From NCBI RefSeq assembly GCF_030708075.1, contig NZ_CP117982.1:2683302-2747301 (forward strand): 64,000 nt of DNA. Direction: 5' to 3'. Each line of letters opens with the position of its first letter. Position 1 is the first letter of the stretch. This document shows, piece by piece, positions 1 through 64,000 of this stretch. Made by a program: the position numbers and the translations under genes. Origin of the DNA: Candidatus Epulonipiscium viviparus (GTDB lineage Bacteria > Bacillota > Clostridia > Lachnospirales > Cellulosilyticaceae). The notes below the pieces were generated by a model. That model worked only from the letters and a program-made list of their open reading frames with translations, was not told where the DNA came from and made no database searches.

Positions 1-2
1 GT

Positions 3-851
3 ACGTTTTTGATTGCTAGAAAGATTGCAAAGAAGCTGGATATTCCGATAATTCATACGTACCATACCAAATACGAAGATTATACGCATTATTTTATAGA
101 TCATGCAGAACGAGGCAAAAAGATAGTAACAATAGCGACGCATTATCTGTCCGAGCATGTGAAAGGAATTATTGCACCGACGCGCAAGATTGCAACGTTG
201 CTGGAAGGATATAAAGTGGAATGTGCGACAAGAGTGATTCCAACAGGGATTGAACTGGAGAAATATAAGAGAGTAGTATCGGAAGAAAGTATAGCAAAGC
301 TAAAAGAAAATTTGAAGATTGCCAAAGATAATTTGGTGTTAGTTTCTATAAGTCGAGTGGGCAAAGAGAAGAATATTGCAGAACTAATTCGGTATGTGAA
401 ATCGTTTAAAAGAGATAACGTGTCGTTGTTGATAGTGGGAGATGGGCCCGAACGCAAGGCACTACAAAATTTGGTGGGCAGCTTAAACTTAACTGAGCAG
501 ATTAAATTTACGGGAATGATACGGCCAAATGAAATAGCCGCGTATTATCAGCTGGGGGATTTGTTTGTGTCCGCATCGACGAGTGAAACACAGGGGTTAA
601 CTTATATAGAAGCATTGGCGAACGGAACGCCTATTTTATGTAGAGAAGACGAGTGTTTGGAAGGGCTGGTAGAAGAAGGAGTAACAGGATATTCATTTGT
701 GAGCGAAACAGATTTTCATCAAAAGCTATTGGACTTTATGGATGTTACAGATAAAGATGAAATGAAAGCGGCCGCAAAGCGTGTTGCAGATAAATATAGT
801 ATTTCAAATTTTGCTAGAAGTGTGGCTGAGTTTTATAACACCTATGTATAG
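3..851 (+). CDS. GT4-family glycosyltransferase, 5' end outside window
   Basis: The frame is open to the left edge, so the N-terminal Rossmann half is cut off; the first in-window start-like codon (TTG at 9) is unlikely to be the true start. The visible 280 residues hold the C-terminal GT-B half of a family 4 retaining glycosyltransferase: the GDGPE nucleotide-binding stretch near residue 145 and the E-x7-E type signature SETQGLTYIEALANG near residue 192. The early HTYHTKYEDYTHYF segment resembles diacylglycerol glucosyltransferases, so transfer of a sugar to a membrane lipid is the best guess (family knowledge). The acceptor cannot be determined from sequence. Confidence 0.85.
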   Translation, partial: TFLIARKIAKKLDIPIIHTYHTKYEDYTHYFIDHAERGKKIVTIATHYLSEHVKGIIAPTRKIATLLEGYKVECATRVIPTGIELEKYKRVVSEESIAKLKENLKIAKDNLVLVSISRVGKEKNIAELIRYVKSFKRDNVSLLIVGDGPERKALQNLVGSLNLTEQIKFTGMIRPNEIAAYYQLGDLFVSASTSETQGLTYIEALANGTPILCREDECLEGLVEEGVTGYSFVSETDFHQKLLDFMDVTDKDEMKAAAKRVADKYSISNFARSVAEFYNTYV

Positions 852-870
852 AGTAGCATGGGTGTTTTTT
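838..870 (+). terminator. Rho-independent terminator of the glycosyltransferase gene
   Basis: The left arm ACACCTATG overlaps the stop codon and pairs with CATGGGTGT (one G-U pair), followed by a run of T residues. Confidence 0.75.
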
Positions 871-986
871 GTGTATTATTTATAAATAATGTTTTCATAA
901 AAATGTAAAAACTGAATATATATATTATGGTATGTAAAAAATGTCAAATGAGCGAATAAAAAATGGGATAATTTTCCAAAAAACTA

Positions 987-1014
987 TAAAGAAGTGTAGA
1001 ATGAGTGACGATAT
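987..1014 (+). promoter_or_regulatory. Candidate sigma-D (flagellar-type) promoter
   Basis: TAAA at 987-990 and GACGATAT at 1007-1014 are 16 nt apart. The B. subtilis sigma-D consensus is TAAA-N15-GCCGATAT, so the -10 matches 7 of 8 and the spacer is one longer. No convincing sigma-A pair lies closer to the gene. The site ends about 35 nt before the start at 1050. Confidence 0.45.
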
Positions 1015-1049
1015 ATTTTATAAATATATATTTGAAGGAGGATTTTAAA

Positions 1050-2084
1050 GTGAGAATAGAAAGTAATCAAATTAATCCACAAGAACTACAATCTAGAAAT
1101 GCACAACAAATTCAGGAGACTCAAAGGCAACGAGAAAATAATCAAGCGCAAGAAACTGCACCGGTGCAGCAAGCCAATGAACCAGCAGCTGTATATGAAA
1201 GAGGCAGCCGACCACCAGTAACCGGAATATATCAAAGACCACAGCCAAGAGCGCAACAGCAAGCTCAAGCACAAACTAACAGTGCAACAAACCAAGCAGA
1301 ACAAGCGATGGCTCAGGCACAGAGAACTGCCGCACAAGCGCAACAAGCAACGCAACAAGCTCAGGCAAGAGCAGTAAACGAAGAAGCGGAAGAGGCTCAA
1401 ACTGAAGAACTAGACGAAGAAGAGATCTCTCAAGAAATTACTGATGAAGTGGCTAAACAGCAAAAAGTGGAAGAGCAAGCAGATGTTCCTCGTTCGAGTG
1501 AAGAGACTAGAGGATTAAGCTCGGATCAGCTTTCGGCATTGAATGATATGTTTGCGTCGCAACAAATGAATATGCTGAATCAAATGGGATCGTTTGCAAA
1601 TAATCAAGCATCAAACCAAGCATCATCGGCTATGTATGGAGTGTTAAATAGCGCAAGCAGTACGATGAGTAATGCAATGTTAAATAGTTATGCTAGTGTA
1701 TTTGGAAGCGTTGAAGAGGCAATACCAGGATTGGCCACTACACCAGAAGGAGCAGCGGAGGCTATCGCACCGGGCGGAGCTTATTCTGTTGATAAGGTTG
1801 CGGACCGTCTATTTAAGTTTGCAGAAGAGGTAGCTGGAGACGACCTGGAGAAGATGGAAGAGATGCGAGATGCGGTTATGCAAGGATTTGAAGAGGCTGG
1901 AATGGACTTAGAAACTGGAGAAGGAATGCCGGGAATCACGAAAGATACATATGACGCGACTATGAAAAAGTTTGAAGACTACTTTAACAAAGCAGCAGAC
2001 ACAGATCCTATTTTACCAAACGAAGATTTTGAGTATCCAGAAGAAGAAGTACAATCAATTTTAGGAATAGCAATGCAGCAATAA
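1050..2084 (+). CDS. Gln/Ala-rich protein with DUF5610-like C-terminal region
   Basis: The start is GTG 1050, preceded by GAAGGAGG at 1034-1041; the open frame extends upstream but lacks a ribosome site. The 344-residue product has no signal peptide or membrane segment. Residues about 1-150 are low complexity, rich in Gln, Ala and Glu; a Met/Asn/Ser-rich linker follows. The last 110 residues are predicted helical and resemble the DUF5610 group as I remember it (pattern YSVDKVADRLFKFAEE followed by ITKDTYDATMKKFEDYF), which is often found near flagellar genes. It is monocistronic, with its own terminator and a sigma-D-like promoter. Its function is unknown; a motility link is inference. Confidence 0.75.
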   Translation: MRIESNQINPQELQSRNAQQIQETQRQRENNQAQETAPVQQANEPAAVYERGSRPPVTGIYQRPQPRAQQQAQAQTNSATNQAEQAMAQAQRTAAQAQQATQQAQARAVNEEAEEAQTEELDEEEISQEITDEVAKQQKVEEQADVPRSSEETRGLSSDQLSALNDMFASQQMNMLNQMGSFANNQASNQASSAMYGVLNSASSTMSNAMLNSYASVFGSVEEAIPGLATTPEGAAEAIAPGGAYSVDKVADRLFKFAEEVAGDDLEKMEEMRDAVMQGFEEAGMDLETGEGMPGITKDTYDATMKKFEDYFNKAADTDPILPNEDFEYPEEEVQSILGIAMQQ

Positions 2085-2100
2085 ATTTTGGAAAATAAAG

Positions 2101-2146
2101 AAGATAAGGTGGCATCCGAATAATGGAGACATCTTATCTTTTTTTT
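2101..2146 (+). terminator. Rho-independent terminator after the DUF5610-like gene
   Basis: AAGATAAGGTG pairs with CATCTTATCTT (one G-U pair) and is followed by six or more T. The histidine kinase gene converges from the other side and may use the same hairpin. Confidence 0.85.
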
Positions 2147-2165
2147 GTAAAAATTTTTGATATAG

Positions 2166-3554
2166 TCATTTTATTATGGGTAGCACAATATTCATTGTGG
2201 TGCCGACACCTTCTATACTTTTAACAAAAATTTCACCATCGAGTTTGACAATGAGATTTTGGACTACGCTAAGCCCGATGCCGCTGCCTTCATATTTTTC
2301 GCGGCTTTTATCTGCTCTATACATTCGGTCAAAAATGTAATTTTTATCTTTATCACCAATGCCAATGCCTGTGTCTCGCACTGAAATAATAACACGCTTG
2401 AGTTTGATTGCAGTAGTGACTTCTATTTCTCCAAATTCTGTAAATTTGAATGCATTCGATAGTATATTCATCATAATCTGCTTGAAGGCATCGATATCGA
2501 CATTTACCTGTACGTCTCTGGTGCGATCAATATTGAGTTTGTATGTGAGCCCCTTTTCGATAGCTACAATTTTGAAATTATTGCAAATTTCTTCTAGTTG
2601 ATGATTGAGTTTATGTGGCTGTATGGCTAATTCTTTCTTATGTTCTTCTACACCCTTTAGTTTATCGAGGTTTTTGAGAAGATTACCAAATCTAACAACT
2701 TCTTTGTAGAGAAAGCTAATTTGTTCGTCATCGACAGGATAGATGCCGTCTATCATGGCTTCTAAGTTGCTTTGTAAGATGTGAAGGGGAGTTCTAATTT
2801 CATGAGAAATATCGGAAACTAATTTTTTGCGCAATTCATCTTCTTCTTGTAAGCGCTCGGCTAGATTGTTGGTGTTGATGCGAAGCAATTCGATTTCCTT
2901 TATGTGGCTAGGTCGTCGATTGCGAACCATATAATCGCCTTTGATAAGAGAGACAGATGTTTGAGAAATTTCATAAATAGGGGTAGAAATTAGCTTAGTT
3001 AGATATAGGGAAATAATAACTGCAATCAAGATAGTGATGCTTGCAACGATGATGATGCTTTTGTTGACTTGCTGTTGAAATACCAAATCATCAGATGACA
3101 ATATTAAAGAAGGAAAGTATCCCAATCTGATATATGCGATTGTATTGCCAAGATTATCCAAAACCGGCAAATCGGTTTCTTGATAGGCCATTTTTTTGAG
3201 AGAAGCGGCATCGATATGAGGCTTGTCATCGTCATTATCGATTGTGGTTATTAGGGTGTTTTTATCAACGCCAATTAGCATGTTTTTGTCGGGATCGAGA
3301 ACGCTAATCGCGTAGTGCTTAAGGTGTAGTTGTGCCATGATTTCTGAGCGCGCACCATTGACGTTTAGATATACACCGTCGTAGTCTGAGGCAATTTCGT
3401 TGGCCATAATTTGCCCAACCAACTTAATGTTAGATTCGATATAATCTCGAAAATCGCGAATCATTGTGTTATTAATAAATGAGCTTACCAAAACAACAAT
3501 AAATAATCCTAATCCGATAAATAATGCAAATGTTTGCTTTCTGAATGAAATCAT
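2166..3554 (-). CDS. Sensor histidine kinase (BaeS/ResE-like)
   Basis: The 462-residue membrane kinase has a first membrane helix at about residues 9-28, an extracytoplasmic sensor of about 130 residues, a second helix at about 168-187, a HAMP linker, a HisKA domain with the phospho-acceptor motif DISHEIRTPLH near residue 250, and a HATPase_c domain with N (NILSNAFKF), G1 (DTGIGI) and G2 (GSGIGLSVV) boxes. It overlaps the response regulator gene by 4 nt and is translated after it, so the two form one transcription unit. The signal is unknown. The sensor has no recognisable domain. Confidence 0.92.
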   Translation of the reverse strand: MISFRKQTFALFIGLGLFIVVLVSSFINNTMIRDFRDYIESNIKLVGQIMANEIASDYDGVYLNVNGARSEIMAQLHLKHYAISVLDPDKNMLIGVDKNTLITTIDNDDDKPHIDAASLKKMAYQETDLPVLDNLGNTIAYIRLGYFPSLILSSDDLVFQQQVNKSIIIVASITILIAVIISLYLTKLISTPIYEISQTSVSLIKGDYMVRNRRPSHIKEIELLRINTNNLAERLQEEDELRKKLVSDISHEIRTPLHILQSNLEAMIDGIYPVDDEQISFLYKEVVRFGNLLKNLDKLKGVEEHKKELAIQPHKLNHQLEEICNNFKIVAIEKGLTYKLNIDRTRDVQVNVDIDAFKQIMMNILSNAFKFTEFGEIEVTTAIKLKRVIISVRDTGIGIGDKDKNYIFDRMYRADKSREKYEGSGIGLSVVQNLIVKLDGEIFVKSIEGVGTTMNIVLPIIK

Positions 3555-4237
3555 GTTAATGACCTGTCGAATTTGTAGCCGATGCCAGTTACGGTTTTAA
3601 TAAATTTAGGACTTTTGGTATCGAGCTCAATTTTTTTGCGAATGTTTTTGATGTGAACATCAATGGTTCTGTCGAAGCCGTCAAAATCGATGCCCATAAC
3701 AGCATCTATGAGTTGCTCGCGGCTAAAGACTCTGCCGGGAGATTTGGCGAGATGGTATAAAATGTCAAATTCATTAGGTGTGAGAACGATATCTTTGCCA
3801 TAGGAAATAACCATTCTGGTTTCGGGATAAATCTTGAGATTGCCTTTATCGAATATACATAATTCTTCGTTGTTTTCACGTTCTTTGCGAGTTTTTAGAG
3901 CATTAACGCGGGCAACAATTTCGCGAGGGCTTATAGGTTTTACAAGATATTCGTCAGCACCTAAATTAAAGCCGCCCACTTTATTATCTAGAGTACCCTT
4001 GGCGCTAATCATAAAAATATATACGTTGGAGATTTCTCGCATTTTTTTGCAGATTTCTTCGCCTTGCATTCCTGGTAACATTAAATCTAATAACACTACA
4101 TCGATCTTTTCGTCTAAAAATACTTTGAGCCCTTCTTCACCGCTATAGCAAGTGAATACTCTATATTTTTCGTTTTCTAAATATTTAGCAACAATATCTG
4201 CGACTCTTTTTTCGTCCTCTATTATTAAAATGTTCAT
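3551..4237 (-). CDS. OmpR/PhoB-family response regulator
   Basis: The 228-residue protein has a receiver domain with acidic pocket E7-D8, phospho-acceptor Asp51 in VVLLDLMLPG and the conserved Lys in LVKPIS, followed by a winged-helix DNA-binding domain (VLTPNEFDILYHLAK to GIGYKF). It is the first gene of the pair with the kinase at 2166-3554, which overlaps its stop codon by 4 nt. The ATG has an AAAGGAG site 11 nt upstream. Targets are unknown; the upstream chromate-transporter genes are separated from it by a terminator. Confidence 0.93.
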   Translation of the reverse strand: MNILIIEDEKRVADIVAKYLENEKYRVFTCYSGEEGLKVFLDEKIDVVLLDLMLPGMQGEEICKKMREISNVYIFMISAKGTLDNKVGGFNLGADEYLVKPISPREIVARVNALKTRKERENNEELCIFDKGNLKIYPETRMVISYGKDIVLTPNEFDILYHLAKSPGRVFSREQLIDAVMGIDFDGFDRTIDVHIKNIRKKIELDTKSPKFIKTVTGIGYKFDRSLT

Positions 4238-4310
4238 AGTTGATCAGCTCCTTTTATTGCTAGTATATCCAAAACTTATGAAGATAAATTAAAAAATGCA
4301 TGAAAAATTG

Positions 4311-4342
4311 AAAAAGTCGCCTGCAAGTGAATGCAAACGACT
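4311..4342 (-). terminator. Rho-independent terminator after the chromate transporter genes
   Basis: On the minus strand AGTCGTTTGCA pairs with TGCAGGCGACT (two G-U pairs) around a short loop, followed by TTTTT. It separates the chr genes from the two-component system. Confidence 0.85.
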
Positions 4343-4351
4343 CATTAAGTA

Positions 4352-4912
4352 TTATACGATTAAAATTCCTAATATGGCTCCAACAGCGATGTACACAATA
4401 GCATGTTTTTTGAATTTCTCTATTGCAAAAAAGAAAAGTAACCCTAGTAATATGTTGAATACAGTGGCAAGATATGCTGTAGATGCCCCGGTGATTAGAT
4501 CTTCAATGCCGAATGCGATCATGGCAACAGAAATTCCGGCCGCACCGATGATTCCAGCCGCAACGGGACGTATGCCATAGAACGCTGCTTTTACATATGA
4601 GTTAGATTTAAATTTGTGGAATATTTTGGCAACGATTACAATGATGATGATAGAAGGAGTGATAAGTCCAAGAACCGCAATGATGCCTCCCAAAACGCCG
4701 GCAGTAGAGTAACCCATAAAGGTCGCCGCGTTTACCCCCACCGCGCCAGGCGTAGATTCGGCAACAGCGATGATGTTAATTAAATCTTCTTGAGTGATCC
4801 AATGATACATATCTATGAGCTCTTCGAGAAATGGAATGGTAGCAAGGCCGCCACCAACAGCAAATAAGCCAATCTTGAAAAACTCTGCATATAATAGAAG
4901 TAATAGATTCAT
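4352..4912 (-). CDS. Chromate transporter, short-chain CHR subunit
   Basis: This 186-residue integral membrane protein holds one CHR domain with the FFKIG-x-FAVGGGLA-type glycine motif at the N-terminus and a second conserved stretch AESTPGAVGVNAATFMGY. It overlaps the other CHR gene (4909-5448) by 4 nt. Short-chain CHR proteins act as heterodimers made from adjacent genes (family knowledge), and these two fit that pattern. Members export chromate or carry related anions, but the real substrate in an anaerobe is often unproven. Confidence 0.88.
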   Translation of the reverse strand: MNLLLLLYAEFFKIGLFAVGGGLATIPFLEELIDMYHWITQEDLINIIAVAESTPGAVGVNAATFMGYSTAGVLGGIIAVLGLITPSIIIIVIVAKIFHKFKSNSYVKAAFYGIRPVAAGIIGAAGISVAMIAFGIEDLITGASTAYLATVFNILLGLLFFFAIEKFKKHAIVYIAVGAILGILIV

Positions 4913-5448
4913 TTCTTAGCCACCTCTCTACCGAAAATTAGTCCGCATACTGCGCCGATCACAATTAGTATTATTGGAGATGGTGACCACACTGCCATTA
5001 CAATTAAGCTTGCAACAAATAGAATTTTTGTGGTTAAATCCAGCAAGGATTTTTTTGAAAGGGCAACAACACCGCTCGCAATTAGGGCAACAACAACAAT
5101 CCTGATTCCAAAAAACGCTTCTTGTATTATACTTTGCTCCATAAATAAGTCAAAGACAGAAGCAATGAGTGTGATAATAACAATGGAAGGAGCCACAACA
5201 CCCAATGTCGCAACAATGGCACCGATAACTTTGCCTCGTTTGTATCCTATAAATGTGGCAGTGTTTACTGCAATGATGCCGGGTGTCATTTGTCCTATAG
5301 CATAGTAATCCAAAACTTCATCTTCTTCTACCCATCCTCTTTTATTTACAAGTTCGGCTTGAATTATTGGCATCATAGCATATCCCCCGCCAAAAGTTAA
5401 AGCTCCAATTTTAAAAAATGCAAAAAAAAGATCTAATAATTGTTTCAT
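4909..5448 (-). CDS. Chromate transporter, short-chain CHR subunit
   Basis: This is the first gene of the CHR pair, 179 residues from ATG 5448, chosen because GGGGAGG lies 4 nt upstream and because family members begin with MK-x-LLDLFFAFFKIG; the longer frame to 5481 lacks a ribosome site. It shows the TFGGGYAMMPII motif and GQMTPGIIAVNTATFIGY. It is translationally coupled to the partner at 4352-4912 by a 4-nt overlap. A small hairpin (CCACA-ACTA-TGTGG, 5464-5477) lies just upstream of its ribosome site. The pair probably belongs to the ispE-gntR transcript, since no terminator is visible between. Confidence 0.88.
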   Translation of the reverse strand: MKQLLDLFFAFFKIGALTFGGGYAMMPIIQAELVNKRGWVEEDEVLDYYAIGQMTPGIIAVNTATFIGYKRGKVIGAIVATLGVVAPSIVIITLIASVFDLFMEQSIIQEAFFGIRIVVVALIASGVVALSKKSLLDLTTKILFVASLIVMAVWSPSPIILIVIGAVCGLIFGREVAKK

Positions 5449-5484
5449 AATTCCTCCCCATAGACCACATAGTTGTGGCAATTT

Positions 5485-6552
5485 TTAATTAGAATTATTT
5501 TCTACTGATACTATAATCTCTATATTTTGATTATTTTCTAGGCCAATTCTGTATAAATGATATGGCAGCGAAAACATGTTGTATCCGTCTTCTTCGTTAG
5601 AAATATATACTGTGGCTTGTTTGTCAAATGATGTAGATATAGCGGGTTGATGATCTAGAATATTGAGAAATTGCTCATATACTGAAAGTTCGCTGGTGTG
5701 ATTGGTGTGTATATCGCCAACGCTAACGCCGGGAGTGAGTGCTAAAAATATGAGCTTCTTTGCGGAATTAATACCAAAACGAATCGAAAAAATTCCGGGA
5801 CTTTTTAGCTCTTTAACAAGTTTCCTCGTTGTGCGTTCTATTTTGGCGTAGAGAGTTTTTGTTATGTTGGGAGGAATATGGATTAACGTTTTGCCTGTGG
5901 AGCCTTCTTCTTCCTCTTCGCAAATTGGATACAATACGATATTCTTTTTGTGATCGACAACGGCAGTGATGCTAAGAATTTGGTGGTAGTGCTCCAATTT
6001 TTCTAATATAACTATTGAAGTGCGATGCCTGAGAGGTTGCTTTAATTCTTGGAGCCCCTTGGCGTCTTCTATTTCGAACACATCCACATCGGTATCGTTA
6101 ATTGAATCATTTTGAGAATATAAATAACATTTTAACGGAAACGTTATTTCGGGATTGCTAAGACCCGCAACAGTGGTAATTAGAAAATGCTCTGGAATAT
6201 CGATTTTTAGACTAGTTGCAAGTGTTAGCTGATTTTTGCGACTAATTAAATAGAGATATGCGTCAAGTGTTGGATAAATAATGACATTTTTTGGTAATTT
6301 ATTTTTGATGTTTGTAATTAGATTGGTAATGCAAATTATAGCATCGCATCTAAGTGACAAACGTTCAAGATTTTGTGAATTAAATTCCCCAACTAGGCTA
6401 TATGTTGCGTAGTCGCTTGAAATATTAAAATTTTCTTGATCGAGTAAAACAGTTTCTATACCTCGCTTTTTTGCTTCTTTGCAAATCATTAAGCTTGTGA
6501 GATTTGATCCAATGATACCTATCGTATTAATTTTTTTGTTAGTGTTCATCAT
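5485..6552 (-). CDS. PurK-like ATP-grasp protein, probably catalytically inactive
   Basis: The start is ATG 6552 (an ATG-ATG doublet behind AAAGAAAGG), giving 355 residues. The N-terminus is the PurK-type Rossmann-like fold (IGIIGSNLTSLMICKEAKKRG), and the middle matches ATP-grasp blocks of N5-carboxyaminoimidazole ribonucleotide synthase (SIVILEKLEHYHQILSIT, then VLYPICEEEEEG). Two hallmark elements are missing: the glycine-rich ATP lid GGYDGKG is replaced by YSQNDSIND, and the Mg-binding motif NEIAPRPHNSGH is replaced by LALTPGVSVGDI. It sits between gntR and the CHR genes with no other purine genes nearby. I infer a divergent PurK paralogue that has lost carboxylase activity; a regulatory or binding role is possible. 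Confidence 0.6.
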   Translation of the reverse strand: MMNTNKKINTIGIIGSNLTSLMICKEAKKRGIETVLLDQENFNISSDYATYSLVGEFNSQNLERLSLRCDAIICITNLITNIKNKLPKNVIIYPTLDAYLYLISRKNQLTLATSLKIDIPEHFLITTVAGLSNPEITFPLKCYLYSQNDSINDTDVDVFEIEDAKGLQELKQPLRHRTSIVILEKLEHYHQILSITAVVDHKKNIVLYPICEEEEEGSTGKTLIHIPPNITKTLYAKIERTTRKLVKELKSPGIFSIRFGINSAKKLIFLALTPGVSVGDIHTNHTSELSVYEQFLNILDHQPAISTSFDKQATVYISNEEDGYNMFSLPYHLYRIGLENNQNIEIIVSVENNSN

Positions 6553-6615
6553 AGAATTGCCTTTCTTTAAGTTATTATTAAATTTTAACAAAGATTTGTA
6601 CAAATTACAAGTAGT

Positions 6616-7275
6616 TTATTTTTCGCTAAGATACTTTAGAATTGCATCGCACTGTGTATTTATATGTTGCATGGCTAAGTCGGAAGCGAGTGGGACATCA
6701 TGACTTTGGATGGCCTCTAAAATTTTTCTGTGCTCCGATAAAACGATTGTGCCTTCGCCCTCATATTTTAGATATGCAATTCTATATCGTAAGACTTGCT
6801 CTCTAATATTTTGAGACATTTGAATTAAGCGATCGTTTTTTGTGGCACTAAATATAATTTCATGAAACTCGACATCTTTTTGGATCATTTCGTCGATGTT
6901 ATGCTCAGCAGCAGCAAACTCATATTCTGTGATCACGAGCTGCAGCTTTAAAAAATCGCGCGTATCGGTTCGTTGTGCAGCTAATCCTGCCGCGAGTGAT
7001 TCTAAGGCGGCACGGACTTCTAAAACATCTTGGATATCTTTGCGTGTGAAGGGGGCAACATATGCGCCTTTGCGAGGAACCATAACGATAAGACCTTCTA
7101 ATTCTAAACGACGGATGGCTTCGCGGATGGGTGTTCGGCTCACTCCGAGTTTTTCACCAAGCTGAATTTCCATAAGTCTTTGCCCTGGGAGAAGCTCTCC
7201 CCAGAGAATTTGATTTCGTATGGTTTGAAAAACAATGTCACGAAGAGGTTGATATTCAAGTTTTTCGTCTTGCAT
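6616..7275 (-). CDS. GntR-family (FadR subfamily) transcriptional regulator
   Basis: The 219-residue protein has an N-terminal winged helix with the GntR signature (LGEKLGVSRTPIREAIRRLELEGL, residues about 32-55) and a C-terminal all-helical FCD effector domain with the usual metal and ligand region (DVEFHEIIF, SEHRKIL). It starts 2 nt after the ispE stop codon, so it is co-transcribed with ispE from the promoter at 8196-8225; this ispE-gntR order is common in Clostridia. The effector is unknown. FCD regulators typically bind small carboxylic acids. Confidence 0.9.
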   Translation of the reverse strand: MQDEKLEYQPLRDIVFQTIRNQILWGELLPGQRLMEIQLGEKLGVSRTPIREAIRRLELEGLIVMVPRKGAYVAPFTRKDIQDVLEVRAALESLAAGLAAQRTDTRDFLKLQLVITEYEFAAAEHNIDEMIQKDVEFHEIIFSATKNDRLIQMSQNIREQVLRYRIAYLKYEGEGTIVLSEHRKILEAIQSHDVPLASDLAMQHINTQCDAILKYLSEK

Positions 7276-7277
7276 GA

Positions 7278-8162
7278 TTATTTTTCCTTTCTTGTATTTG
7301 GTAGATAGGTAGTTGTAACAAAAACTTCTTTTAAATTAAAGCGCGATTTGATGTGTTCACTGGCTAAGATGCAGGTTTCTTTATTATTAAAGACACCAAA
7401 TACTGTGGGGCCACTGCCGCTCATTAGAGAATTTATCGCACCGCAGGAGAGCATTTCCTGTTTTAGGTTTAAAATTTTGGGGTGGCGTGCTGTAGTCACT
7501 GTTTCTAATACGTTATACATATTGTCATAGATCAATTTTTTGTTATGTGTATTGATACCTAATAGTATTTTGGCAGTATCTGGATGTTCTTTGATGGAGT
7601 CTACGACTATTTCTCGAAAAACAGATTTTGTTGATACATTGACATTAGGTTTTGCGAGCAAAATGTGAGTTTGTGGAATGGGAGGTAAGATTGTTAATTT
7701 TTCTCCGATTCCTTCGGCCAGGGCTGTTCCGCGTAATATACAAAAGGGGACATCGGCCCCTACTTGAACGCCAATTGTCATGAGTTCTTTTTTTGTAAGA
7801 TGAGTTTTGTATAGTTTGTTTAATCCAACTAAGACTGCTGCAGCATCGGCGCTGCCTCCTCCAAGTCCTGCAGAGATGGGGATTCTTTTTAATATATCGA
7901 TATACGCTCCTCCGTCGGTTGATGTTTCTTTGAAAAATAGTTGAGCTGCTTTGTAGGCAATATTTTTGTGATTGGTAGGAAGCCACATTTTATTTGTTGA
8001 AAGTTTAATAGTTGAATCAATTGTTCTTTTTATAATTACAGTATCATGTAAATTGATGCTCTGCATAACCATTAAAAGCTCGTGATAGCCATTTTCTAGT
8101 TTGCCCAAAATGTCGAGTGATATATTTATTTTGGCGAGAGCTTTTAGTCTTATTGTATCCAT
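7278..8162 (-). CDS. ispE: 4-diphosphocytidyl-2-C-methyl-D-erythritol kinase
   Basis: IspE phosphorylates CDP-methylerythritol in the MEP pathway to isopentenyl diphosphate. The 294-residue GHMP kinase shows AKINISLDILGKLENGYHEL at the N-terminus, the ATP-binding loop PISAGLGGGSADAAA near residue 95 and the C-terminal motif LMSGSGPTVFGVF. The start is ATG 8162 (GGAG five nt upstream); the in-frame ATG at 8192 falls at the expected transcription start of the consensus promoter and is unlikely. ispF, another MEP gene, lies at 26390. Confidence 0.95.
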   Translation of the reverse strand: MDTIRLKALAKINISLDILGKLENGYHELLMVMQSINLHDTVIIKRTIDSTIKLSTNKMWLPTNHKNIAYKAAQLFFKETSTDGGAYIDILKRIPISAGLGGGSADAAAVLVGLNKLYKTHLTKKELMTIGVQVGADVPFCILRGTALAEGIGEKLTILPPIPQTHILLAKPNVNVSTKSVFREIVVDSIKEHPDTAKILLGINTHNKKLIYDNMYNVLETVTTARHPKILNLKQEMLSCGAINSLMSGSGPTVFGVFNNKETCILASEHIKSRFNLKEVFVTTTYLPNTRKEK

Positions 8163-8195
8163 TATAGCTCCTTTTCTTGTATTGATTTTCATACA

Positions 8196-8225
8196 ATTAT
8201 ACCTCCTCTTTTTCTATTATGTCAA
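8196..8225 (-). promoter_or_regulatory. Consensus sigma-A promoter for ispE-gntR
   Basis: On the minus strand TTGACA (8225-8220) and TATAAT (8201-8196) are separated by 18 nt; both hexamers are perfect. Transcription would begin about 25-30 nt before the ispE ATG. Confidence 0.85.
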
Positions 8226-8289
8226 TGGGAAGGTTTTTTGTGTGCAGAAAAATAGAGTAAGACTAATTAATTTGGATTTGAAAATATTA

Positions 8290-8318
8290 TTGTTTTAAAT
8301 ATAAAGGTATGCTATAAT
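8290..8318 (+). promoter_or_regulatory. Extended -10 promoter for the MCP gene
   Basis: TTGTTT (8290-8295), a 17-nt spacer, and TATAAT (8313-8318) preceded by TGC, an extended -10. The predicted start lies about 55 nt before the MCP ATG. Confidence 0.6.
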
Positions 8319-8380
8319 CGAAATCGAAATATTATTAAGCATTATTGAATAAATTTTGTGGATCAATTTTGGGAGGGTTT

Positions 8381-10057
8381 ATGAAAGCATTTAAAGACAT
8401 ACCAATTAAGAAAAAGTTGTCGAGAATAATATGGGTATTAAGTTTGGGCATGGGATTTTTGAGTTTATTTTCGATTAACCGATATCAGTTTGTTAGAAAC
8501 GAAATAGATGATTATATGACCACTACATATGCGGCTCAAAATTCTGCAACAAGCATTTACTTATATATAGAAGCTATACAAAAAGCTTATTATAGAATAA
8601 TTTTAGAAGATGATGCGATCATAGATGCAGAACAAGTAAAAAACATAGAAAGTTTTATGAACCTATTGGAATTAGAAGAAGATGTTATGAATGAGACTTT
8701 TATATTAGATGATAGAATGAAAAATGAGTTGTTTGGATTAATGCAAGAATTGGAAGAAATTAGTAATAATGTAATAATTGCTGCGACAGATTATAGTGCA
8801 GAAGATACTTATGAATACATGAAACTTACTGTTATTCCTCTTGTAAATGAAATTTTTGAAAGCTTGCAAGATATATTAGAATTAACTCATAGTAAAAATG
8901 ATGATCTAATGATAAGTATAAAAAATATGATCAATGCTGTAATAGCATTTTTATTTTTGGGATTTTTAGTAGCAACGGCAACGGCAATGAAAGTTTATTT
9001 TACAGCTGTTAAAACGATTGTAAATCCTCTTAATAGCATGACTGAAGTGGCTAGGCAAATGGCTCAAGGAAATCTACATCATGATATTACATATACTTCT
9101 GAAGATGAAGTGGGTGCTCTGGCGGATGCTATGAAAAATATGACTACAATGTTATTTGGGTATATTACAAAAATAGATAAAGCACTTCAAGCTGTGAAGT
9201 CTGGCGATATGACGCAACCAATCAAAAACGAGTTTAAAGGAGACTTTAATAAAATCAAGGAAAATATTAATATTGTTGTAGAAACGCTAAATACAACTTT
9301 GTTACAAATTTCACAATCGTCTAAGCAGGTAGAGGAAAAAGCTGGCGTATCTTCTGAAGAGGCGATAACTTTAACTAATTGCGCAGCAACACAGGCTGAT
9401 ACCATGAAAAACTTTGCAGAACAAATGAGAAATCTCTACGATCGAATTATGCATAACATTAAGATTACCAATGAGTCGAATGTACTGGGAGTTAAATTAA
9501 AGACTACGGCGACAGATGCGATGGAAGAAATAGGATTGTTGCTAAAGGGGATGGAAGAAATTGTTGCAGCGATTTCGAATGTAGCTAGTTTTATTAGCGT
9601 AATCAATAATATTGCGACGCAAACCAACTTGCTTGCGTTGAACGCATCAATAGAGGCCGCGCGTGCTGGAGAGTCGGGAAAAGGATTTACAGTTGTTGCG
9701 CAAAATATACGTGAACTGGCTGTTAGAAGCTCGGCTCAGGTTAAGGAAATAGAAGAGGTGATAACAAGCTGTGTAGAAAGCGCGACTTCTGGGAGCAAGA
9801 TTGCCAATTCGGCGTCGGAAGCATTTAAACAAATTTTGAACCAAATTTCTAGAGCAACAGAGCTAAATGAAGATTTAATAGAAGGTTCGAATGCGCAAAA
9901 TGAAGTATTAAAATTTATTACGGAGGACCTAAAACAAATTTCGGCAAGTACCAAAGAAACAAAAGAATCAGCAGATGTTACATCGCAATTGAGTAATGAT
10001 CTATTAACTGAGTCAAAAATATTGGGAACTTTGATGGAAGATTTTAAAATTAATTAA
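8381..10057 (+). CDS. Methyl-accepting chemotaxis protein
   Basis: The start is ATG 8381 with GGGAGGG just upstream, giving 558 residues. The order is: membrane helix at about 15-33; a helical extracytoplasmic sensor of about 155 residues (4HB_MCP type); second helix at about 188-210; a HAMP domain ([19 protein letters not shown]); and a cytoplasmic signalling hairpin whose tip [20 protein letters not shown] is the CheA/CheW-binding region. It transmits a ligand signal to the flagellar motor through CheA. No che genes are in the window, so it is a stand-alone transducer with its own promoter and terminator. The ligand is unknown. Confidence 0.93.
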
Positions 10058-10066
10058 TGAGAAGAG

Positions 10067-10102
10067 GCTGTTTTGGTATATAATACTGAAGCAGCTTTTT
10101 TT
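10067..10102 (+). terminator. Rho-independent terminator of the MCP gene
   Basis: GCTGTTTTGGTAT pairs with ATACTGAAGCAGC over 13 bp with three G-U pairs and a three-base loop, followed by seven T. Confidence 0.88.
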
Positions 10103-10137
10103 ATTGCATAGAATTTGCAACTCGAATGCAATTTGTA

Positions 10138-10166
10138 TTGCTTTTTTGATGATAAACTGATAATAT
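10138..10166 (+). promoter_or_regulatory. Sigma-A-like promoter for the solute-binding protein gene
   Basis: TTGCTT (10138-10143), a 17-nt spacer, and TAATAT (10161-10166), with the gene start about 40 nt downstream. Confidence 0.5.
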
Positions 10167-10204
10167 AAACTGATGTCTAAATATATACTATGGGAGGAAT
10201 TGAA

Positions 10205-11752
10205 TTGAACAAGCATTTTAAGAAAGTATTGCTTTGCGCAGGAGTAGCAGTTGGCTTGTGTGGTTGTAGCGGAGGAATGAAAGATACATTGACGCTGGGG
10301 TGTAGTAATTTTTCAAATTCATTGGATCCTAGTGCATCTCCAAACTCGGCTTGGGGAACTGCTAGATATGGAATAGGAGAAGGACTTTTTAGATTTGATG
10401 ACACGATGAATGCACAGCCATATTTATGTGATACATATGAAGTGAATGATGAAAAAACTGTTTGGAAGTTTCATATTAGGGATGGAGTAAAATTTTCAAA
10501 TGGGAAAGAGTTAACCGCGGCGGCAGTAGTGGCAAGTTTTGAATATTTATATGAGCAAGAACGCAATTATAAAGGCACCAATAAGCCGAGCCAATATTTG
10601 GAATATACAGACATTGCTGCAGACGATGCGACAAATGTGGTAACGATAGTAACAAAGCGACCATATGCAGATCTTACAAAAGTACTATCACACGTGAACT
10701 ATATAATTTTGGATACAGAAAGCGATATGGCACTGGCGCCAGTGGGGACTGGACCATATAAAGTTGTGAATAATGAAGTAAGCGTATCTATGGAATTAGA
10801 GAGAAATGAACATTATTGGAATGGCGAGGTGCCGTTTGAAAAACTAAATATAATTTATATGGAAGATAGTACGATAAAATCGTTTGCACTACAAGCCAAA
10901 GATGTGGACATAGTAGATAGCATTACAACAGCACACGATTTGAAAATGTTGCGAGAGTCTGAAGATTTTAATGTGGCAGAAACAGTGAGTACAAGGACGG
11001 CATTTTCGTATATAAACCATGATGGGGTGTTGGGAAATGACACATTACGAGAAGCAGTTTTGCTGGCGGTAGATGATGAAACTATAGCAGAAGTAACATT
11101 AGGTGGCGTATATACGGCAGGATGTGCAGTGCTTCCATTAACTCTAGATTATGGATATAACGAATTAATAGACAAAACGCCATTTAATGTAGAGTTGGCA
11201 AAAGCAAAATTGGACGAGGCGGGAATAATAGATACAGATGGAGATGGGATTAGAGAATTGGATGGTGAAAATATAAGCATAGATTATATAAGTTACGTGA
11301 TGAAAAGCTTGGATGTAGTTGCCGAAGCAGTAGCAGCAAATCTAAATGACATAGGAATAGATGTAAAGCTGCGAGTATTGGATTCTGATACGCACTGGAA
11401 CATGGTAGCAAACAGAGAATTTGATTTAGCGATAAATAGTTGGCTGACAGTTCCAGTAGGAGATCCGGTGGGATTTTTAAAAAATTGGTATGGCAAGAGC
11501 GATATAAATTATAGTGGTTATCAAAATAATGAGTACGATATTTTATATGAGGCATTGTTAGAAGAAATAGATATAATGCATCAAAAAACTTTAATCCAAA
11601 GATTACAGCAAATATTGATTGACGATTCGGCAACGATGGTGAATGGATATTATGAAAGCAATTTATCAAGCAACGCAAAAATAGAAGGTGTGACCATGCC
11701 GATGTCAGAAAGTTTTTGGATTACAGCAGATATTAAACCAGCAGAAAATTAA
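10205..11752 (+). CDS. Family 5 solute-binding lipoprotein (oligopeptide/nickel type)
   Basis: The start is TTG 10205, 7 nt after GGGAGG; the ATG at 10190 would place that site inside the gene. The 515-residue product has a lipoprotein signal peptide (lipobox GLCGC, lipidated Cys at about residue 21) and an SBP_bac_5 fold as in OppA/DppA/NikA: GIGEGLFRFD near the N-terminus, then VWKFHIRDGVKFSNGKELTA. It would capture a peptide or similar ligand outside the membrane for an ABC importer. No permease or ATPase genes adjoin it and it has its own promoter and terminator, so it is an orphan here; the Opp/Dpp-type ATPase at 63352 is too far to be linked by position. Confidence 0.9.
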   Translation: MNKHFKKVLLCAGVAVGLCGCSGGMKDTLTLGCSNFSNSLDPSASPNSAWGTARYGIGEGLFRFDDTMNAQPYLCDTYEVNDEKTVWKFHIRDGVKFSNGKELTAAAVVASFEYLYEQERNYKGTNKPSQYLEYTDIAADDATNVVTIVTKRPYADLTKVLSHVNYIILDTESDMALAPVGTGPYKVVNNEVSVSMELERNEHYWNGEVPFEKLNIIYMEDSTIKSFALQAKDVDIVDSITTAHDLKMLRESEDFNVAETVSTRTAFSYINHDGVLGNDTLREAVLLAVDDETIAEVTLGGVYTAGCAVLPLTLDYGYNELIDKTPFNVELAKAKLDEAGIIDTDGDGIRELDGENISIDYISYVMKSLDVVAEAVAANLNDIGIDVKLRVLDSDTHWNMVANREFDLAINSWLTVPVGDPVGFLKNWYGKSDINYSGYQNNEYDILYEALLEEIDIMHQKTLIQRLQQILIDDSATMVNGYYESNLSSNAKIEGVTMPMSESFWITADIKPAEN

Positions 11753-11765
11753 AAAATGTATTTGG

Positions 11766-11796
11766 AGTCTCGATTTTATAAAGGATCGAGACTTTT
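11766..11796 (+). terminator. Rho-independent terminator of the solute-binding protein gene
   Basis: AGTCTCGAT pairs perfectly with ATCGAGACT around a ten-base loop, followed by TTT. Confidence 0.8.
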
Positions 11797-11842
11797 GCCA
11801 TGAATTGGAGCGAATATTTTTTTAAGAATTTTCAAAAAACTA

Positions 11843-11871
11843 TTGACAGGAGGTTTTTTGTATGATAAAGT
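11843..11871 (+). promoter_or_regulatory. Sigma-A promoter of the hrcA-dnaK operon
   Basis: TTGACA (11843-11848), a 17-nt spacer, and TAAAGT (11866-11871); the CIRCE operator begins 12 nt after the -10, over the likely transcription start. Confidence 0.7.
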
Positions 11872-11882
11872 ATCAAATGTAG

Positions 11883-11909
11883 TTAGCACTCGCATCAAAT
11901 GAGTGCTAA
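11883..11909 (+). promoter_or_regulatory. CIRCE operator (HrcA binding site)
   Basis: A perfect inverted repeat TTAGCACTC-N9-GAGTGCTAA, identical to the CIRCE consensus. HrcA binds it and represses the operon until heat shock titrates GroEL. It lies just upstream of hrcA, so the repressor controls its own operon. Confidence 0.97.
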
Positions 11910-11939
11910 CAAAAAACTAAAGATGGGAGGCGCAACAGG

Positions 11940-12956
11940 ATGAAGGAAAGAAAGATTCGTATTCTGGAAGCGATTATTCAAGACTATATACAAACAGGCG
12001 CACCAGTTGGATCTAGAACACTCTCTAAAAAGTATGATTTAAAACTTAGTTCAGCAACGATAAGAAATGAAATGTCTGACTTAGAAGAGCTTGGTCTAAT
12101 AACTCAACCTCATGCCTCTGCAGGTCGTATCCCATCAGATAAAGGATATAGGCTTTATGTAGATAGCCTTATGGGCAAGGAGGACTTGAGCCCCGAGCTT
12201 AGTAATGTTATCGGAAAAATGTTGCACGACAAAATAAATAATATAGACTCTTTAATAGAAGAGACGGCAAAATTAGTTGCATTAACAACAAACTACGCAA
12301 CTATTGCGAGCACTTTTTCTATGAATGAGCCAATTGTTAAGAGGGTTCAGATTATGCCGTTAGAGCCCAAAACTATTGCGTGTATCGTTATAACTGATTC
12401 AAATTTATTGAAGCATCAGTTGATATTAGCAGATATCGAGGTAACGGACCTATTGGCAAATCAGTTAACAGCAATCTTAAATAAAATCATTGTTGGAATG
12501 ACTGCAATGAACTTACGACAGTGCAATCTTGATATGATAGACCAAACGTATAAGCCCCTAGTTATAAAAATTATAAATACAGTTATTCAAATATTATCTG
12601 AAAAAGATTATAGTCATGTGTTTTCTAGAGGAACTACAAATATATTGGAGTTTCAGGAGTTTAATGATATGCAAAAAGCCAGAGAGCTGTTGGAGCTATT
12701 AGATAAGAAACCGTATCTAACTAGTTTGCTATCAAAAAGCGCTACTAATACTGTAAATATCAGTATTGGAGAAGAAAACAACTTGGAGCCTATGAAAGAG
12801 TGCAGCGTTATAACAACGACGTATAAAGTGGGCGAATGTACTTTGGGTTCTATAGGAATAATTGGACCAAAGCGAATGAACTATAGTCAGGTGGTAAGTT
12901 TATTAGAACAAATTTCGACTCAACTTACAAAGATGTTTGGAAAAGACTTTATATAG
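11940..12956 (+). CDS. hrcA: Heat-inducible transcription repressor HrcA
   Basis: HrcA is the CIRCE-binding repressor of class I heat-shock genes; GroEL promotes its active form. The 338-residue protein has an N-terminal winged helix (SSATIRNEMSDLEELGLI and QPHASAGRIPSDKGYRLYVD, both diagnostic) and the GAF-like dimerisation region typical of HrcA. It is the first gene of hrcA-grpE-dnaK-dnaJ, with a CIRCE element 30 nt upstream and GGGAGG before the ATG. Length is normal for the family. Confidence 0.97.
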   Translation: MKERKIRILEAIIQDYIQTGAPVGSRTLSKKYDLKLSSATIRNEMSDLEELGLITQPHASAGRIPSDKGYRLYVDSLMGKEDLSPELSNVIGKMLHDKINNIDSLIEETAKLVALTTNYATIASTFSMNEPIVKRVQIMPLEPKTIACIVITDSNLLKHQLILADIEVTDLLANQLTAILNKIIVGMTAMNLRQCNLDMIDQTYKPLVIKIINTVIQILSEKDYSHVFSRGTTNILEFQEFNDMQKARELLELLDKKPYLTSLLSKSATNTVNISIGEENNLEPMKECSVITTTYKVGECTLGSIGIIGPKRMNYSQVVSLLEQISTQLTKMFGKDFI

Positions 12957-12968
12957 GAAGGAATTTTT

Positions 12969-13511
12969 ATGAAGAAAAAGCAAAGAGAGACTGCAGAAGT
13001 TGCAGAAGAGCAAGTAGAATCAGCGATTGAAGAGACAGAAGCTGAAGAAATTGAGGCAGAAGTTGAAGAGGCGGTTGAGGACGCAGAAGTGGTTGATAGC
13101 AAAGACCAAAATTTGGAAAGACTTCAACGTCTAATGGCTGAATTTGATAATTATAGAAAAAGAACCGAGAAGGAAAAGTCTACTGTTTATGACATGGCAG
13201 TGAGCTCGATAGTAACCGATCTGCTAGGAACAGTTGATAACTTTGAGAGAGCCTTAAAGCAAGAATGTAGTGACAAGGAATTTTTTGATGGCGTTTCTAT
13301 GATTTATAAGCAATTGATTGGAGCCATAGATAAAATTGGGGTTAAGGTTATTGAAACTGAAGGAAAAGAATTTGATCCCAAATATCATAATGCAATTTTT
13401 CATGTTGAAGATGAGAACTTGCCTAAAAATTTCATAGTAGAAGAATTACAAAGAGGCTATACTTTTAAGGATAAAGTGCTTAGACACAGTTTAGTTAAAG
13501 TGGCAAATTAA
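12969..13511 (+). CDS. grpE: Nucleotide exchange factor GrpE
   Basis: GrpE releases ADP from DnaK. The 180-residue protein starts with a very acidic, low-complexity tail (residues about 5-45), followed by the long dimer helix (LQRLMAEFDNYRKRTEKEK) and the C-terminal beta domain (GKEFDPKYHNAIFHVED, ELQRGYTFKDKVLRHSLV), which contacts DnaK. It lies 12 nt after hrcA with AGGAAGG before its ATG. Confidence 0.97.
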   Translation: MKKKQRETAEVAEEQVESAIEETEAEEIEAEVEEAVEDAEVVDSKDQNLERLQRLMAEFDNYRKRTEKEKSTVYDMAVSSIVTDLLGTVDNFERALKQECSDKEFFDGVSMIYKQLIGAIDKIGVKVIETEGKEFDPKYHNAIFHVEDENLPKNFIVEELQRGYTFKDKVLRHSLVKVAN

Positions 13512-13513
13512 AT

Positions 13514-13544
13514 TTTAGTTTGGAAGTATACTATAACTAAAAAA
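13514..13544 (+). other. Inverted repeat in the grpE-dnaK intergenic region
   Basis: TTTTAGTT and AACTAAAA flank 14 nt that include AGTATACT. There is no T-run after it, so it is not a terminator; it could be an RNA processing or stability hairpin. The rest of the 104-nt gap shows only an AT-rich leader and the dnaK ribosome site. Confidence 0.4.
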
Positions 13545-13594
13545 TGGTAATAATCTACTCGTAAACTAATAGAAAATAATAATTTATCATATAA

Positions 13595-15460
<1,866 letters not shown>

Positions 15461-15470
15461 CAACTTTACA

Positions 15471-15499
15471 AAGTCAAAGGGCACTCCTCTTTGGCTTTT
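15471..15499 (+). terminator. Weak terminator or attenuator between dnaK and dnaJ
   Basis: AAGTCAAAG pairs with CTTTGGCTT (one G-U pair), followed by only four T. It probably lowers dnaJ transcription relative to dnaK rather than ending it. Confidence 0.6.
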
Positions 15500-15538
15500 A
15501 ATGCGTTAAAATAAAAAATAATTTAATGGTGGTGAAGT

Positions 15539-16717
15539 ATGGCAACAAAAAAAGATTATTATGATGTGCTTGGTGTGAATAAAAGTTCAACAGAAGCAGA
15601 AATTAAAAAAGCATATAGAAAGGTAGCGAAAAAGTATCATCCAGATACTAATCCAGACAACGCAGAAGCGGAGTCAAAGTTTAAGGAAGCTTCAGAAGCG
15701 TATGAAGTTTTGAGTGATTCTGATAAAAAAGCTGCCTATGATAGGTTTGGACATAGCGCGTTTGAACAAGGTGCGGGCGGCGGAGCTGGCGGAGGCGGTT
15801 TTGGTGGCTTTGGAGATTTTGGCGGCTTTAGTAGTAGTGGCTTTAGCAGTGGTGGGTTCGACTTCGAAGATCTTTTTGGAGACTTATTTGGTGGAGGTAG
15901 TAGGCGTTCGTCTAGGCGTGGGCCAAAACCTGGTGCAGATATCGAGCAAACAATTCAGATTACATTTGCGGAAGCTGCTTTTGGAGTGGATAAAGAGATT
16001 ACAGTGCAAACTTCTGAAACTTGCCCTACCTGTAAAGGAAGCAAAGCGAAGCCAGGAACTCATGCGGAAACTTGCTCGAAGTGTAATGGTACGGGTCAAA
16101 TCAAAATTACTCAAAGAACGATTCTTGGAAATATGCAAACTACATCAACTTGTGACGTTTGTAGAGGAGAAGGTAAGGTTATTAAGGAGAAGTGTACTAC
16201 TTGTCGTGGAACAGGTAAAGTTAAGGTATCTAAAAAAGTTACTGTGAACATACCTCCGGGTATTGATACCGGCCAGACTTTGCGTGTAAATGGAAAAGGA
16301 GAAGCTGGAGATATTGGGGCACCAGACGGTGATTTATTGCTGACAATATATATTAAGGCACATGAGATATTTAAGCGAGACGGAAATAGTGTAAACATGA
16401 GAATGCCGATTAGTTTTAAGCAAGCAGCGCTGGGAGCCGAGGTTTCGGTGCCAACTCTCGATGGAAATGTAAAGCTAGATATTAAGGAAGGAACTCAGAC
16501 GGGAACCAAGTTTAGACTGCAAGGAAAAGGAATTCCAAGCTTGAGAAATCCAAAGGTACGAGGGGATCAATATGTAGAAGTGTATGTAGAGGTGCCTAAA
16601 AATCTTTCGGCAACGCAAAAGGAATTGCTCGAAAAGTTTGATTCTAATACAAAGGATAGCCATCAGCCAGAACAAACAAAGTTTAAGCAAAGGTTAGAAA
16701 GATTGTTTAAGAAATGA
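15539..16717 (+). CDS. dnaJ: Co-chaperone DnaJ (Hsp40)
   Basis: The 392-residue type I Hsp40 has a J domain with the HPD tripeptide (YHPDTNPDN, about residue 35) that stimulates DnaK ATPase, a Gly/Phe-rich linker with GGG repeats (about 75-125), four zinc-finger Cys pairs ([32 protein letters not shown]) and the C-terminal substrate-binding domain. The first Cys repeat is slightly off the CxxCxGxG consensus. It is the last gene of the heat-shock operon. Confidence 0.97.
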
Positions 16718-16740
16718 AGTAAAAAATGATTTTTGGAGAA

Positions 16741-16778
16741 ACGAGAGGGCAGATATGGGGCTCCCTCGTAATTTTTTT
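16741..16778 (+). terminator. Rho-independent terminator of the dnaK operon
   Basis: ACGAGAGGG pairs with the CTCCCTCGT arm (one bulged A), followed by seven T. It ends just before the prmA ribosome site. Confidence 0.78.
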
Positions 16779-16795
16779 GTTAGGAGAAATAGCAT

Positions 16796-17734
16796 ATGGA
16801 TTGTATAGAATTTAAGATAGAAACAACAACTGCAGCGGTGGAAGCGATCAGTTATTTTATTGCAGATACATTGGAGGGCGGAGTGGAGATTTGCGATCCC
16901 AAAGATGCCATAAATCAGGACAAGACCCAAACTTGGTATGATTTTATTGATGAAAGTTTACTAGATGCTGACATGAATACAGTTTTTGTGAAAGCATATT
17001 TTAATAAAGGAATAAATATAGAAGAATATAAGGAAAAAATTTCAGCTGAGTTAGAACATATAAAAGAGTTTTTGGATGTTGGCGCCGCGCAAATTATTGT
17101 GAGCGAAATTCCAGAAGAAAAATGGGCAAACGAGTGGAAGAAGTATTATAAGACTTTTAACATTACAGATAAAATAGTGATCAAACCATCGTGGTTGGCA
17201 TATGATGTTGCAGGCGATGAAATTGTGATAGAAATGGATCCGGGAATGGCATTTGGCTCGGGCACTCATGAAACTACATCGATGTGTGTTCAGTTATTAG
17301 AAAAATATCTAAAAAAAAGCAATAGAGTACTGGATGTAGGCACTGGTAGTGGAATTCTCGGAATTGTTGCCGCAAAACTTGGGGCATCAGTTTTGGGAGT
17401 GGATATCGATCCGATGTCGGTTAAAGTTGCTGTAGAAAATGTCGCGATCAATGGTGTTGCAGATAATATGGCGGTTGTGCAAGGAGATTTGCTGGAAGTC
17501 GTTGCGGAAAAGGCAGATATTGTCATTTCGAATATAATAGCAGATGTGATAATTGTATTGGCAGCGCAGGTAAGGCAAGTGTTGAAACCGGGTGGAGTGT
17601 GGATTGCTTCAGGGATTATTGATGAGAAAAAAGCAGCGGTGCTGAAGGCAGTTGAAAAGCATGGCTGGGAGGTTGTAGAAGTAACAGAAAAAAATGAATG
17701 GGTTGCGTTGGCAATGCGTGATGTTAATGCCTAA
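16796..17734 (+). CDS. prmA: Ribosomal protein L11 methyltransferase
   Basis: PrmA trimethylates ribosomal protein L11 with S-adenosylmethionine. The 312-residue protein has the N-terminal L11-recognition domain and a Rossmann methyltransferase domain with GMAFGSGTHETT (about residue 150), motif I LDVGTGSGILGI and the catalytic-region motif IVISNIIADVI (NPPY-like). dnaJ-prmA-rsmE is a classic Firmicute order. Its last 77 nt lie within the first copy of the 184-bp tandem duplication, but the reading frame is complete and ends at the normal position. Confidence 0.95.
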   Translation: MDCIEFKIETTTAAVEAISYFIADTLEGGVEICDPKDAINQDKTQTWYDFIDESLLDADMNTVFVKAYFNKGINIEEYKEKISAELEHIKEFLDVGAAQIIVSEIPEEKWANEWKKYYKTFNITDKIVIKPSWLAYDVAGDEIVIEMDPGMAFGSGTHETTSMCVQLLEKYLKKSNRVLDVGTGSGILGIVAAKLGASVLGVDIDPMSVKVAVENVAINGVADNMAVVQGDLLEVVAEKADIVISNIIADVIIVLAAQVRQVLKPGGVWIASGIIDEKKAAVLKAVEKHGWEVVEVTEKNEWVALAMRDVNA

Positions 17735-18025
17735 ATATTTTGTAGATAAGTCTAATATAAAAGATGCGACGATCGTGATAGAAGATAGAAATTTTCATCA
17801 TATTAAAAATGTTATGCGAGCCAAGATAGGTGATCAATTGCAGCATGGCTGGGAGGTTGTAGAAGTAACAGAAAAAAATGAATGGGTTGCGTTGGCAATG
17901 CGTGATGTTAATGCCTAAATATTTTGTAGATAAGTCTAATATAAAAGATGCGACGATCGTGATAGAAGATAGAAATTTTCATCATATTAAAAATGTTATG
18001 CGAGCCAAGATAGGTGATCAATTGC
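17658..18025 (+). repeat. Perfect 184-bp tandem duplication across the prmA-rsmE junction
   Basis: Positions 17658-17841 and 17842-18025 are identical base for base, copy next to copy, with no shared bases extending beyond the unit at the joint. Each copy holds the last 77 nt of prmA and the first 105-120 nt of rsmE. Both genes still have an intact full-length frame. Perfect identity means either a very recent duplication or an assembly join of two overlapping contig ends. Confidence 0.97.
17721..17918 (+). pseudogene. RsmE-PrmA hybrid reading frame created by the duplication
   Basis: The rsmE start in the first copy reads about 38 RsmE residues, crosses the joint at 17841, and continues into the PrmA C-terminal residues in the PrmA frame (ending WVALAMRDVNA), 65 residues in all. 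It keeps the natural overlap with the intact rsmE start at 17905. It lacks the SPOUT domain and is not expected to function. Confidence 0.8.
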
Positions 18026-18648
18026 TTGTGGGTGATAAAGAAAACGGAATGTACAAATGTTTTGTTGCAGAGATTTCGGCAAATTTTATTACTGCAAATA
18101 TAGTGGAGGTCTTTGCGGCAGATACCGAGCCTGCAGTAGATATAGTATTGTTTGCGCCTCTTATTAAAGGAGACAAGATGGAATGGGTTATTCAAAAAGC
18201 AGTGGAAATCGGGATCGCGAAGATTATACCGATATATACGCAACACTGCGTGGTGAAGCTGGAGTCTGAGAAGAAGATTGCCTCGAAAGTTGAAAGGTGG
18301 AACAAAATAGCGGAGTCGGCAGCAAAGCAGTCGGGGCGTGGCATAACCGTCGCGGTGGCAGACCCAATGAAATTTGCTGATGCGATGGAGTTTGCTGATG
18401 CCGCGCTGGATGTTATTGCAATACCATATGAAAAAGAAGATACGCAAACATTTAAGAAAATGCTAAGAGAAAATCAGTTTACAAGCCTGGGGATTTTTGT
18501 TGGGCCAGAGGGAGGGTTTGCAGCAGAAGAGATTGCTATTGCAGAAAAATTCGGAGCAATGGTAGTCACGTTGGGTAAAAGAATTTTGAGAAGTGAGACA
18601 GCTAGTATTGTGGCCACCGCGCTAGCTGTCCATGAAACTAATAATTGA
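17905..18648 (+). CDS. rsmE: 16S rRNA (uracil1498-N3)-methyltransferase
   Basis: RsmE methylates U1498 of 16S rRNA. The 247-residue product starts at ATG 17905 (or ATG 17911), overlapping the duplicated prmA end. It shows an N-terminal PUA-like domain (FHHIKNVMRAKIGDQL) and a C-terminal SPOUT knot with IFVGPEGGFAAEEI and LGKRILRSETAS, both diagnostic. The more upstream in-frame ATG at 17878 lies inside duplicated prmA sequence and is not the natural start. A UUCG terminator follows. Confidence 0.94.
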   Translation: MLMPKYFVDKSNIKDATIVIEDRNFHHIKNVMRAKIGDQLLVGDKENGMYKCFVAEISANFITANIVEVFAADTEPAVDIVLFAPLIKGDKMEWVIQKAVEIGIAKIIPIYTQHCVVKLESEKKIASKVERWNKIAESAAKQSGRGITVAVADPMKFADAMEFADAALDVIAIPYEKEDTQTFKKMLRENQFTSLGIFVGPEGGFAAEEIAIAEKFGAMVVTLGKRILRSETASIVATALAVHETNN

Positions 18649-18654
18649 GTTGCG

Positions 18655-18674
18655 CCTTCTTCGGAAGGTTTTTT
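18655..18674 (+). terminator. Rho-independent terminator of rsmE
   Basis: CCTTC-TTCG-GAAGG, a stem closed by a stable UUCG tetraloop, followed by six T. Confidence 0.9.
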
Positions 18675-18745
18675 CTATAAATGACTTTATTTTTGATTTG
18701 TTTTAGAGTATAATCTAAGAAAATAATATTTAAAAGGAGTAGCTG

Positions 18746-20101
18746 ATGATACACAAATTTAAGTTTGATGGGCTTAATATTGTAATGGATATAAATAGTG
18801 GCGCAATTCATGTTGTTGATGATATTGTTTATGATCTTGTTTTAGAAATACCAAAATTAACCGCTGATGAAATTACGGTTAAGTATGCAGCGATTTATGA
18901 CGAAAAATATATAAGAGAGGCGATAGATGAGATCAACGAATTAATATCCGAACAAATTCTTTATACCGAGGATACATACGAAAATTTGATTCCAGCTTTT
19001 CTTGATAGAAAGCCAATTGTTAAAGCGCTTTGTCTTCATGTTGCCCATGACTGCAATTTAGGCTGCAAATATTGCTTTGCAGGAGAAGGGGAGTATCATG
19101 GTCCCAGAGGGCTAATGAGCGTTGAAGTTGGAAAGCGTGCTATTGACTTTTTGATTGAGAGCTCTGGAGTTCGTACTAATTTGGAGGTAGATTTTTTTGG
19201 TGGAGAACCGCTGATGAATTTTAAGGTAGTTCGTGAATTGGTTGACTACGCAAACTCTCGTGCAGAACAAACAAATAAGAAATTTAGATTTACTCTTACT
19301 ACTAATGGGGTGTTATTAAATGATCAGATAATCGATTTTCTCAATGAATATATGGATAATGTGGTTTTGAGCCTCGATGGAAGGCCAGAAATTAATGATC
19401 AGATGCGTCCGACCGCAAATGGCAAGGGCAGCTACGATATTATTTTACCAAAATTTAAAAAGCTTGTAGAAAAAAGAGGTGGCAAAAAATATTATATCCG
19501 CGGAACATTTACTCACAAAAACCTAGATTTTGCAAAGGATGTGTTGCATATAGCAGAGTTGGGGTTTAATGAAGTTTCTGTGGAGCCTGTTGTTGCACCT
19601 AGAAGTAAAGATTATGCGATCAAAGAAGATGATATTGCGTTATTGTGCCAAGAATATGAAATATTAGCAAAAGAAATGCTGAAAAGATATAAACAAGACG
19701 GGGAGGTTTTTAATTTCTTTCATTTTAATATAGATCTTACGGGAGGTCCCTGTGTATATAAACGCTTGTCTGGCTGCGGGTCTGGAACAGAGTATTTGGC
19801 TGTGACGCCAGAAGGAAATCTATATCCGTGTCATCAGTTTGTGGGTATAGATGAATTTGCGATGGGCAATGTTTGGGACGGAGTGACTAATCTTGATCGC
19901 AGAAGTGAGTTTGGATCTTGTAATGTTTATCAAAAAGATGAATGTAAAAAATGTTTTGCAAAATTTTTCTGTAGTGGAGGGTGCGCGGCAAATTCATACA
20001 ACTTCAATGGCAATATATTGGGGACATATGAGATTGGCTGCCAACTACAAAAAAGTCGCCTCGAAAATGCAATAGGGTTAATTGCAAGCAAACAACAATA
20101 G
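18746..20101 (+). CDS. scfB: Radical SAM SCIFF-peptide thioether maturase
   Basis: The 451-residue protein belongs to the SPASM-type radical SAM maturases that form Cys thioether cross-links in the SCIFF peptide (six cysteines in forty-five residues), near universal in Clostridia. It has an N-terminal peptide-binding domain, the radical SAM cluster motif CNLGCKYC (about residue 104), the FFGGEPLMNF loop, and a SPASM region with CGSGTEYLAVTPEGNLYPC and a C-terminal set CKKCFAKFFCSGGC plus a later Cys for two auxiliary Fe-S clusters. AAAGGAG precedes the ATG. The following secD/secF is the usual neighbourhood, but the SCIFF peptide gene, normally just upstream, is missing: only 97 nt separate it from rsmE. 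Confidence 0.92.
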   Translation: MIHKFKFDGLNIVMDINSGAIHVVDDIVYDLVLEIPKLTADEITVKYAAIYDEKYIREAIDEINELISEQILYTEDTYENLIPAFLDRKPIVKALCLHVAHDCNLGCKYCFAGEGEYHGPRGLMSVEVGKRAIDFLIESSGVRTNLEVDFFGGEPLMNFKVVRELVDYANSRAEQTNKKFRFTLTTNGVLLNDQIIDFLNEYMDNVVLSLDGRPEINDQMRPTANGKGSYDIILPKFKKLVEKRGGKKYYIRGTFTHKNLDFAKDVLHIAELGFNEVSVEPVVAPRSKDYAIKEDDIALLCQEYEILAKEMLKRYKQDGEVFNFFHFNIDLTGGPCVYKRLSGCGSGTEYLAVTPEGNLYPCHQFVGIDEFAMGNVWDGVTNLDRRSEFGSCNVYQKDECKKCFAKFFCSGGCAANSYNFNGNILGTYEIGCQLQKSRLENAIGLIASKQQ

Positions 20102-20176
20102 TACCTTGACGAAGCTCTTATAATTAAAAGGTAATGATACTTTATTTAAGGCAAACTACAAAAGAAAGAGAGGATA

Positions 20177-21433
20177 GTGAGGAGCGATATCCTTGCTGAA
20201 AAAATTATGAAATCTATTTTAAAAATAGTAGGCGTAGTTTTTGCAATTATCATAACTGTCTATCTGGCATATTTTGGATTGGGTGAAAGAAATGTATTTT
20301 CTTATAATCACATAAACCTAGGATTAGACTTGCGTGGTGGGGTTAGTATTGTTTATGAAGTAGAAGGAGAAACGCCACAAGCATCAGATATGGCAGCAGC
20401 AGTTGCGATGATTCAAGTGCGACTCGATAGAGAAAATTATACTGAAGCAGAAGTTGCAATAGAAGGTGATAGGCGAATTCGTGTTAATATTCCTGGAGTA
20501 GAAGATCCGCAAGAAGCAATTAACAGCATCGGAGCAACAGCGTTACTCACATTCGAAGATGAAAATGGCAATGTCGTTTTAGAAGGAAAAAATATCAAGA
20601 GTGCGGTATTTCAACTCGCTGATATGGGAATGGGAAATGAAGCCGTTGTTGCAATTAAATTAGATGATATAGGAACAGAAGCGTTTAAAAAAGCTACTGA
20701 AGAAAACATCGGAAAGCCTATTATAATTAAATTGGATGGAGAAATTATCAGTGCGCCAACAGTAAACGAAGCTATTAGAAACGGTGAGTCTGTGATTTCG
20801 GGGTCATTTACAGAGCAGTCAGCAGCTCAGCTAGCAGATCGTATAGAAGCTGGTTCGTTGCCGTTTGCGTTAATTCCGGTATCATCAAGTGGCGTAGGCG
20901 CAAAGCTAGGTATGGACGCATTTAACTCAAGTTTACAAGCTGCGGTAGTGGGATTCATTATAGTACTTATCTTTATGGCTTGTGTATATAGATTGAGTGG
21001 CATTGTTGCAGATATCGCTCTTACGCTATATGTGTCTTTGGTTGTTATTATATTAAGTTTGATAGAAGCCACGTTGACATTGCCAGGTATTGCGGGAATT
21101 ATTTTGTCGATTGGTATGGCAGTGGATGCAAATGTTATCATATTTACAAGAATTAAAGAAGAAATTAATTCTGGAAAAACAGTGCGCTCTGCAGTAGACA
21201 GCGGATTTAATAAGGCATTGAGTGGAATTGTTGATGGGAATGTTACGACTTTGATAGCGGCGTTTGTTTTATATATGCTAGGGTCTGGAATTATAAAAAG
21301 CTTTGCAACAACGCTAGGTATTGGTATCGTACTTTCTATGTTTACAGCTCTTGTCGTTACAAGAATTTTGCTTAGATCATTTGTTGCAGCAGGATTACAA
21401 AATCCAGTGTTATATGGAGGAACAAAGCGATGA
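20177..21433 (+). CDS. secD: Protein translocase subunit SecD
   Basis: SecD works with SecF to pull exported proteins through SecYEG using the proton gradient. Visible are one N-terminal membrane helix, the P1 head with LGLDLRGGVSIVYEV, and five C-terminal helices with the RND signature (GIAGIILSIGMAVDANVIIF). The start is uncertain: GTG 20177 has GAGAGG close upstream, while ATG 20207 (MKSILKIVG) has no ribosome site; about 418 or 408 residues. The large P1 domain is reduced relative to proteobacterial SecD, usual in Firmicutes. It overlaps secF by 4 nt. Confidence 0.95.
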   Translation: MRSDILAEKIMKSILKIVGVVFAIIITVYLAYFGLGERNVFSYNHINLGLDLRGGVSIVYEVEGETPQASDMAAAVAMIQVRLDRENYTEAEVAIEGDRRIRVNIPGVEDPQEAINSIGATALLTFEDENGNVVLEGKNIKSAVFQLADMGMGNEAVVAIKLDDIGTEAFKKATEENIGKPIIIKLDGEIISAPTVNEAIRNGESVISGSFTEQSAAQLADRIEAGSLPFALIPVSSSGVGAKLGMDAFNSSLQAAVVGFIIVLIFMACVYRLSGIVADIALTLYVSLVVIILSLIEATLTLPGIAGIILSIGMAVDANVIIFTRIKEEINSGKTVRSAVDSGFNKALSGIVDGNVTTLIAAFVLYMLGSGIIKSFATTLGIGIVLSMFTALVVTRILLRSFVAAGLQNPVLYGGTKR

Positions 21434-22332
21434 ACTATATACAAAATCGAAAAATCTTTTTTTCAATTTCCTTGATATTGATCGCGATATGCTTTGCGGC
21501 TATGGGTATAAATTATGTTGGTGGTAGAGGTTTGTTAAACTATGATATCGAGTTTAGTGGTGGTTCTATTTTGCATTTAGACCTTATGACAGATTTTAAT
21601 GTAGAAACAGAAATTATGCCACTGGTGATAGAATATTTGGGAGATGATTCAGCGGTAATTCAGTTGGTTCCAGATACGCATCAAATAATGATTACAACTA
21701 AGACTACAGATGCGACAATGAGAACAGAATTTGTAAAACAGGTACAGAAAGAATTAAACCTAACAGGAAATATTATTTTGGCGGAAGATTCTGTATCACC
21801 AACAATTAGTACAGAGCTTCAAGCAAATGCCATGTATGCGATTGTGTTGGGATCAATTTTGATGTTAATATATATTTGGGTGCGTTTTAAAGACTTTAAA
21901 TTTGGAGCTGCAGCAGTTGTGGCGCTAGTCCATGATGTTTTGATTATGTTATTCGTATATGCAGTCTTTAGAGTGCCTATTAATAATTCGTTTATAGCGG
22001 CAATTCTTACAATTATAGGGTATTCTATCAACGATACAATAATAGTTTTTGATAGAATAAGAGAAAATAGAAGAGTAATTGGTGGTTCAGACGAAGAGGT
22101 TATAAATAAAAGTATCAGCCAAACTTTGACACGTTCGATAAATACTTCGATAACAACATTGATAATGGTGGCATTGTTAAACATTTGCGGTACTGCATCT
22201 GTTAGGGAATTTGCATTTCCATTAGTAATAGGTGTTATTTCTGGAACGTATTCTTCTATATTTATAGCAAGCCCGGTTTGGTTTGAAATGAGAAAAATTG
22301 CAAAGCGAATGAGAAAAAAAGCAACAACATAA
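21430..22332 (+). CDS. secF: Protein translocase subunit SecF
   Basis: This is the partner of SecD, 300 residues with six membrane helices. It shows the N-terminal FSGGSILHLD block and the conserved ALVHDVLIMLFVY and IGYSINDTIIVFDRIREN motifs, ending with a basic tail RMRKKA. The ATG overlaps the secD stop codon, so translation is coupled. A GH18 protein gene follows 16 nt later and is probably on the same transcript. Confidence 0.95.
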   Translation: MNYIQNRKIFFSISLILIAICFAAMGINYVGGRGLLNYDIEFSGGSILHLDLMTDFNVETEIMPLVIEYLGDDSAVIQLVPDTHQIMITTKTTDATMRTEFVKQVQKELNLTGNIILAEDSVSPTISTELQANAMYAIVLGSILMLIYIWVRFKDFKFGAAAVVALVHDVLIMLFVYAVFRVPINNSFIAAILTIIGYSINDTIIVFDRIRENRRVIGGSDEEVINKSISQTLTRSINTSITTLIMVALLNICGTASVREFAFPLVIGVISGTYSSIFIASPVWFEMRKIAKRMRKKATT

Positions 22333-22348
22333 TAATTTGGAGGACCGA

Positions 22349-23995
22349 ATGTTTAAGAAAATTTTATTAGGTGCATTTGGGGCGATTGTTATTGGAGTAG
22401 GTGTGGCGGGTTATATACGGATTAGGCCTGCCACCACTAAGATTGACCCCATTACTTATTTTGGTGAATTTTCGCCGGAATATACAAATATGACTTTTGA
22501 AGATGCAAGAATAGATTTATTTGAACCTGCAATCATAAAGAATGGCAAGATTTTTGTGTCTAGTGAATTTGCAAATAAATATGTAGATGACACAGTATTT
22601 TATGATCCTAGGGAAGATATTTTAACAGTTACAACGTTAAATGATGTGGCGCGTTATAATATAGATGAAGAAAATGAGGATTTCTTGTTTGAGCAAAATG
22701 AAATTTGTTATATATTAGATACATTTTTGGAAGAGAGATTTCCGATTGATTTTGTATTAGGCGAAGATGGCAGAGTGGTTATTGCAAAAGATTTATCTAC
22801 CGAAAAACAATTAGGAAAAATCACAAAGCGTACCGGAGCTGCAGTGAGAACTCATGCAGACAAAAAACGCTTTATTTTGGACGAAGCAGTATATAAAAGT
22901 GAAGTAGAAATATATGGGGAGCTTCTTGATTATTATAGAGTTAGAGATGAAAATGGATTTATAGGATACGTAAAAAAAAGATATATAGAACTCACAGGCG
23001 TTAGTGAAACTAAAGATAAAAAGGTTTATGAGCCACATAAAGTTGATCTATTGGATGAGAAAGTGAGACTTGCTTGGGATCAAATGACGGTTTTGGCGGT
23101 TAATAATTTTGATCATCCTAGATACAATAATATTCAGGATTTGAATGTACTAGCACCGACTTGGTTTGACTTTAAAGATGAAAATGGAAATCTAAATAGC
23201 AGAGCATCTCATGGATATATTAAAGCCGCAAAGGCAGAAGGTATAGAAGTGTGGGCATTATTAAGTCACAATTTTTCAAATCCAGAATTTACATCAAAAA
23301 TATTAAATAGCACAACCAAACGCCAGCGTGTGATTGACCAACTTGTTGAATATTCATTAGAATATAATTTGGATGGCATAAATATAGATATAGAGAACGT
23401 TACTCAAAGTACCAGCGAAGAATGGGTTCAATTTATGAGAGAATTATATCCTCAACTGGGAGAAATCGGAGTTTGTGTATCAGTTGATGTATATATTCCG
23501 TCAGAATGGTCAAAATTTTATATGAGAGACAAAATTGCACAGGTTGTAGATTACTTTATTGTAATGGCATACGATGAACATTGGTCGGGATCTGATATAG
23601 CAGGGCCAGTCGCTTCTATTGACTGGGTCGAAGAAGGATTGAAGCTAAATTTAGACGAAGTACCAAATGATAAATTGGTTTTGGGTATTCCGTTTTTTAA
23701 TAGAATATGGGCAGAAAATGGGGACGTTCTGGAAACCCGAGCAATTAGCATGTACGAAGCCAATAGCAGAATAAAGAATGCAGGAGCAAAGCCTACTTAT
23801 GATGATCTGACAAAACTGAATTATGCAGAATTTGAACAAGATAATAAACTGTACAAAATTTGGTTGGAAGACAAAGACGCAATTAGTAAACGTATAGATC
23901 TTATAGAAAAATATGACTTAGCAGGCTATGCGGCTTGGAAATTGGGACTGGAAACTAGCGATGTATGGGCAGAATTATCCAAAATGAGCAAGTGA
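22349..23995 (+). CDS. Exported glycoside hydrolase family 18 protein with SH3-like domain
   Basis: The start is ATG 22349 behind TTGGAGGA; 548 residues. An uncleaved signal anchor (about 5-25) is followed by a domain resembling copper-amine-oxidase N-terminal repeats, a bacterial SH3 region (GAAVRTHADKKR to GYVKKRYIEL, about 165-215), and a GH18 barrel with the catalytic motif LDGINIDIEN (DxxDxDxE; Glu is the acid) and MAYDEHW. The architecture matches spore-germination and cell-wall chitinase-like hydrolases (YaaH/SleL relatives), acting on GlcNAc-containing glycans outside the membrane. The CwlD-like amidase next to it supports a peptidoglycan or cortex role. Confidence 0.88.
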   Translation: MFKKILLGAFGAIVIGVGVAGYIRIRPATTKIDPITYFGEFSPEYTNMTFEDARIDLFEPAIIKNGKIFVSSEFANKYVDDTVFYDPREDILTVTTLNDVARYNIDEENEDFLFEQNEICYILDTFLEERFPIDFVLGEDGRVVIAKDLSTEKQLGKITKRTGAAVRTHADKKRFILDEAVYKSEVEIYGELLDYYRVRDENGFIGYVKKRYIELTGVSETKDKKVYEPHKVDLLDEKVRLAWDQMTVLAVNNFDHPRYNNIQDLNVLAPTWFDFKDENGNLNSRASHGYIKAAKAEGIEVWALLSHNFSNPEFTSKILNSTTKRQRVIDQLVEYSLEYNLDGINIDIENVTQSTSEEWVQFMRELYPQLGEIGVCVSVDVYIPSEWSKFYMRDKIAQVVDYFIVMAYDEHWSGSDIAGPVASIDWVEEGLKLNLDEVPNDKLVLGIPFFNRIWAENGDVLETRAISMYEANSRIKNAGAKPTYDDLTKLNYAEFEQDNKLYKIWLEDKDAISKRIDLIEKYDLAGYAAWKLGLETSDVWAELSKMSK

Positions 23996-24026
23996 GTGTA
24001 GACAATAAAATTGAGGTGAGAAGATT

Positions 24027-24854
24027 TTGAATTTTACGAAAACAACGTTTGTTACTTTTTGCTTAGTATTTTTAGTGGCATTCTGTGGATTTTATAAATT
24101 CCAGTTGAACGATGATGCAATTACGCAAAATGTTCCGATAGAAGAAACACCTAGTACTGCAGAAAAAATTTTGAATACTCATAGCGTTCCAACAATGAGT
24201 GAAATAGATATAAATTTGGATGCGCCGCTACAAGCCGAAGTTCCAGAAGAACCAAAAGAAGTTATTGCAATCGACCCAGGGCATGGAGGATATGACCCTG
24301 GGAAAGTTGGATCTTGTAATAATTATGAAAAAGATATAAATCTCAAAATTGCTCTAAAGTTGAGAGACTTTTTAGAAGAGCACAAATATAAAATCGTCCT
24401 TACTAGAAGCGAGGACAAAGATCTGGATAGTTTTGATGATAAATTTCACAAACGCGAGGATATGCAAGCAAGGATTAAAACTATCAACGAAAGTGGCGCT
24501 GCAATAGTTGTGAGCATCCACCAAAATGCTTTTGCGCAAGAGAAAGCGAAAGGTGCACAAGTGTTTTATTTTAACGATGAAAGTCTGGGAAAAAATCTTG
24601 CAGCATCTGTAAAAAATAGCATAAAAGAAATGGCAGACCCAGATAATATAAGAGAAATTAAGCATTCCGAAGAATATTATATATTAAAGAAGAGTAATGT
24701 GCCGGGAATTATTGTAGAATGTGGATTTCTTACCAACCCTGAAGAAGAAGCGAAGTTGCTAAGTAATGAGTATCAAACTAAAATGGCACAAGCAATTGGA
24801 ACCGGTATTATTAATTTTCTAGAAAGTGTATCAGCTGAACAAGCAACAAATTAA
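24027..24854 (+). CDS. N-acetylmuramoyl-L-alanine amidase, CwlD-like
   Basis: The start is TTG 24027 after GAGGTGAGAAG; 275 residues. A signal anchor at about 5-22 is followed by a linker and an Amidase_3 domain: zinc ligand His in DPGHGGYDPGK, Glu in NNYEKDINL, His in VVSIHQNAF, and catalytic Glu in IIVECGFLTNPEEE. It cleaves the bond between MurNAc and the stem peptide. In spore formers CwlD makes muramic-delta-lactam in the cortex; the size and anchor fit that group, but the sporulation role is inference. A terminator follows. Confidence 0.88.
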   Translation: MNFTKTTFVTFCLVFLVAFCGFYKFQLNDDAITQNVPIEETPSTAEKILNTHSVPTMSEIDINLDAPLQAEVPEEPKEVIAIDPGHGGYDPGKVGSCNNYEKDINLKIALKLRDFLEEHKYKIVLTRSEDKDLDSFDDKFHKREDMQARIKTINESGAAIVVSIHQNAFAQEKAKGAQVFYFNDESLGKNLAASVKNSIKEMADPDNIREIKHSEEYYILKKSNVPGIIVECGFLTNPEEEAKLLSNEYQTKMAQAIGTGIINFLESVSAEQATN

Positions 24855-24878
24855 GACGATTAGAAAATATAGTAAAAG

Positions 24879-24921
24879 AGGGGGACCTGACATCTTTGCA
24901 CCGTCAGTAAACCCTTTTTTT
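24879..24921 (+). terminator. Rho-independent terminator after the amidase gene
   Basis: AGGG and CTGAC on the left pair with GTCAG and CCCT on the right, with an internal loop, followed by seven T. Confidence 0.7.
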
Positions 24922-24945
24922 CGTTTAAGGAGAAATTAAATTATT

Positions 24946-26289
24946 ATGGCAAAGTTAAAGAAAGTGCATGTGTGTCAATCATGCGGATATGAATCTGCAA
25001 AGTGGATGGGAAAGTGTCCGAGTTGCAATGAATGGGGTTCTCTAGTAGAAGAGAATGTGGAGGAAGTTAGAAAGACAGGAGGAACAAAAAATATTCCGAT
25101 GAAGCTTGCAGAGATAAAGCTAACTACGGAAGATAGAACAACTACAGGCATAGCGGAGCTGGATCGAGTTCTAGGAGGAGGCATAGTGAAGGGGTCGTTG
25201 GTGCTGGTGGGAGGTGATCCAGGAATTGGAAAATCGACCCTATTGCTACAAATATGCCAAACATTGGGAGAGTTAGGAAATACGGTGTTGTATGTTTCGG
25301 GAGAAGAATCGTGTACACAGATAAAATTGCGTGCCGAAAGACTGCGAGTGACGACTAGTAATCTATCGTTGGTGAGCGAAACAACCATTGCGAGTGTTCG
25401 TGAGCATATACAAACCGTTAAGCCAGATTTGGTGATTATAGACTCGATCCAAACCATGTATGATGAAGAGGTGGGTTCGGCACCAGGAAGCGTGTCGCAG
25501 GTAAGACAGGTAACGCATGCATTGATGAACATTGCAAAGGGAAAGGATATCACAATTTTGATTGTGGGGCATGTAACAAAAGAAGGAACACTTGCAGGGC
25601 CCAGAGTGTTAGAACATATGGTAGATACGGTGCTGTATTTTGAAGGAGAGCGACATGCGGCATTTAGAATCTTGAGAGCTGTAAAGAATAGATTTGGATC
25701 CACAAATGAAATTGGGGTATTTGAGATGGTTGATAAGGGGCTGGTAGAAGTCGCAAATCCGTCGGAGTTGATGCTTTCGGGGAGGCCGTTGGATGCACCC
25801 GGGTCGGTTGTGGGATGCTCAATGGAGGGAACGCGCCCCATGCTGGTGGAGGTGCAGTCGCTGGCAAGTTTTACCACATTTGGAATGCCGCGCAGAACTG
25901 CAACAGGAATAGATTATAATAGAGTGGTTTTGTTAATTGCAGTGCTAGATAAGCGAGTTGGAATAGATATGTCTAACTATGATGCCTATGTAAATTTGGC
26001 AGGAGGAATGAAAATAAATGAGCCGTCGCTGGATTTGGCAATAGTGTTGGCGATCGCATCGAGCTTTAGAAATAAGGTGATGGACCCATATACTGTTGTG
26101 TTTGGAGAAGTGGGGTTATCGGGAGAAATAAGAGCTGTTCCGATGCCAGAAAAACGAATTATAGAAGCGAGCAAGCTTGGGTTTAGGCGATGCATTATGC
26201 CGGCGGTTAGTAAGGCAAAGCTTCCTCGAATAGCCAATATAGAAATTATAGGAGTGGAAAAAATTGATGATGCATTGAAGTACATGTGA
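24946..26289 (+). CDS. radA: DNA repair protein RadA/Sms
   Basis: RadA is a RecA-like helicase that processes branched recombination intermediates. The 447-residue protein has an N-terminal zinc finger (CQSCG then CPSCNEWG), Walker A GDPGIGKST, the RadA-specific KNRFGS motif (about residue 245), and a C-terminal Lon-protease-like domain lacking its catalytic Ser, as in all RadA. The length is normal. AAGGAG lies upstream of the ATG. Confidence 0.97.
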   Translation: MAKLKKVHVCQSCGYESAKWMGKCPSCNEWGSLVEENVEEVRKTGGTKNIPMKLAEIKLTTEDRTTTGIAELDRVLGGGIVKGSLVLVGGDPGIGKSTLLLQICQTLGELGNTVLYVSGEESCTQIKLRAERLRVTTSNLSLVSETTIASVREHIQTVKPDLVIIDSIQTMYDEEVGSAPGSVSQVRQVTHALMNIAKGKDITILIVGHVTKEGTLAGPRVLEHMVDTVLYFEGERHAAFRILRAVKNRFGSTNEIGVFEMVDKGLVEVANPSELMLSGRPLDAPGSVVGCSMEGTRPMLVEVQSLASFTTFGMPRRTATGIDYNRVVLLIAVLDKRVGIDMSNYDAYVNLAGGMKINEPSLDLAIVLAIASSFRNKVMDPYTVVFGEVGLSGEIRAVPMPEKRIIEASKLGFRRCIMPAVSKAKLPRIANIEIIGVEKIDDALKYM

Positions 26290-26308
26290 TAAAAAGTAGC
26301 AATAAGGG

Positions 26309-26337
26309 TGGCAATTACAAGAAAAATATGGTATAAT
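26309..26337 (+). promoter_or_regulatory. Extended -10 promoter for ispF-cysS-mrnC-rlmB
   Basis: TATAAT at 26332-26337 is preceded by TGG (extended -10); a weak TGGCAA lies 17 nt upstream. The ispF ATG is 53 nt after the -10. Confidence 0.6.
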
Positions 26338-26389
26338 TGGTATAAATGAAGTCATATTTAAAATTATATAGAAAAGAGACTAAAGATAA

Positions 26390-26872
26390 ATGTTTAGAAT
26401 AGGCTCAGGTTATGATGTTCATAAATTAGTAGAAGGTAGAGACTTGATTTTGGGAGGAGTGACTATCCCGCATCAGACAGGTTTGCTAGGCCATTCTGAT
26501 GCAGATGTGCTAGTGCATGCGATAATGGATGCGCTGATTGGAGCTGCGGCAATGGGAGATATAGGAGTACATTTTCCTGATACAGCTGAAAAGTATAAGG
26601 GAATAAGCAGTCTTAAATTGTTGGTGAAAACGGGTGATTTGATAGAGCAATCTGGATATAAAATCTCGAATATAGACGCAACGATTATTGCGCAAAAGCC
26701 CAAAATGGCACCATATATAGCAGAAATGTGCAAGAATATTGCAGTATCGCTGTCGATCAAACTAGATCAAATTAATATTAAGGCAACAACAGAAGAAGGG
26801 CTTGGATTTACAGGAGCAGAAGATGGTATTTCTGCCAACGCAAGTGCCCTAATTTATAGAGAGGATTTTTAA
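26390..26872 (+). CDS. ispF: 2-C-methyl-D-erythritol 2,4-cyclodiphosphate synthase
   Basis: IspF cyclises CDP-methylerythritol phosphate, the step after IspE in the MEP pathway. The 160-residue protein carries the zinc ligands in GYDVHKL (Asp, His) and the later His in [17 protein letters not shown], with the C-terminal block [17 protein letters not shown]. It heads a compact cluster with cysS (3-nt gap), mrnC and rlmB. Confidence 0.97.
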
Positions 26873-26875
26873 GTT

Positions 26876-28285
26876 ATGCTAAAGGTTTATAATACGCTTA
26901 CAAAACGCAAAGAGGAGTTTGTACCACTTTCTGAATCAGAGGTCAAGATGTATGTCTGTGGACCCACCGTGTATAATCTAATTCATATAGGTAATGCACG
27001 ACCTATAATTGTATTCGATGCAGTGAGAAGGTATCTGATAGACAGAGGGTATTCGGTAAACTTTGTTCAAAATTTTACTGATGTGGATGACAAAATCATA
27101 AAGAAGGCTAATGAAGAAGGCAAAGATACGATGGAGATTGTGGATTTCTATATAGAAGAAACTCTAAAGGATATGCACAATTTAAATGTTTTGCCAGCAA
27201 CAGTTAATCCACGTGTTACAAGCGAAATGCCACAAATTATAGCAATGATAGAGACCCTGATCGAGAAAGGCTTCGCTTATGAAGTGGATGGAACAGTGTT
27301 CTTTGAAACAGAAAGCTTTGCAGAATATGGCAAGCTGTCAAAAAAAGTGTTGTCAGAGCTTGAAGCAGGTGCTAGAATAGAAGTGGATGATATAAAGAAA
27401 AATCCAATGGACTTTGTTTTGTGGAAGCCCAAAAAAGAAGGGGAGCCATATTGGGAAAGTCCTTGGGGAAAAGGTCGCCCGGGGTGGCATATCGAATGTT
27501 CTGCAATGAGCAAAAAATATTTGGGAGAGCAAATTGACATTCATGCAGGAGGAGAAGACCTGATATTTCCTCATCATGAAAATGAAATTGCACAAAGTGA
27601 AGCCGCGAATGGGAAAAGCTTTACAAAGTATTGGCTTCACAACAGCTTTCTAAATATCGATAACAAAAAGATGTCGAAATCTTTGGGTAACTTTATGTTG
27701 TTGCGAGATGTTGGAGAGGCCTTTGGATACGATACGGTGCGATTTTTTATGTTGGCAGCGCACTATAGAAGCCCGCTAAACTTTAGCGATACGCTTATGG
27801 AATCGGCAAAGGCAAGTTTGTTGCGTATAAAAAACTGTATGGAGGATCTAAACTTTGCAATTACAAAGGCAGAAGAAGAGCCGATAGATGAAGCGGGCAA
27901 CGAGCTCATAGCACAAGTGGATGCGTATAAGGCAAGGTTCTATACTGTAATGGATGATGATTTTAATACTGCAGATGCAATAAGCATAATATTTGAATTG
28001 GTAAAAACTACCAATACTTATATTAAGAAAGGTAGAAACAAGCGACTATTGCTAATTTTGAAGGAAAATCTGGATCATTTTATTGGTATTTTAGGGCTTT
28101 TGTATAAAACAGATGAGGCAAAAGAGTCTATTTCAGATGATGAAGTTTTGGAGTGGATAGCAAAGAGGGTACAAGCAAAGAAATCAAAGGATTTTGCAAA
28201 AGCAGATGAAATTCGAGCATTTTTAGAAAGTAATAACATACAAATTAAAGATACAAGAGAAGGTGTTCAGTTTAAACGTGTTTGA
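26876..28285 (+). CDS. cysS: Cysteinyl-tRNA synthetase
   Basis: It charges tRNA-Cys. The 469-residue class I synthetase has the HIGH-type motif LIHIGNARP, the N-terminal zinc Cys in MYVCGPTVYN, further zinc ligands around WHIECSAM and HHENE, and the KMSKS motif KKMSKSLGNF (about residue 265). The C-terminal anticodon domain ends at RVF. Its gene overlaps the start of mrnC. Confidence 0.97.
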   Translation: MLKVYNTLTKRKEEFVPLSESEVKMYVCGPTVYNLIHIGNARPIIVFDAVRRYLIDRGYSVNFVQNFTDVDDKIIKKANEEGKDTMEIVDFYIEETLKDMHNLNVLPATVNPRVTSEMPQIIAMIETLIEKGFAYEVDGTVFFETESFAEYGKLSKKVLSELEAGARIEVDDIKKNPMDFVLWKPKKEGEPYWESPWGKGRPGWHIECSAMSKKYLGEQIDIHAGGEDLIFPHHENEIAQSEAANGKSFTKYWLHNSFLNIDNKKMSKSLGNFMLLRDVGEAFGYDTVRFFMLAAHYRSPLNFSDTLMESAKASLLRIKNCMEDLNFAITKAEEEPIDEAGNELIAQVDAYKARFYTVMDDDFNTADAISIIFELVKTTNTYIKKGRNKRLLLILKENLDHFIGILGLLYKTDEAKESISDDEVLEWIAKRVQAKKSKDFAKADEIRAFLESNNIQIKDTREGVQFKRV

Positions 28286-28688
28286 TAAATTAAACGACAT
28301 AAACGTAAATCCTAGAGGGTATTCTCCTTTGGCACTCGCATATATAGGAGATGCAGTATATGAGATTGTTGTACGAGATTATATAATAAAGAAGGCAAAT
28401 GCTCCGGTAAATCAGCTTCATAAGGCAACGAAGCAATATGTAAAAGCAAGTGGGCAAGCAAAAATGTATCACAAGATTAAGGACATACTCACTGCAGAGG
28501 AGTTGGCAGTGCTAAAGCGAGGTCGCAACGCTAAAAGTGCATCTTCGCCCAAAAATGGAGACATCCGAGAATATAGACTTGCAACAGGAGTTGAGGCTTT
28601 GGTTGGATTTTTGTATCTAAATAACGAAATAGAACGACTAGCAAATATTATGGAAATTGGTATTGCTGAAATCGAAAGGGAAATTTAA
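28263..28688 (+). CDS. mrnC: Mini-ribonuclease III
   Basis: MrnC trims 23S rRNA precursor in Firmicutes. The 141-residue protein is a stand-alone RNase III catalytic domain without a dsRNA-binding domain: SPLALAYIGDAVYEIVVR carries the conserved catalytic Asp, and EALVGFLYL the second metal-binding Glu. The start could be GTG 28263 or GTG 28278, both overlapping the cysS end; neither has a strong ribosome site, suggesting coupled translation. It is directly followed by rlmB. Confidence 0.93.
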   Translation: MFSLNVFDKLNDINVNPRGYSPLALAYIGDAVYEIVVRDYIIKKANAPVNQLHKATKQYVKASGQAKMYHKIKDILTAEELAVLKRGRNAKSASSPKNGDIREYRLATGVEALVGFLYLNNEIERLANIMEIGIAEIEREI

Positions 28689-29534
28689 ATGGAAAATAAT
28701 GAACAAGAACAAATAGCAGAGCAAGCTGGAGAAAAGAAAGCAAAACCAAGAAGACCGCGCAAGAAACCGGAAAATAATATTGAGGCGGTAGAGACCGATA
28801 CGTTAGAAAGTGTTATCTTTGGCAGAAACAGTGTGATAGAAGCTATGAAAGCTGGGCGATGTATAGATAAAATTTTGATACAAAAAGGAGATACGGAAGG
28901 TTCTATTGTTAAGATTATAAACGATGCGAAGAAAAGCGGAATTGTTGTTCAGGAAGTGGAAAAGGCAAAATTAGATGCATTGACCAATCACGAGAAGCAT
29001 CAAGGAGTGTTTGCGTATGTGGCAGCGCACAGGTACTATGCTTTAGATGAGATTATGAACGATGCAAAAAGCAAGGCAGAAGATCCGTTTGTATTGATAT
29101 TGGAGAGTATTCAGGATCCGCAAAATCTGGGTGCGATAATTAGAACGGCATTAAACGCAGGGGTTCATGGGATTATCATTCCGAAGCATAGAGCAGTGGG
29201 ATTGAGTGCTGCTGTGCAAAAAGCATCTGCAGGAGCCGTAGAGTATATGAAGGTGTGCAAAGTGACTAATATTGCGCAAACTATTGAAACTCTTAAATCT
29301 GCAGGAGTTTGGGTTGCCTGTGCCGATATGGATGGAGAAATTATCTATAGAGAAAATTTAAAAGGTCCTATTGGAATTGTAATTGGCAATGAAGGTGGCG
29401 GAGTTTCAAAAAATGTAAAGTCAAAGTGTGATTTTGTAGTGAGCATTCCTATGTTTGGCAAAATCCAATCGTTGAATGCCTCTGTTGCAGCGGCCGTAGT
29501 TTGTTATGAAGTGGTTCGTCAAAGACGATATTAG
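28689..29534 (+). CDS. rlmB: 23S rRNA 2'-O-methyltransferase, TrmH/RlmB family
   Basis: SPOUT methyltransferase, 281 residues. A charged, disordered N-terminal tail of about 35 residues (with KPRRPRKKPE) precedes the substrate-binding domain (FGRNSVIEAMKAGRCIDKI) and the knotted domain with LILESIQDPQNLGAIIRTA, IGIVIGNEGGGVS and IPMFGKIQSLNASVAA. RlmB methylates G2251 in E. coli; the exact target here is inferred. The ATG follows the mrnC stop codon with no gap. Confidence 0.93.
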   Translation: MENNEQEQIAEQAGEKKAKPRRPRKKPENNIEAVETDTLESVIFGRNSVIEAMKAGRCIDKILIQKGDTEGSIVKIINDAKKSGIVVQEVEKAKLDALTNHEKHQGVFAYVAAHRYYALDEIMNDAKSKAEDPFVLILESIQDPQNLGAIIRTALNAGVHGIIIPKHRAVGLSAAVQKASAGAVEYMKVCKVTNIAQTIETLKSAGVWVACADMDGEIIYRENLKGPIGIVIGNEGGGVSKNVKSKCDFVVSIPMFGKIQSLNASVAAAVVCYEVVRQRRY

Positions 29535-29597
29535 TTAAAATATAAAAGGGCAAGGGAACTGTGATGGTTTTCTTGCTACATATTTAAGGAGGGTTTT

Positions 29598-31004
29598 ATG
29601 ATAGCGTTGGTGAAGAGATTTTTTGGATGCTCAACAATGGTGGATAAGCATCAAGTGGTGGGCGAGATTCCAGAAACACGTCAGGCGTATAAAGATGTTT
29701 TTGCATTGGCTTGGCCTAGCGTTGTGGAGAGAGTGCTAGTAAGTATGGTGAGTGCAGTAGATACAATGATGGTTGGAGGATTGGGGCCGCTGGCTATTGC
29801 TTCTATAGGCATTACGCAGCAACCTATATTGATATTGCTAGCAATCATATTTTCGCTAAATGTGGGTGTATTATCGATCGTCGCTCGCCGAGTGGGAGAG
29901 AAAGATTTTGAAGCTGCCAATAAGGTAGTAAGGCAGTCAATTTTATTGATTATCGTGTTGTCGATAATATTGTCAATCGTTGGAATGATATATTCGGAGA
30001 CAGTGTTGATTTGGATGGGAGCAACGGCAGATGTATTGCCTGATGCAGTTACATATTTGAGAATAATCTTATGTGGATTTATGTTTAATGCCATAGGAAT
30101 AAATATTAACTCAGCGCTACGAGGTGCGGGAAACACAAAGGTTTCGATGCGATCAAATATTACAGCAAACCTGGTCAATTTGGTATTAAACTTTATCTTG
30201 ATAGAAGGGAGATTTGGAGCGCCAGCTTTGGGTGTTGCAGGTGCAGGAATAGCGACTATAATAGGCCAGTCGATTGCCTGCCTAATTTCGTTGTCGGCGT
30301 TATTTAACAAAGATGCAGATCTAAAAATTTCGAAGGGTGATAGCTGGAAGCCAGAATTTGGTGTTTTAAAGAACGTTATAAAAATTAGTGGAGGAGCATT
30401 TGTTGATCAAATTTGTATGAGACTGGGATTTTTGATGTATGTGAGAATTGTTACATCCTTGGGAATGATGGCATATGCAACGCATCAAATTTGCATTATA
30501 TTTTCTAATTTCTCATATAGCGTGGGAGAAGGTTTTTCGATCGCGGCATCATCATTGGTGGGAAGAAATCTTGGTGCAAAAAGACCCGATTTGTCAATTA
30601 TATATGGAAAAATCACAGAAAGAATAGGTCTTGCGGTTTCGCTAATATTATGTGGCATTTACTTTACATTTAGAGAGGAGTTATTTGCGCTATTTACTGA
30701 GGATGCGGAAGTGTTGGCCTTAGGCGTTACAGTTATGGTTATTGTTTCTATAGCGAATATTTTTCAGGTGCCACAAACGATTTTGTCGGGAGCCCTACGA
30801 GGTGCGGGCGATACGAAGTTTATTGCCAAAGTTGCATTGGTAAGCATTACAATTTTGAGGCCGATATGCACATATATCTATTGCTATCCATTGGGATTAG
30901 GATTGATAGGGGCTTGGTTGGCTATGATGACAGATCAATTTATACGATTAATGGCAACATATGTAAGATTTTCAAAAGGCGAATGGGTTAAATTAAGGGT
31001 ATAA
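29598..31004 (+). CDS. MATE-family efflux transporter
   Basis: The 468-residue protein has twelve predicted membrane helices in two homologous halves, with the MATE motifs AWPSVVERVLVSMVSAVDTM at the start and the paired GALRGAGDTK / SALRGAGNTK loops. It would export cationic drugs or metabolites by Na+ or H+ exchange. TTAAGGAGG precedes the ATG. It has its own terminator and no regulator beside it. Confidence 0.92.
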   Translation: MIALVKRFFGCSTMVDKHQVVGEIPETRQAYKDVFALAWPSVVERVLVSMVSAVDTMMVGGLGPLAIASIGITQQPILILLAIIFSLNVGVLSIVARRVGEKDFEAANKVVRQSILLIIVLSIILSIVGMIYSETVLIWMGATADVLPDAVTYLRIILCGFMFNAIGININSALRGAGNTKVSMRSNITANLVNLVLNFILIEGRFGAPALGVAGAGIATIIGQSIACLISLSALFNKDADLKISKGDSWKPEFGVLKNVIKISGGAFVDQICMRLGFLMYVRIVTSLGMMAYATHQICIIFSNFSYSVGEGFSIAASSLVGRNLGAKRPDLSIIYGKITERIGLAVSLILCGIYFTFREELFALFTEDAEVLALGVTVMVIVSIANIFQVPQTILSGALRGAGDTKFIAKVALVSITILRPICTYIYCYPLGLGLIGAWLAMMTDQFIRLMATYVRFSKGEWVKLRV

Positions 31005-31012
31005 AAAAGATT

Positions 31013-31047
31013 CAGCCTCTCAGGGTAAAAATAGAGGGGCTGTTTTT
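31013..31047 (+). terminator. Rho-independent terminator after the MATE gene
   Basis: CAGCCTCTC pairs with GAGGGGCTG (one G-U pair), followed by five T. The unknown gene converging from the other strand ends 3 nt further on. Confidence 0.88.
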
Positions 31048-31049
31048 AT

Positions 31050-31811
31050 TTATTTGGGCAAAGAATTGATATATAGTTCAATAGCTTTAGACTTATTATC
31101 TTGAGATTCGGTGACCTGAATTTTACTTTTATAAACTTCGTATGTATATGCTTTATGCATAAGTCGTTGCATTCCATTTTCGTCGATGCACATTTCGCGT
31201 AAATCAAAGAAGTCTTCGCTTTTATTTAATGTCAACCGCAATGCGCAAAATATTGTATAGGCCGATTGGTCTAAAACAGTATAAATCGTTTCCTTATATA
31301 GTAACACCAAATTTCGAAAAATTATATGAGACATATTGATTACATCTGCATTAGAGATAAATCCGCCGGTGGCAAGATTGATAGAATCGAGGATATTGTC
31401 TTTTGTGGCATTACGCATCTCAGCAGTAGATAAAAAAATGGGCACCAGTGGAACTAGAAGGTTTTTTGCCATAGTGGATAATCCGTTTTTTATTCCCTGA
31501 AGATAGTTTTCGATAGGGTTTTGATCTGTAGGGCATAGGTGCTTAAAATTTTCGTATGTGACCATTTCAAAATAGTTACATATTGCGGACTGATTGAGCA
31601 TACATAGAAATTCCTCATAAACATATTCAATAGCATACTTATATAGAAGAACATGTCCCTTTAGTTTAAATTCCGAATAAGTAGTTAGCCCTTTTGCTTC
31701 TAATAATTCCCAAATATATCTATGAAAATAGAACTGAGCATTGATTGCATCAGGATTTGCATAACTACTATAAAAATAGGCAGAAATTTCCTTAAACTCT
31801 AATTTTGGCAT
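31050..31811 (-). CDS. Uncharacterised helical protein
   Basis: I do not recognise this 253-residue protein. It is predicted mainly alpha-helical, is rich in Tyr and Leu, and has no signal peptide, clear membrane helix or metal motif. It has scattered Cys residues without spacing patterns. Its codon use looks like that of its neighbours. It is divergent from the small gene at 31949; the gap holds two inverted repeats that may be operator sites. Length and frame are good evidence of a real gene; the role is unknown. Confidence 0.75.
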   Translation of the reverse strand: MPKLEFKEISAYFYSSYANPDAINAQFYFHRYIWELLEAKGLTTYSEFKLKGHVLLYKYAIEYVYEEFLCMLNQSAICNYFEMVTYENFKHLCPTDQNPIENYLQGIKNGLSTMAKNLLVPLVPIFLSTAEMRNATKDNILDSINLATGGFISNADVINMSHIIFRNLVLLYKETIYTVLDQSAYTIFCALRLTLNKSEDFFDLREMCIDENGMQRLMHKAYTYEVYKSKIQVTESQDNKSKAIELYINSLPK

Positions 31812-31850
31812 TTCATCACTACTTTCGTTTTTATTAAATATATGGCTGCT

Positions 31851-31870
31851 TTAGGCTTGGATATGCCTAA
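31851..31870. promoter_or_regulatory. Inverted repeat in the divergent intergenic region
   Basis: TTAGGC-N8-GCCTAA, a perfect 6-bp inverted repeat about 40 nt upstream of the start of the minus-strand gene. It is a candidate operator. Confidence 0.35.
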
Positions 31871-31880
31871 TTTCTAAAAT

Positions 31881-31910
31881 TTGCTGTGTATAAAAATTTG
31901 CGCATAATAT
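31881..31910 (+). promoter_or_regulatory. Candidate promoter for the 68-residue protein gene
   Basis: TTGCTG (31881-31886), an 18-nt spacer, TAATAT (31905-31910). Confidence 0.45.
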
Positions 31911-31914
31911 CAAA

Positions 31915-31927
31915 CTACATTATGTAG
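31915..31927. promoter_or_regulatory. Palindrome CTACAT-T-ATGTAG next to the promoter
   Basis: A perfect palindrome around a single central base, at the expected transcription start. Its position suits a repressor site. Confidence 0.35.
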
Positions 31928-31948
31928 CAATATAAAAGGAGGAAAATT

Positions 31949-32155
31949 ATGAATAAAACACAAGAGTTTTTAAATGATACGGTGGAAATGGCGAACATAA
32001 TGACTGAGGACGCTAAAATTGAGATTAAAAAGCAAATTCAAAAGCAGAAACTGAAAAATGATGTAAACAGCTTTAAACAGGAAATGGGAAGTTTTGTTCA
32101 AAATATTAAAGAGGCTGTAACGGAAAAAATGCAAAAAGGACAGGAAAAACTATAA
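31949..32155 (+). CDS. Small charged helical protein
   Basis: The 68-residue protein has a strong ribosome site (AAAGGAGG) before ATG 31949 and its own promoter-like sequence, so it is likely real. It is highly charged (Lys, Glu, Gln), has no Cys and no membrane helix, and reads as one long amphipathic helix (KKQIQKQKLKNDVNSFKQE). I do not recognise it; a coiled-coil or general-stress type small protein is possible but unproven. Confidence 0.65.
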   Translation: MNKTQEFLNDTVEMANIMTEDAKIEIKKQIQKQKLKNDVNSFKQEMGSFVQNIKEAVTEKMQKGQEKL

Positions 32156-32168
32156 AAAGAACAGCTGT

Positions 32169-32208
32169 ATCTAGGGATGCCAAAGAGAATGCTCCGGCAC
32201 TCCTAGAT
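32169..32208. terminator. Hairpin between convergent genes
   Basis: ATCTAGGGATGCC pairs with GGCACTCCTAGAT with one mismatch and one G-U pair. There is no T-run on either side, so termination is uncertain. Confidence 0.45.
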
Positions 32209-32213
32209 GTTAA

Positions 32214-33176
32214 TTACTTTAACATAAATGTTGCAGATACGCTGTTTTGTGGACTATATGCGAAGCCAGATTGAAGAGTTTCTAACGCCAGTAAATCGAT
32301 ATTATCGGAGAACAAAAAGCCGTTAGATAGCTCGCCGTTTTGGTTAGTTGCAACAGTTTCATCAACTGCCCAGAAAAAATTATCCATATTAAGGAAATTA
32401 TGAAAGTGGTATTGGCTACTGGCCGTAGAAAATGGGTCAATAGAAGTGATAGAACTGTTAAAATCTCCGCCCAAAATTATATAATTGCCTAGTGCGTATT
32501 CGGCTTTGAGAAATGCTTCTATTATCACTAAAATTTCTGGAAAGTTGCCTAAATCTTGAATTTGAACATTTGCTAGAACCAATTCTGGGCCGGTCTGAGT
32601 TTTTAGGCGACTTACTAGCAATGCGTCGTCTGGTGCCGTCATTTCTTTGTGCCAAGGAAAATCCATAGGTAGTTTGACTCGCGAACTTTCGGCTACTTGA
32701 TATTTAGATAGTGTCATAAGATTTTGGTTAGTGATACCAAAATGACCGTTTATAGGTATTGCTAAGTAGTGGATTTTTAGATTGCTAGCGAATGCATAGC
32801 CATAATTTTGTAAAACATTTTTTAGCAAGTGAACTTGATTAGTATGTTGGCTTCTAGTAGAGTATTGATCGATTTCTTGTAGAAAAATAAAATCTGAATT
32901 TGCTATTAATAAATCATCAATGGCAAGTGTCATATTATTAATTATATGTTCAATAGGTGGTTCTTTTTGTTCATTAATTCCAGAACCTAAGTTATGCGTG
33001 ATTATTGTAAAAGGTGTCTGACTTGCTAATGGATTGGATTTTGGATTGTTTAAAGTTTCCACGAATATAACATCTTCAGGATTATATTGAAATGCAGTAA
33101 GACTGCTAAAATATAAAATAACAATTACACTGATTATTAACAACACTATTGCTAATCTGTTAAAAGCTTGCCTCAT
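32214..33176 (-). CDS. Membrane-anchored endonuclease/exonuclease/phosphatase-fold protein, catalytic residues missing
   Basis: The start is ATG 33176, 8 nt after AAGGGG; the frame also has a GTG at 33185. The 320-residue protein has a membrane anchor (about 7-26) then an EEP domain outside the membrane. Kept: Asn in ITHNLGSG, Glu in FLQEID, and GGDFN. Lost: the usual NxHL histidine reads NVQI, and the C-terminal SDH motif reads SPQ before NSVSATFML. Active EEP enzymes need these His/Asp residues, so this is probably an inactive binding protein. It stands alone, with a promoter carrying an inverted repeat. Confidence 0.8.
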   Translation of the reverse strand: MRQAFNRLAIVLLIISVIVILYFSSLTAFQYNPEDVIFVETLNNPKSNPLASQTPFTIITHNLGSGINEQKEPPIEHIINNMTLAIDDLLIANSDFIFLQEIDQYSTRSQHTNQVHLLKNVLQNYGYAFASNLKIHYLAIPINGHFGITNQNLMTLSKYQVAESSRVKLPMDFPWHKEMTAPDDALLVSRLKTQTGPELVLANVQIQDLGNFPEILVIIEAFLKAEYALGNYIILGGDFNSSITSIDPFSTASSQYHFHNFLNMDNFFWAVDETVATNQNGELSNGFLFSDNIDLLALETLQSGFAYSPQNSVSATFMLK

Positions 33177-33201
33177 GTATGTCACCCCTTCTTTATATGT
33201 T

Positions 33202-33231
33202 ATTATACTCTATTTTATTCGAAAATAGCAA
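33202..33231 (-). promoter_or_regulatory. Promoter of the EEP-fold gene with internal inverted repeat
   Basis: On the minus strand TTGCTA (33231-33226), an 18-nt spacer and TATAAT (33207-33202). The spacer holds CTATTTT-N5-AAAATAG (33210-33228), a possible repressor site. Confidence 0.6.
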
Positions 33232-33242
33232 TTTTTTATCGC

Positions 33243-33271
33243 AAAAAAAAGATTACGGAATGTCCGTAACC
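33243..33271 (-). terminator. Rho-independent terminator of murA
   Basis: On the minus strand GGTTACGGA and TCCGTAATC form a stem with a three-base loop, followed by eight T. Confidence 0.9.
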
Positions 33272-33282
33272 CAAGGTTAAAA

Positions 33283-34536
33283 TTAATCTATTCTAAAGAT
33301 TTGTGCACCAAGAGCAGTTAACTTTTTCTCAATATCTTCATATCCACGATCTATATAGCGTACGTTGTCTATTGTTGTAGTGCCTTTTGCGACTAATCCA
33401 GCTATAATCATGGCGGCGCCGGCTCTAAGATCTGTTGCAACTAAATTGGCCCCGTAGAGTGTGTCGACACCTTCTATGCTTGCTTTAGTTCCATCTATTG
33501 TGATGTTGGCACCCATCTTTCGCAACTCATCTACATATTGAAATCGATTATCAAAAATACTCTCGACTATTGTGCTTACCCCCTGAGCCTGCAAAAGTGA
33601 TACCAACATTTGAGGTTGTAAATCGGTTGGAAAACCTGGATATGGAAGGGTAATTATTTGTGTTGCAGTAAGTTTTTGTTTCCATATTACTCTAATATAA
33701 TCGTCGCCTTCTATTAAGGTTACTCCTATTTCTCGAAGCTTAGAAGTTAGCGAATCCATATGCTCGGGGATAATGTTTCTAACGCATATGTCGCCTTTAG
33801 TTGCAGCTGCGATAAGCATAAATGTTCCGGCTTCTATTTGATCTGGGACTATATTATAATGTCCTCCATGTAATTTTGATACACCTTTAATACGAATTAC
33901 GTCTGTTCCAGCGCCGATAATTTTTGCTCCCATTTTATTTAAGAAGTTTGCGACATCTACTATGTGAGGTTCTTTTGCGGCATTTTCTATAGTGGTTGTT
34001 CCTTCTGCTAACACGGCGGCTAGCATTATATTGATAGTAGCTCCAACTGATACCATATCTAGGTAAATTCTTGTTCCGATAAGTCGATCAGCGTTTATTT
34101 TAATTATATTATCTTCTATTTCAATGTTGGCGCCCAGTGCTCTAAAGCCTTTGATATGTTGATCGATAGGGCGACCTCCAAAATCGCATCCTCCAGGCAT
34201 CGCAACTTCTGCTTTCTTAAATCTTCCCAGTAGTGCTCCCAAAAGATAGTACGACGCTCTCATTTTGCTAATACATGGCTCTGTTGCCGAGTATTTGTAT
34301 ATTGTTGTTGCGTCTATCTCTAATGTATGGAGATCTAGAAATTTTGTAACTGCTCCCATCGAAATTATCGCTTCGTTGAGAATTGCGACATCATTGATAT
34401 TAGGTAAATTTTCAATTATGGTAATACCTTCTACTAAAATTGTTGCGGGCAAGATAGCCACGGCCGCGTTTTTTGCACCACTAATTTTTACATCTCCCAC
34501 TAGGCGTGTGTCACCCTGTATACATAATTTGCTCAT
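33283..34536 (-). CDS. murA: UDP-N-acetylglucosamine 1-carboxyvinyltransferase
   Basis: MurA transfers enolpyruvate from PEP to UDP-GlcNAc, the first committed step of peptidoglycan synthesis and the fosfomycin target. The 417-residue protein has ISGAKNAAVAILPA at the N-terminus, the active-site loop MPGGCDFGGRPIDQH with the catalytic Cys (about residue 117), and DLRAGAAMIIAGLVA near the end. It has its own promoter after yycI but may also be read from the WalRK operon. Firmicutes often carry two MurA paralogues; which one this is cannot be decided here. Confidence 0.95.
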   Translation of the reverse strand: MSKLCIQGDTRLVGDVKISGAKNAAVAILPATILVEGITIIENLPNINDVAILNEAIISMGAVTKFLDLHTLEIDATTIYKYSATEPCISKMRASYYLLGALLGRFKKAEVAMPGGCDFGGRPIDQHIKGFRALGANIEIEDNIIKINADRLIGTRIYLDMVSVGATINIMLAAVLAEGTTTIENAAKEPHIVDVANFLNKMGAKIIGAGTDVIRIKGVSKLHGGHYNIVPDQIEAGTFMLIAAATKGDICVRNIIPEHMDSLTSKLREIGVTLIEGDDYIRVIWKQKLTATQIITLPYPGFPTDLQPQMLVSLLQAQGVSTIVESIFDNRFQYVDELRKMGANITIDGTKASIEGVDTLYGANLVATDLRAGAAMIIAGLVAKGTTTIDNVRYIDRGYEDIEKKLTALGAQIFRID

Positions 34537-34594
34537 CTAAAACACCTTCTTAATTTCTTTATTTTAATCACCCTTTGTGTATTTAGTAAGTTAC

Positions 34595-34623
34595 ATTATA
34601 CCATCAATAAATAAAAATACCAA
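34595..34623 (-). promoter_or_regulatory. Sigma-A promoter of murA
   Basis: On the minus strand TTGGTA (34623-34618), a 17-nt spacer ending TGG, and TATAAT (34600-34595), an extended -10. The site is in the 90-nt gap after yycI. Confidence 0.75.
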
Positions 34624-34626
34624 GAT

Positions 34627-35511
34627 TTATTTGATCTGATTTGTGTAGGCATTAACAAAAAGCGGTTGCCGAAATCCTTCTATCTCTATTTTATACGTCG
34701 GAATTGCTTCTTCTGTCAAGAAAAATACACTATTTTGATTTTCGCGTGCATATCCTAAGGTGATATTTTTTATTATGGTATTTGGATTGATAAATTGATG
34801 CAAATTAAAAAGAACTTGATCCACTGCATAAATTTCAGCTTCATGAAAAAATTTTTCACTTACTTCACTTAATGTCATAGTACTCATAAATACACCATCA
34901 TTATTTATTTGCATATATAGATAACTATCAAATACAGGTAAACCACTATATACACTATAATATGTTACGTTGGCACCGTATGATACTAATTCATAAACAA
35001 TATTTACTGTTTTTCCCAATAAATCGGCAGGAAATTTTTCATAATATTCTTTTGCATATGATAATATTTTTTGTTTTGATAAAAGGTCATCGCTATTTAC
35101 ACTTTTTTCAATAGCAAAATTGCGATAAATAATTTTATAGGTGCTAAAGCTGAGTGTTTCTAAGCCTTTTTTATATACGCGTTGTTGAGAATCGTATTCT
35201 GATTTATTTATAACATTTGTAATAGTGACACCCTCTCGTTTTTCACCAAAAAAATTATTAACAATACTATCACGAATGTTGGTAGTAATTCTCTTAGGAA
35301 TCAAACTTATTTTTGGTTTTGCGCTATGATCTTTAGGAAGATCACTTTCGATGGTAATGTTATCTTGTTCTAAAAATTCGGTTATTCTTTCAATTCTATT
35401 TTGGTTTAAAGTATAGTTTTTAATATATTTATTATAATTTCCTACACCTAAAAATAAATTTGTAATAATAAAAATTATTAACAGATAATTTATGGTCTGT
35501 TTGTCGTTCAT
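34627..35511 (-). CDS. yycI: YycI-like WalK regulatory protein
   Basis: The 294-residue protein has an N-terminal membrane anchor (about 8-25) and an extracytoplasmic region with the YycI beta-rich fold; the pattern ending FLTEEAIPTYKIEIEG resembles the YycH/YycI superfamily. In Bacillus YycH and YycI bind WalK in the membrane and tune its activity. It follows yycH by 6 nt. Sequence similarity is weak, so the assignment relies mainly on position after walR-walK-yycH. Confidence 0.72.
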   Translation of the reverse strand: MNDKQTINYLLIIFIITNLFLGVGNYNKYIKNYTLNQNRIERITEFLEQDNITIESDLPKDHSAKPKISLIPKRITTNIRDSIVNNFFGEKREGVTITNVINKSEYDSQQRVYKKGLETLSFSTYKIIYRNFAIEKSVNSDDLLSKQKILSYAKEYYEKFPADLLGKTVNIVYELVSYGANVTYYSVYSGLPVFDSYLYMQINNDGVFMSTMTLSEVSEKFFHEAEIYAVDQVLFNLHQFINPNTIIKNITLGYARENQNSVFFLTEEAIPTYKIEIEGFRQPLFVNAYTNQIK

Positions 35512-35517
35512 GTTTTA

Positions 35518-36864
35518 TTATGGATAATACCAATCTCCTTTGTATTTTATGCCCCATTTGATATCGAGAGGTGTGTCGGCACCAGTTAGTTCATATACCA
35601 ATTCTATGTTACTAAATACAGGTCGTTCTATACCAAGTCCTTTCAAGTTGCTATACATTTTATCAATTGGTGTTGAATATCCGGTAATTATATAATTAGG
35701 CTCATATGAAAAAATCTCTTCTACGCTATAGCTAAGCCATTGCGCATCTTTAATTACGCGGTCAATCACCCTAACACTCACCATTGCAGGAACGTCTAAT
35801 ATGTGTTTTAAGTTTTCTGATAGAACAACTGTTATATCTTGATATAATACATTAAAATAATAAATATAAGCGCCATTATCAATTTCTATATTACTTAGAT
35901 ATAGTTTATCCTTTATTGTGGGGCTAATCAAATTGTTTGCTTCTATAAACTCTAGCGCTATATTATATCCTTCTAAACGTGTTTGCGGAATCTTTTCTAT
36001 AACAGGTCGTAAATTTTGGTAGGTGATAAGCCCAGAAGGTGCAATTGTTAAAATATTCTTGTTTTTTTCTGTAAATTCTATGGCACCACCCAAAAGAAGC
36101 TGCGTTTCTTTCATAATGGGTTTTTCAAATAGCTGGTCGGCTCTTCCTTCTATTTCTGCAAAATCCATATGCTCCAAAAAGTTTCGAAATAATATTTTTG
36201 AATATTCTAGTGGCATCGAGGGGCTGATGTTGGCCAGGAAAACATTTCCTAAAATATGTGGTGCTTTTATATCCTTAATACTAGGTTGATATCTAAGCGA
36301 AGTAGATTCTTCGTCATCTGAATTATTAAATAAATAGTATATATTTTCAAATTCCTGAGCTTTTTGAGGTAATTTTAATTCTATATAATATTCGGATGAT
36401 TCGTTTATAAAAAAAATGCTATCATCTGAAAGAGTTTCGTCTTTTAGTGTTACAAAAATGCTGTCTATCTTATAATTATATTCAAGAGGGATGCTTTTGC
36501 CAATAATTTCGTTAATAGTTAGTGGCAGGCTATATTCGTATATGATGCCCCTTTGGTTATATAATTTACTAGTATCTTCTTGCTTATACTCCTGATCCAA
36601 AACATCCGGGATATTAAATAGTACTTTTTGTAGCTCCTCAACCATCAATTTATACTCTTGGTTTTTATTGGGAATTTTTAGACCTTTGGTATATAACCCA
36701 CCTGTATTTAGCCAGATATATTTGGGGGTTATTGGAGTGAGGACGGCTTTGGTTTCGGCTTCAAAAAAAATATGGCTAAGAGGACCCCCCAGCCATAAAT
36801 AAACAGTTTGAATTATACTAAGTGCGATAAACATACAGAGTAATAGTAGTTTTATATTTTTCAT
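35518..36864 (-). CDS. yycH: YycH-like WalK regulatory protein
   Basis: The 448-residue protein has one N-terminal membrane helix (about 4-24, LLLLCMFIALSIIQTVYLWL) and a large extracytoplasmic domain, as in YycH. It starts 2 nt after the preceding secreted-protein gene and lies directly before yycI. YycH controls WalK in Bacillus, as a repressor or activator depending on species. Recognition is by architecture, the SIIQT-x-YLWLGG start and operon position. Confidence 0.78.
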   Translation of the reverse strand: MKNIKLLLLCMFIALSIIQTVYLWLGGPLSHIFFEAETKAVLTPITPKYIWLNTGGLYTKGLKIPNKNQEYKLMVEELQKVLFNIPDVLDQEYKQEDTSKLYNQRGIIYEYSLPLTINEIIGKSIPLEYNYKIDSIFVTLKDETLSDDSIFFINESSEYYIELKLPQKAQEFENIYYLFNNSDDEESTSLRYQPSIKDIKAPHILGNVFLANISPSMPLEYSKILFRNFLEHMDFAEIEGRADQLFEKPIMKETQLLLGGAIEFTEKNKNILTIAPSGLITYQNLRPVIEKIPQTRLEGYNIALEFIEANNLISPTIKDKLYLSNIEIDNGAYIYYFNVLYQDITVVLSENLKHILDVPAMVSVRVIDRVIKDAQWLSYSVEEIFSYEPNYIITGYSTPIDKMYSNLKGLGIERPVFSNIELVYELTGADTPLDIKWGIKYKGDWYYP

Positions 36865-36866
36865 TT

Positions 36867-37484
36867 TTATTCCCCATGCTCTGGTAGTGGTGGTGGTGTT
36901 TCTACTAAATTACCTGGCAAGTCCCCGGGAGTACTTACTATATAATTTTTTATTTTCAATTTATGTTCTTCGGGTTGCCTATATATTTTAGTAACTATAG
37001 AGTTTGCTAGGTCAGCTTCAGTTAGTTTATCAAAGCCAGGATCGATTGCTGCTATTGTAGTTGATAGGGTGGGTAAATCTGGATGTGTATATTTTAATAC
37101 TATGGTGTTGTCCTTTTCTTGTAAACTAAGAAGTTGATTAAAAGTTTGGGTGGCACCTACTGGTTCGAGTTCATATTTTTTGTAAACTTCATTGCCGCTG
37201 TAAATTGTAATAGATATTTGTGTTCCGGCACGTGCTTCTCCCATTAAGTTAATTTCCTTCTCAAAAGTAGTAACAAAAGAATCTGCCTGCAGTAATATTA
37301 TAGGTTGGATTACTCTAACATATTCGTTTGCCATAAATTCTATAGAAGAATCGGTTTCCTTATATTTATTTGAATCCAATATTTGTTGGATTGTTTCCTG
37401 TTCTGCTGTTGCAAAAGCTTGGTTATTTACAAGTGTGATAGCACCCAGAATCATTATTCTTGCGATGTATCGATTGATTTTCAT
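36867..37484 (-). CDS. Secreted beta-rich protein inserted in the WalRK operon
   Basis: The 205-residue protein begins with a signal peptide (about 1-26, likely cleavage after AFATA) and then has a beta-rich middle (FEKEINLMGEARAGTQISIT, pattern of an Ig-like or adhesin repeat) and a proline-rich end (ETPPPLPEHGE). No membrane helix follows the signal, so it is released or wall-bound. It lies between walK and yycH, 2 nt before yycH. I know no named family; a role in sensing or modulating the wall signal is inference from position. Confidence 0.75.
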   Translation of the reverse strand: MKINRYIARIMILGAITLVNNQAFATAEQETIQQILDSNKYKETDSSIEFMANEYVRVIQPIILLQADSFVTTFEKEINLMGEARAGTQISITIYSGNEVYKKYELEPVGATQTFNQLLSLQEKDNTIVLKYTHPDLPTLSTTIAAIDPGFDKLTEADLANSIVTKIYRQPEEHKLKIKNYIVSTPGDLPGNLVETPPPLPEHGE

Positions 37485-37572
37485 CGATTATGTCACCTCC
37501 TCTGCTTGTAATTCCTATTATAGCCGTTTTGTATTACGTGGGCATTACTTTGGAATAACTTTTATTTTACAG

Positions 37573-39402
37573 TTATTCCAAAAAGTCATAGTCTAAATTT
37601 AAAGCATTGAAGGTGATGATGACAGTAGTTCCATGACCGAGTGCGCTCTCCATTTTGATGCTCCCGCCATGAAGTTCGACCATTTCTTTTGCGATAGACA
37701 ATCCAAGACCAGTGCCTCCCATTTTGCGAGAACGAGCTTTGTCGGCTCTATAAAATCGCTCAAAGATTCTTTCGAGGTCTTTTTTACTCATTCCAATTCC
37801 TGTATCTTTAACTTTGATCACTACTTGCTGGTCGTTAGAAGATAGATTGATTTTGATTTGTCCGTTATCTTCTGTATATTTTATTGCATTTGACAAAATG
37901 TTGTGAAACACCTGACCAATGCGAGCCGGGTCTCCTTCTATCAAATATTCTTTGTTTTTGTTGTAGCTCAGCTTTATCTGGTGATGCTTACATTTTGCTT
38001 GTATCGCTTGTGCTCGTATAGTATCCAACAAAAGAGAATAGATATCCATCACTTGTATATTTAGCTGCATTTGCTTGTTGTCTATTTTAGACAGCTCCAG
38101 CAGATCATGGACTAGTGTCGTCATTCTATCTGTTTCTTTTTCCATAACTGATAAAAAGTCTAGCGCTGTTTCTTTTTCGTCGATTGCTCCGCTAATTAAT
38201 GTTTCGGTATATGTTTTTATTGTGGTTAGAGGAGTTCTAAGCTCGTGCGATACGTTGGCTACAAAGTCTTTGCGCATTTGATCAAGCTTTTGCTGACTGG
38301 TAACATCTTGCATTACCACTGTTAGCCCTTCTTTTTCTCCGTGACTGCTCTCATATGATGCAAAATGAAAGCTTATAAATTTATCTCCAATATTCATCAT
38401 AATGCCCTGTTTATATTGTTCGTCATCTTCTAAAATATTGTCAAACGAAATGTCTAATCCAAATTTTGGAAATATAAAATCAAAGCGATGGTCAATTGTG
38501 GATTGGCCAATCATATCATAACTAACAGAATTTGCATGAATTAATACGCCCTGCCGATTAAATGCCAATACGCCATCTGCTAAATTTTCTAAAATTCGTT
38601 CCAATTTATTTTTCTCGCTAGAAATATCAAGCAATGTTCGTCGAAGTTCTTGAGCCATTTGGTTAAAGCTCATTGTGAGTTGACCTATTTCATCGCTGGA
38701 TTCGTTTGGAATTTTTTTAAACGCTCCCTCTTGTAGTAATTTAGCGCTTCTGGTTAGGGCCTTAATTGGTTGTGTGATCATTCTGGCAAATATTGCGCTA
38801 AATGCTCCGGCCAATGCCAATGCAACAAGTGTTCCCATTCCTAGAGTACTCATAACTGTATCAACGTTTGCGTAAATTTCTGCTGTATCCGAAATAACAT
38901 ATATAATTGCCTTGATTTCTCCTGTTTCGTAATTGCGAATAGGAAGTGCGTGTTCTAATGTACTTTGAGAGTTATGGCCACCATTTGCCAGGTAAATCCA
39001 GTTTGATGTGGCCATTTTATGTGTGGAAAGGGTCTCATTCACAACTCCTGCAAATCCATTTTTATGAGTTCCCGGTACATAGTCTCCTCGTTTAAATTGT
39101 GTGCCCAATGCAATTTCGACGAATCCTTGATTGTTGAGAATATATATATCTGTTTCTTCGCCTATTGTTGTCAAATTTTGAAGCTTTGAAATAAGCAAAT
39201 CTCGGTCTTTTATTAGGTCCACATTACCCTCAAAATCCAGTATTTCTTTCACAGAAACAGCAATTCCTTCTGTTTTTATGCGCATCTTATTAAAATATTG
39301 CTCTTCTATTTGAAATATAATTACACTGCCGCTTGCTATCATTATAACTAACACAACACTCAAATATATTCCTATGATTTTGCACTGAATTCCAATTTTC
39401 AT
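37573..39402 (-). CDS. walK: WalK-type sensor histidine kinase
   Basis: The start is ATG 39402 (AGAGG upstream), one base after the walR stop; 609 residues. The order is: membrane helix at about 5-30, an extracytoplasmic sensor of about 150 residues, second helix at about 190-210, HAMP, a PAS domain (about 270-360), HisKA with FVANVSHELRTPLTT (His387), and HATPase_c with NILSNAIKYTEDNG, DTGIGM and GGTGLGLSIA. The HAMP-PAS order is the WalK/VicK signature. It controls peptidoglycan hydrolases through WalR. Confidence 0.92.
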   Translation of the reverse strand: MKIGIQCKIIGIYLSVVLVIMIASGSVIIFQIEEQYFNKMRIKTEGIAVSVKEILDFEGNVDLIKDRDLLISKLQNLTTIGEETDIYILNNQGFVEIALGTQFKRGDYVPGTHKNGFAGVVNETLSTHKMATSNWIYLANGGHNSQSTLEHALPIRNYETGEIKAIIYVISDTAEIYANVDTVMSTLGMGTLVALALAGAFSAIFARMITQPIKALTRSAKLLQEGAFKKIPNESSDEIGQLTMSFNQMAQELRRTLLDISSEKNKLERILENLADGVLAFNRQGVLIHANSVSYDMIGQSTIDHRFDFIFPKFGLDISFDNILEDDEQYKQGIMMNIGDKFISFHFASYESSHGEKEGLTVVMQDVTSQQKLDQMRKDFVANVSHELRTPLTTIKTYTETLISGAIDEKETALDFLSVMEKETDRMTTLVHDLLELSKIDNKQMQLNIQVMDIYSLLLDTIRAQAIQAKCKHHQIKLSYNKNKEYLIEGDPARIGQVFHNILSNAIKYTEDNGQIKINLSSNDQQVVIKVKDTGIGMSKKDLERIFERFYRADKARSRKMGGTGLGLSIAKEMVELHGGSIKMESALGHGTTVIITFNALNLDYDFLE

Positions 39403-39403
39403 T

Positions 39404-40102
39404 TTAACCTCTAAAGTAATAGCCAACACCACGCTTGGTTAAGACATATGTTGCCTTGGCAGGATCATCCTCAACTTTTTCACGAAGTCTTCGTACGGTT
39501 ACATCAACGGTTCTAACATCTCCAAAATATTCAAAGCCCCATACCTTTTCAAGAAGAATTTCTCGAGTGAAAACTTTGCCTTTTTGCATTGCCAAAAATT
39601 TTAGTAATTCAAATTCTCTAAGTGTTAAATCAATGATTTTACCAGATTTTGTAACTTCATATTTTTCCAAATTGATTCTCAAGTTGCCTTCTACAATGGT
39701 GTTTTCGTCAAGAGGCTCTGGAATGCGTATTTCTTCATGAGAAGTTCCTCGTCTTAGTTGTGCCTTAACTCTGGCAATAAGTTCTCGCATTCCAAAAGGT
39801 TTTGTGATATAGTCGTCTGCGCCTAATTCAAGCCCAACAACTTTATCAATTTCTTCTGCTTTTGCAGTAAGCATAATTATAGGCATATTCTTGGTTTTGC
39901 GAACCAGCTTGCATACAGAAAGCCCATCCATTTTAGGCATCATAATGTCCAATAGCACGATATCTGGATTGGTTGTCAAAATCATTTCTAATCCTTCTTC
40001 TCCATCATAAGCAACTAAAACTTCATAGCCTTCTTTTTCTAAATTATACTTGATAATATCAGAAATAGCTTTTTCGTCTTCTACTACAACTACTTTTGGC
40101 AT
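39404..40102 (-). CDS. walR: WalR-type response regulator
   Basis: From ATG 40102 (MPKVVVVEDE) the protein has 232 residues: a receiver domain with phospho-acceptor Asp52 (IVLLDIMMPKMDG) and KPFGMRE, and a winged-helix domain with LTLREFELLKFLAM and the WalR-type FEYFGDVRTVDVTVRRLREK. The GTG at 40126 is an alternative start. It is essential for cell-wall metabolism in Firmicutes that have it. It is the second gene of the LysM-walR-walK-secreted protein-yycH-yycI operon. Confidence 0.93.
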   Translation of the reverse strand: MPKVVVVEDEKAISDIIKYNLEKEGYEVLVAYDGEEGLEMILTTNPDIVLLDIMMPKMDGLSVCKLVRKTKNMPIIMLTAKAEEIDKVVGLELGADDYITKPFGMRELIARVKAQLRRGTSHEEIRIPEPLDENTIVEGNLRINLEKYEVTKSGKIIDLTLREFELLKFLAMQKGKVFTREILLEKVWGFEYFGDVRTVDVTVRRLREKVEDDPAKATYVLTKRGVGYYFRG

Positions 40103-40141
40103 ATCATATTTTGCTCCTTTTCTCACGAGTTTTGTTTACTC

Positions 40142-40927
40142 TTACTCTATATATGTGATAAATTCTCTAGCGTCATTTTTATTTGTAAGTGCCACGTCAA
40201 TTAAAGGCACGTCAATCGTAACTTCAATGACCGAATTTAAAACAACAACCCCATTTTTTATCTTAGGATTATTCTTTGTAATTTCGTCTCTATTTATTCT
40301 AAGACTTTCTGCAATTTCCCACAATGTATCACCTGCTCTAACTTTATATTCCACTTTAGCAGGTACAGATTGCGCTGCTGCAGCAACAAGTTCATCAAAA
40401 CTCATAAGCGATTTCGTAGTTGTAAAATATGGTTTGGTGGTAAGTTTTGTAACAAACTCAGACGGTTGGTCCGATCCATAGTATTTAATGGTAAGAGCAC
40501 TAAGAAGATCATCGAGCATTTCGTCAGATTCGATGATTCCTACTAAAGTATCACCAGCATATAGCTCTCGAAACTCTATCATAAATCCGAGATGTTCTCG
40601 TAAATAGGTGATAAGATAATTGGAAGTGATTTTGTTGCTATTAAGCATTTTGAATGGGAATATCTTAACCTCGTTCATATATTCTAATTTTACATCGGAA
40701 TCATATTGTTGCCTCACTTGTGCAAGAACAACTTCTAAACTTTCGTCAAAGACTTCTTTTGATTCTACCACACCAACATTGTGCCCAGCTACTTGTATCA
40801 TATAGCCGTTTGGAATAATAATTATTATAGCGAATATAACTAATAACGCAATTATAGTATTAAAAATTATTTTATTTCGTTTGCGTTTTGCCTTAACTTC
40901 GCTCAGGTAGTTTAACCTTTTTTTCAT
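40142..40927 (-). CDS. Membrane-anchored LysM protein lacking a peptidase domain
   Basis: From ATG 40927 the protein has 261 residues: a basic N-terminus, a membrane helix (about 20-40), two repeats as found before the G5-M23 region of clostridial wall peptidases, and a LysM motif (YKVRAGDTLWEIAESLRIN, about 200-245). Related proteins continue into G5 and M23 endopeptidase domains; this one stops right after LysM. It should bind peptidoglycan without cutting it. It is the first gene of the WalRK operon and has a strong promoter. Confidence 0.85.
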   Translation of the reverse strand: MKKRLNYLSEVKAKRKRNKIIFNTIIALLVIFAIIIIIPNGYMIQVAGHNVGVVESKEVFDESLEVVLAQVRQQYDSDVKLEYMNEVKIFPFKMLNSNKITSNYLITYLREHLGFMIEFRELYAGDTLVGIIESDEMLDDLLSALTIKYYGSDQPSEFVTKLTTKPYFTTTKSLMSFDELVAAAAQSVPAKVEYKVRAGDTLWEIAESLRINRDEITKNNPKIKNGVVVLNSVIEVTIDVPLIDVALTNKNDAREFITYIE

Positions 40928-40949
40928 AATGGTTCCCCTTTTTGGTTTT

Positions 40950-40978
40950 ATTTTAGCAAAAACAGCAGTAACTATCAA
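40950..40978 (-). promoter_or_regulatory. Sigma-A promoter of the LysM-walRK operon
   Basis: On the minus strand TTGATA (40978-40973), a 17-nt spacer ending TGC, and TAAAAT (40955-40950). Confidence 0.78.
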
Positions 40979-41008
40979 GCTTTTTATGCGTCATAAATAT
41001 TTTATACC

Positions 41009-41037
41009 TTGATTGGATATAATTATTGCGATAGAAT
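41009..41037 (+). promoter_or_regulatory. Sigma-A promoter of the dehydrogenase-lar operon
   Basis: TTGATT (41009-41014), a 17-nt spacer and TAGAAT (41032-41037), 32 nt before the first ATG. It is divergent from the walRK operon promoter. Confidence 0.65.
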
Positions 41038-41069
41038 GATGTGGCAAATATTTTGAAAGGGAGATATTG

Positions 41070-41993
41070 ATGCAGATAAATATTATGGCACCAAATTTTG
41101 CTATGATAGCAGAGCGATTAAAAGAAAGTTATCCAGAAGTGACTGTTGCTTTTGGAGAAAATAATTTAGAGAATGCAGATATTATGTTTGGAATAGGAAA
41201 AATAGAAAGGTTGCCAAATCTACAAAATCTCAAATTTGTTCAGTTGCAGTCTGCTGGGTTTGATTTCTTGTTAGAGCATAAGAATCTAAAGCATATTAAG
41301 TTTGCTAGTGCTAGTGGGGCATATAACGATTCGATTTCCGAGCATATGTTGGCAATGAATTTGATTTTATTTAGGCATTTTAATATTCATAGAGATTTTC
41401 AAAAAATGGGTGTATGGCAAAAATGGGAAAATATGCCAGCTGTTCGTCTTATCAAATATTCAACAGTGTTGATAATAGGAATGGGTGAAATAGGAGGCGC
41501 ATATGCGAAGTTGGTAAAATCGATGGGCGCATATGTAATAGGAGTAAGACGTTCTAATCTAGGGAAGCCAGATTATGCAGATGAAGTCTACTTGATTGAT
41601 AAGTTGGACGATCTTCTTCCGAGAGCGGATGTAGTTGCGATCGCAGCGCCGCTTAATGATGAAACAAAACATTTGATTGATGTTGCGGCCATTGCCAAAA
41701 TGAAAGACAACGCAATTTTGATAAATATAGCTAGAGGAGCAATAGTGGATACCGAAGCTCTGTGTGATGGATTAGAAAACGGAAAGCTTGCTGGAGCGGC
41801 ATTGGATGTAACAGATCCCGAGCCACTGCCAGCAGATCACAGACTTTGGGGTATCAAATCTGCTATTATCTCACCTCATTGTGCGGGCGGAGCAGGAAAA
41901 ACTGGCATACAAGAAGCGATAATAGAAATTTTTTTACAAAACGTAGCTAGATTTATTGCAGGCAAAAAATTAATTAACGAAATTACGATATAA
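41070..41993 (+). CDS. D-2-hydroxyacid dehydrogenase (NAD-dependent)
   Basis: The start is ATG 41070 behind AAAGGGAG; 307 residues. The Rossmann motif GMGEIGGAYAKLV (about residue 140) binds NAD; catalytic Arg (NIARGAIVDTEAL), Glu (DVTDPEPLP) and His (ISPHCAGG) of the family are present. It reduces a 2-keto acid to a D-2-hydroxy acid or the reverse. It is the first gene before larE-larB-larC with a 15-nt gap, so its substrate may be the 2-hydroxy acid handled by a nickel-pincer racemase or epimerase. Confidence 0.9.
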   Translation: MQINIMAPNFAMIAERLKESYPEVTVAFGENNLENADIMFGIGKIERLPNLQNLKFVQLQSAGFDFLLEHKNLKHIKFASASGAYNDSISEHMLAMNLILFRHFNIHRDFQKMGVWQKWENMPAVRLIKYSTVLIIGMGEIGGAYAKLVKSMGAYVIGVRRSNLGKPDYADEVYLIDKLDDLLPRADVVAIAAPLNDETKHLIDVAAIAKMKDNAILINIARGAIVDTEALCDGLENGKLAGAALDVTDPEPLPADHRLWGIKSAIISPHCAGGAGKTGIQEAIIEIFLQNVARFIAGKKLINEITI

Positions 41994-42008
41994 TAAAGAG
42001 GAATAGAT

Positions 42009-42812
42009 ATGAATCAACTAAAAAAATTTATGGCAGAGCTGGTTGCGCAGGGAGTTGCCATAGCATTTTCTGGAGGAGTAGATAGCTCGCTGTTGCTTAA
42101 AGTAGCTGCAGAAGAAGGCAAAAAGTTGGGAGTCTTGGTGCATGCGGTAACATTTGAAACAAGCTTGCATCCCAAAGCGGATCTTGAAATTGCGGCAAAA
42201 GTTGCAGAAGAAGTTGGGGCAATTCACAAAGTAATATTTATAGATGAGCTCACAAAAGCAGAGATAATAGAAAATCCGATAGACAGATGTTATCATTGTA
42301 AAAGATTTTTATTTGAGGAACTGATCGATTATACTGCGAAGCATAATTTAAAATACGCTGTGGATGGCACAAACTTAGATGATCTATCTCAATATCGTCC
42401 AGGGATTAGGGCATTAGAAGAGTTGGGGATAATTAGCCCTCTTGCAAAATTAAAAATCGATAAAGCAACAGTAAGAAAATATGCACAGCAAATGGGGTTG
42501 AGCGTTTATAATAGGCCGAGTGCACCTTGCTTGGCAACGAGAATTCCATATAATACCAAATTGGATATGAAAGTACTGGAGAAAATTGATATTGCAGAAG
42601 CTTTTTTAAAAGATCTAGGGTTTGCCAAGAATCGTGTGAGACTGCATGATAATATCATTCGAATAGAAATAGATTCAACAGATATTAATTCTGCCGTGGC
42701 GCATCGTGAAGATATCGTTGCGCGTTTTAAACAGTTGGGGTTTTTGTATATAACGTTAGATTTAGAAGGCTTTAGAAGTGGAAGTATGGATATACATTTG
42801 CAGAAAGGATAA
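42009..42812 (+). CDS. larE: Pyridinium-3,5-biscarboxylic acid mononucleotide sulfurtransferase LarE
   Basis: LarE adds sulfur to the nicotinic-acid-derived precursor of the nickel-pincer nucleotide cofactor. The 267-residue PP-loop protein has IAFSGGVDSSLLLK at residue 18 and the conserved RPSAPCLATRIPY with Cys174, the position of the sacrificial cysteine in the L. plantarum enzyme. It also has a CYHC pair (Cys94, Cys97). Forms with several cysteines use an Fe-S cluster instead of sacrificing a side chain, so either mechanism is possible. Confidence 0.94.
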   Translation: MNQLKKFMAELVAQGVAIAFSGGVDSSLLLKVAAEEGKKLGVLVHAVTFETSLHPKADLEIAAKVAEEVGAIHKVIFIDELTKAEIIENPIDRCYHCKRFLFEELIDYTAKHNLKYAVDGTNLDDLSQYRPGIRALEELGIISPLAKLKIDKATVRKYAQQMGLSVYNRPSAPCLATRIPYNTKLDMKVLEKIDIAEAFLKDLGFAKNRVRLHDNIIRIEIDSTDINSAVAHREDIVARFKQLGFLYITLDLEGFRSGSMDIHLQKG

Positions 42813-42822
42813 ATTGGTATCA

Positions 42823-43575
42823 ATGGATATAGGTAAAATTTTGAAAGAAGTAAAGTCTGGTGCTGTTTCTATAGAAGAGGCAGAAAAGGTGTTAAAGCAT
42901 TTGCCATTTAAAGATATGGGCTTTGCGAGAATCGATCACCACAGAAAGTTGCGGAGCGGATTTGGAGAAGTAATTTTCTGTGAAGGTAAAAGCGATGAGC
43001 ACCTTGCTAAAATATACAAGCATTTTGTAGCAGAAAAAATAGAAGTACTGGGAACTAGGGCAACTGAAAAACAATATCTTGCAGTGGCACAAGAAGTTGA
43101 AGACGTAATATACGAACCAGTCTCTAGAATTTTAAAATTAGAAACGGTAGAGAAAAATCATACAGGAATGGTGGCAGTCTGTACAGGAGGGACAAGTGAT
43201 ATACCGGTTGCAGAAGAAGCTGCGCAAGTTGCAGAGTTTTTTGGAAGCCGAGTATTGCGTGTTTATGATGTGGGAGTTGCAGGTATTCATAGATTATTTT
43301 CTAAAATAGAAGAAATTAATAAGGCAAACTGTATAATTGCTGTTGCGGGAATGGAAGGAGCATTGCCTGGCGTATTAGCAGGAATGGTAGATAAGCCTGT
43401 GATAGCAGTGCCAACATCAATAGGGTATGGAGCAAACTTTAAAGGGATCTCAGCGTTGTTGACCATGTTAAATTCTTGTGCCGAAGGAATCAGTGTTGTA
43501 AATATAGATAACGGATTTGGGGCAGGATATCTAGGTACGCAAATCAATAGATTAATTGTAAATGCGGCAAAATAA
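42823..43575 (+). CDS. larB: Pyridinium-3,5-biscarboxylic acid mononucleotide synthase LarB
   Basis: LarB carboxylates nicotinic acid adenine dinucleotide and releases AMP, the first step of nickel-pincer cofactor synthesis. From ATG 42823 it has 250 residues (TTG 42814, closer to AAAGGA, is an alternative). It shows the N-terminal FARIDHHRKLRSGFGEVIFCEGK block and the PurE-like domain with VCTGGTSDIPVAEEAA and MEGALPGVLAGMVDKPVIAVPTS. It lies between larE and larC. Confidence 0.95.
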   Translation: MDIGKILKEVKSGAVSIEEAEKVLKHLPFKDMGFARIDHHRKLRSGFGEVIFCEGKSDEHLAKIYKHFVAEKIEVLGTRATEKQYLAVAQEVEDVIYEPVSRILKLETVEKNHTGMVAVCTGGTSDIPVAEEAAQVAEFFGSRVLRVYDVGVAGIHRLFSKIEEINKANCIIAVAGMEGALPGVLAGMVDKPVIAVPTSIGYGANFKGISALLTMLNSCAEGISVVNIDNGFGAGYLGTQINRLIVNAAK

Positions 43576-43599
43576 AAATATGACGAATGGAGAATTACT

Positions 43600-44481
43600 A
43601 TGATATTATACTTTGAATGTTTCAGTGGAATAAGCGGAGATATGAGTGTTGCTAGTTTGTTGGATTTGGGAGCTGATAAGCAAGTGTTGCTTGATGCATT
43701 AGATAGCCTCAATATTGATGGATACAAACTGGAAATAGATACCAGTAGCAAATGCGGAATTTTTGGAACTAGCTTTAATGTCGCATTGGCAGACGGAAGG
43801 CATCCAGATTATATAGGAGAAAACGATCATTATCACCATGTTTCAGAAGCAGTAGATGAAGATTCTAGCAAAGCCGAAGAAGAGAAGGACACAGAAGTAG
43901 AAGAGACACAAAATAATAAGTCAGAAAAACACAACCATGGTCACCATACGCATCGTAACCTAGCGGATATCACAAAAATCATTGATGAAAGTGGAATAAC
44001 AGAGAACGCAAAAACTATTGCAAAATCGATATTTGGCTTTATTGCTAGAGCCGAAGCAAAAGCGCATAACAAAACGATGAACGAAATACATTTTCATGAA
44101 GTAGGGGCAGTGGACTCTATAGTGGATGTAGTAAGCGTGGCGGTATGTATAGATAATATAGGCATAAGCAAAATAGCAGCATCAACAGTTTATGAAGGGA
44201 CAGGATTTGTGCAATGTGCACATGGAATTATGCCAGTGCCAGTACCTGCAGTAGTGAATATATTTCAGGAAAGTGGTCTAAATATGAGAATCACAGAAAC
44301 AAGAAGTGAAATGGTAACACCAACTGGCGCAGCCGTGCTTGCAGCATTGGTAAATATTGATGAACTTCCAAATGATTTTAAAATTGTAAAAACAGGAATT
44401 GGTGTGGGTCAAAAGGATTTTCCAAATGCCAATATTCTTAGAACAATGTTAATAGAAGAAACTAAAAAAAAAGCTGTGTAG
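43600..44481 (+). CDS. larC: Nickel insertion protein LarC, N-terminal part (LarC1)
   Basis: LarC inserts nickel into the pincer nucleotide in a CTP-dependent reaction. The 293-residue part starts LYFECFSGISGDMSVASLLD, contains a His-rich, acidic insertion (about residues 62-128, with HNHGHHTHRNLADI) that likely binds nickel, and the conserved NEIHFHEVGAVDSIVDVV. The zero frame stops at TAG 44479, just after a run of nine A. The conserved C-terminal part continues in the -1 frame (see next entries). Confidence 0.93.
   Translation: MILYFECFSGISGDMSVASLLDLGADKQVLLDALDSLNIDGYKLEIDTSSKCGIFGTSFNVALADGRHPDYIGENDHYHHVSEAVDEDSSKAEEEKDTEVEETQNNKSEKHNHGHHTHRNLADITKIIDESGITENAKTIAKSIFGFIARAEAKAHNKTMNEIHFHEVGAVDSIVDVVSVAVCIDNIGISKIAASTVYEGTGFVQCAHGIMPVPVPAVVNIFQESGLNMRITETRSEMVTPTGAAVLAALVNIDELPNDFKIVKTGIGVGQKDFPNANILRTMLIEETKKKAV
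44464..44472 (+). promoter_or_regulatory. A9 slippery site, probable programmed -1 frameshift in larC
   Basis: Zero-frame codons ACT-AAA-AAA-AAA-GCT-GTG-TAG meet nine A. Slipping back one base gives AAA-AGC-TGT-GTA-GAT and joins without a stop to the ETNIDD block of LarC2. LarC of L. plantarum is likewise made by a programmed frameshift between larC1 and larC2. Confidence 0.75.
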
Positions 44482-44909
44482 ATAGTCTATGGATGCTAGA
44501 AACAAATATAGATGATAGCACGAGTGAAAATCTCGGCTTTGTTCTTGAACAATTGTTTGAACTAGGAATTAATGATGCATATTTTACGTCTATACAAATG
44601 AAAAAAAATAGACCAGCTATAAAACTTAGTGTCCTTTGTAAACTTGAAAAGATAGAGCAAGTCGAGAATTTTGTGTTTAAACATTTATCAACAATAGGCA
44701 TTAGAAAATATAAAGTTGATAGAACCATTTTGAAAAGAGAAATAAAGAAGGTGAAGTCAAGTTTTGGTAGATGTAGAGTTAAAGTTGTGACGCACCAAAA
44801 TGAGACATATGTATACCCTGAATATGAAGATGTTAAAAAAATTTCGCTAAAGTATGATCTTTCTTTTAACGAAGTATATAATAGAATAAAAAATGAAATA
44901 AAAATATAA
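44472..44909 (+). CDS. larC: Nickel insertion protein LarC, C-terminal part (LarC2, -1 frame)
   Basis: Read in the -1 frame after the A9 run, this encodes SCVDSLWMLETNIDDSTSENLG, then the conserved MKKNRPAIKLSVLC (CTP and nickel domain) and ends at 44909. An internal ATG at 44493 exists but has no ribosome site, so translation by frameshift from LarC1 is more likely than independent initiation. Joined, the two parts give about 435 residues, a normal LarC length. No larA is in the window. Confidence 0.88.
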   Translation, partial: SCVDSLWMLETNIDDSTSENLGFVLEQLFELGINDAYFTSIQMKKNRPAIKLSVLCKLEKIEQVENFVFKHLSTIGIRKYKVDRTILKREIKKVKSSFGRCRVKVVTHQNETYVYPEYEDVKKISLKYDLSFNEVYNRIKNEIKI

Positions 44910-44925
44910 TAAAAAAAGTACAATG

Positions 44926-44962
44926 AACTCTGGTATGAATATGTGCTGGAGTTAGCCTTTTT
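44926..44962 (+). terminator. Rho-independent terminator of the lar operon
   Basis: AACTCTGG pairs with CTGGAGTT (two G-U pairs), followed by AGCC and five T. Confidence 0.72.
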
Positions 44963-44992
44963 GGATATATTTAAAAAATAATTGGAAAAATA

Positions 44993-45022
44993 TAGACGTT
45001 TTTTTGAAAAATGTGATATAAT
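44993..45022 (+). promoter_or_regulatory. Extended -10 promoter of the PilZ-HD-GYP genes
   Basis: TAGACG (44993-44998), an 18-nt spacer ending TGA, and TATAAT (45017-45022), about 50 nt before ATG 45074. Confidence 0.65.
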
Positions 45023-45073
45023 TAAAGAAAAAAATATATAATTATATTAATAACAATGAAAGGAAGTGTCTAT

Positions 45074-45895
45074 ATGATAAAAACATCGCCTGTATCAGAA
45101 GTAAAGAAAAAAAAACAAGAACAAATGCAAATTCAAGAAAAAATCAGTAAGTTAAGAATACAAAAAATGCGACAAGAACAAATTAAAGATAGTATACAAG
45201 AATGGAAAGATGTAATTACATCAAGTACTAAAGTAAAATTAGAAATTTCAGACAGCAAGGTGAGTTATGTATCAACTATATCTTCCTGGGAAGAAAAGCA
45301 AATAATTATTGCATTGCCACAAGAAAAACCATTAGATACTAATCATATGTATGTTATTCAATTTAAAGTTGGAGAGTCGTTGTTATTAGCTAATGTGAAT
45401 GCAACAAATAAAATTTTAAAATACCCAAATGTATTTTATGTATTAGAACTAATTTCGCCCATACATAAAAAACAATCTAGACAACATTTTAGATTAGAAG
45501 CAAAAATTGAACTAATGATATATTTGCCAGAACCCGATATTAGAGATGAATATTTTGAAGAATCGGAGCTGATGTTGAGCGTTATGACAATGGATATATC
45601 GGCCGGAGGAGTTAAATTTGCAACTAATAAAATAATAGAAGATGATACAATAATCGATATAGATTTTATATTATTAAATAATCAATACCATTTAAAAGGA
45701 AGGGTTTTAACTCACTTTGAAGAAAGTAAAGAAAAAGATACTGTATATAGAGTAGCATTTATTAATGTAGAATATCGTAAACAAGAAAAGTTAATATATG
45801 ATATTTTATTGTATCAACGACAGACCTTAAGTAAAATTGCTAGAAATGATAATAAATTATCGAAATCTCAAGTTAAAAGTAAATTTAAAAGATAA
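45074..45895 (+). CDS. PilZ-domain (YcgR-like) c-di-GMP receptor
   Basis: The start is ATG 45074, 7 nt after AAAGGAAG; 273 residues. A Lys/Gln-rich coiled coil (about 10-45) precedes a YcgR N-terminal-like beta domain and a C-terminal PilZ domain with both c-di-GMP motifs: RxxxR in SRQHFRLEA (RQHFR) and DxSxxG in MDISAGGVKF. YcgR proteins slow the flagellar motor or act on other outputs when c-di-GMP is high. It is the first gene of the island, 15 nt before the HD-GYP-like gene. Confidence 0.9.
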   Translation: MIKTSPVSEVKKKKQEQMQIQEKISKLRIQKMRQEQIKDSIQEWKDVITSSTKVKLEISDSKVSYVSTISSWEEKQIIIALPQEKPLDTNHMYVIQFKVGESLLLANVNATNKILKYPNVFYVLELISPIHKKQSRQHFRLEAKIELMIYLPEPDIRDEYFEESELMLSVMTMDISAGGVKFATNKIIEDDTIIDIDFILLNNQYHLKGRVLTHFEESKEKDTVYRVAFINVEYRKQEKLIYDILLYQRQTLSKIARNDNKLSKSQVKSKFKR

Positions 45896-45910
45896 TAAAG
45901 GAGAGAGATT

Positions 45911-46942
45911 ATGAGAAGCGTACCAACTATAAGGTTAAAAGAAGATAGTGAGCTAGCATTAGATGTATTGGGTGAAACAGGTGAAATGATATTTCCTCGT
46001 GGGACTAGGCTTACTAAAGCACAGTTAGGAAAATTGAAGGACGAAAAAGTAGCGTCTGTCTATATTACAGATGAATATTGTTTTACAGCGGCTAATCCTA
46101 AGTATATTGCTGATTCTGGGCATATGATGAACAAAATTGCAACGCTCAAAAAAATGATTGCGATTACAGCTGTTGGACTAGCTACTAATGAAGCTTTGAT
46201 TGGAACAATAGAACTTGTTAATGAGATTGTGCAATACTACTATACAAATAGGAATGAATTGGATATAGTATATGAGGATGCAAAAATAGAAGGAAACGCA
46301 ACAGAAGAAAAAATAGTGTATATCGCTATGATAAGTACTTTGTTTGCGCTAAAATTAGGACTAAACCCGAGAGCAACTGCAGCGGTGTGTTTGGCGGCAT
46401 TGCTAAAAGATGTTTCGCTTGTAACGCCGAATATTAAGTGGATTAGTGGAGAAAATAATAAACATCATCCCAAAAAATCGTATGAGTATTTAAAAGAAAA
46501 ATACAATCTTCCTGAGGATGTTTTGGGTATAATATTGGCTCACGAAGAATTATATGATGGCTCTGGATATCCAAATCGGTTGAAGGGTGAAACTATTCCA
46601 AAAGGAGCTCGAATTATTTCCATAATAGAATCGTATTACAATATAAAGCAGCAACTAAAAGAACATTGCTTAACTTTGGAAGCCGATTTTGTTAAGAAGA
46701 CATTGTCATTAGATCCACATTATTTAGAAATCTTTAGAGAAAATACCAATGTATATGAACCAGACACTTTGGTGGAGCTAACCAGTGGAGACATTGCAGT
46801 TGTAACAGAAGAAAGTTCTGTAAATATTTTTCAGCCTAATGTGAGAATAGTTAAAAGTGTAAATTATCCAAAGGACTCAGAGATATGTCTAGCAAAAATG
46901 TTTAATGTTAATATACAAAAAATTGTATTTTATGTAGAGTAA
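45911..46942 (+). CDS. Degenerate HD-GYP-domain protein
   Basis: The 343-residue protein has an N-terminal domain found in HD-GYP proteins (VLGETGEMIFPRGTRLT) and an HD-GYP fold with HEELYDGSGYPNRLKGETIP, close to the GYP signature. The metal ligands are mostly gone: the HDIGK motif reads KDVSL, the HHE motif reads AHE, and the later VADVYDA motif reads IIESYYN. GYP and the HHPKKSYEYLK His remain. It is probably not a phosphodiesterase; it may bind c-di-GMP or a partner. It is co-transcribed with the upstream PilZ gene. Confidence 0.82.
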   Translation: MRSVPTIRLKEDSELALDVLGETGEMIFPRGTRLTKAQLGKLKDEKVASVYITDEYCFTAANPKYIADSGHMMNKIATLKKMIAITAVGLATNEALIGTIELVNEIVQYYYTNRNELDIVYEDAKIEGNATEEKIVYIAMISTLFALKLGLNPRATAAVCLAALLKDVSLVTPNIKWISGENNKHHPKKSYEYLKEKYNLPEDVLGIILAHEELYDGSGYPNRLKGETIPKGARIISIIESYYNIKQQLKEHCLTLEADFVKKTLSLDPHYLEIFRENTNVYEPDTLVELTSGDIAVVTEESSVNIFQPNVRIVKSVNYPKDSEICLAKMFNVNIQKIVFYVE

Positions 46943-47020
46943 GTTATTTCTTTTAATTATACTGTTCAAACTTTAAGTGGATAGTTTGTTGACACAGATT
47001 TTTCGAGTAATGAAAAGAAG

Positions 47021-47049
47021 TTTACAGAAAGCTCTTTATGAGGTATACT
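47021..47049 (+). promoter_or_regulatory. Sigma-A promoter of the GGDEF-EAL gene
   Basis: TTTACA (47021-47026), a 17-nt spacer and TATACT (47044-47049). The resulting leader of about 80 nt shows no c-di-GMP riboswitch core. Confidence 0.68.
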
Positions 47050-47137
47050 AACATGAGCTGATATTGAGGATTAAAAACAGTAGAACAAATTTCCCTTAAT
47101 TTACTAATTATAAATAAGATTTTAAAGGAGGAGCCAG

Positions 47138-49228
47138 ATGCCTGAACAATATAATAATGGGACATTAGAAGAAGTAATGATATTGAAAATTGATTACAAT
47201 GGTACAATTGTTGCAGCGAATGAATATGCTCAAAAACGATTAGGGTTAAACGACAAAGAGGACCAATTTCGAGATATAATCTTGTATAAAAATGTGGAGA
47301 GCGTAGATACTGTTTGGAAAAAGATAAGAGATACAAACAACAAGAGTAGTATAGATATGACATTTAAATCAAGAGATGAAGAACTGATCTATACGGTATG
47401 TACAATTGAAAAAAATACAAATAAACAAGAAATAGAATTATCAGCTATAGATATTAAAAAATATGATCTAATTCAGAAAAATAATAGATATACAAAAAAA
47501 TTACATTCAAATGTATCTGATTTAGAGAAAGCCTTGAATAAAAAATATCGAGAATTAAGTACAGCCATAGAAATAGAAAATTTTTATATAGAAGATGACA
47601 CTCCAACTGTGTTGTACAAGTTAAACATAAAAACAGGTGCGATAGAAAAGTCTCAAGCCTCTACAAAAATTCGTGAATTATTAAATCAAAATGCATTTTT
47701 TTTAGAAAATCACAAGAATATTGATATTTTCTCTTATTCAAAAATATGTAGTTATCATGAAGAAGCTCTAAAAACTAATAAATTTGAATATAGTATGGAA
47801 ATTCGATATAACCATTCAATTCGTGGAAATATTTGGATATATTTGATGGTAAAATACTTTAGACCTGCAAATAGTGATCTGATGAACATTCTTGTAACAA
47901 TGGTTGATATAAATGAAGAAAAAAATAGTGAAGAACAGTCTATGAGCTTGCTATATGATCCAGTGACAGGAAGTCCGAATAAAAATTTCTTCATTAGATA
48001 TTTCAATGAGCACAAAGATACCAAGTTAGCGTTTATTTATTTAGATGCAGATAATTTTAAATCGATAAATGATTCATTTGGGAGAGCTTTTGGTGATGCC
48101 GTTCTAAATGAAATAATAAAGAGAGTTAATGGTATAAAACATGATAAATTTATTATAGGTAGATGTTTTGCAGATGAATTTTTAATAGTAATAGAAGATT
48201 TTGAAGATGAAAATGAAATCAACGATTTTATGATGGTTCTGTCACAAATATTTGATGAGCCATTTACTAATTCGGGAGTAAGCTTTGGTGTATCTTATAG
48301 TGCGGGAATCTCTGTTTATCCAAAAGATGGGAAAAATTTTGAAGATATATTAAATAATGCTGATATTGCTATGCATCGAGTAAAAGCAGAAGGCAAGCGT
48401 AACTTTGTTTTTTATAACCCATCGTTTAAACAAACAGTACTTGAAAAAATGTATATGGAAAGTGATCTTAGAGAAGGTATAAAAAATAACGAATTTTCTT
48501 TGTATTATCAGCCTCAGGTAGACATGCTAACAAATAAAGTGCGTGGATTTGAAGCCTTAATTAGATGGCTTAAGCCAGATGGAAGAATTATTCCGCCATT
48601 TAAATTTATTACAAGTGCAGAAGAAACAGGGCTTATGATTCCTATGGGAGCTTGGATTATTGAAGAAGCTTGTAAATTTATTAATAAATTAAGAGATGCG
48701 GGATATGAAAACGTTCATGTTGCCGTTAATATTTCTGCTGTGCAAATTACTCAAAAGAGCTTTGTTCCAGAATTGCGTGAAATAGTAGAGCGGACTAAAG
48801 TGAATACCAAGCAACTGCATATAGAAATTACAGAGACTATATTGATGAAAGATATAAAAACTAATACTGCAAAGATTAGAAAATTGCAAGACATGGGGAT
48901 TATAATCGCTTTGGATGATTTTGGAACGGGATATTCGTCTTTAACTTATCTCAAGCAGCTGCCAATTGATGTGTTAAAAATTGAAAAAAGTTTTGTAGAT
49001 GATATTGGTACCGGAAGAAAAAATCTTGTAGGACCAATAATAAATTTGGGACATGAATTGGATCTGGAGGTTGTGGCAGAAGGAGTAGAAGAGCGTGAGC
49101 AGTTAGATTATTTGCTATCTTATAATTGCGATATACTGCAAGGATATATTGTTAGCAAACCAATGCCAGAAGATGAAGTTATGGCGTTTTTGGAAAGTGA
49201 ATATGCGCCAGAAAAAACTAAGAAATAA
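47138..49228 (+). CDS. PAS-GGDEF(degenerate)-EAL c-di-GMP phosphodiesterase
   Basis: This is a cytosolic 696-residue protein with no membrane helix. Two PAS-like regions (about 12-110 and 150-265) precede a GGDEF domain (about 270-430) whose signature reads FADEF, although the Asp of YLDADNFK is kept. The EAL domain (about 440-690) is complete: FEALIRW, VNISAVQ, IEITETI, LDDFGTGYSSL, LKIEKSF and VAEGVE. It should hydrolyse c-di-GMP and not make it; the GGDEF domain may sense GTP, as in other hybrids (inference). AAAGGAGGA precedes the ATG. Confidence 0.92.
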   Translation: MPEQYNNGTLEEVMILKIDYNGTIVAANEYAQKRLGLNDKEDQFRDIILYKNVESVDTVWKKIRDTNNKSSIDMTFKSRDEELIYTVCTIEKNTNKQEIELSAIDIKKYDLIQKNNRYTKKLHSNVSDLEKALNKKYRELSTAIEIENFYIEDDTPTVLYKLNIKTGAIEKSQASTKIRELLNQNAFFLENHKNIDIFSYSKICSYHEEALKTNKFEYSMEIRYNHSIRGNIWIYLMVKYFRPANSDLMNILVTMVDINEEKNSEEQSMSLLYDPVTGSPNKNFFIRYFNEHKDTKLAFIYLDADNFKSINDSFGRAFGDAVLNEIIKRVNGIKHDKFIIGRCFADEFLIVIEDFEDENEINDFMMVLSQIFDEPFTNSGVSFGVSYSAGISVYPKDGKNFEDILNNADIAMHRVKAEGKRNFVFYNPSFKQTVLEKMYMESDLREGIKNNEFSLYYQPQVDMLTNKVRGFEALIRWLKPDGRIIPPFKFITSAEETGLMIPMGAWIIEEACKFINKLRDAGYENVHVAVNISAVQITQKSFVPELREIVERTKVNTKQLHIEITETILMKDIKTNTAKIRKLQDMGIIIALDDFGTGYSSLTYLKQLPIDVLKIEKSFVDDIGTGRKNLVGPIINLGHELDLEVVAEGVEEREQLDYLLSYNCDILQGYIVSKPMPEDEVMAFLESEYAPEKTKK

Positions 49229-49236
49229 AAAATAGC

Positions 49237-49268
49237 GTAGTGAATGGTGCAGTGCACTGTTCGACTAC
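49237..49268 (+). other. Hairpin between the EAL gene and the second PilZ gene
   Basis: GTAGTGAA and TTCGACTAC form a stem with one bulge around a TGCAGTGCA palindrome. There is no T-run, so it is an mRNA structure rather than a clear terminator. Confidence 0.4.
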
Positions 49269-49301
49269 CTACAAAATAATACTAAAAGGGGGAATTTTGT
49301 A

Positions 49302-49976
49302 ATGAAAAATTATACAGAAAATGAAATTGAAAAAAGTATTTATACGTATCAGTCTGTAATCTTATTAGATCCCAATATGCGTATAAAATTAATTGATGAG
49401 AACACTACTTATGGTGTTAAACTTGCAAACTGGCAAGAAAACAATTTGCTGCTAGAACTTCGTCAAACCAATATCAATCTTAACTTGTCTAAAAAGCATA
49501 CTATTAATATGCTAACAAGCCATTCTACTTTTGTTGCGAATGTTTCGATTGTAAAAAAGATTCCGCAAGACAAATCTACTTTTTATATGGCACAAATTAT
49601 TTCGCCTATTCATCAAAAAAGACAGAGAAACCATTTTAGGCAAGAGGCAACGGTGCCGGTAACATTGATTGTTATTGCAGAAAAAAATTCTAAGGTTAAG
49701 CCGCCACCACCAATCAAAGGTATTACTATTGATATCTCTGCAGGTGGATTGAAGTTTACTAGTATAACAAAAATTGTTCCTCCATTAAATGTATACATAA
49801 ACTTTAGTTTTCATAATCTGCGTCTTACTCTAAAGGGAAGAATTTTGGAACACTTCGAGGAAGTTGATACGCATCAATTTATATATAGAGTGGCGTTTAA
49901 AGATATTGATACAGAAACACAGCAGAAATTAGAGAAAAATATTTTGGAATATGGCTCATCAAGGCGTTATAAGTGA
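49302..49976 (+). CDS. PilZ-domain (YcgR-like) c-di-GMP receptor
   Basis: The 224-residue second PilZ protein of the island lacks the long N-terminal coiled coil of the first. It has the YcgR-type beta domain and a PilZ domain with RxxxR in RQRNHFRQEA (RNHFR) and DISAGGLKF. The two proteins are paralogues, most alike around the ISPIHxKxxRxHFR stretch. AAAGGGGG lies upstream of ATG 49302. Its last 106 nt are inside the 201-bp tandem duplication; the gene itself ends normally. Confidence 0.9.
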   Translation: MKNYTENEIEKSIYTYQSVILLDPNMRIKLIDENTTYGVKLANWQENNLLLELRQTNINLNLSKKHTINMLTSHSTFVANVSIVKKIPQDKSTFYMAQIISPIHQKRQRNHFRQEATVPVTLIVIAEKNSKVKPPPPIKGITIDISAGGLKFTSITKIVPPLNVYINFSFHNLRLTLKGRILEHFEEVDTHQFIYRVAFKDIDTETQQKLEKNILEYGSSRRYK

Positions 49977-50272
49977 AACTATTGCTATGTCATAAGAGCT
50001 ATAAACATACAAAGAACTGTTTTATAGTTTTGCCGCAACGTTTTTACTTGCTGCAAAAACAACAAGGAGCAGCATCAATTTATATATAGAGTGGCGTTTA
50101 AAGATATTGATACAGAAACACAGCAGAAATTAGAGAAAAATATTTTGGAATATGGCTCATCAAGGCGTTATAAGTGAAACTATTGCTATGTCATAAGAGC
50201 TATAAACATACAAAGAACTGTTTTATAGTTTTGCCGCAACGTTTTTACTTGCTGCAAAAACAACAAGGAGCA
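49871..50272 (+). repeat. Perfect 201-bp tandem duplication after the second PilZ gene
   Basis: Positions 49871-50071 and 50072-50272 are identical, with one further shared base. Each unit holds the last 106 nt of the PilZ gene plus 95 nt of intergenic DNA. The second copy carries a start-less PilZ tail (50072-50177). This repeat makes up most of the 332-nt gene-free stretch 49977-50308, which otherwise holds only the hairpin GTTTTGCCGCAA/TTGCTGCAAAAAC in each copy and a palindrome ATTTGC-A-GCAAAT at 50287-50299. Confidence 0.97.
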
Positions 50273-50308
50273 GTTTATTCCTTGCATTTGCAGCAAATAT
50301 AAATTTGT

Positions 50309-50857
50309 TTATAACTTAATTTTGCATGATATAATTGATAAATGTTTTTGCAGCATCCATTCTTTCACTGTTTTATCTTTGTATTGCTCCATCTCTTGGG
50401 CACTAAATATAGTATTGAGATCTATATACATACCTGTTCCGATCATTGTGAGATATGTAAATGTGTCTGCAGCAAATGCGTCGATAGCCCTTGATGCTAT
50501 TAGTCCAATTAATTTTTGCTGCGCTGCTACATAGTTCATATCTTGATGCTCGTGGTCCAAAAGCGTTGTAGCATCAAAATCGAAGTCATATTCGTCTGTT
50601 GATAATCCAAAATATTCCGCAATATCAGAAACAAATTGATCTGTTACATCTTCGATTTCAAAAGCATTTATCATTGTTACGTTAACCGCGACGGGAAGTT
50701 GTGTAACAAAATTGTAGATTAAGCTTCCAAATATCCAAACTACAGCAACTGTAGTGAGTACATGAACTTTGTAGTAATACCAGTAATAATCTACTTTTAC
50801 TTTAAAAGGAGCAGTTTTGATTTGTGCTCGTGCTTCTTTAAACTCATCCATTACCAT
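50309..50857 (-). CDS. Small membrane protein, possibly C-terminally shortened
   Basis: From ATG 50857 (GAGGTG upstream) the protein has 182 residues: a short cytoplasmic part (KVKVDYYWYYYKVHVLT), one membrane helix (about 33-53), and an extracytoplasmic region resembling a clostridial family of anchored proteins of unknown function that I recall as having a longer C-terminus (patterns KLIGLIASRAIDAFAA). The last residues LQKHLSIISCKIKL look unlike that family and the stop lies only 36 nt from the 201-bp duplication, so truncation or a nearby assembly error is possible. Confidence 0.7.
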   Translation of the reverse strand: MVMDEFKEARAQIKTAPFKVKVDYYWYYYKVHVLTTVAVVWIFGSLIYNFVTQLPVAVNVTMINAFEIEDVTDQFVSDIAEYFGLSTDEYDFDFDATTLLDHEHQDMNYVAAQQKLIGLIASRAIDAFAADTFTYLTMIGTGMYIDLNTIFSAQEMEQYKDKTVKEWMLQKHLSIISCKIKL

Positions 50858-50930
50858 GATAACACCTCATCTTTTCTTTTCTTTTGTTCTTATTATATCA
50901 AAAACATTTATAAAAATCTAGAATCTCGTT

Positions 50931-51602
50931 TTATTTGTTAATTATTCGTAATAATGATGTTGCGAGTTGAGCCCAGGTTACATTAGAATCGGGGTTGTAT
51001 TTTGTTGGAATGATTCCTAATTCAAAAAGTCTATTGATTGCTTCCTGTCCCATAGTCTCTGTCTCTATTTTAAGATTGAGATATTCTGCAACTCCATTAT
51101 ATATGCTGATTGCTATTTTATCTAAAAAAGCATCGTTTGATAAAAGTGCTTCTTCTTCTGGATTGGATACAAATCCTATCTCAACTAAAATGGCAGGCAT
51201 CTTGGTTTCTCGCAATACTGAAAAATTGCCAACTTTAACCCCTCTGTCGTTAAATCCTGTTGCCGCTATAAGATGTTTTTGAACATCTTGTGCAAGTGGA
51301 TAGCTTTTGCCTACTTTAGAATAGACATAAGTTTCTATACCTCTTGCAGTGTTGTTAGTTGCTGAATTTGCGTGTACGCTGATAAAATATTCTGCTCCTT
51401 TGTTGTTTGCCAATGTGCTTCTTTCCATTAATGTAAGATACGTATCACTGTTTCTTGTTAGCAATGCTTCGATACCGGCCAAAGCTAAAAGTTCGGCAAG
51501 TTTTCTTGCTACTTTTAATACGACATTCTTTTCATACAGACCGCTATGCCCAACGGCGCCAGAGTCGTTTCCTCCATGCCCCGCGTCTACTACTATTAAC
51601 AT
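50931..51602 (-). CDS. N-acetylmuramoyl-L-alanine amidase without signal peptide
   Basis: The 223-residue Amidase_3 enzyme has zinc ligands in DAGHGGNDSGAVG, Glu in GLYEKNVV, His in ISVHANSA and catalytic Glu in ILVEIGFVSNPEEE. The domain starts at residue 1, so there is no signal peptide or anchor, unlike the CwlD-like amidase at 24027. The last 40 residues (INRLFELGIIPTKYNPDSNVT) resemble a single S-layer-homology repeat. It could leave the cell by a non-Sec route, act on spore or engulfed wall, or be of phage origin, though no phage genes are near. Confidence 0.88.
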   Translation of the reverse strand: MLIVVDAGHGGNDSGAVGHSGLYEKNVVLKVARKLAELLALAGIEALLTRNSDTYLTLMERSTLANNKGAEYFISVHANSATNNTARGIETYVYSKVGKSYPLAQDVQKHLIAATGFNDRGVKVGNFSVLRETKMPAILVEIGFVSNPEEEALLSNDAFLDKIAISIYNGVAEYLNLKIETETMGQEAINRLFELGIIPTKYNPDSNVTWAQLATSLLRIINK

Positions 51603-51767
51603 AATGATTCACCCTCCTATACTTTTTAATATATAGTATGCGTAATGGGACAAAATTGTTAATAAAAATTGAAAATATTTTGCTGTTATCGATAAATATA
51701 GTCGCAGAATATATAATATGAAGTATAAGAGTAAAGTTGTATAATTTGGTTTTGCGATAATTGTTAG

Positions 51768-51796
51768 TTGACTTATTTAGCGAGGCATAGTAGTAT
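51768..51796 (+). promoter_or_regulatory. Candidate promoter of the YczE-like gene
   Basis: TTGACT (51768-51773), a 17-nt spacer and TAGTAT (51791-51796). Transcription from here starts after ATG 51799, which supports ATG 51829 as the start codon. Confidence 0.5.
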
Positions 51797-51828
51797 TTAT
51801 GAATAAAATATTACGAAGGGTGTGGAGT

Positions 51829-52473
51829 ATGGATAAGAAAGCTAGAAGAATTGGGATGTCTGTATTTGGAATAGTTTTGGTGGGAGTTGCAGTGGGAATG
51901 TTTAAGAGGGCGGCATTTGGAATAGATCCATACCAGACTTTTATGTCGGGGCTTAACGCTATCATTCCCATAAGTTTTGGAACATTGTTTACCTTAGTAA
52001 GTGTCGTATTTTTTGTCTTTGTTGCTGTTGTTGACAGGCGATATATAGGCATCACAACTTTTGTAAATTGGTTTTTGCTAGGATACATAATCGAATTTAG
52101 TCATGCTGCGCTATTGAGTGCTTTTCCGGAAATGAGTGTATTGGCAAGAGTTATATTACTGGTGGCTGCTATAGTTTTGCTCTGCTTTGCAACGTCGTTT
52201 TACTTTGTGTCAAATCTTGGTGTTTCTGTATATGATGCGACAGCGTTGATCATGGCAAACAAATGGAAGCTGATGCCTTTTAAATATTGCAGAATAGCAA
52301 CGGATTTGGTATGCGTAATGGTTGGGCTTGCGTGCTTTGCTATTGCTAATCAATCGTGGTCCCAAATCTTAGGCGCGGTGAACGTAGGAACGGTTATTAC
52401 GGCATTTTGTATGGGACCGTTGGTCGACTTCTTTGTTAAAACTTGTGCGAAGCCATTTTTAGAGCGAAAGTAA
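51829..52473 (+). CDS. YczE/YyaS-type membrane protein
   Basis: From ATG 51829 (AAGGGTG upstream) the protein has 214 residues with five or six membrane helices and the family features near the start: FKRAAFGIDPYQTFMSGL and later SNLGVSVYDATALIMA. Members of COG2364 (YczE) are small integral membrane proteins of unknown transport function. The upstream in-frame ATG 51799 lies too near the promoter. The gene converges on the MFS transporter with a 5-nt gap and no terminator is visible. Confidence 0.85.
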   Translation: MDKKARRIGMSVFGIVLVGVAVGMFKRAAFGIDPYQTFMSGLNAIIPISFGTLFTLVSVVFFVFVAVVDRRYIGITTFVNWFLLGYIIEFSHAALLSAFPEMSVLARVILLVAAIVLLCFATSFYFVSNLGVSVYDATALIMANKWKLMPFKYCRIATDLVCVMVGLACFAIANQSWSQILGAVNVGTVITAFCMGPLVDFFVKTCAKPFLERK

Positions 52474-52478
52474 AGATC

Positions 52479-53642
52479 TTATGATCTAGCGATTTTCTTA
52501 TTGAACATTACAGTGGTTGTAATAAGAAGAATAGCCAACGCGGCTGTATAAATTGGATAAAGCTCCACTCCAATTTCGGTTGCTAAAACTCCAAACAGAG
52601 CTGGCATCAAGAGTAACCCTGTATATGCTCCGGCCATTTCTAATCCGATAATTGCTTGAGAATATTGCGCTCCAAAGTTGTCTGGTGTAGAGTGAATTAT
52701 AGAAGGATAGATAGGTGCGCATCCTAAGCCGATCAGCAGTAGACCAGCAAGTGTCGTTGCATTAAAGAATAGCATAACGCAGCCAAGGGCAATGACAGAT
52801 TCTCCCAATAAGATCATTTTTTGGTCGCCAAATTTATTTGCTATAAAGCCGCTAGCAAATCGTCCTGCAGTAATCCCGATAAAAAAGTATGATGTAAATC
52901 GGGCTGCGACGTCGGCATCGATGCCTTTTGCATAAACAAAGTAACTGCTAGCCCATGCACCCACTGTTGCCTCGATTGCGCAATAACAAAAGAAATTCAT
53001 AAGGATTAATTTGACACCTTTGATTTGTAATAACTGACTAATCTTAAATGATTCTCTATTTTCTGTGGCTGATGCGACAGCGCCATTTCTCGTAGCCACT
53101 TTTTTAAATAGCGGCATGGCGGTTAACACGACAAAAAGTATGGCTACTTGTAATGCGGCAACTGTGGCATAGCCTTGTCGATAGTCAGATGTATTGGCAA
53201 GCGAAATACTCATTATGTATGGACTAATAGATACTCCAACTCCCCAAAAGCAGTGTAGCCAACTCATATGGGAAGATTTATAATGTAAGGCAACAAAGTT
53301 GTTAACTGCAGCGTCGATGGCACCTGCTGCTAACCCATAAGGTAGTGAAATTAGACATAGCACCCAAAACGAGTCGACAACCGCATAGGCCGCAATCGAT
53401 ATTGCAGAAAGTAACACGCTTGCTGCAACAACACGTCCTACACCAAATTTATTTGTGAGCCAGTCGGAATATAAGCTAGATATTATGGTGCCAAATGATG
53501 TAATGACACTGAGTATGCTCATATATGATATTAAGACATCGAAATTCAGTTGCATTATTGGCCAAGCCGTTCCAAGAAGCGAATCTGGCAGCCCTAGACT
53601 TATAAATACCAAATACAAAATTGCTAATAACGAAAAATACAT
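52479..53642 (-). CDS. MFS transporter, sugar-permease-like
   Basis: The 387-residue protein has twelve predicted membrane helices and an MFS-type loop (YSDWLTNKFGVGRVVAASV) between helices 2 and 3, with a repeated form in the second half (IANKFGDQKMILLG). It resembles the fucose/hexose permease branch (FISLGLPDSLLGTAWP start). It lies downstream of the sugar catabolic operon on the same strand, but a terminator separates them; it could supply the substrate by read-through or from its own promoter (inference). Confidence 0.85.
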   Translation of the reverse strand: MYFSLLAILYLVFISLGLPDSLLGTAWPIMQLNFDVLISYMSILSVITSFGTIISSLYSDWLTNKFGVGRVVAASVLLSAISIAAYAVVDSFWVLCLISLPYGLAAGAIDAAVNNFVALHYKSSHMSWLHCFWGVGVSISPYIMSISLANTSDYRQGYATVAALQVAILFVVLTAMPLFKKVATRNGAVASATENRESFKISQLLQIKGVKLILMNFFCYCAIEATVGAWASSYFVYAKGIDADVAARFTSYFFIGITAGRFASGFIANKFGDQKMILLGESVIALGCVMLFFNATTLAGLLLIGLGCAPIYPSIIHSTPDNFGAQYSQAIIGLEMAGAYTGLLLMPALFGVLATEIGVELYPIYTAALAILLITTTVMFNKKIARS

Positions 53643-53664
53643 GTGCTCCTCCTTAATTTGTACA

Positions 53665-53709
53665 TAAAAAATAACCTTCTAGCTAGATTATTCTGGCACA
53701 GAAGGTTAT
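53665..53709 (-). terminator. Rho-independent terminator of the sugar catabolic operon
   Basis: ATAACCTTCT and AGAAGGTTAT form a perfect 10-bp stem; on the minus strand it is followed by six T. Confidence 0.9.
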
Positions 53710-53718
53710 ATTACAAAA

Positions 53719-54729
53719 TTATTTAACAATTACTCCGTCGAGATCCCAAAGGTCTTCCCAATCATTTGCGCCTTCCCAAAGGAATACTTGCCCCTTAATA
53801 AGACGATTGTTTTTGTCTAGGCCTTCGATAGTTTTCATTTCTGCTTCTGTGAGCGGATCTTCGGTGATACATTTTAGGTTGCTAGTGTAGAATGCTTCTT
53901 CTGTTGCAAAAGGAATAGGCACTTGCCCACGTTGCGCAGCCCATTTTAAACACACTACAGCTGGATGGATGTTGTGAGCCTTTGCGATTGCTTGGATTTC
54001 TGGCTCGTTGATGTCTGTAATATCTGTTGCAGTGGTATCTCTTTCCGGACGCTCTGGAGATCCGATAGGGCAAAATGCAATTGGAAGAATATCTTGCCCT
54101 CTGAGATAGTTGAACAAAGCTGGCTGCGGGAAGCATGGGTGCAGCTCCATCTCGATTGCTACTGGCTTGATTCTACACAAAGGCAATACTGCTTTGAGTT
54201 TAGGAATTGTCATGTTACTCATACCAATAGATTTTACAAGACCCATATCCACTAATTTTTCACATTGCTGCCAGGTTTTCATAAATTCCTCGACGCTAAA
54301 CGGTTTTGAATCTGGATTTCTAGAGTCTACATCGCAACCAGGCGCGTGATAGTTAGGGAAAGGCCAGTGGATAAAGAATAAGTCGATATACTCAAGCTGT
54401 AAGTCTTTTAGACTCTTGGCGCAAGAAACTAAAACATCGCCCGCACCGTGCATGTCATTCCAAACTTTGCTTGTGATAAATAGATCTTTGCGTCGAACAA
54501 GGCCCTCTTCTATTGCTTCGGTGAAAACTTTGCCAATTTCAGTCTCGTTATGATAGCAAGCAGCACAGTCGAAAAGTCTGTATCCAACCTTGATTGCGCC
54601 TTTAACTGCAGCAGATACTTGCTCGCTGTTATATCTATCTGAGCCAAATGTCCCCATTCCAATTGCCGGGATTTCTAATCCGTTGTTTAAAGTTCTCTTT
54701 GGTATAAGATTTTGTGAAATTACTTCCAT
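53719..54729 (-). CDS. Aldo/keto reductase
   Basis: The 336-residue NADPH-type oxidoreductase has the catalytic tetrad Asp (RLFDCAACY), Tyr (same segment), Lys (FITSKVW) and His (LFFIHWPFP), and the signature IGMSNMTIPKL. It would interconvert an aldose and a polyol or similar carbonyl pair. It is the last gene of the five-gene operon, before the terminator, together with a zinc alcohol dehydrogenase; such pairs reduce a sugar and re-oxidise the polyol (inference). Confidence 0.9.
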   Translation of the reverse strand: MEVISQNLIPKRTLNNGLEIPAIGMGTFGSDRYNSEQVSAAVKGAIKVGYRLFDCAACYHNETEIGKVFTEAIEEGLVRRKDLFITSKVWNDMHGAGDVLVSCAKSLKDLQLEYIDLFFIHWPFPNYHAPGCDVDSRNPDSKPFSVEEFMKTWQQCEKLVDMGLVKSIGMSNMTIPKLKAVLPLCRIKPVAIEMELHPCFPQPALFNYLRGQDILPIAFCPIGSPERPERDTTATDITDINEPEIQAIAKAHNIHPAVVCLKWAAQRGQVPIPFATEEAFYTSNLKCITEDPLTEAEMKTIEGLDKNNRLIKGQVFLWEGANDWEDLWDLDGVIVK

Positions 54730-54759
54730 TCTTATTAACTCTCCTTTAATTTTAATTTT

Positions 54760-55806
54760 TTAGTCGTTGATTAACAATACTTTGCCCTTAACTCTTCCGG
54801 GCTCTTTAAAAAGCATAAACGCTTCTTGGGCCAAAGACATCGGCATTTTTTCTGCAATAAAAGCAGGGTCAAATTTGAGCTGGCCAGTCTTAAAGTAATG
54901 GGCGGTTAAATCCCATTCTTTTCCAGGATATGGTGCGCTATATGACATCCAAGAGCCTGTAAGCTTAAATTCTTTGCGGTTCATATTTTCCCACATTTTA
55001 GGAGTGAATGTCAAATCCACATGTGGAGTACCTATAAAACAAACGTTTGCTTTGTTACTAGCAAGTTCGAATGCTAAATGCATTGTTGTAGTTTGCCCGG
55101 CAGTTTCAAAAACATATTTAAAGCCCTTGCCATCCGTAAATTCAGAAACGTCGTCCATAAATCCTTCTTTGAGAGTGTTGAAAGTTTTTGTAGCGCCCAT
55201 CCTCTTGGCAAGTGCAAGCCTCTCGTCGCTTATATCAAATACTACAACTTCTGCAGCACCAAAGATTTTTGCCCATTGCATAGTGAAAATGCCGATGGTT
55301 CCGCCGCCGAGTATGGCAACCTTGGCTCCGCCTTGATAATCGTTTAAAAACAGCCCATGCAAAGCAACAGTGGACGGCTCAAACATTGCCCCTTGTTCGT
55401 ATGGAATACTCGAGTCAAATGGTACAGCATTTCGCTCGGGGATTACGACATACTCTGCGTTGCTTCCCTGCTCTCGAGAGCCGATAAAACTATATTTCTT
55501 GCAAAGTGAGTAGTTGCCTTGCTGGCAGTCTTCGCAGGATAGGCAGGGCAAGAGTGGTGCGCCAGAAACTCGGTCGCCAACCTTAACTTTGCTAACGCCT
55601 TCGCCTATTTCCACAACATCTCCCGAAAATTCATGCCCCAAAACGATAGGATAGAAATGAACCCCATTGTGAAGTACACGAGGAATGTCCGATCCGCATA
55701 TGCCAGATGCCTTAATTTTAATTTTAACCATACCAGCCGATACTTCTGGTTCTGGATAATCTAGATACTCAACAACTTCATTTGCAGTAACGACAGCTGC
55801 TTTCAT
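54760..55806 (-). CDS. Zinc-dependent alcohol/polyol dehydrogenase
   Basis: From ATG 55806 (AAAGGGTG upstream) the protein has 348 residues. It shows catalytic zinc ligands Cys (GICGSD) and His-Glu (LGHEFSG), four structural-zinc Cys (LPCLSCEDCQQGNYSLC), and the NAD-binding AILGGGTIGIF. The closest remembered family is sorbitol or galactitol-1-phosphate dehydrogenase. Together with the AKR, kinase and aldolase it fits an oxidoreductive sugar route. The exact substrate is not deducible. Confidence 0.9.
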   Translation of the reverse strand: MKAAVVTANEVVEYLDYPEPEVSAGMVKIKIKASGICGSDIPRVLHNGVHFYPIVLGHEFSGDVVEIGEGVSKVKVGDRVSGAPLLPCLSCEDCQQGNYSLCKKYSFIGSREQGSNAEYVVIPERNAVPFDSSIPYEQGAMFEPSTVALHGLFLNDYQGGAKVAILGGGTIGIFTMQWAKIFGAAEVVVFDISDERLALAKRMGATKTFNTLKEGFMDDVSEFTDGKGFKYVFETAGQTTTMHLAFELASNKANVCFIGTPHVDLTFTPKMWENMNRKEFKLTGSWMSYSAPYPGKEWDLTAHYFKTGQLKFDPAFIAEKMPMSLAQEAFMLFKEPGRVKGKVLLIND

Positions 55807-55826
55807 ATTAACACCCTTTCTTATCA

Positions 55827-57338
55827 TCAATTCTCTTGCGGTTGCATCATGTCTTCTAATAGATCATACAACTTGAGATATTTTTTATAGCCCTGCCCAT
55901 AGGTTAGCTGGTTATCTTTGTTAGCAGTATGCATCCTCTTAATTGTGACACATCTTCGCACTGCATCTTCAAAACTATCATAGATACCAACTCCGACTCC
56001 AGCCAAAATAGCAGCGCCAAGAGGAGTCGCCTCATCTGATGCGGGCACAATGATGTCCTTGCCGGTTACATCCGATTTGATTTGTGTCCACAGTAGCGAG
56101 TTTGCAGAGCCACCGGTGGCAACGAGTTCTTTAACCGATGCGCCCGCGTCTTTTGCAATGTCGAGATTATGCTTTAGCGAATATGCGACACCCTCCATAG
56201 AAGAGCGAACCATATGCCCTCTTGTTTTGCTAAAGTCTAGACCGTAGTATACACCTTTTGCGCATGGATTCCAAATGGGTGAACGCTCGCCTGCCATATA
56301 AGGGAGAAAGGTTACGCCATCTGATCCAGCTGGAACTGCTGCAGCAATTTCGTTGAGATAGTCAAATGAGCTAAGCCCGCGTTCTTTTGCAGTGCCACGG
56401 TCACCCAACTCTCGCTCCACCCATCGCATAACTCCGCCACCACCAGTTGTGCCGCCTTGCAATAACCATTTGCCTGGTACGACGTGATTGCTCAAGATCA
56501 GCCTTGAATCTGCTTTATACGTATCAATACATATGCTCATTCCGCCAGCTTGCCCACCTTGCTCTTGGGTTTGGCCATTGTGAATAACCCCAACTCCAAG
56601 CGTGGCACAAGCAGCATCTAGTCCGCCTGCAACAACTTTGGTGCCCTCTAACAATCCAGATTTTTCAGCTGCAGTTTTGTTAATAGCCCCAACAATGTCA
56701 CTGCACTCATATATTTTAGGAAGGATAGATGCTTTAATACCAAGTTGAGCACACATATCTTGATCCCACGTGCCCTCTTTCATGTCGTAACAATGAATGC
56801 CATAGCCTTGCGATTTGTCTTGAGAAAATTCTCCGGTGAGCTTATATACGATATAACTGTTAGATTGTAATATAGCAAAAATGCGTTCATAAACCGCGGG
56901 ATGATGCAATTTATAATAAATAATTTTGCCGGTTGTGTAAGTTGGTTGTAATGAATTTCCCGAAAGCTCAAATATGCGTTGCGGCCCCAATTGATTTGTG
57001 AGGATTTTACATATATCGGAGCTTCGCCTATCCATCCATATAGGGTTATTTACCAAAATATTTCCATCTACATCAACAGCAATAGCAGACCAGCTTTGCC
57101 CGGCAACTCCCACGCCTGCAATTTGTTCAGGATTGATATTTGCCTTTTGGATGCATAGCTTTGAAGCCTCGCAAACGGCGTTCCACCACTCTTCGGGGTT
57201 TTGCTCAACAAAGCCTTCTTGAGGATAATAGGTGTGGTACTCTCCATTTGTCTGGGCCACAACTTCTCCCTTTGTATCAAAAATCGCTACCTTACAAGAA
57301 CTCGTTCCAATGTCCATACCCATCAGATATTTATCCAA
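55827..57338 (-). CDS. FGGY-family carbohydrate kinase (xylulokinase-like)
   Basis: The start is TTG 57338, 5 nt after AAAGGGGAGA; the longer GTG 57356 would place that site inside. It has 503 residues: two ASKHA halves with MGMDIGTSSCKVAIFD, the substrate region NNPIWMDRRSS, FLPYMAGERSPIWNP and ATGGSANSLLWTQI. It phosphorylates a ketose with ATP. The substrate could be xylulose, fuculose or another ketose; position next to a tagatose-bisphosphate-type aldolase and a fucose-type mutarotase leaves this open. Confidence 0.9.
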   Translation of the reverse strand: MDKYLMGMDIGTSSCKVAIFDTKGEVVAQTNGEYHTYYPQEGFVEQNPEEWWNAVCEASKLCIQKANINPEQIAGVGVAGQSWSAIAVDVDGNILVNNPIWMDRRSSDICKILTNQLGPQRIFELSGNSLQPTYTTGKIIYYKLHHPAVYERIFAILQSNSYIVYKLTGEFSQDKSQGYGIHCYDMKEGTWDQDMCAQLGIKASILPKIYECSDIVGAINKTAAEKSGLLEGTKVVAGGLDAACATLGVGVIHNGQTQEQGGQAGGMSICIDTYKADSRLILSNHVVPGKWLLQGGTTGGGGVMRWVERELGDRGTAKERGLSSFDYLNEIAAAVPAGSDGVTFLPYMAGERSPIWNPCAKGVYYGLDFSKTRGHMVRSSMEGVAYSLKHNLDIAKDAGASVKELVATGGSANSLLWTQIKSDVTGKDIIVPASDEATPLGAAILAGVGVGIYDSFEDAVRRCVTIKRMHTANKDNQLTYGQGYKKYLKLYDLLEDMMQPQEN

Positions 57339-57368
57339 CGTTCTCTCCCCTTTCACATTACAAGAAAA

Positions 57369-58235
57369 CTATTTACAGCATTTAGAATTTTGCGCTTTGC
57401 CAACGCATCCACACACTTCCATCTTTGCTTTAACAAGATCGCTAACTTTTTTCATCCCGGCTTCGCCAAATTTTTTAGGGTCAAAAGTATCTGGAGCCAC
57501 TTTTAATAGTTCTTTTACACCATCGGTATAAGCAACTCTAAGGTCTGTGGCAAAATTTACTTTGCATATCCCGCGCCTAATGCAGTCTGCAACATCTGCA
57601 TCAGAAACGCCAGATGCCCCGTGCAGCACCAATGGTATAGAAACCAATTTTTTTATCTCATCAAGTCGTGCTTTGTCTAGCTTTGGATCGCCAACATAAA
57701 ATCCGTGAGCGGTTCCAATTGCAACGGCCAAAGAATCGACACCAGTGCGCTCGACAAATTCTTTTGCTTCTTGAGGATCGGTATTTGTATCAACTTCAAC
57801 TTCTAAGTCATCTTCTTTGCCGCCCACTTTGCCTAGCTCGGCTTCGACAGTAATGTTGTTGGGGCGAGCAACTGCAACGACTGCCTTTGATACTGCTATA
57901 TTGTCTTCAAAGCTTTCGTGAGAGCCGTCGATCATAATAGAAGTGTAGCCTTCTTTGATGCCCTGGACAGCAAGGTCAAAGCTGCTCCCGTGATCTAAAT
58001 GTAAAGCTACAGGAACGCAAACTTTTTCGGCTTCTGCCTTTACCATAGCATAAAACATTTTCAAGCTGGCATATCGAACAGTAGACGGAGTGGTTTGAAT
58101 AATCACCGGTGCTTTATTCTCGACAGCAGTTTTGATAACAGCCTTTACCATTTCCATATTTTCGACGTTAAACGCTGCAACAGCATAGCCGCCTTCTTGT
58201 GCAGCCAATAGCATTTTCTTTGAATTTACTAGCAT
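57369..58235 (-). CDS. Class II aldolase, tagatose/fructose-bisphosphate type
   Basis: The 288-residue GatY/KbaY-like enzyme has zinc ligands His in ALHLDHGSS, His in IGTAHGFYVGD and His in LVLHGASGVSD, plus Glu in VEAELGKVGG. It cleaves a ketose (bis)phosphate to dihydroxyacetone phosphate and an aldehyde. The C-terminus carries an unusual Cys-rich tail (CGCVGKAQNSKCCK, four Cys in 14 residues). It is the second gene of the operon, 12 nt after the mutarotase gene. Confidence 0.9.
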   Translation of the reverse strand: MLVNSKKMLLAAQEGGYAVAAFNVENMEMVKAVIKTAVENKAPVIIQTTPSTVRYASLKMFYAMVKAEAEKVCVPVALHLDHGSSFDLAVQGIKEGYTSIMIDGSHESFEDNIAVSKAVVAVARPNNITVEAELGKVGGKEDDLEVEVDTNTDPQEAKEFVERTGVDSLAVAIGTAHGFYVGDPKLDKARLDEIKKLVSIPLVLHGASGVSDADVADCIRRGICKVNFATDLRVAYTDGVKELLKVAPDTFDPKKFGEAGMKKVSDLVKAKMEVCGCVGKAQNSKCCK

Positions 58236-58247
58236 AATACCCTCCTC

Positions 58248-58679
58248 TTAGTTAAATACAACACCTTTTTTGAGAATAACATTTGCGTAAATAGCGGCCT
58301 CTCCAGTTGCCACAATAGCATATGCTTTCTTAGACTCGTCATAAAATTTAAATCTCTCGATGTGTTCTATATTTTGATTGCCATCTGCAGTATCGATCAA
58401 CTGCTTATAAGTTGACCAAATCTCGGGAACCATTCCTTTGTCTTGTGGAGTAACTTCCATAAGCGCTGTAGCGGCATCAACATACTTGTCTAATGGCATA
58501 ACTTGTAATATTGCTTTTAATATTTCTGGGACACCATGCCCATCTAGCCTAATTACCTGAGGACCCATTGAATGCGCAGGGAAATTTCCGTCTGCAATAA
58601 CAATAGTGTCGCCGTGCCCCATTTCCATCAATACTTTCAAAAGCTCTGGTGATAAAATATTTGGGATTCCTTTTAACAT
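58248..58679 (-). CDS. RbsD/FucU-family sugar mutarotase
   Basis: The 143-residue protein has the FucU/RbsD fold signatures: LLKVLMEMGHGDTIVIADGNFPA with the active-site His and Asp, and the later conserved FYDESKKAYAIVATGE. FucU interconverts anomers of fucose, RbsD those of ribose; the longer N-terminal match favours FucU. It is the first gene of the operon, which suggests that a reducing sugar enters the pathway. The AAGGAG site is before the ATG. Confidence 0.88.
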   Translation of the reverse strand: MLKGIPNILSPELLKVLMEMGHGDTIVIADGNFPAHSMGPQVIRLDGHGVPEILKAILQVMPLDKYVDAATALMEVTPQDKGMVPEIWSTYKQLIDTADGNQNIEHIERFKFYDESKKAYAIVATGEAAIYANVILKKGVVFN

Positions 58680-58995
58680 TTGATATGCTCCTTATATAAA
58701 GATGTGTTGCTTGTGACATGCTAATTCTAATAGATTCTTACTATATTTTCCATATATAAAATACAGTTTTTAATATAAGATTTTCAGATGTCTACAATTA
58801 GTATTTTGAATTATTTAGATTTTTATTCCTGAATGAAGCGATTTTTTGTTATTGTATGCTCGAACGATTCGGCATATTTTTATTGGATATTTTAGAAAAT
58901 TAATGGTATACTCAAAGTGTATAATTAGATATTGAACATGCATAATTAGGCATCGGCAATTTCTAATACTATTATTTTATAAGGAGAAGATACTT
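58680..58995. other. 316-nt divergent intergenic region
   Basis: This AT-rich stretch lies between the sugar operon (minus) and the acidic small gene (plus). I see the promoter at 58883-58912 for the plus gene, no clear promoter for the minus operon, no riboswitch or tRNA, and no good catabolite (cre) site. Confidence 0.6.
58883..58912 (+). promoter_or_regulatory. Extended -10 promoter of the acidic small protein gene
   Basis: TTGGAT (58883-58888), an 18-nt spacer ending TGG, and TATACT (58907-58912), about 77 nt before ATG 58996. Confidence 0.5.
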
Positions 58996-59277
58996 ATGGA
59001 CAAATATAAATTAACAACTAATACTGGAGGGAACTACATATCGGCACTAAAATACATGATAACGGCAGCTTTGGCAGATGCGAGGGCAGATCCGGAGGTC
59101 GCAACTTTTGTGGAGGCGGCTTTTGCGGAGGTTGCGGTAGGTGATGATGACGACGACGAGATTTATGCAACAGCGATTGAAATAGGAGAAAATAATTCAT
59201 CAAACGACGAAATTGCGAACCGAGAAATCGCTGCAGCAAGTGAAGAAATGGCTGCATTTGATGCAACAGAAGACTAA
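58996..59277 (+). CDS. Acidic Ala-rich small protein, unknown function
   Basis: The 93-residue protein has AAGGAG 9 nt before its ATG and its own promoter-like sequence, which supports a real gene. The composition is striking: about 20 Ala and about 25 acidic residues against few basic ones, a run of five Asp (GDDDDDE), and no Cys. No membrane segment or signal peptide is seen. I do not recognise it. The acidic run could bind divalent metal, but no EF-hand spacing is present. Confidence 0.65.
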   Translation: MDKYKLTTNTGGNYISALKYMITAALADARADPEVATFVEAAFAEVAVGDDDDDEIYATAIEIGENNSSNDEIANREIAAASEEMAAFDATED

Positions 59278-59327
59278 AGAAGACTTGCTGTTATAATAAA
59301 AATAGAGAAATTTGGTAAATATGAGCC

Positions 59328-59356
59328 TTGTACTTTCTTAAATAATGCGTTACAAT
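59328..59356 (+). promoter_or_regulatory. Candidate promoter of hom-thrC
   Basis: TTGTAC (59328-59333), a 17-nt spacer and TACAAT (59351-59356), 30 nt before hom. The -35 match is weak. I see no threonine leader peptide. Confidence 0.4.
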
Positions 59357-59385
59357 CATTAGAAAACTAAATTGGAGGAGCTAAC

Positions 59386-60663
59386 ATGATAAAAATTGCA
59401 ATACTTGGTTGTGGAACAGTTGGAGGTGGGGTATATAAACTGATACAAAAAAACTCTAATGACATTAAGATGCGTACAGGCAAGCAGGTAGATGTGAAGT
59501 GGGTGCTTGAAAAAGATGTTGCCAAAGCAAAAGCTGCGGGAGTCGCGGAAGAGCAAATTACACAAAACATTGAGGCGGTCTTGGCAGATGCTGAAGTACA
59601 AATCGTTGTGGAATTAATGGGCGGGCTTACATTTGCGTATGATTGCATTGTTAAAGCGATTAAGGCAGGCAAAAATATCGTAACAGCAAATAAAGATTTG
59701 ATTGCGGTTAAAGGGGAGGAGATCTTTGTACTTGCAAAAGAGAATGGCGTTGATGTCCATTTTGAAGCAAGTGTTGGGGGCGGAATCCCGGTTATTGGGG
59801 CAATGCAAAATGTTCTTTGTGCCAATATGTATTCTGATATTGTGGGAATTTTAAACGGAACCACAAACTATATTTTAACAAAAATGACAGAGCAGGGTAT
59901 TTCGTATCAGACAGCATTGGCTCAGGCATCGGAGTTGGGCTACGCAGAAGCAAATCCAAGCTCTGATGTGGAAGGAACCGACGCTGCACGCAAGATTGCA
60001 ATTTTGGCAAGTATAGCGTTCAATTCAAGATGTACTCTAGATGATGTGTATCAGGAAGGCATAACGCAAATAATAGAGAAAGATATCACTTTGGCAAATA
60101 AACTTGGGTATCAGATTAAATTAGTTGCGATGGCAAAAGAGCGAGATGAGAAGATTATCTTGTTTGTGAGACCAGCATTTGTAAAAAATGAGCACCCGCT
60201 GGCTGCAGTAAATGATGTGTTTAATGCAGTATTTTTGAAATGCGACGCTGCAGATGAGATAATGCTCTATGGTAGAGGTGCAGGAGAGATGCCAACTGCG
60301 AGCTCTGTTGTTGGAGACATTATGGCGATTTGTACAAGCATTGCCAATAAGACTACTGGAAATTATGGGCTTAACTGCTACAAAAATAAAGAAGTTTTGG
60401 AGATAGGAGAGTTATTATCATCGTTTTGTTTGCGATTACGCGTTGAGGATAAACCAAATGTGTTGGCAGGAATAGCAAGTGAGCTCGGCAAGCGTGGCGT
60501 GAGCATAGCATCTGTAATACAGTCTCCTGTGCCAGAAGGAAAGTTATCTAGTCTAACGATTATTACTCATGAAACCAAAGAAAAATATTTGCAAGAAGCG
60601 ATTGTTGATTTAAAAGAAAAAGAGTATGTTAAGAAAGCCAACATCTTTATGTGTTTAGGATAG
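59386..60663 (+). CDS. hom: Homoserine dehydrogenase
   Basis: It reduces aspartate semialdehyde to homoserine in threonine and methionine synthesis. The 425-residue protein has the NAD(P) motif ILGCGTVGGGVY, catalytic region GILNGTTNYILTKM and ASELGYAEANPSSDVEGTDA (Asp and Lys in the family), and a C-terminal ACT domain (LRLRVEDKPNVLAGIASELG) for feedback by threonine. It is followed by thrC after 21 nt. Confidence 0.96.
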   Translation: MIKIAILGCGTVGGGVYKLIQKNSNDIKMRTGKQVDVKWVLEKDVAKAKAAGVAEEQITQNIEAVLADAEVQIVVELMGGLTFAYDCIVKAIKAGKNIVTANKDLIAVKGEEIFVLAKENGVDVHFEASVGGGIPVIGAMQNVLCANMYSDIVGILNGTTNYILTKMTEQGISYQTALAQASELGYAEANPSSDVEGTDAARKIAILASIAFNSRCTLDDVYQEGITQIIEKDITLANKLGYQIKLVAMAKERDEKIILFVRPAFVKNEHPLAAVNDVFNAVFLKCDAADEIMLYGRGAGEMPTASSVVGDIMAICTSIANKTTGNYGLNCYKNKEVLEIGELLSSFCLRLRVEDKPNVLAGIASELGKRGVSIASVIQSPVPEGKLSSLTIITHETKEKYLQEAIVDLKEKEYVKKANIFMCLG

Positions 60664-60684
60664 GGTGTAGAAACGGAGGATATC

Positions 60685-62130
60685 ATGTTTTATTCGAGTA
60701 CTAGAAATAATGATACGAAAGTTGCGTCTGCAGATGCGATTATAAAAGGGCTTGCACCAGATAGGGGGTTGTATACTCCTGTTAGTATTCCGGTTTTGAC
60801 AGCTACGGAAATAGATGTGATCAAGTCTGGTTCTTATAAGGATGCTGCAAAATTGATTTTTGCCAAATATTTGACCGACTTTTCGGAGAAGCAAATAGCC
60901 GTTTGTGTGGATTCAGCTTATGGCGATTCGTTTGAAGAGGTTGCGCCACTATATCAGCTAAATGATCAAGCGTCGGTTTTGGAACTATGGCACGGGCCAA
61001 CTTGTGCCTTTAAGGATGTGGCACTACAGGTGTTGCCATATCTTATGACAACGGCGATAGATATTACGGGCGAAAAAAATGATATTGCCATCATTGTGGC
61101 AACTTCGGGAGATACAGGAAAAGCTGCCTTAGAAGGATTCAAAGATGTTGCGGGGACAAAAATCATTGTGATGTATCCGAGCGAGGGTGTTAGTGCGGTT
61201 CAAAAGCAGCAGATGGTAACGCAAGAGGGAGACAATGTGTCGGTTATTGCAATTAATGGCAATTTTGACGATGCTCAAACTGCGGCCAAAAACATATTTA
61301 CGGATGATGTATTGAATGCCACTTTGTTAGCAAAAGGGATCAAGCTTTCGAGCGCTAACAGTATAAACTGGGGCAGGTTACTTCCACAAATTGTATATTA
61401 TGTAAAGAGTAGTATAGACCTTGGTGGCGCTGATTATGTAGTACCAACCGGAAACTTTGGAAATATATTGGCCGCGTACTTTGCGAAGATGATGGGCGCT
61501 CCAGTGAAAAAGCTTGTATGCGCATCAAATCAAAATAATGTTTTAACAGAATTTATTAAAACGGGTGTGTACGATAGAAGGCGTGAGTTTTTCAAGACGC
61601 TCTCTCCATCGATGGACATATTGATTTCATCAAATTTGGAGCGTTTGATATATGAGCTTTCGGGCCATGACGGTCTATTGGTAGAAAAATTAATGCGAGA
61701 CTTAGAAGAGATGGAAGCATACACTGTGCCAGAAGATATAAAAGCAAAGATAGATGAGTTGTTTTATGCGGCCTGTGCAGATGATGCGGAAACAGAAGAT
61801 GCCATCAAGAGATGCTATGATGAATTTGGTTATTTAATTGATACCCACACAGCTGTTGCATATGATGCGTATAAAAAATATATAAAAGATTGTGTAACAG
61901 AAAAAGTAGTTATAGTATCTACAGCAAGCCCGTATAAATTTCCGATAGGAGTTGGCGACGCGTTGGGGATGGATGTAGATAAAAGTGAATATAAAATATT
62001 GACTGACTTAGAAGCTTTAACAAAAGTAAAAATTCCTGCACCATTGGTGGGGTTGGAGCATAAAAAAGTTTTGCATGAAATAGCATGTAACAAAGAAGAG
62101 ATTTTGCAAACAATAACAGAGCTGCTGTAG
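60685..62130 (+). CDS. thrC: Threonine synthase
   Basis: It converts O-phosphohomoserine to threonine with pyridoxal phosphate. The 481-residue protein has the PLP-lysine region HGPTCAFKDVALQVLP (about residue 110), the phosphate loop ATSGDTGKAALEGF and VVPTGNFGNILAAY. The N-terminal YSSTRN-x-D stretch and length are typical of the long (fungal/Gram-positive) threonine synthase class. The next gene starts directly after its stop. Confidence 0.96.
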   Translation: MFYSSTRNNDTKVASADAIIKGLAPDRGLYTPVSIPVLTATEIDVIKSGSYKDAAKLIFAKYLTDFSEKQIAVCVDSAYGDSFEEVAPLYQLNDQASVLELWHGPTCAFKDVALQVLPYLMTTAIDITGEKNDIAIIVATSGDTGKAALEGFKDVAGTKIIVMYPSEGVSAVQKQQMVTQEGDNVSVIAINGNFDDAQTAAKNIFTDDVLNATLLAKGIKLSSANSINWGRLLPQIVYYVKSSIDLGGADYVVPTGNFGNILAAYFAKMMGAPVKKLVCASNQNNVLTEFIKTGVYDRRREFFKTLSPSMDILISSNLERLIYELSGHDGLLVEKLMRDLEEMEAYTVPEDIKAKIDELFYAACADDAETEDAIKRCYDEFGYLIDTHTAVAYDAYKKYIKDCVTEKVVIVSTASPYKFPIGVGDALGMDVDKSEYKILTDLEALTKVKIPAPLVGLEHKKVLHEIACNKEEILQTITELL

Positions 62131-62544
62131 ATGTTGTATGCAGAAAAGCAGACGTATGAAGATTTGGAAAAAATGCTAGCCAAGCGCTATAAGGAGTTTT
62201 GCAGTAATCCGAAGGCAATAAAAAAACGGGTTGCAATAAATTTTCCGGAGCCTCGCTATAAGATCACATATATTTGTCGTTATCCTGCAGAAAATAATAA
62301 GGATGAGAGTGACAATCAGGGATATATATACTATAAGCCATTGTGGGCCGTAATAGGGCATATGTATATGTTTAAGAGTGTGCCACTAAAGAAAAAGAAG
62401 TCGATATGGGATGGAATATTATTCTTTTTTGTATCTAAAACAGCGAGAGGAAAAGCCGAGATTCAAATAGCGCAAATTTCGTTGATTAGCATTTTGCCTT
62501 TGGCGATACCGATATTAGTGCTAATATTATTTTTGCTATTATGA
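62131..62544 (+). CDS. Small tail-anchored membrane protein
   Basis: The 137-residue protein begins on the base after the thrC stop codon, so it is probably coupled to thrC. It has a charged, Tyr/Lys-rich N-terminal region and one hydrophobic C-terminal helix (about 115-137, LPLAIPILVLILFLLL), which would anchor it in the membrane with most of the chain in the cytosol. I do not recognise it. It has no ribosome site of its own. Confidence 0.7.
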   Translation: MLYAEKQTYEDLEKMLAKRYKEFCSNPKAIKKRVAINFPEPRYKITYICRYPAENNKDESDNQGYIYYKPLWAVIGHMYMFKSVPLKKKKSIWDGILFFFVSKTARGKAEIQIAQISLISILPLAIPILVLILFLLL

Positions 62545-62638
62545 AAGCAGAAAATTAAATATTTTTGATTGCTATTGTATATTTTAGATAAAAGTCGTCA
62601 ATAATCTATATAAATATTTGAATATATGGAGGATTCTC

Positions 62639-62869
62639 ATGAATAAAAGTGTAAACTTACAAGATGTAGTGCTTAATCAGCTCAGAAAAGAGCGCATTAT
62701 TTCTACTGTATTTCTAACAAATGGTTTTCAAATTAAGGGCACTATCAAAGGATTTGATAATTTTGTGGTTTTGGTAGATAGTGAAGGTAAACAGCAATTG
62801 CTATATAAGCATGCGATTTCAACTATTGTACCTAGTAAAACTCTTTATTTAAACCAGACAGAGGAATAA
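62639..62869 (+). CDS. hfq: RNA chaperone Hfq
   Basis: The start is ATG 62639 behind GGAGG; 76 residues. The Sm1 motif ([23 protein letters not shown]) and the Sm2 motif [12 protein letters not shown], with the conserved KH in place, identify Hfq. The N-terminal [14 protein letters not shown] is also typical. It forms a hexamer that pairs small RNAs with mRNAs. It lies before a Fur-type regulator, 49 nt apart. Confidence 0.95.
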
Positions 62870-62886
62870 TATAGATTGCGGAAATA

Positions 62887-62907
62887 CCGTGGTCTGATGC
62901 CATGCGG
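62887..62907 (+). promoter_or_regulatory. Hairpin overlapping the ribosome site of the Fur-family gene
   Basis: CCGTGG pairs with CCATGCGG (two-base bulge); the right arm includes the first bases of the GGAGG ribosome site at 62906-62910. Confidence 0.35.
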
Positions 62908-62918
62908 AGGTTTATCTT

Positions 62919-63299
62919 ATGAGATATAACACAAAAAATAGGCAAAAGATTTTGGAGTTTATAAAAAGTCAAAGAGATAAATATGTTACTATTAATGAAA
63001 TTAACGCTGAATTAGAAAGACAAAGCATTAAAATGAGTCTATCAACTATATATAGATATATGGACTATTTAGAAACTGAACAACTAATCAGCAAACACAT
63101 TGATGCTAACGAAAAAAAAAGTTATTTTCGTTATACTGGAGATAATCCTGCGTGTAAAGAGCATCTTCACCTAAAATGTAATAATTGTGGAATAACGATT
63201 CATCTGCCAGCAGATATTCTAGAAAATGCGAACATTCATAATTTTAAAATTGAATATGATTCGTCAGTGATAGTTGGCATTTGTGAAGATTGTCAATAG
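62919..63299 (+). CDS. Fur-family metalloregulator
   Basis: The 126-residue protein has an N-terminal winged helix (IKMSLSTIYRYMDYLETEQLI) and a C-terminal dimer domain with the metal-binding CKEHLHLKCNNCG and two structural-zinc Cys pairs (CNNC and CEDC). The HLHLKC pattern belongs to the Fur/Zur/PerR superfamily. I cannot separate Fur, Zur and PerR by sequence alone; no clear Fur box is seen nearby. GGAGG precedes the ATG. Confidence 0.9.
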   Translation: MRYNTKNRQKILEFIKSQRDKYVTINEINAELERQSIKMSLSTIYRYMDYLETEQLISKHIDANEKKSYFRYTGDNPACKEHLHLKCNNCGITIHLPADILENANIHNFKIEYDSSVIVGICEDCQ

Positions 63300-63310
63300 A
63301 AAACAACTGG

Positions 63311-63332
63311 GCCTCCCAAAATAAAAGGAGGC
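63311..63332. terminator. Hairpin terminator between convergent fur-family and ABC ATPase genes
   Basis: GCCTCC and GGAGGC form a 6-bp stem. The T-run is short on both strands, so termination is possible but weak. Confidence 0.55.
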
Positions 63333-63351
63333 TATATTTGTGTGCCAAAAA

Positions 63352-64000
63352 TTATATAGCTAGCATTAGGGGGCGCTGCACTGATTTGTCAGCAACAATT
63401 TCCCCGTTGTGCATTGTAACGACTCGATCGGAGATTTTAGAAACCAAATTTAAGTCATGGCAAACGAATAATACTGTTAAATTAGTTTTGGCATGAATAT
63501 CTTTGATAAGATCAATGATTTTATCGCGGGTGATAATGTCTAATGCACTGGTGGCTTCGTCCAAAATCAAAACTTCTGGATTTAAGGTTAATGCTCTAGC
63601 AAGGCCGACTCGTTGCCTCTGGCCACCACTCATTTCTTTTGGGTATCGATTTAAAAAGCTTTGATTTAGACCCACTTTTTCTAAAAATTCTGTGGCAAAT
63701 TTGATTTTTTCTTTTTTGCTAATCAGCTTAAAATTGATTAGAGGTTCGCATATAATATCAAGGACTTTCATTTTGGGATTTAGAGAAGTGGTAGTATCTT
63801 GAAATAGCATTTGAATATTACGTCTACTTGTTCGCAAGTGTTTGCCTTTTAACTCTGTAATGTCAACGCCATTGTATACAACTTCGCCACTAGTTTTAGA
63901 TTCGAGACTGGTAATAATTTTCATAAGGGTACTTTTGCCGCAACCGCTTTCGCCAACTATAGATATAAATTCGCCTTTGTATATATCAAATGAAACGTTA
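63352..64000 (-). CDS. Oligopeptide/nickel ABC transporter ATP-binding protein, partial at window edge
   Basis: The frame is open to the right edge, so the start is outside the window; about 216 residues are visible. It contains Walker A GESGCGKST, the Q-loop MLFQDTTTSLNP, the ABC signature MSGGQRQRVGLARAL, Walker B VLILDEATSALD and the H-loop FVCHD. The DTTTSLNP variant of the Q-loop marks the OppF/DppF/NikE group. It energises import of peptides or nickel. Its permease partners should lie to the right of the window. Confidence 0.9.
   Translation of the reverse strand, partial: NVSFDIYKGEFISIVGESGCGKSTLMKIITSLESKTSGEVVYNGVDITELKGKHLRTSRRNIQMLFQDTTTSLNPKMKVLDIICEPLINFKLISKKEKIKFATEFLEKVGLNQSFLNRYPKEMSGGQRQRVGLARALTLNPEVLILDEATSALDIITRDKIIDLIKDIHAKTNLTVLFVCHDLNLVSKISDRVVTMHNGEIVADKSVQRPLMLAI

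Follow-up and report, generated by a model that had tools for sequence, protein, structure and literature searches.

The maturase locus in the window

The stretch of DNA analyzed here, 64,000 nucleotides in length (the window), comes from Candidatus Epulonipiscium viviparus, a giant bacterium of the gut, and carries scfB, a gene for a SCIFF peptide maturase of the radical SAM/SPASM type. On the chromosome, a single contig of 3,282,261 bases, the gene lies at 2702050-2703381. In a profile search the encoded protein of 451 amino acids (N-terminus MIHKFKFDG) matched TIGR03974 with 714 bits (cut-off 425) over positions 1-448; against NF040492 (not_ScfB), the model of a related orphan maturase, it reached 603 bits and stayed under the cut-off of 855. 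The protein is homologous to CteB over its entire length, and alignment with CteB (PDB 5WGG) revealed conservation of the C-terminal SPASM cysteines. Features of the locus are listed below in window coordinates.

17911-18648, plus strand: rsmE (TIGR00046), the new upstream neighbor of scfB in E. viviparus; different genes occupy this place in EpuloA2
18654-18675, plus strand: terminator-like hairpin with a T run that closes rsmE, in the 97-nt gap
18709-18714, plus strand: TATAAT, possible -10 box of scfB without a matching -35 element, seen by eye and not returned by the promoter scan
18734-18739, plus strand: AAGGAG, ribosome-binding site of scfB, seen by eye
18746-20101, plus strand: scfB (TIGR03974; match to CteB, 5WGG)
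19052-19075, plus strand: radical SAM motif C103-x3-C107-x2-C110, CNLGCKYC, aligned with CNLRCKYC of CteB
20177-21433, plus strand: secD (TIGR01129), relocated with scfB as judged by synteny
21430-22332, plus strand: secF (TIGR00966), relocated with scfB as judged by synteny

These assignments agree with the original prediction of a complete maturase, SPASM cysteines included, that is followed by secD and secF. The range given there, 18649-20176, comprises the gene together with the gaps on both sides. Neither the 97-nt gap between rsmE and scfB (18649-18745) nor the 75-nt gap between scfB and secD holds a SCIFF peptide gene, as had also been proposed, so that E. viviparus lacks the usual layout, in which the peptide gene immediately precedes that of the maturase. 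Alignment of the regions upstream of scfB between lineages yielded no convincing conservation beyond the ribosome-binding site and the start codon. A promoter scan returned no plausible sigma-70 match ahead of either scfB or the peptide gene described below.

A distant SCIFF peptide gene

Searching the whole genome with TIGR03973 retrieved a sole SCIFF gene, which lies outside the window on the minus strand of the same chromosome (G000:C1:475136-475264). It scored 86.6 bits (cut-off 50), or 88.3 bits when scored as protein, and encodes a peptide of 46 amino acids with a GTG start, VKHIKTLNTKNFKKSVQKGGCGECQTSCQSACKTSCTVGNQTCEQK. The distance between peptide and maturase genes is ∼1.05 Mb if the contig is circular, and 2.2 Mb via the other arc. 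The original prediction had allowed for a peptide that is encoded elsewhere, that was lost, or that was replaced by another substrate. The search bore out the first of these options; because a normal, textbook SCIFF gene is found elsewhere in the genome, the other two fall, and the maturase is no longer a candidate for an orphan enzyme that acts on a new substrate.

The closest known systems are CteA-CteB (thermocellin, Clostridium thermocellum; PDB 5WGG, 5WHY) and Tte1186a-Tte1186 (Caldanaerobacter subterraneus). Like CteA and Tte1186a, the E. viviparus peptide has six cysteines, all of which are present, and it retains Cys32, Thr34 and Thr37, the residues reported in the cross-links of these two peptides (PMC8326336). 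It differs from both systems in the distance that separates it from its maturase. Residues 18-41 are invariant in an alignment of eight family members that includes both split and adjacent pairs. In the one pair compared, E. viviparus and EpuloA2, the peptide genes differ by 18 synonymous and 4 nonsynonymous changes over 45 codons; the gene thus looks constrained, as expected if it is still in use.

A terminator-like hairpin, GCCAGTAGC-loop-GCTACTGGC, is kept behind the peptide gene in E. viviparus and EpuloA2, and a TATAAT-like box was seen by eye ahead of the gene in the genus and its relatives. With its own -10 box and terminator, the peptide gene looks like a separate transcription unit whose product could be supplied in trans, so that the split would disrupt no obligatory operon.

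Synteny and the separation of the two genes

In most other genera examined in the family and the order, the genes are arranged as (tgt-yajC)-(PHP, opposite strand)-SCIFF-scfB-secD-secF. Niameybacter massiliensis (L085) and Cellulosilyticum ruminicola (L092), members of the same family, share with E. viviparus the peptide core, the maturase and the succession of scfB by secD-secF, but in them the peptide gene directly precedes scfB, most often separated from it by a terminator-like hairpin. In E. viviparus the peptide gene is divergent from PHP at a distance of ∼2.2 kb, with tgt-yajC at 5-6 kb, and is now bordered by a two-component system and an RND efflux system. In a further assembly of the genus, G002, no two-component system was seen at the peptide locus and the peptide gene is even closer to PHP. 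The maturase side retains secD, secF, a GH18 gene and an amidase gene; upstream of scfB lie dnaK-dnaJ-prmA-rsmE in E. viviparus and different genes in the sister lineage EpuloA2. Since the peptide gene keeps its ancestral neighbors PHP, yajC and tgt while the genes upstream of scfB vary, we conclude that the scfB-secD-secF block moved and the peptide gene stayed. The relocation considered in the original prediction is thus correct as regards the separation of the pair, and wrong as regards the peptide gene as the partner that moved.

The same separation was seen in other assemblies. ScfB of the window is 100% identical (99-100% depending on the tool) to that of E. viviparus morphotype B, NZ_ABEQ01000039.3, which comes from the draft genome described in PMC3416734. 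This draft contig (L082), ∼0.45% divergent from the window, shows an identical rsmE-97 nt-scfB junction, and the peptide locus of the draft (L081) has the same context as in the window's assembly. The two genes of EpuloA2 (G003) are found on different contigs, each well inside its contig. Two assemblies are apparent counter-cases to the pairing: G001 has a maturase gene ∼270 nt from a contig end, and no peptide was found in that genome; in G002 the peptide is present, but scfB is represented by 3' ends alone, on a contig that passes into odd sequence. In both, the maturase contig thus ends or turns odd at that place.

Taken together, E. viviparus very probably has a SCIFF (ranthipeptide) system of the ordinary kind, with two separate genes that act in trans, as far as can be judged from sequence. 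ScfB would most likely bind the leader of the peptide encoded ∼1.05 Mb away and then install putative Cys-Thr thioether cross-links; in a ranthipeptide, such thioethers link Cys to a carbon other than the alpha carbon. The locus was probably split by rearrangement in an ancestor within the genus, and we infer a single event, older than the divergence of E. viviparus and EpuloA2. The break would have fallen behind the terminator that belongs to the peptide gene and ahead of scfB; the peptide gene would have remained by tgt-yajC-PHP, and the scfB-secD-secF block would have gone, in this genome to a site behind dnaK-dnaJ-prmA-rsmE.

Several alternatives were weighed against this explanation. An assembly error at the rsmE-scfB junction, with a normal layout in reality, is hardly conceivable: a perfect 184-bp tandem duplication lies nearby in the window's assembly and not in the draft, but the draft reads through the same junction, which is therefore no single-assembly error, and it also has the same peptide context; EpuloA2 is split as well. 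The misassembly considered in the original prediction can thus be set aside. That the peptide gene relocated rather than the maturase gene is very unlikely. The scfB-secD-secF genes stand together as in the relatives, as this alternative would have it; yet the peptide gene has kept not only PHP, yajC and tgt but also its ancestral divergent orientation to PHP, and it is the upstream side of scfB that differs between E. viviparus and EpuloA2. It is highly improbable, too, that the maturase has switched to another, unrecognized substrate and that the distant SCIFF gene is a relic. Lost adjacency, and nothing more, speaks for a switch of substrate; against it stand the unchanged core of the peptide, the constraint apparent in its gene, the full-length, SCIFF-type score of the maturase, and the co-occurrence of the peptide with the maturase in every maturase-bearing genome of the class sample described below (126/126).

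A few further features of these assemblies were recorded. The 184-bp duplication (window 17658-18025) spans the prmA/rsmE junction, leaves prmA and rsmE both intact and creates a 74-aa hybrid frame (17694-17918); the repeat is single-copy in the draft. A second perfect tandem duplication, of 201 bp, lies at window 49871-50273 and is apparently represented by one, slightly different copy in the draft. Either case is a strain difference or an assembly artefact. On G002:C56 (L182), within 1-1085, the first ∼880 nt do not look bacterial and are perhaps host DNA; they are followed, ahead of secD, by the scfB 3' end in three tandem copies, which have diverged (83-87% alike). The secD gene of the Nuni2H_MBin003 bin (L176, G001:C66:3214-4443) has one in-frame TGA, which reflects a sequencing error or a broken gene. 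EpuloA2 (L187, G003:C34) encodes a second, ScfB-like radical SAM/SPASM protein at 4187-5545 (TIGR03974, 267 bits, under the cut-off), with a 44-aa frame containing five cysteines upstream (5629-5763) and an ABC transporter downstream; this locus is perhaps another peptide system.

Split pairs in the class

To describe how frequently the pair is split, an even sample of the class comprising 147 genomes was used, in which a maturase was counted if it scored above the cut-off. The peptide was present in all 126 maturase-bearing genomes, and two further genomes had the peptide alone. The two genes were adjacent in 103 of the 126, separated in 21, and at contig ends or unclear in 2. The separated pairs are spread over nine families; 3 of them are on one contig and 18 on different contigs, and in these 18 both genes lie >1 kb away from the relevant contig ends. 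With 21 of 126 genomes split, separation is not rare in the class, and adjacency is no strict requirement for a SCIFF system. A terminator-like hairpin follows the peptide gene in 36 of 85 adjacent loci, compared with 0.13 expected from dinucleotide shuffles, the loci being related and not independent. A literature search that mostly did not extend to subscription journals turned up no description of split SCIFF loci.

The neighborhoods of split pairs were analyzed by BLAST with E. viviparus proteins over ∼5 kb on each side, so that the resulting counts are lower bounds. The peptide gene lies near tgt, yajC, secD or secF in at least 15 of the 21 split genomes; by the same lower-bound count, secD-secF stand beside the maturase gene in only one, that of E. 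viviparus. In the split pairs of families f27, f34, f42, f48, f57, f61, f66 and f75 both genes are present and distant, as in E. viviparus, with the peptide gene mostly near tgt, yajC, secD or secF. These families differ from Epulonipiscium in that their maturase gene departed without secD-secF.

With the system recognized as a known one with separated genes, the recurrence of the split and the attachment of the peptide gene to the Sec locus are what remains, and are mildly interesting. Because the maturase gene leaves and the peptide gene stays near these genes in 15 of the 21 splits, one may ask whether function, beyond inherited gene order, holds the peptide gene at the Sec accessory locus (tgt-yajC-secDF). 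We consider this unlikely; if true, the retention could mean a tie of SCIFF to Sec-dependent export. The attachment may be mere gene-order inertia.

The splits also bear on genome mining that looks for precursors near maturases, for which 500 bp was used in the training set of PMC5300114. Judged by the class sample, mining limited to the vicinity of the maturase would overlook about one SCIFF pair in six; for a lone SCIFF maturase, the whole genome should thus be checked for the peptide first. In one further locus (L115), in a bin labeled Muribaculum, the SCIFF gene lies 1.86 kb upstream of scfB and does not adjoin it; this bin is likely mislabeled, because a SCIFF locus of the Clostridia type is at odds with that name.
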